From positions 1-15,447 of the forward strand of contig CAJZGT010000013.1 of the NCBI GenBank assembly GCA_916048145.1: a DNA stretch of 15,447 nt, in the 5' to 3' direction. Made by a program: the position numbers and the translations under genes. Origin of the DNA: an uncultured Streptococcus sp. GTDB lineage: Bacteria; Bacillota; Bacilli; Lactobacillales; Streptococcaceae. The notes under the pieces were generated by a model. It was not told the DNA's origin and made no database searches. It saw only the letters and a list, made by a program, of their open reading frames with translations. Below are positions 1 through 15,447 of this stretch, piece by piece (position 1 is the first letter of the stretch; each line of letters opens with the position of its first letter).

Positions 1-1
1 T

Positions 2-3000
2 TGACGGAAGAGTAGGTTCTTGGTGTAAATCTGTCACTACATTTACAGGACGGATGGATTGCGCAATCTTCTTCTCAGTATTTGCTTGTATAGTGAGATT
101 GATTTGACCTGTAGCACCCTCATATTCAGCTTTCAGAGTAAGTGCTCCTGGTTTATGCAACTCAAGCATTCCTTTTCGGACTGCAACTTCCCCTTCACCG
201 CTTGTGGAGAAGGTCACCTTATCAGCTGGTAATACAGCTTGCGTTCCATCTTGATAGTGAGCTCGAACTGACAATTTGACTGTTTGGTCTTCTTTGAGAC
301 TGTCAGCTTGTTCCACTTGCAAGCTCAAATGAGCAATTTTTGGTGCTTCTTCTAGGAATTGAATTGCATAGGTTTGAAGAGGGCCACCATCTTTAGACTG
401 AACAAAGATGCTTGCACGCATGCCGTTTGCTGCGCTTGCTTGAAGAACTGTAACATCCGCATTTTCAGCACTTGCTGTTACTTCTGGCAATTGGGCACCA
501 TAAGCAAGAGTGCGGTATTGCATTGGTTGTTGACTAGTAAGCCCTGTTACTACTTCACCTCCAACAGTAACAGTTGGCACTACAGGTGCTGCAGCTTTTC
601 CTTCTTCTACCACAAGGGTTGCATGAATAGTTTCTCCAGCTAACTGACCAGTCATTTGAATACGTGATCCAGCTACTGAAAGTTTGGCTTTATCTACTTC
701 CGCAATCTCCCAGCTATCTACTTCGTACTCTTGTACACTTCCATCGGTTACAAGTATTGACACATATTTATCTACAGTGTTCAAGTCTGCTCCTGGAGCA
801 ACACGTTTAACTGTTGGTAATTCTTTCGCAATTGCTAGAACCTCGACACGAGCCTCTACCTCACGTCCATTTGCTGTACCTTTAACAGTCACAACTCCTG
901 CTTGACTAATATCGACTTGAGACCAAGTTACTGGAAGTTTTTCACGACTACCATCGCTGTATACAAAACCTACTGTTTTCGGCATTTTTGGTTCTTTACC
1001 AATTAATGTACGAACTCTTGCTACTTCTGTCCCCAAAACAGTCTTCTCTTGTCCTTCTTTTTTACCAGTAAAGACAGTTACTTGACTAGATTTCAAGAGA
1101 TCTGAATGGGCTGTCAGTGTGAATTTCCCTGCTTGCTCAGTTGATTTGACAATGGCAACACCTTTACCATTAAATGCTTTACGAATCCAAGAACCATCTG
1201 CTTGCGCCTTATAGCGTTCACGGCTGGCTTGTTCCCCGTTATCGACACCGACAAGTTGGCCTTGTCCGTGCAATTGGAAGCGAACCAGATTATTAGCAGT
1301 TGGAACCACATTCCCTTGGCTGTCAACAATTTCATAGTAAATGTAAGTCAAGTCTTTTCCATCTGCTGCGATTGCATGATCTTCCTTGATAAGACGAACA
1401 CCTGCTGGTTGACCTGCTGTCGTAATCTTATCTCGAGCAATTTCCTTGCCAGATTCATCACGAGCAATTGCTTCCAAGGTACCTGGTTGATAGGCAACTT
1501 TCCATTCAAGATAAAGTTCATTAGCATTTGCACCTTCTTGGTAAGTCCGCCCATCGCTGGTTTGTTTTTTATTAAACGTCTTAAGACCGAGAGATTTTCC
1601 ATTCAAGAACAATTCAACACTTGCAGCGTTTGAATAGGCACGAACTGGAATCTTACCTTCTGCGTCAGCTACTTTGGATGCTAATTCTTTGTTTTCCCAA
1701 TTCCAGTGAGGAAGGAGGTGAACCATTGGTTTTTTCTTTGCAGAAACCCATTGACTTTGGTAGAGATAGAAGTCATGTTTTGGAATACCCGCTGTATCTA
1801 CAATACCAAAGTAAGAGCTTTTAACCGGCGTGTGGTTTTGGTTGTGCCATGGAGTTGGTTCACCGATATAGTCCGTACCTGTCCAGATAAATTGACCAGC
1901 ATAACCAGCATTGTCACGGTCAAAAGTCCATGAAGCGGTTGCAGTTTTACCCCAACCAACACGGTCGTTTCCATAATCTGACTGTTCGTAATGACGTTCA
2001 GGACCGTTACTATGTTTCAATTCACGTTCAGGGCGATAATAGCTACCACGTGTACGAGTAGCAGAAGATGTTTCTGAACCATAAATCAACCAATTAGGAT
2101 GTTTTGAGCGAAGGGCCTTGTAGTTATCTTCAGAATAGTTAAATCCAACAGCATCGAGTTCATCAGCAATTTTCTCATGTCCACCACTACCATTACCGAA
2201 ACGGAACTTATCTGCTCCCATGGTAACGTAGCGAGTCTTATCAACATCCTTGATAACCTTAACCAAACGTTTAACAGTTGCTAAAGAGTGGGGATCCCCA
2301 TTTGCTTCACCGATTTCATTTCCGATTGACCACATGAAGATAGCTGGGTTGTTTTTGCCTCTTTCGACCATGGTACGTAGGTCAAAATCAGACCATTTTT
2401 CACCTTTTTTAGCCTCAGGGTGAGTAGCATCTTTTTCAAAGAAACGGCCATAGTCATAAGGTTTCTTTCCGCCATACCAGGTATCAAAGGCCTCTTCTTG
2501 AACAAGCAAACCAAGTTCTGCTGCGATTTGCAAGGTTTGTTCACTAGCAGGGTTGTGGGTTGTACGGATGGAGTTAACCCCCATCTCCTTCATTTGTTTG
2601 AGACGGCGATACTCTGCTTTATAATTTTCTTCTGCTCCAAGCGCTCCGTGGTCATGGTGCAAGGAAACACCATGGAATTTAATGCGTTCGCCATTCAAAG
2701 AGAAACCTTCATTTGGAGTCCAGTTATAGTAACGGTAACCAAACAGATCCTTCTTAGCATCAACCAACTGACCATCTCGATAAACACGTGTAACTAACTC
2801 ATACAAGGCAGGTTTGTCATTTAAAACTGTCCAGAGTTTTGGTCTTTCAACTTCTAAAATCGCATCAAGACTAGTTACTTCATGTGCTTTCAAGGTACGG
2901 CTCTCTGTACGTACTAGACCTGTCACAGCCTGACCACCACGTTCAACGATTTGATATTCTGCTACAAGTTCATGGTCTTTGTCGTCCGTATTGACGATTT

Positions 3001-4006
3001 TGCTGGTCACATGCGTTTCAACCTTGCCATGTTGTTGTTCTTCAAGTTTTGGTGTTAAGATGGTTGTCCCATTTTTCTCAACATGCACCTTATCTGTCAC
3101 TTGTAAAGTCACATCACGATAGATACCACTTCCTGAATACCAACGACTACTTGGCTGTTTGTTAACTGCATGAACAGCAATTACATTCTCACGACCATCT
3201 TTGTTCAAATAGTTAGTGATATCATATGAAAACTGGTTATAACCATTTGGATAATGGCCTACTAACTGACCGTTGACATAAACTTGAGAATCCATGTAGA
3301 CGCCATCAAAAGTAAGGCGAACATTTTTCTTGAGGTCTTTTTCATCTAGTTTGAAAGTCTTGCGATACCAAGCTTCCCCACCGTTAAGCTGTCCACCTTC
3401 ATTTTGTGCAGGAGATTCATGATCGAAATCGTTAAAGATACTCCAGTCATGCGGTAAATCTAATTTTTTCCACGTAGATACATCTGCATCCGGTTTAATG
3501 GCTTCCTTAGAATTCACATTGAGTTTAAAGTGCCAATTTTGATTAAAATTCACTTTCCTGTCTTCAATCATTTGATTGACTTCTTCATTTGTCACAGCTT
3601 TAACATCTTCCTTGAGCGGTTTTTCTTGACTTGAAGCTTGTGATTCTATCTTTGGAGCTTTTGCTTCTGGTTTAGCAGACACTTTTTCCTCTTTTGGAGT
3701 TACGGCTTCATCTTCTTTCTTCTCAGATGAAATAGACTCAGTTACACTAGGTTGTTTTTGTGCTGTCCTTTCAACTACATTTTTAGTTTCCAAAGCTTGA
3801 TCAACCTTTTCTTCTACTATTGGTTTTTCCTCTTTAGGTTTCTCAGCAGTATGAGTAATAGGTGTTTCATCCGCATAAACTATAGATTCTCCAGCTATAC
3901 TTCCACCTAATAGAACTGCACAAGTCCCAATCATTACTGAGCAAGCTCCCACAGCAAACTTACGAATGCTATAAACTCTTTTCCGATTCCAATGGCCTTT
4001 TCCCAT
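2..4006 (-). CDS. bgaA: Surface beta-galactosidase BgaA (GH2), 3' end beyond window
   Basis: Secreted, cell-wall-anchored exo-beta-galactosidase that removes terminal beta-1,4-linked galactose from host glycans after sialidase action. The window holds the first 1335 codons with no internal stop; the family protein has over 2200 residues, so the carbohydrate-binding modules and LPXTG anchor should lie to the left. The start ATG (4004-4006) follows a strong AAAAGGAGGG ribosome site. The N-terminus carries a YSIRK signal (Y12-K16, then FAVGACSVMIG) with likely cleavage after A45 (VYA/D). Residues about 46-125 are a Glu/Lys/Pro-rich spacer. The GH2 region starts near NFNQNWHFKLN; the acid/base Glu lies in WSIGNEIGE (E564, codon 2315-2317) and the nucleophile in YGSETSS (E645, codon 2072-2074), the positions I recall for pneumococcal BgaA, so there are no net indels up to there. 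Beta-rich Ig-like modules follow. Identity is very secure. Confidence 0.97.
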   Translation of the reverse strand, partial: MGKGHWNRKRVYSIRKFAVGACSVMIGTCAVLLGGSIAGESIVYADETPITHTAEKPKEEKPIVEEKVDQALETKNVVERTAQKQPSVTESISSEKKEDEAVTPKEEKVSAKPEAKAPKIESQASSQEKPLKEDVKAVTNEEVNQMIEDRKVNFNQNWHFKLNVNSKEAIKPDADVSTWKKLDLPHDWSIFNDFDHESPAQNEGGQLNGGEAWYRKTFKLDEKDLKKNVRLTFDGVYMDSQVYVNGQLVGHYPNGYNQFSYDITNYLNKDGRENVIAVHAVNKQPSSRWYSGSGIYRDVTLQVTDKVHVEKNGTTILTPKLEEQQHGKVETHVTSKIVNTDDKDHELVAEYQIVERGGQAVTGLVRTESRTLKAHEVTSLDAILEVERPKLWTVLNDKPALYELVTRVYRDGQLVDAKKDLFGYRYYNWTPNEGFSLNGERIKFHGVSLHHDHGALGAEENYKAEYRRLKQMKEMGVNSIRTTHNPASEQTLQIAAELGLLVQEEAFDTWYGGKKPYDYGRFFEKDATHPEAKKGEKWSDFDLRTMVERGKNNPAIFMWSIGNEIGEANGDPHSLATVKRLVKVIKDVDKTRYVTMGADKFRFGNGSGGHEKIADELDAVGFNYSEDNYKALRSKHPNWLIYGSETSSATRTRGSYYRPERELKHSNGPERHYEQSDYGNDRVGWGKTATASWTFDRDNAGYAGQFIWTGTDYIGEPTPWHNQNHTPVKSSYFGIVDTAGIPKHDFYLYQSQWVSAKKKPMVHLLPHWNWENKELASKVADAEGKIPVRAYSNAASVELFLNGKSLGLKTFNKKQTSDGRTYQEGANANELYLEWKVAYQPGTLEAIARDESGKEIARDKITTAGQPAGVRLIKEDHAIAADGKDLTYIYYEIVDSQGNVVPTANNLVRFQLHGQGQLVGVDNGEQASRERYKAQADGSWIRKAFNGKGVAIVKSTEQAGKFTLTAHSDLLKSSQVTVFTGKKEGQEKTVLGTEVARVRTLIGKEPKMPKTVGFVYSDGSREKLPVTWSQVDISQAGVVTVKGTANGREVEARVEVLAIAKELPTVKRVAPGADLNTVDKYVSILVTDGSVQEYEVDSWEIAEVDKAKLSVAGSRIQMTGQLAGETIHATLVVEEGKAAAPVVPTVTVGGEVVTGLTSQQPMQYRTLAYGAQLPEVTASAENADVTVLQASAANGMRASIFVQSKDGGPLQTYAIQFLEEAPKIAHLSLQVEQADSLKEDQTVKLSVRAHYQDGTQAVLPADKVTFSTSGEGEVAVRKGMLELHKPGALTLKAEYEGATGQINLTIQANTEKKIAQSIRPVNVVTDLHQEPTLPS

Positions 4007-4020
4007 AAAACCCTCCTTTT

Positions 4021-4035
4021 AGTAATCGCTTTCAT
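4021..4035 (-). promoter_or_regulatory. cre (CcpA operator) in bgaA leader
   Basis: Read on the minus strand, ATGAAAGCGATTACT matches all fixed positions of the Gram-positive cre consensus WTGNAANCGNWNNCW. It ends just before the bgaA ribosome site and lies about 30-45 bases after the predicted transcription start. In that position bound CcpA would act as a roadblock, giving glucose repression of bgaA. The match is seen directly; the regulation is inferred. Confidence 0.72.
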
Positions 4036-4039
4036 TTTT

Positions 4040-4054
4040 ATGTAAGCGCATAAC
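4040..4054 (+). promoter_or_regulatory. Second, weaker cre-like site in bgaA leader
   Basis: On the plus strand ATGTAAGCGCATAAC fits 13 of 15 cre consensus positions; the conserved C and W near the 3' end are missing. It sits 4 bases from the better site and faces it. It may be an auxiliary CcpA site or a chance half-match. Confidence 0.35.
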
Positions 4055-4071
4055 TTTTAATAGTCTTTTTT

Positions 4072-4100
4072 ATTTTATAAAATAATATAAGAATTTTCAA
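4072..4100 (-). promoter_or_regulatory. Predicted bgaA promoter
   Basis: On the minus strand TTGAAA (4095-4100) and TAAAAT (4072-4077) are separated by exactly 17 bases, in very AT-rich DNA. Transcription would start near 4065, giving a leader of about 60 bases that contains the cre site(s). The 240 bases between bgaA and the SDR gene hold only this promoter, the cre-like sites and the SDR terminator; I see no gene there. Confidence 0.55.
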
Positions 4101-4214
4101 TACTTTAAACATATAAAATAATATTTTTGATTGTTTTTTCTAAAATTTATGAAATAATAAAAAAACTGAATGTAGTTTTAAAATAAAAAATGCTCATTAA
4201 CATTTAAATTAAAA

Positions 4215-4243
4215 GAATTAAAAAGTCCCTTTAAAAGGAACTT
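4215..4243 (-). terminator. Intrinsic terminator of the miaA-SDR operon
   Basis: Four bases after the SDR stop codon, the minus strand folds into a hairpin (4223-4243, about 8 bp including one G-T pair, arms AAGTTCC and GGGACTT extended by T-A pairs) followed by a short T run. This closes the operon and separates it from bgaA, which lies downstream in the same direction. Confidence 0.7.
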
Positions 4244-4246
4244 CTT

Positions 4247-5002
4247 CTACTTATAATTAAAAGTCTCCCCTGCCAACTTATCAGCTAGCTTAGGAAAGAG
4301 AGTATAAAACTTATGGGCTAAGTTCAACAAAACAGGAAGATTAAGTTCTCGTTTGTTTTTTCCTATAATCTTGACAATCTTTTTAGCCACTGCATCTGGT
4401 TCTAGCAGGAAACGTTCAACCGATTTGAGATAGGTGCCATCTGGGTCGGCTTGGTCGAAAAATCCTGTTCGGATTGGTCCTGGATTGACTGTTGTCACAT
4501 AGACTCCATATGACATAAGTTCGAGGCGCAGAGCATTTGAAAAACCAATAGCCGCAAACTTAGTGGCTGAGTAGAGACTAGACTTGCCAGTAGCAATCAA
4601 ACCTGCCATGCTAACGATATTGATGATATGACCTTGCCTCTTCTCCTTCATACGAGCCGCAAGGCGACGAGACAGATTCATCAAAGCAAAGGTATTGACC
4701 TCGAACATCTGATGAATATCTTGGTCAGAAATCTGGTCAAATTCCTCAAAAATCCCGTAACCAGCGTTGTTTATCAAGACATCAATCTTGCCATAGCGGA
4801 GATAAAGGTCTGCTACCAGAGATTCTAAGGCTGAATCATCGGTAATATCGATTTCAATCCATTCTGCATGGGAATGATTTCCGTATAGTTGGGCTAATTT
4901 TTCCTTATTTCTACCAAGCAAGATGACTTGGTCATTTGGCAAGAGTTTGACCATTTCTTGGGCTAGGCCACCGCTAGCTCCGGTAATGAGAATAGTAGGC
5001 AT
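4247..5002 (-). CDS. Short-chain dehydrogenase/reductase (SDR) family oxidoreductase
   Basis: A 251-residue classical SDR enzyme, NAD(P)-dependent; the substrate cannot be told from sequence. The Rossmann nucleotide-binding motif is TGASGGLA (residues 7-14), the structural NNAG motif is at 78-81, and the catalytic tetrad is N103 (in FEVN), S131 (NIVSMAG), Y144 and K148 (YSATK). NPGPIRTGFF near residue 174 is the usual cofactor-contact loop. The last 50 residues are basic and hydrophobic and may help substrate specificity or membrane contact. Length is typical. The ATG follows the rnz stop by 20 bases and has a GGAAAGGA ribosome site. It is the last gene of the miaA operon and is followed by a terminator. 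Family assignment is firm, function open. Confidence 0.93.
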   Translation of the reverse strand: MPTILITGASGGLAQEMVKLLPNDQVILLGRNKEKLAQLYGNHSHAEWIEIDITDDSALESLVADLYLRYGKIDVLINNAGYGIFEEFDQISDQDIHQMFEVNTFALMNLSRRLAARMKEKRQGHIINIVSMAGLIATGKSSLYSATKFAAIGFSNALRLELMSYGVYVTTVNPGPIRTGFFDQADPDGTYLKSVERFLLEPDAVAKKIVKIIGKNKRELNLPVLLNLAHKFYTLFPKLADKLAGETFNYK

Positions 5003-5022
5003 ACTTATCCTTTCCCAATCTT

Positions 5023-5952
5023 TTAGATTTCCACTTCTTCCAAGTCTTTGACCACATGGACATTTTCAAAAATGCTAGCAGCATCTTTCTTGAGCTTGCT
5101 GATATCTTTTGAGAGGAAACGAGCACTGATATGGTTAAGCAAGAGGCGTTTAGCACCTGCTTCTACTGCCACCTGCGCTGCCTGCATGTTAGTAGAGTGA
5201 CCATGATTGCGAGCAATTGTTTCATCGCCCTTGCCATAAGTGGACTCATGAACTAGGACATCAGCATTGACAGCCAGACGCACACTGGCATTGGTTTTGC
5301 GGGTATCACCCAGAATGGTGATTATCTTACCTGGACGTGGAGCTGAGATATAGTCTGCTGCCTTGATTTTAGTTCCATCTTCTAAAACAACGTCCTGACC
5401 GTTTTTGATTTTTCCAAAAAGTGGGCCAAATGGGACGCCAGCAGCCTTAAGCTTTTCAGCATCCAAGGTACCTTCTAGGTCCTTTTGCATGACACGATAG
5501 CCAACACAGAAAATAGTGTGGTCCAACTCCCCTGCATACACAATGAATTTATCGGTCTCAAGGATTTTCCCAAGGGAATCTTGGTCAAACTCATGGAAAT
5601 GAATGCGGTAGGGCAGACGAGAACCTGACACACGAAGGCTGGTTAATACAAAGGACTTGATTCCTTGCGGTCCATAGATTTCCAAATCTGTCTGCTCTTC
5701 ATTGGCCTGAAAGGCTCGGCTAGAAAGGAAACCTGGTAAGCCAAAAATGTGGTCTCCATGCAGGTGGGTGATAAAGATTTTGCTGACCTTTCGTGGTCTA
5801 ATTGTGGTCTCAAGAATGCGATTTTGCGTTCCTTCTCCACAGTCAAAGAGCCAAACTTCGTTAATCTCATCCAAGAGTTTCAGGGCGAGACTTGAAACGT
5901 TGCGGGCTTTAGAGGGCTGACCAGCCCCCGTTCCTAAAAATTGAATATCCAT
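5023..5952 (-). CDS. rnz: Ribonuclease Z (tRNA 3'-end endonuclease)
   Basis: A 309-residue zinc-dependent metallo-beta-lactamase-fold endonuclease that cuts the 3' trailer from tRNA precursors lacking an encoded CCA. Full length for the short bacterial form. The zinc-binding motif HLHGDH lies at residues 63-68 (H63, H65, D67, H68); further ligands are expected in NHGHSTN, in the Asp of ILGDTRK and in the His of [10 protein letters not shown] near the C-terminus. [10 protein letters not shown] at the N-terminus is the usual RNase Z opening. The start lies 14 bases after the preceding gene, with a weak AGAAAG site, so translational coupling is likely. Sharing an operon with miaA groups two tRNA-processing enzymes. 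Confidence 0.96.
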
Positions 5953-5966
5953 TCGATACTTTCTAA

Positions 5967-6590
5967 TTAATCAATATATAACATGGCTGTGCGGTTTTCC
6001 GATCGGAAATAGCGCTTGCCAGAAAAAGCAGCAGCTTCTTGCAGTAAATCCTCTTGACTATAACCTTTTAGACGCTTACGACCATCAGCCAAGCTTTCCA
6101 AATCAGTCAAAGCTGTAAGACTTTCCACACTAACAACTTCCTCGTCCCCGGCAGACTTCATATAAATCTTATCAGACTCCTCAAAGACTAGTTGATGAGG
6201 AAAAATTTGCGCAATTTCAAAGAGCAAGTCTTCTGAAATAACCTCTTTATTTTCAGAGAAAATTCTACCCAGACCCTCACTCTCATAACAAAAACCAAAG
6301 GATTTACCAGACAGATTAAGACGAATAAAAGGCTTATTTTCTAGAGTGAAACTTGGCTCAGTATTGTAAAGATTCAGTTCCTGACTGAGTTCCGCAAAAT
6401 AATCCGTCGCTGCTTCAGGACTCTTTTTCTGGTAGAGTTCTGCAAAGTAAGCATTGACCACGCTGGGCGGAGGTGTGATCAGTGCCAACTGCTCCTGCTC
6501 TGTCTTGCCAGTTAGAAGCTGATCCAGATAGACCTTGTCCAGACTTGTATAGCCCCCATATTTTAGAGCCAAGGTTTTAATATCAGTCAT
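5967..6590 (-). CDS. Uncharacterised 207-residue streptococcal protein
   Basis: I recognise this as a conserved member of the streptococcal miaA-hflX-rnz cluster but cannot name a function. It is soluble in appearance: no signal peptide, no membrane segment, and an acidic composition with many Glu residues. A hydrophobic beta-like stretch around [19 protein letters not shown] lies mid-protein, and the C-terminus is more basic ([18 protein letters not shown]). No catalytic motif is obvious. Its ATG overlaps the hflX stop codon by 8 bases, and its ribosome site (GAGGAA) lies inside the hflX coding end, so it is very probably translated by coupling with hflX. Reality of the gene is secure because of this packing; function unknown. 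Confidence 0.85.
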
Positions 6591-7821
6591 AAAATTCCTC
6601 TAACCTCCATTTATTTTTCTCGGAAATGTAGCCTGTAATAACTTCCCCATCATCTTGATAATCGCGTTCTTCCAGAATCGCAACACTTTCTAAATCATGA
6701 ATCTTGTAGGATTTTGAAAAAGACACGCGTAGGGTAAATCTCTCAAAAATCTCCTTGATTTTCTCTAAAAACAAAGTCTGCAAATTTTCACGACTATCCT
6801 CAGACTTGGCAGAAATGAGGGCATAAGGCGTTTGGGTCGGCGTGAAATCCTCCACCAAATCCGCTTTATTATAAAGAGTCAGGCGAGGAATATCCTCCAT
6901 ATCCAAGTCTTTCATGATGGAAAGGACCGTTTTTTCATGCTCTTCGTGGTAAGGATTGCTGGCATCGATAACATGAACCAGAAGGTCTACATGCTTGCTT
7001 TCTTCCAAGGTTGACTTAAAACTGGACACCAATTCAGTCGGCAAATCTTGGATAAAGCCAACGGTATCAGTCAAAGTTACTTGGAGATTGCCTCCCAGAT
7101 GGATACTCTTAGTCGTCGCATCTAGAGTCGCAAATAGCTCGTCAGCCTCATACTGAGTCTTACTGGTCAAGGTGTTCATGATAGTTGATTTCCCAGCATT
7201 GGTGTAACCAATCAAACCAATCTTAAAGGTGCTGGACTCCAAACGTTTTTCTCTGACAGTCGCCCGATTTTTCTCAACCACCTTGAGCTGGCGCTCGATA
7301 TCTGTGATTTGGTTGCGAACGCTACGACGGTTCAACTCCAGCTGGCTTTCACCAGGTCCACGGGATCCTATTCCCCCTGCCTGACGGCTGAGCATAATCC
7401 CCTGACCAATCAAGCGAGGCAAGAGATATTTTAACTGGGCCAAATGCACTTGGAGCTTTCCTTCATGGCTTCTAGCCCGCATGGCAAAGATATCCAAAAT
7501 CAACTGCATACGGTCAATGACCTTAACACCCAGAACTTCTTCTAAATTGACATTTTGCCTTGGAGTCAAGCGGTTGTTGACAATGACAGTAGTAATTTCT
7601 TCTGCATCCACCATAAGCGCAATTTCTTCTAACTTACCAGAACCGACGAAGGTCTTGGAGTCATACTTTTCACGTTTTTGTCTGTAGCTATCGACAACGA
7701 CTGCCCCTGCCGTTTTCGCTAAACTAGCCAATTCTTCCATGGAAAGGTCAAAATTATCCATGCCCTGCAATTCCACACCAATCAGCAGAACTCGCTCCTC
7801 TTTTTTCTCCGTTTCAATCAT
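6583..7821 (-). CDS. hflX: GTPase HflX (ribosome-splitting/rescue factor)
   Basis: A 412-residue GTPase of the Obg-HflX superfamily. Family members bind the 50S subunit and split stalled or stress-inactivated ribosomes. The N-terminal HflX domain spans about residues 1-195, including the glycine-rich RGPGESQLE segment (154-162) and a coiled helical stretch to about 195. The G domain follows: G1 GYTNAGKST (205-213), G3 DTVGF (252-256), G4 NKAD (318-321), G5 SAK (337-339). The C-terminus is acidic. Its ATG overlaps the miaA stop codon by 8 bases, with a GAGGAG ribosome site within miaA. It overlaps the next gene in the same manner, so miaA, hflX and the 207-residue gene form one coupled unit. 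Confidence 0.96.
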
Positions 7822-8698
7822 CTAAAAACTCCTCTATCTGGCTTAAAATGCGGGCTTGCACACCAGATTCTCCGATTTGATAAAAGGTGACCTGCATGCG
7901 ATTACGGAACCAGGTCAACTGACGCTTGGCAAAACGACGGGTTGCTTGTTTGAGGCTCTCGCTAGCTTCTTCCAGGGTCTGCTCGCCACGAAAATACGGA
8001 AAGAGTTCCTTATATCCAATTCCTTTAGCAGCCTGCACATCAGGGTAATGAACAAAAAGCCACTTAGCCTCATCCAAAAGCCCAGCCTCAAACATCAGAT
8101 CCACGCGGCGGTTAATGCGCTCGTAAAGTTGACTACGTCCATCATCCAAGCAGATAATCAATGGTTCATACAAGGTCTCTTGATTTTTCAAATCCTGACC
8201 AAAATGGGCAATTTCCAAGGCACGCATAGCACGACGATGATTAAACTGGGGAATCTCAAGGCCCGCTTGCTCCACCAGATGGGCTAATTCCTCATCTGTA
8301 TAAGGCTCCAAACTAGCCCGATAGGCCAAAATCTCCTCATGAGGTGTCTCCCCACCTAAATGGTAACCTTCTAGCAAGCTCTGTATATAAAGTCCAGTCC
8401 CACCAGCGATAATGGCTAGCTTACCACGACTGTGAATATCTTCAATAGCCATCTTAGCTTCTGAAACAAAATCAAAAGCCGAGTAAGACTCGGTTACCTC
8501 TCTAACATCGATTAAATGATGGGGAACAGCTGCCTGCTCTTCTGGACTAGCCTTGGCCGTCCCAATATCAAGTCCTCGATAGACTTGCTGACTATCTCCA
8601 CTAACCACTTCGCCATTAAAACGCTTGGCCACTTCAATGGCAAGGGCTGTCTTTCCAACAGCAGTCGGTCCAACAATCACAATTATTTTTGTTTTCAT
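7814..8698 (-). CDS. miaA: tRNA dimethylallyltransferase MiaA
   Basis: Transfers a dimethylallyl group from DMAPP to N6 of A37 in tRNAs that read UNN codons, the first step to ms2i6A. I place the start at ATG 8696-8698, giving 294 residues; a longer reading frame begins upstream at 8749, but that stretch contains the predicted promoter and has no family similarity, whereas AAGGAAA precedes the chosen start. Motifs: P-loop GPTAVGKT (10-17), [17 protein letters not shown] with the catalytic Asp, [26 protein letters not shown] and the C-terminal KRQLTWFRN. First gene of the operon that continues with hflX. Confidence 0.96.
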
Positions 8699-8707
8699 CT
8701 TTTTTCC

Positions 8708-8736
8708 TTGAAAAATTCCCATTTTTTCGTTACTAT
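8708..8736 (+). promoter_or_regulatory. Predicted promoter of the DUF3042 gene
   Basis: On the plus strand TTGAAA (8708-8713) and TACTAT (8731-8736) are 17 bases apart. Transcription would start near 8743 and give a leader of about 75 bases. The -35 box lies in the miaA leader, and the -10 box is next to the oppositely oriented miaA -10 box. Confidence 0.45.
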
Positions 8737-8737
8737 T

Positions 8738-8746
8738 ATTATAACA
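8738..8746 (-). promoter_or_regulatory. Predicted miaA operon promoter (extended -10)
   Basis: On the minus strand TGTTATAAT is a perfect extended -10 box (TGn plus TATAAT). No good -35 lies upstream, which extended -10 promoters tolerate. Transcription would begin near 8731, about 33 bases before the miaA start. It overlaps the promoter of the divergent small gene. Confidence 0.65.
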
Positions 8747-8754
8747 CAAAAAGG

Positions 8755-8793
8755 TCAGTCAGAAAAATGTGACCTCTTGAGGAGGCTGGCTGA
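8755..8793 (+). promoter_or_regulatory. Stem-loop in the DUF3042 gene leader
   Basis: TCAGTCAG (8755-8762) pairs with CTGGCTGA (8786-8793) over 8 positions with one G-T pair. An inner hairpin CCTC/GAGG (8773-8776 with 8782-8785) stacks directly on the outer stem. There is no T run, so it is not a terminator. The ribosome site (8804-8811) starts 10 bases later and stays unpaired. Role unknown; could stabilise the mRNA. Confidence 0.35.
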
Positions 8794-8818
8794 TTGAGAA
8801 TATAAAGGAGGAAGACTC

Positions 8819-8989
8819 ATGGCTAAAGGATTCGCTAAAGGTCTTGTAACAGGTGTCGCAGGAACTGTCGCTGCCGTCGCAGGTGCAGTATACGCATTTA
8901 AAAAGAAAGTAATCGAACCAGAAGAGCAAAAAGCAGCTTTCATCGAAGAAAACCGTAAAAAAGCAGCTCGTCGCCGCGTATCACGTTAA
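8819..8989 (+). CDS. Small DUF3042-family protein (56 residues)
   Basis: The only plus-strand gene of the window. The 56-residue product begins MAKGFAKGLVTG, continues with one hydrophobic segment (about residues 9-27, alternating Val/Ala/Gly), then KKKVIEPEEQKAA, and ends with the very basic ENRKKAARRRVSR. This layout (short hydrophobic helix, VIEP motif, ENRKKAARR tail) is that of the DUF3042 family of Firmicutes, whose function is unknown. It is probably a small membrane-anchored protein with a charged cytoplasmic tail. A near-perfect AAAGGAGG ribosome site stands 7 bases before the ATG, suggesting strong translation. It has its own terminator and is divergent from miaA and convergent with thyA. 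Confidence 0.92.
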   Translation: MAKGFAKGLVTGVAGTVAAVAGAVYAFKKKVIEPEEQKAAFIEENRKKAARRRVSR

Positions 8990-8997
8990 GAAATAAA

Positions 8998-9030
8998 AGA
9001 AGTTGGGATTATTCTCAACTTCTTTTTTCT
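8998..9030. terminator. Bidirectional intrinsic terminator between DUF3042 gene and thyA
   Basis: A 10-bp stem (AGAAGTTGGG with CTCAACTTCT, one G-T pair) with a 6-base loop is followed by a T-rich tail on the plus strand. On the minus strand the same hairpin is followed by TTTTATTT, so it can also end transcripts coming from thyA through the BOX element. Confidence 0.85.
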
Positions 9031-9038
9031 ATTCTTTT

Positions 9039-9176
9039 ATACTCTAAGAAACTAGCCGTAGTCTGCTCAAAGCACTGCTTTGAGGTTGTAGATAAGACTG
9101 ACGAAGTCAGCTCAATACACTGTTTTGAGGTTGTGGATGGAAGCTGACATGGTTTGAAGAGATTTTCGAAGAGTAT
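9039..9176. repeat. BOX element, shortened, at the thyA 3' end
   Basis: Known pneumococcal BOX repeats run from ATACTC(TTCGAAAATCTC) to a closing GAGTAT and carry boxB units with nested hairpins. Here the plus strand shows ATACTC at 9039-9044, CTAGCCGTAG, two boxB-like units starting near 9065 and 9110 (each with CTCAA...TTTGAGGTTGT), CTGACGAAGTCAG, and the boxA end (GGTTTGAAGAGATTTTCGAAG, then GAGTAT at 9171-9176). Total 138 bases. Parts of boxA and boxC that I recall from full-length elements are missing. The boxA end abuts the thyA stop codon exactly. Confidence 0.88.
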
Positions 9177-10015
9177 TAAATAGCTAGGTCAAACTTCAAC
9201 TGTGGCTTGACAGGGTCATAATCCACCAACTCAAAGTCTTCTGCTTTAATATCAAAGAAATTAGTCCCATCTGGCACATTCAAAACCAAACGTGGTTGGC
9301 AGTTTGACGGATCCCGACGAAGCAATTCCTGAGCTTGTTCAAATTGATTGTCATAGATATGGAGGTTGTTGATAAAGTAGAAGAACTTTCCAACCTTCCA
9401 GCCAAAATGTTTGGCAATCATCATTTGAAGAGCCACATACTGCATAGCATTGATATGGTGGGCCACCAGCATATCATTGGAGCGTTGCGTCAAGGTCGCA
9501 TCCAGATAGATTTCTCCATCAACACGACGTACATCAAACATAGTCTGAAAGGCGCATGGAAGCAACCCATCTGTCTCTTCGAAAGCTTGGTAATCCCAGA
9601 GCGAAATGATATTGCGGCGGTTCCAAGGGTTGGCTTCCAACTGTTTGAGAAGCTTATTGATAATGTCGTGTTTCTTAACAACGGCACCATAGCGCTCACC
9701 GATGGTTCCTGTATTTTCCACTTCCCAGTCATTCCAGTAGTGAACATTGTACTTGTCATTGAGCACTTCTAGGCTATTAGACTGGTCTTGGTAGATCCAA
9801 AGCACTTCTTTGATAGCGGATTTGATAGCGATAGGGCGCAAGGTTGTGATAGGAAATTCCCCTTTTGCCAAGTCATACTCTGCAAAGGCACCCGTTACGT
9901 ACTTAGAGTTGGCAACTGTCCCATCCTTGTACTTAGGACGAGCCTGCTCTGAAAAGACACCGTCTTTGAGGATTCGTTCAATATTTTCTTTAAAAATCGT
10001 ATCTGCTTTTGTCAT
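9176..10015 (-). CDS. thyA: Thymidylate synthase ThyA
   Basis: Converts dUMP to dTMP using methylene-tetrahydrofolate. At 279 residues it is the usual streptococcal length. The catalytic cysteine is C154 in LLPCAFQ, preceded by the phosphate-binding RR pair (133-134) and followed by TQRSNDM, the dUMP-binding region, and HIYDNQ near residue 220. The C-terminus QLKFDLAI fits the family. The ATG follows a GAGGTGA ribosome site. The gene has its own extended -10 promoter and lies downstream of the glk terminator, so it is probably a single-gene unit. The stop codon TAA supplies the first base of the BOX element that follows. Confidence 0.97.
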
Positions 10016-10043
10016 TTCGTTTCACCTCATTTATTTCCTAACT

Positions 10044-10052
10044 AGTATAGCA
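10044..10052 (-). promoter_or_regulatory. Predicted thyA promoter (extended -10)
   Basis: The minus strand reads TGCTATACT, an extended -10 box (TGn TATACT), about 30 bases before the thyA ATG. No convincing -35 lies 16-18 bases upstream, where the glk terminator sits. Confidence 0.55.
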
Positions 10053-10053
10053 T

Positions 10054-10105
10054 AAAAAAGAAAAGAGGAACATTACTAACTCTAGGTTAGCATTTTTCCT
10101 CTTTT
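10054..10105 (-). terminator. Intrinsic terminator of glk
   Basis: Six bases after the glk stop codon, the arms AAAAGAGGAA and TTCCTCTTTT (10061-10070 and 10096-10105) pair perfectly over 10 bases. An inner helix GCTAAC/GTTAGT lies within, and a T-rich tract follows on the minus strand. A strong, long hairpin; it could also stop plus-strand transcription. Confidence 0.88.
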
Positions 10106-10111
10106 ATTATT

Positions 10112-11071
10112 TTATTGCAATACAAGTGATGCTGCTCCGATAACTCCAGCGTCATTTCCTAGAGTTGCAAGAGCCAATTTAGTAGATGTACGTACTTGCG
10201 GGAAGCTATTTTCGTCGTAGACTTTTTGAACACCTTGTAAAAGGAATTCCCCTGCAGCTGATACACCACCACCGATGACGATTGTTGATGGGTTGAGGAT
10301 TGAACCGATGTTGGCACAAGCAATACCCAAGTAACGTGAGAAGTTACGGTAAACGATTAAGGCAAGGTCGTCTCCCTCTTTTGCAAGGTCAAAGACAGTC
10401 TTAGCAGTTACTTCTTCTCCGTTATCAATCAAACGTTTCAAGGCTGCATCGCCTTCGTATTCATCAGCATAGCGACGAGTCAAGTTGACAATACCTGTTG
10501 CTGAAGCAACTGTCTCAAGGCAACCTTTCTTACCGCAAGTACATGCGATTGGTTGGTCAAAGTCAACAGTGATGTGGCCAAGCTCACCTGCTGCACCAGC
10601 AACACCATGAAGCAATTTGCCTTCTGCGACGATACCGCCACCAACACCAGTACCGAGTGTCATAAAGACAACATCTGGTTGGTTATCTCCAGCACCCATC
10701 CAACGTTCACCAAGAGCTGCTACGTTAGCATCATTATCGATGAAGAATGGAATACCCAAGGCTTTTTCAATCTTTTCTTTAATTGGTTGAAGGGTTTTCC
10801 AGTTGAGGTTGTAGGCGCCGATAACAGTTCCTTTTTCACGGTCAACCACACCTGGTGATCCCATTCCAATACCTTGGAAGTCTGCTGCTGCCAATCCAAG
10901 CAAGTCCAAACGATGTTGAATAGACTCAATCATATCATCAACGATATGACTTCCCTCATCCAAAATGTTGGTCTTGATAGACCATTTTTCTTGGATTTCT
11001 CCTGCTGTTGTCAAGATTGCAAATTTGATAGAAGTTCCACCAAGGTCAATCCCAATAATCTTTTGACTCAT
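10112..11071 (-). CDS. glk: Glucokinase, ROK family
   Basis: Phosphorylates free intracellular glucose to glucose 6-phosphate with ATP. I choose ATG 11069-11071, giving 319 residues; an upstream in-frame ATG at 11089 would place the AAGGAG ribosome site inside the coding sequence, and the middle ATG leaves it only 3 bases away. Motifs: phosphate-binding DLGGTSIK (9-16), catalytic D114 in FIDNDANVA, TLGTGVGGG (138-146), the ROK signature with E163 and H166 (GELGH), and the zinc cluster CTCGKKGC with C177, C179 and C184. Free glucose from extracellular glycan breakdown would be a substrate. Own promoter and terminator. Confidence 0.96.
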   Translation of the reverse strand: MSQKIIGIDLGGTSIKFAILTTAGEIQEKWSIKTNILDEGSHIVDDMIESIQHRLDLLGLAAADFQGIGMGSPGVVDREKGTVIGAYNLNWKTLQPIKEKIEKALGIPFFIDNDANVAALGERWMGAGDNQPDVVFMTLGTGVGGGIVAEGKLLHGVAGAAGELGHITVDFDQPIACTCGKKGCLETVASATGIVNLTRRYADEYEGDAALKRLIDNGEEVTAKTVFDLAKEGDDLALIVYRNFSRYLGIACANIGSILNPSTIVIGGGVSAAGEFLLQGVQKVYDENSFPQVRTSTKLALATLGNDAGVIGAASLVLQ

Positions 11072-11119
11072 CATATTCTCCTTTTTCATTATGAATTAAC
11101 TGAAAATGCTTACAGATAT

Positions 11120-11148
11120 AGTATAACAAAATTTAGTTAATCATGCAA
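11120..11148 (-). promoter_or_regulatory. Predicted glk promoter
   Basis: On the minus strand TTGCAT (11143-11148) and TATACT (11120-11125) are separated by 17 bases, and TGT precedes the -10 box to make it extended. Transcription would start around 11113, giving a leader of about 40 bases. Confidence 0.65.
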
Positions 11149-11196
11149 AGGTTTGCGTGAATGAATTATAAGGAATTTTTCGCCTACTAGTATCTG

Positions 11197-11216
11197 TTAA
11201 TCATCTAAATGATTAA
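11197..11216 (-). other. Palindrome overlapping the choline-binding protein stop codon
   Basis: A perfect 8-bp stem (TTAATCAT / ATGATTAA) with a 4-base loop includes the stop codon. No T run follows on either strand, so it is a poor terminator; it could be a weak pause or mRNA 3' end stabiliser. No better terminator is visible before the glk promoter. Confidence 0.3.
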
Positions 11217-12570
11217 TTGCATAATTAGCTTCTTCTTCTGTAAAGCCATCTATATAAGAGGTCAATTGATTGAAAAGACCAGATTTAGACATATTAAATA
11301 ATTTTCTATAGTTCTTAGCATTAAATAACGCATTATATTTATAATCGGCTTCTAAATGATCAATGGCATATTGAGCTGCATCATTTGAAAATTTATCAAA
11401 TTCAGAAGTTAATTGTCTATACATACGTTTTTTTGACATATGGAATAGCGAGTTATAAGTCTTTGCCTTTTCTAAAGCAGTAGAATATTCACTATTGGTT
11501 GATGCTTTGGTTTCCCATAATCCATTAGATCCTACATAGTAACGACCTCCATCAACCCATTCACTCTTAGCCATCTTACCGTTTGATTTGAGGTAGTAAT
11601 TTCCTACCCAAGTATTACGAGCGTAGCTACCTTCGGATGTTAGATAGTAATATGAACCATAGTTCTTATCGTAAATCCACTCACTTTTAGCCATCTTACC
11701 ATTTGACTTCAAATAATAATTGCCTGACCACGCATTGCGAGCATAGCTACCTTCTGATGTTAGATAGTAGTATGAACCATAATTCTTATCATAAATCCAC
11801 TCACCTTTGGCCATCTTACCATTTGATTTAAGGTAGTAATTACCCACCCAAGTATTACGAGCGTAGCTGCCTTCGGATGTTAGATAGTAGTATGAACCAT
11901 GGTTCTTATCATAAATCCACTCACTTTTAGCCATGTATCCGCCTGATTTGAGATAGTAGTTATCTACCCAAGCGTTTTGAACATAATTTCCTGATGCATC
12001 TAGATAGAAGAATGAATTATATTTTTTATCAAAAATCCACTTACTAGTGACTTTTTTACCATCTTGATAATAGGATGAACCTAACCAACCAGACTGAACT
12101 GTAGGTTTTGGTGTTGGCTTCTCATCTGGTTTTGGTGTTGGCTTTGGTTTTTCATCCGGTTTTGGTGTTGGCTTTTCATCCTTTTTTGGAGTTGAAGTAG
12201 TTGATTTTTTATCAGTCAGCTTCTTAATGGCCTCTTTAAACTCTTCTACTGTTCCTTTCCACTCTATGTAATTGGCACCAGACTTATTCTCATTAGCTAT
12301 ATAGTTACGATCGGATTCTTGGAAATAAGATAATTCTGGAGTAGTTTTTGTAGCCCCAATAATAGGAATATTAACAGTTCCCTTCCATCTATTAAATATT
12401 TCTGCATCATTCGGAAGAATAATATAATATTTTGCCGTTGGGGTAAGAGTTTGTGTGTCAGCCTGCACCGTTTGCGCTGAAAGAGGTAGAACTCCTGTTG
12501 TGTCAATTGTTGACAATACTCCAACTGTTGAAAGTGCCAAAGCACATACTAATAATCTTTTTTTATTCAT
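11197..12570 (-). CDS. Choline-binding surface protein with two C-terminal Ltp repeats
   Basis: 457 residues. Signal peptide 1-37 (cleavage after VQA). Residues about 46-120 form a domain I do not recognise, in which WKGTV occurs twice (62-66, 104-108). A Lys/Pro-rich linker (about 127-158) repeats KPDEKPTP. Residues 161-353 hold about ten choline-binding repeats of the WIYDKNYGSYYYL / WVGNYYLKSNGKMA type, which bind phosphocholine on teichoic acid and hold the protein on the cell wall. The C-terminus has two Ltp (Lipoprotein_Ltp, PF07553) repeats, at 361-406 and 408-455, each with a MSK...QLTS...A.YAI.HL pattern. Ltp repeats block phage DNA entry in the TP-J34 lipoprotein and also end pneumococcal CbpL. 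The start is 33 bases after the upstream cbp gene with only a weak AGGTAA site, so cotranscription is likely. Exclusion function is inference. Confidence 0.9.
   Translation of the reverse strand: MNKKRLLVCALALSTVGVLSTIDTTGVLPLSAQTVQADTQTLTPTAKYYIILPNDAEIFNRWKGTVNIPIIGATKTTPELSYFQESDRNYIANENKSGANYIEWKGTVEEFKEAIKKLTDKKSTTSTPKKDEKPTPKPDEKPKPTPKPDEKPTPKPTVQSGWLGSSYYQDGKKVTSKWIFDKKYNSFFYLDASGNYVQNAWVDNYYLKSGGYMAKSEWIYDKNHGSYYYLTSEGSYARNTWVGNYYLKSNGKMAKGEWIYDKNYGSYYYLTSEGSYARNAWSGNYYLKSNGKMAKSEWIYDKNYGSYYYLTSEGSYARNTWVGNYYLKSNGKMAKSEWVDGGRYYVGSNGLWETKASTNSEYSTALEKAKTYNSLFHMSKKRMYRQLTSEFDKFSNDAAQYAIDHLEADYKYNALFNAKNYRKLFNMSKSGLFNQLTSYIDGFTEEEANYAINHLDD
11512..12090 (-). repeat. Choline-binding repeat array of the Ltp protein (120-bp period)
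   Basis: The DNA repeats with an exact 120-base period: the GCCATCTTACC-type anchor recurs at 11571, 11691, 11811 and, diverged, at 11931. Each 120-base unit codes two choline-binding repeats of 22 and 18 residues. Units differ at only a few bases. Confidence 0.9.
12104..12181 (-). repeat. Tandem repeat coding the Pro-rich linker
   Basis: Three direct repeats of 24, 30 and 24 bases, each beginning GGTTTTGGTGTTGGCTT on the plus strand, code TPKPDEKP-like peptides. All lengths are multiples of three, so copy change would alter linker length without breaking the frame. Confidence 0.85.
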
Positions 12571-12603
12571 CTGATATTACCTATTATCCTATTTTTTAGT
12601 TTC

Positions 12604-13413
12604 TTATTTAACCCATTTACCTGAACCATCTACACGATAACCATCTGGTGTACGTTCATTGATAGCCATTTTTCCATTTGATTTAAGGTAGTAATTGCCT
12701 ACCCAAGTGTTACGAGCGTAACTTCCTTCTGCTGTCAAGTAGTAGTATGATTTGTAGTTACTATCGTATATCCACTCACCTTTAGCCATCTTACCATCTG
12801 ATTTGAGATAATAATTACCTGACCAAGTGTTACGAGCGTAGCTGCCTTCTGATGTCAAGTAGTAGTATGATTTATAGCTACTATCATACACCCACTCACC
12901 TTTAGCCATCTTACCATTTGATTTAAGGTAGTAAGACCCTTGCCAAGCATTGCGAGCATAAAAACCATCTGATTTCAAATAATACCAAGCTTGATAGGAA
13001 GAATCATAAATCCATTCGTCCTGTGCCATTTTACCATCTGATTTCAAATAATAGTTTCCCTGCCATGCATTTTTCACTGGATTTCCATTTTCATCAAAAT
13101 AGTACCAAGCGCCATCCTGCTCAAACCAACCACTTGTTGTTGCTGAACTTGTGTTAGTTTGAGCCACCGTTGATTGTTTTGCTTTGAAAGCACCCTTAGG
13201 AGCATTTTTCAATTCGCAAGCTACACCATCATGGTCTCGGTCTAACTTGGCAGAATATCCCGGTTCTCCCTCGTGAATATCCGAGTATCCATTCGCCCAA
13301 GCTTCCTTACAGCTAGAAAAATGAATGTTTTCTTCTGCTAACACAGGTTTTGAAAACAAGGCTAAAATTGGCAAGGTAGCGAGACTCATTTTTAAAAATA
13401 AACGTTTGTTCAT
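12604..13413 (-). CDS. cbpL: Excalibur-domain choline-binding protein, CbpL-like but lacking the Ltp domain
   Basis: 269 residues. Signal peptide 1-26 (cleavage after VLA). Residues 31-67 form an Excalibur domain: C35 and C66, with the calcium-type loop D58-x-D60-x-D62-G63-x-x-C66-E67. A short Ser/Thr linker follows, then about eight choline-binding repeats and a divergent last one (94-269), ending TPDGYRVDGSGKWVK. The N-terminal half is what I recall for pneumococcal CbpL, a surface protein with Excalibur, choline-binding and Ltp parts; here the Ltp part is absent and appears in the next gene instead. The symbol is therefore given for the N-terminal match only. Ribosome site GGGAGAAAG before the ATG. 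Likely first gene of a two-gene cbp unit. Confidence 0.9.
   Translation of the reverse strand: MNKRLFLKMSLATLPILALFSKPVLAEENIHFSSCKEAWANGYSDIHEGEPGYSAKLDRDHDGVACELKNAPKGAFKAKQSTVAQTNTSSATTSGWFEQDGAWYYFDENGNPVKNAWQGNYYLKSDGKMAQDEWIYDSSYQAWYYLKSDGFYARNAWQGSYYLKSNGKMAKGEWVYDSSYKSYYYLTSEGSYARNTWSGNYYLKSDGKMAKGEWIYDSNYKSYYYLTAEGSYARNTWVGNYYLKSNGKMAINERTPDGYRVDGSGKWVK
12607..13134 (-). repeat. Choline-binding repeat array of the Excalibur protein (120-bp period)
   Basis: Anchor GCCAT..TTACCAT.TG recurs every 120 bases (near 12665, 12785, 12905 and 13025). The array is in the same orientation and codon phase as the one in the downstream cbp gene. For example 12892-12934 and 11797-11839 agree at 42 of 43 bases. 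Confidence 0.9.
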
Positions 13414-13430
13414 TTCTTTCTCCCATAATT

Positions 13431-13460
13431 ATGATATCGTTTTCAATATTATTTTATCAA
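13431..13460 (-). promoter_or_regulatory. Possible promoter of the cbp pair
   Basis: On the minus strand TTGATA (13455-13460) and TATCAT (13431-13436) are 18 bases apart, directly after the hydrolase stop codon. The transcript would have a leader of only about 15 bases. Read-through from the hydrolase gene is equally possible, as no terminator intervenes. Confidence 0.4.
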
Positions 13461-13462
13461 AC

Positions 13463-14080
13463 TTACTTCAGCAATTCAAGAAAACTTCTAGTTATTGCTG
13501 CAAACTCTTTTGGTTTGGCTCTATTCAAGACATGAGGACCGTCAGGGATAATCTGGAACTGGGAATTTGGCATCAGTTCTTGAATAGCTTTCATTGAACT
13601 GAGATTAGGCTTATCTTGACTACCACAAATTAACAAAGTTGGATAGGGACAATTCTTTGCAATCTCTCTTAAATCAAGTGTTTTTAATTCCTCAGAAACT
13701 CCAACCAAAAGCGATTTATCTGCTCCCTGTTTCTCAAATGTCCTTTTGGGGAGTAGTTTAAATATCAGCAACTGAATGTAAAAAGGGATATTGCCAGCTA
13801 GTTTCAATGGACAGCCTGACAAAACCAAGACCTGAAGATTTGGCAAATCGTAACTTGACAGCTCTAATGCAAGTACAGCTCCTAAGGACAAACCGATTAG
13901 GGCAAAAGGTTCTGTCTCCTCTGACAAGTGCTGATAAATGCGCTCCTTAGCTTCTTGATAGGTAGCAACTCCGGAAGGAAATAACTCTAGGGCTTCAGAA
14001 GGATAATCTACAAGCAACTCTTGCACTTCTTTCCAACTATCTGCTGACTGACCTAGGCCATGTAAAAATATTAATTTCAT
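13463..14080 (-). CDS. Alpha/beta hydrolase family protein
   Basis: 205 residues with the alpha/beta hydrolase fold: oxyanion-hole HGLGQ (7-11), nucleophile elbow GLSLG with S65, acid D156 in GSQDKPN and H183 in DGPHVLN, a complete Ser-Asp-His triad. No signal peptide, so cytoplasmic; the substrate is not evident. A hydrophobic lid-like segment (about 97-110, IPFYIQLLIFKLL) lies between elbow and Asp. Its ATG directly follows the stop codon of the pabB-type gene, whose last codons contain the AAGGGAG ribosome site, so the two are translationally coupled. That hints at, but does not prove, a link to folate/aminobenzoate metabolism. Confidence 0.88.
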   Translation of the reverse strand: MKLIFLHGLGQSADSWKEVQELLVDYPSEALELFPSGVATYQEAKERIYQHLSEETEPFALIGLSLGAVLALELSSYDLPNLQVLVLSGCPLKLAGNIPFYIQLLIFKLLPKRTFEKQGADKSLLVGVSEELKTLDLREIAKNCPYPTLLICGSQDKPNLSSMKAIQELMPNSQFQIIPDGPHVLNRAKPKEFAAITRSFLELLK

Positions 14081-15447
14081 TTAGTTCTCCCTTACTGACA
14101 GCTCATACAAGCCCCTGACTGCATTACAGCCATAGATAGCTTCTGCTTGGGCAAAATCTGCCAAGGTCAAGACTTTCTCTTCTATCTGTCCTGTTTCCAG
14201 CAAATGCTGACGGTAAATGCCTGGTAAGATTCCAAGTCGGACTGGCGGTGTATAGAGTTTCCCATCGATTTTCAGAACCAAATTTCCGATAGAGGTTTCA
14301 AGAAGTTCTCCAGACTTATTGTGGTAAATGATCTCTTGCTCCCCTAGGTTCAAATGCGGTCGGTGAGTCGTTTTGAAGTAGGTAAAAGCTTGTTGCAAAT
14401 TGGCTTCCTGAAGGCAGAGTTGGGCCTGACAAAAGCTTGTACTAAGGGGTGTTAATACTTGGCGATCGACTTCTATCTCTCCAGACTTGCTGAGAGAAAT
14501 TCGCAAGCGGTAATCTTGATTAGCATCACAAGCCTGACACTCTGCTTCAATCTTTTGTCTCAAAATTTCTGGGTCAAAAGGAAAAGCAAAATACCGACTA
14601 GCTGTTCTCAATCTTTCCAAATGCTGATCTTCAAACAACAAGTTCTTCTGGCTGATTTTTCCAGTTGTAATTAATTGGAAGCGAGCTTGTTTACGATAGA
14701 GAACTGCTGCCTTTTGATGAACTTCACGGTATTCAGATTCCCATGTGCTATCCCATGTAATGCCTCCGCCTACTCCATAGATAGCTTGCCCCTTGTAGAG
14801 TTGAATGGTCCGAATAGCAACATTAAAAATCCGTCGTCCATTTGGAAGCAAGAGACCAATGGTTCCACAGTAGACTCCACGCGGTTGTGGTTCCAAGTTC
14901 TTTATAATCTCCATAGTCGCAATTTTCGGAGCTCCCGTTATGGAACCACAAGGAAAGAGAGAGCGAAAGATTTCAACAAGGTCAACATCCTCTCGCAACT
15001 GACTCTTGATGGTCGAAGTCATCTGCCAGACAGTTGAATACTGCTCCACTTGACACAAACGCTCCACATGCTCACTTCCCACTTCAGAAATACGGTTCAT
15101 ATCGTTGCGCAAGAGGTCCACAATCATCATATTTTCAGAGCGATTTTTGGGATCCTGTTCCAACCAACTGGCCTGCTCCAAGTCTTCTTGGTCAGTCATG
15201 CCACGCTGAGTCGTTCCCTTCATTGGTCGCGTTGTCAACTCACGGTCATTTTGCTCAAAAAAGAGCTCTGGGCTCATGGAAATCACTGCCATCTCATCAT
15301 GTTCAACATAGGCATTGTAACCCGCCTCCTGCTCTACCACCATACGATTGTAAATGGCAAAAGGATTGACACTCAAATCTTGCTTGAGTTGGACAGTGTA
15401 ATTTACCTGGTAGGTGTCCCCCTGACGCAAATGATGGTGAATCTGGG
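14081..15447 (-). CDS. pabB: Aminodeoxychorismate synthase component I fused to a PabC-like lyase domain, 5' end beyond window
   Basis: Makes 4-amino-4-deoxychorismate from chorismate for folate synthesis; the fused C-terminal class-IV aminotransferase-like domain probably performs the lyase step to p-aminobenzoate. About 455 codons are present; the frame runs open through the right edge, and the codon before RQGDTYQVNYT is an internal TTG, not a start. The chorismate-binding part shows RPMKGTTQRG, whose Lys (codon 15218-15220) marks PabB rather than TrpE, then SENMMIVDLLRND, GSITGAPK and YGVGGGITWDS. The PabC-like part starts near LITTGKI and includes HLERL, YHNKSGELLETS and a conserved GILPGIYR. 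Coupled to the downstream hydrolase. The glutaminase partner PabA is not in the window. Confidence 0.93.
   Translation of the reverse strand, partial: QIHHHLRQGDTYQVNYTVQLKQDLSVNPFAIYNRMVVEQEAGYNAYVEHDEMAVISMSPELFFEQNDRELTTRPMKGTTQRGMTDQEDLEQASWLEQDPKNRSENMMIVDLLRNDMNRISEVGSEHVERLCQVEQYSTVWQMTSTIKSQLREDVDLVEIFRSLFPCGSITGAPKIATMEIIKNLEPQPRGVYCGTIGLLLPNGRRIFNVAIRTIQLYKGQAIYGVGGGITWDSTWESEYREVHQKAAVLYRKQARFQLITTGKISQKNLLFEDQHLERLRTASRYFAFPFDPEILRQKIEAECQACDANQDYRLRISLSKSGEIEVDRQVLTPLSTSFCQAQLCLQEANLQQAFTYFKTTHRPHLNLGEQEIIYHNKSGELLETSIGNLVLKIDGKLYTPPVRLGILPGIYRQHLLETGQIEEKVLTLADFAQAEAIYGCNAVRGLYELSVREN

Follow-up and report, generated by a model that had tools for sequence, protein, structure and literature searches.

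What does a phage exclusion module do when it is carried on the choline of a streptococcal cell wall? Gene A of the window (the whole stretch of DNA that was analysed, 15,447 nucleotides) raises this question, since it encodes two tandem Ltp repeats behind a choline-binding array, whereas the Ltp of the S. thermophilus phage TP-J34 is a lipoprotein. The initial annotation proposed that such repeats would still block phage DNA injection. Should the Ltp tail still keep phage out, a surface protein now discussed as a pneumococcal virulence factor would double as a defence at the entry step, positioned on the polymer that phages use as receptor. Should it no longer do so, the locus would offer a clear example of a phage exclusion module that has been domesticated and put to other binding.

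The window resembles part of the chromosome of a Mitis-group streptococcus. According to the ORF list and the loci of relatives, the minus strand carries, in this order, a pabB-like gene, a hydrolase-like gene, gene B, gene A, a glucokinase gene, thyA and miaA, together with others; apart from A and B, these gene names are presumptive. Gene A is flanked on both sides by chromosomal genes of housekeeping type (hydrolase-like and pabB-like versus glucokinase-like), and these flanks do not point to phage or prophage encoding. The slot between pabB/hydrolase and glucokinase is the same as that of cbpL-type genes; the presumed gene order around pneumococcal cbpL is matched by locus L056, and the hydrolase-like neighbour presumably corresponds to SP_0666. 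The glucokinase-type gene of the window was found at 95-100% identity in 19 of the 97 genomes searched. No terminator-like site was found within positions 11050-13520, and genes B and A are probably transcribed jointly. At the edge of the window, a partial ORF (2-4006) running off the end resembles a BgaA-type surface beta-galactosidase; this name and a YSIRK-like signal are our assumption. The features of the locus are collected in the table.

Table. Features of the gene A locus (positions in the window)
Feature	Position	Strand	Basis
Glucokinase-type flanking gene	10112..11089	-	name presumed
Gene A, 457-aa choline-binding protein with C-terminal tandem Ltp repeats	11197..12570	-	ORF; PF19085 and PF07553
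Stop codon of gene A	11197-11199	-	
Ltp repeat pair, residues 361-457	11490-11200	-	
Ltp repeat 2, residues 407-457	11200..11352	-	
Ltp repeat 1, residues 361-406	11353..11490	-	PF07553 best stretch
Choline-binding module of gene A, about residues 161-353	11512..12090	-	PF19085/PF19127
Lys/Pro-rich linker of gene A, about residues 126-160	12091..12195	-	sequence
N-terminal module of gene A, about residues 39-125, no known family	12196..12456	-	
Signal peptide of gene A, about residues 1-38	12457..12570	-	by eye
Intergenic gap B/A, 33 bp	12571..12603	-	ORF coordinates
Gene B, 269-aa protein with Excalibur and choline-binding module	12604..13413	-	PF05901, PF19085
Both upstream flanking genes together	13463..15430	-	names presumed
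Alpha/beta-hydrolase-like flanking gene	13463-14080	-	ORF; gene order of relatives
pabB-like flanking gene	14081-15430	-	ORF; gene order of relatives

The gene A protein is probably secreted, and inspection of its sequence revealed no lipobox (N-terminal cysteine). PF19085 matches it in five stretches (Pfam, E 1.2e-39), and the best PDB match of residues 175-353 is 4cnl, annotated as a 'putative pneumococcal surface protein' (E 8.8e-71). The idea of Ltp repeats held on a choline anchor in place of a lipid anchor is borne out by this array and by the missing lipobox, and choline anchoring is what these matches predict for the window strain. Close relatives (P0001, P0079, P0083) are named 'Ltp family lipoprotein [Streptococcus mitis]' in the database. 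The N-terminal module gave no Pfam match above the cut-off and a poor structure model (pLDDT 52). It also occurs on other choline-binding proteins encoded elsewhere (L002-L004 and L006-L008, in loci that all lack the five slot markers): the N-terminal part of gene A shares 96% DNA identity with L003, an NTD-CBM gene of S. shenyangsis, and 86-87% with L006-L008.

The two Ltp repeats recognized in the initial annotation are real. Searched on the whole protein, PF07553 gives two stretches within residues 361-457 (E 5.2e-36; 123 bits, far above the cut-off of 23.2). PHROG 4980 (superinfection exclusion) matches residues 354-456 (E 7.3e-37), and the repeat pair matches 4eqq, the Ltp of TP-J34, in the PDB (E 1.4e-19), whose fold it retains. 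With such E-values, a chance match is excluded for the repeats as for the choline array. The two repeats share 48% identity over 48 residues.

The combination of Ltp with a choline anchor is not new. Published work describes the pneumococcal protein CbpL as anchored through choline, not a lipoprotein, and built of an Excalibur domain, a choline-binding module and, at the C-terminus, a 48-residue Ltp domain; it already draws the comparison with TP-J34 superinfection exclusion (PMC5137146). In S. pneumoniae, CbpL is SP_0667/spr0583 (PMC2911433). Both gene A and CbpL lack a lipobox and place a PF07553 domain C-terminally behind the choline-binding module. However, CbpL carries Excalibur at the N-terminus of the same polypeptide, whereas PF05901 is found in the window only in gene B; for this reason, gene A is classed as a CBM-Ltp protein of a cbpL-type locus and not as CbpL. 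Gene A further differs by its N-terminus, its Pro-rich linker and its two repeats in place of the one published for CbpL. The mostly open-access literature searched, as far as its text was accessible, yielded no description of a two-repeat choline-linked Ltp. What the present analysis adds is a clean deletion of repeat 2, a split Excalibur gene, a shared N-terminus, a single clade with a charge shift, and the slot counts.

The deletion is seen in L056 (genome G158), which has the published module order of CbpL in two overlapping frames. Here a deletion of 147 bp, clean and in frame, has removed repeat 2; it runs between similar repeat ends, and both flanks align. Four short database proteins with S. 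pneumoniae source names (P0167, P0169, P0170, P0176) span one half of the two-repeat query with 86-90% identity, and their sequences end after one Ltp repeat. A strict one-repeat rule for S. pneumoniae is nevertheless opposed by P0040, a partial sequence labelled S. pneumoniae, which has the plan of gene A and enters a second repeat before it is cut. Whether or not the tail still acts on phage, the two-repeat form would be a better test protein than the one-repeat form of published CbpL.

Gene B corresponds to the N-terminal half of the CbpL plan, present as a separate gene upstream of gene A (PF05901, E 6.7e-16 at residues 32-67; PF19085, E 1.1e-37). The diversity of the slot was surveyed in 20 loci around the glucokinases of highest identity (G047 being a partial match). 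An Ltp protein is found in six of them (L054, L056-L059, L061), which qualifies the earlier description as a core locus. Eight have only an Excalibur-CBM protein (L053, L055, L060, L062, L063, L065, L069, L071); these proteins, for example in L053 and L062, resemble gene B but, unlike it, have no adjoining Ltp gene. The last six have neither (L064, L066, L067, L068, L070, L072); in the stretches of all of these except L068, neither pabB nor the hydrolase was found, which indicates a different neighbourhood. L068 shows pabB, hydrolase and glucokinase with no choline-binding protein found between them, apparently an empty slot. Thirteen further loci, chosen for holding Ltp and kept outside these counts, include X-CBM-Ltp2 proteins (L073, L076), Excalibur-CBM-Ltp2 proteins (L074, L075) and CBM-Ltp2-CBM-Ltp2 proteins (e.g. 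L077, L080). The latter plan, also found in L059, belongs to the locus and Ltp clade of gene A; these three proteins have two Ltp pairs each, are basic (+3 to +6), and no Excalibur was found in them. In L081 and L082, two tandem CBM-Ltp genes lie between pabB and glucokinase; L081 has an additional Excalibur-CBM gene and very long Pro/Lys repeats. Interrupted genes also occur at the slot, of Excalibur-CBM-Ltp type in L061 (4265-5551) and L056 (1153-2162), and of CBM-Ltp type in L005 (4965-6218).

The separate upstream Excalibur gene, together with an N-terminus common to another choline-binding protein, suggests that modules are exchanged at the slot by recombination among choline-binding repeats. 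Such recombination would explain how the CbpL plan came to be split over two genes. Over 75 bp, the end of gene B with the gap to gene A matches L081 at 98.7% identity, and the Ltp end of gene A with its 3' flank is 97-99% identical to L001 of S. pseudopneumoniae; identities inside the choline-binding repeats are blurred by repeat exchange.

Where does the Ltp module come from? A tree was built from 62 Ltp rows sampled by similarity (90% non-redundant, 100 columns, midpoint rooting), after removal of duplicates, of rows more than 90% identical and of fragments with fewer than 85 of the 100 residues. P0124, P0132 and P0133 (charges +1, -1 and 0) were dropped as uncertain, the last two carrying choline-repeat ends. 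The labels 'free' and 'choline-linked' were assigned by motif matching and by reading of the loci. The 19 choline-linked rows, gene A included, form one clade (100/100), and the remaining rows are of phage, prophage or lipoprotein type. As far as this sampled tree shows, the module shares one origin with the Ltp lipoproteins of temperate phages, descent probably running from phage to chromosome.

The choline-linked rows have a median net charge of +4 (-2 to +7), versus -6 (-13 to +2) for the free rows (rank test 2e-9, a p-value overstated because the choline-linked rows are one clade and represent about one phylogenetic event). The +4 median is carried by array-type proteins; the values of 125 long choline-linked relatives retrieved with gene A lie between -3 and +4 only. 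The repeat pair of the window is at -2 (pI 5.9), against -4 (pI 4.9) for the more acidic Ltp of TP-J34, and has an acid at eight of the 16 acidic positions of the latter. Lys is present at fragment positions 24 and 66 in all 19 choline-linked rows; these fixed residues carry no weight, because free Ltps average near zero there and are not generally acidic. The groups differ chiefly at positions such as 33, 84 and 88. Since the window is still acidic there, the charge trend, which speaks mildly against an unchanged TP-J34 mechanism, does so weakly for the window.

Could the repeats, displayed on teichoic-acid choline, bind the tail or tape-measure protein of an incoming phage and stop DNA injection? 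We regard this as a main rival reading, possible but less likely than not. The fold is that of TP-J34 Ltp (4eqq; structure paper Bebeacua 2013, as cited in PMC5137146 and PMC3952083), and half of its acidic positions are acidic in the window. Kinship with phage Ltps points the same way: an integrase- or regulator-type gene lies near Ltp in eight of nine phage loci. An annotated integrase adjoins it in five, four of which also have a nearby regulator-type gene; a sixth shows a regulator together with an integrase-motif gene downstream, two have a repressor or regulator with no integrase in the stretch, and one has neither. The TP-J34 gene itself lies between repressor-type genes and the integrase, unlike the chromosomal gene A. 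According to PMC3952083, Ltp made without the lipid anchor is active against additional phages; a form lacking lipid could therefore, in principle, stop phage. That some pneumophages need choline, as the initial annotation assumed, is in print for Dp-1 and Cp-1 (PMC4652380, and for Dp-1 also PMC4334900), and the CBM-Ltp2 arrays of relatives look like dosage. On the other hand, PMC3952083 links the net acidic charge of Ltp to the tape-measure contact, and the choline-linked clade as a group has lost this charge. In addition, the pneumococcal-type protein of L056 has one repeat only, the PADLOC defence library gave no match, and no phage assay of CbpL was found in the mostly open-access literature searched, as far as its text was accessible; the phenotypes published for CbpL concern host binding and virulence (PMC2911433, PMC5137146).

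A retuned Ltp would want less positive tape-measure C-termini in prophages and phages of choline hosts, defined here by at least three LicD matches (our own threshold). The comparison used 57 of 85 matches (17 from choline hosts, 40 from others) and six named phages; G097 (ambiguous host), a second G226 copy, a 520-aa G217 match and 25 other-host matches were left out, and of the resulting 63 rows, a 70% redundancy filter removed 20 (nine choline, 11 other). Over the last 300 residues, the median charge is +0.5 in choline hosts (n = 12) and +5 in the others (n = 31; p 0.005), with p 0.03 for the last 200 and p 0.012 for the last 400. However, the difference is absent in the last 100 residues (p 0.15), reaches p 0.12 over the whole protein, and disappears when the remaining charge of each protein is subtracted (p 0.47). 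The bolder version, in which a phage module was domesticated once, moved from a lipid to a choline anchor, was multiplied and became recharged for the tails of choline phages as a wall-anchored entry blocker, appears still somewhat less probable.

We slightly favour the view that gene A encodes a wall protein of CbpL type whose Ltp module has been domesticated. The protein would be a tandem-repeat variant, in the same slot, of the Ltp-tailed choline-binding proteins of which pneumococcal CbpL is the described member. Once secreted, it would dock non-covalently on teichoic-acid phosphocholine through its choline-binding repeats and present in the wall a compact Ltp module of six helices. Domestication would have kept the fold, mostly under purifying selection, while the net charge of the clade went from acidic to neutral or basic. 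We give roughly even chances to the main role being that of a wall-displayed binding module for proteins, with a partner other than the TP-J34-type contact, and rank this role above retained phage blocking.

One special case of this favoured reading is that the partner is a host protein, the module serving as an adhesin or in immune evasion. We give it about the same odds as retained phage blocking. CbpL binds elastin, collagen and CRP by ELISA (PMC2911433), and infection data in PMC5137146 show cbpL mutants to be attenuated and more phagocytosed. These ligand data, however, come from whole pneumococcal CbpL and not from the Ltp domain or gene A, the CbpL of PMC5137146 has one repeat, and the slot often holds an Excalibur-CBM gene but no Ltp (eight of 20 loci). 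Against the domesticated module as a whole stand the slightly acidic charge of the window pair, with its eight retained acids, and one of the selection estimates given below.

The tail might finally be a functionless relic that was gained a single time and has since been passed on passively through recombination. The loss of half of it in the pneumococcal-type locus L056 and the interrupted Ltp genes of L061 and L005 would fit. The fold is nevertheless conserved and the module is amplified in relatives. Moreover, comparison of the window Ltp with four close genomes (dS up to 0.25) gave dN/dS values of 0.15-0.20, which makes a relic very improbable. Four other pairs of relatives gave 0.14, 0.17, 0.30 and 0.60, the last being the estimate referred to above, and distant comparisons were saturated (dS above 1.6, or not computable in three). 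The sequence of the Ltp tail is thus mostly under purifying selection.
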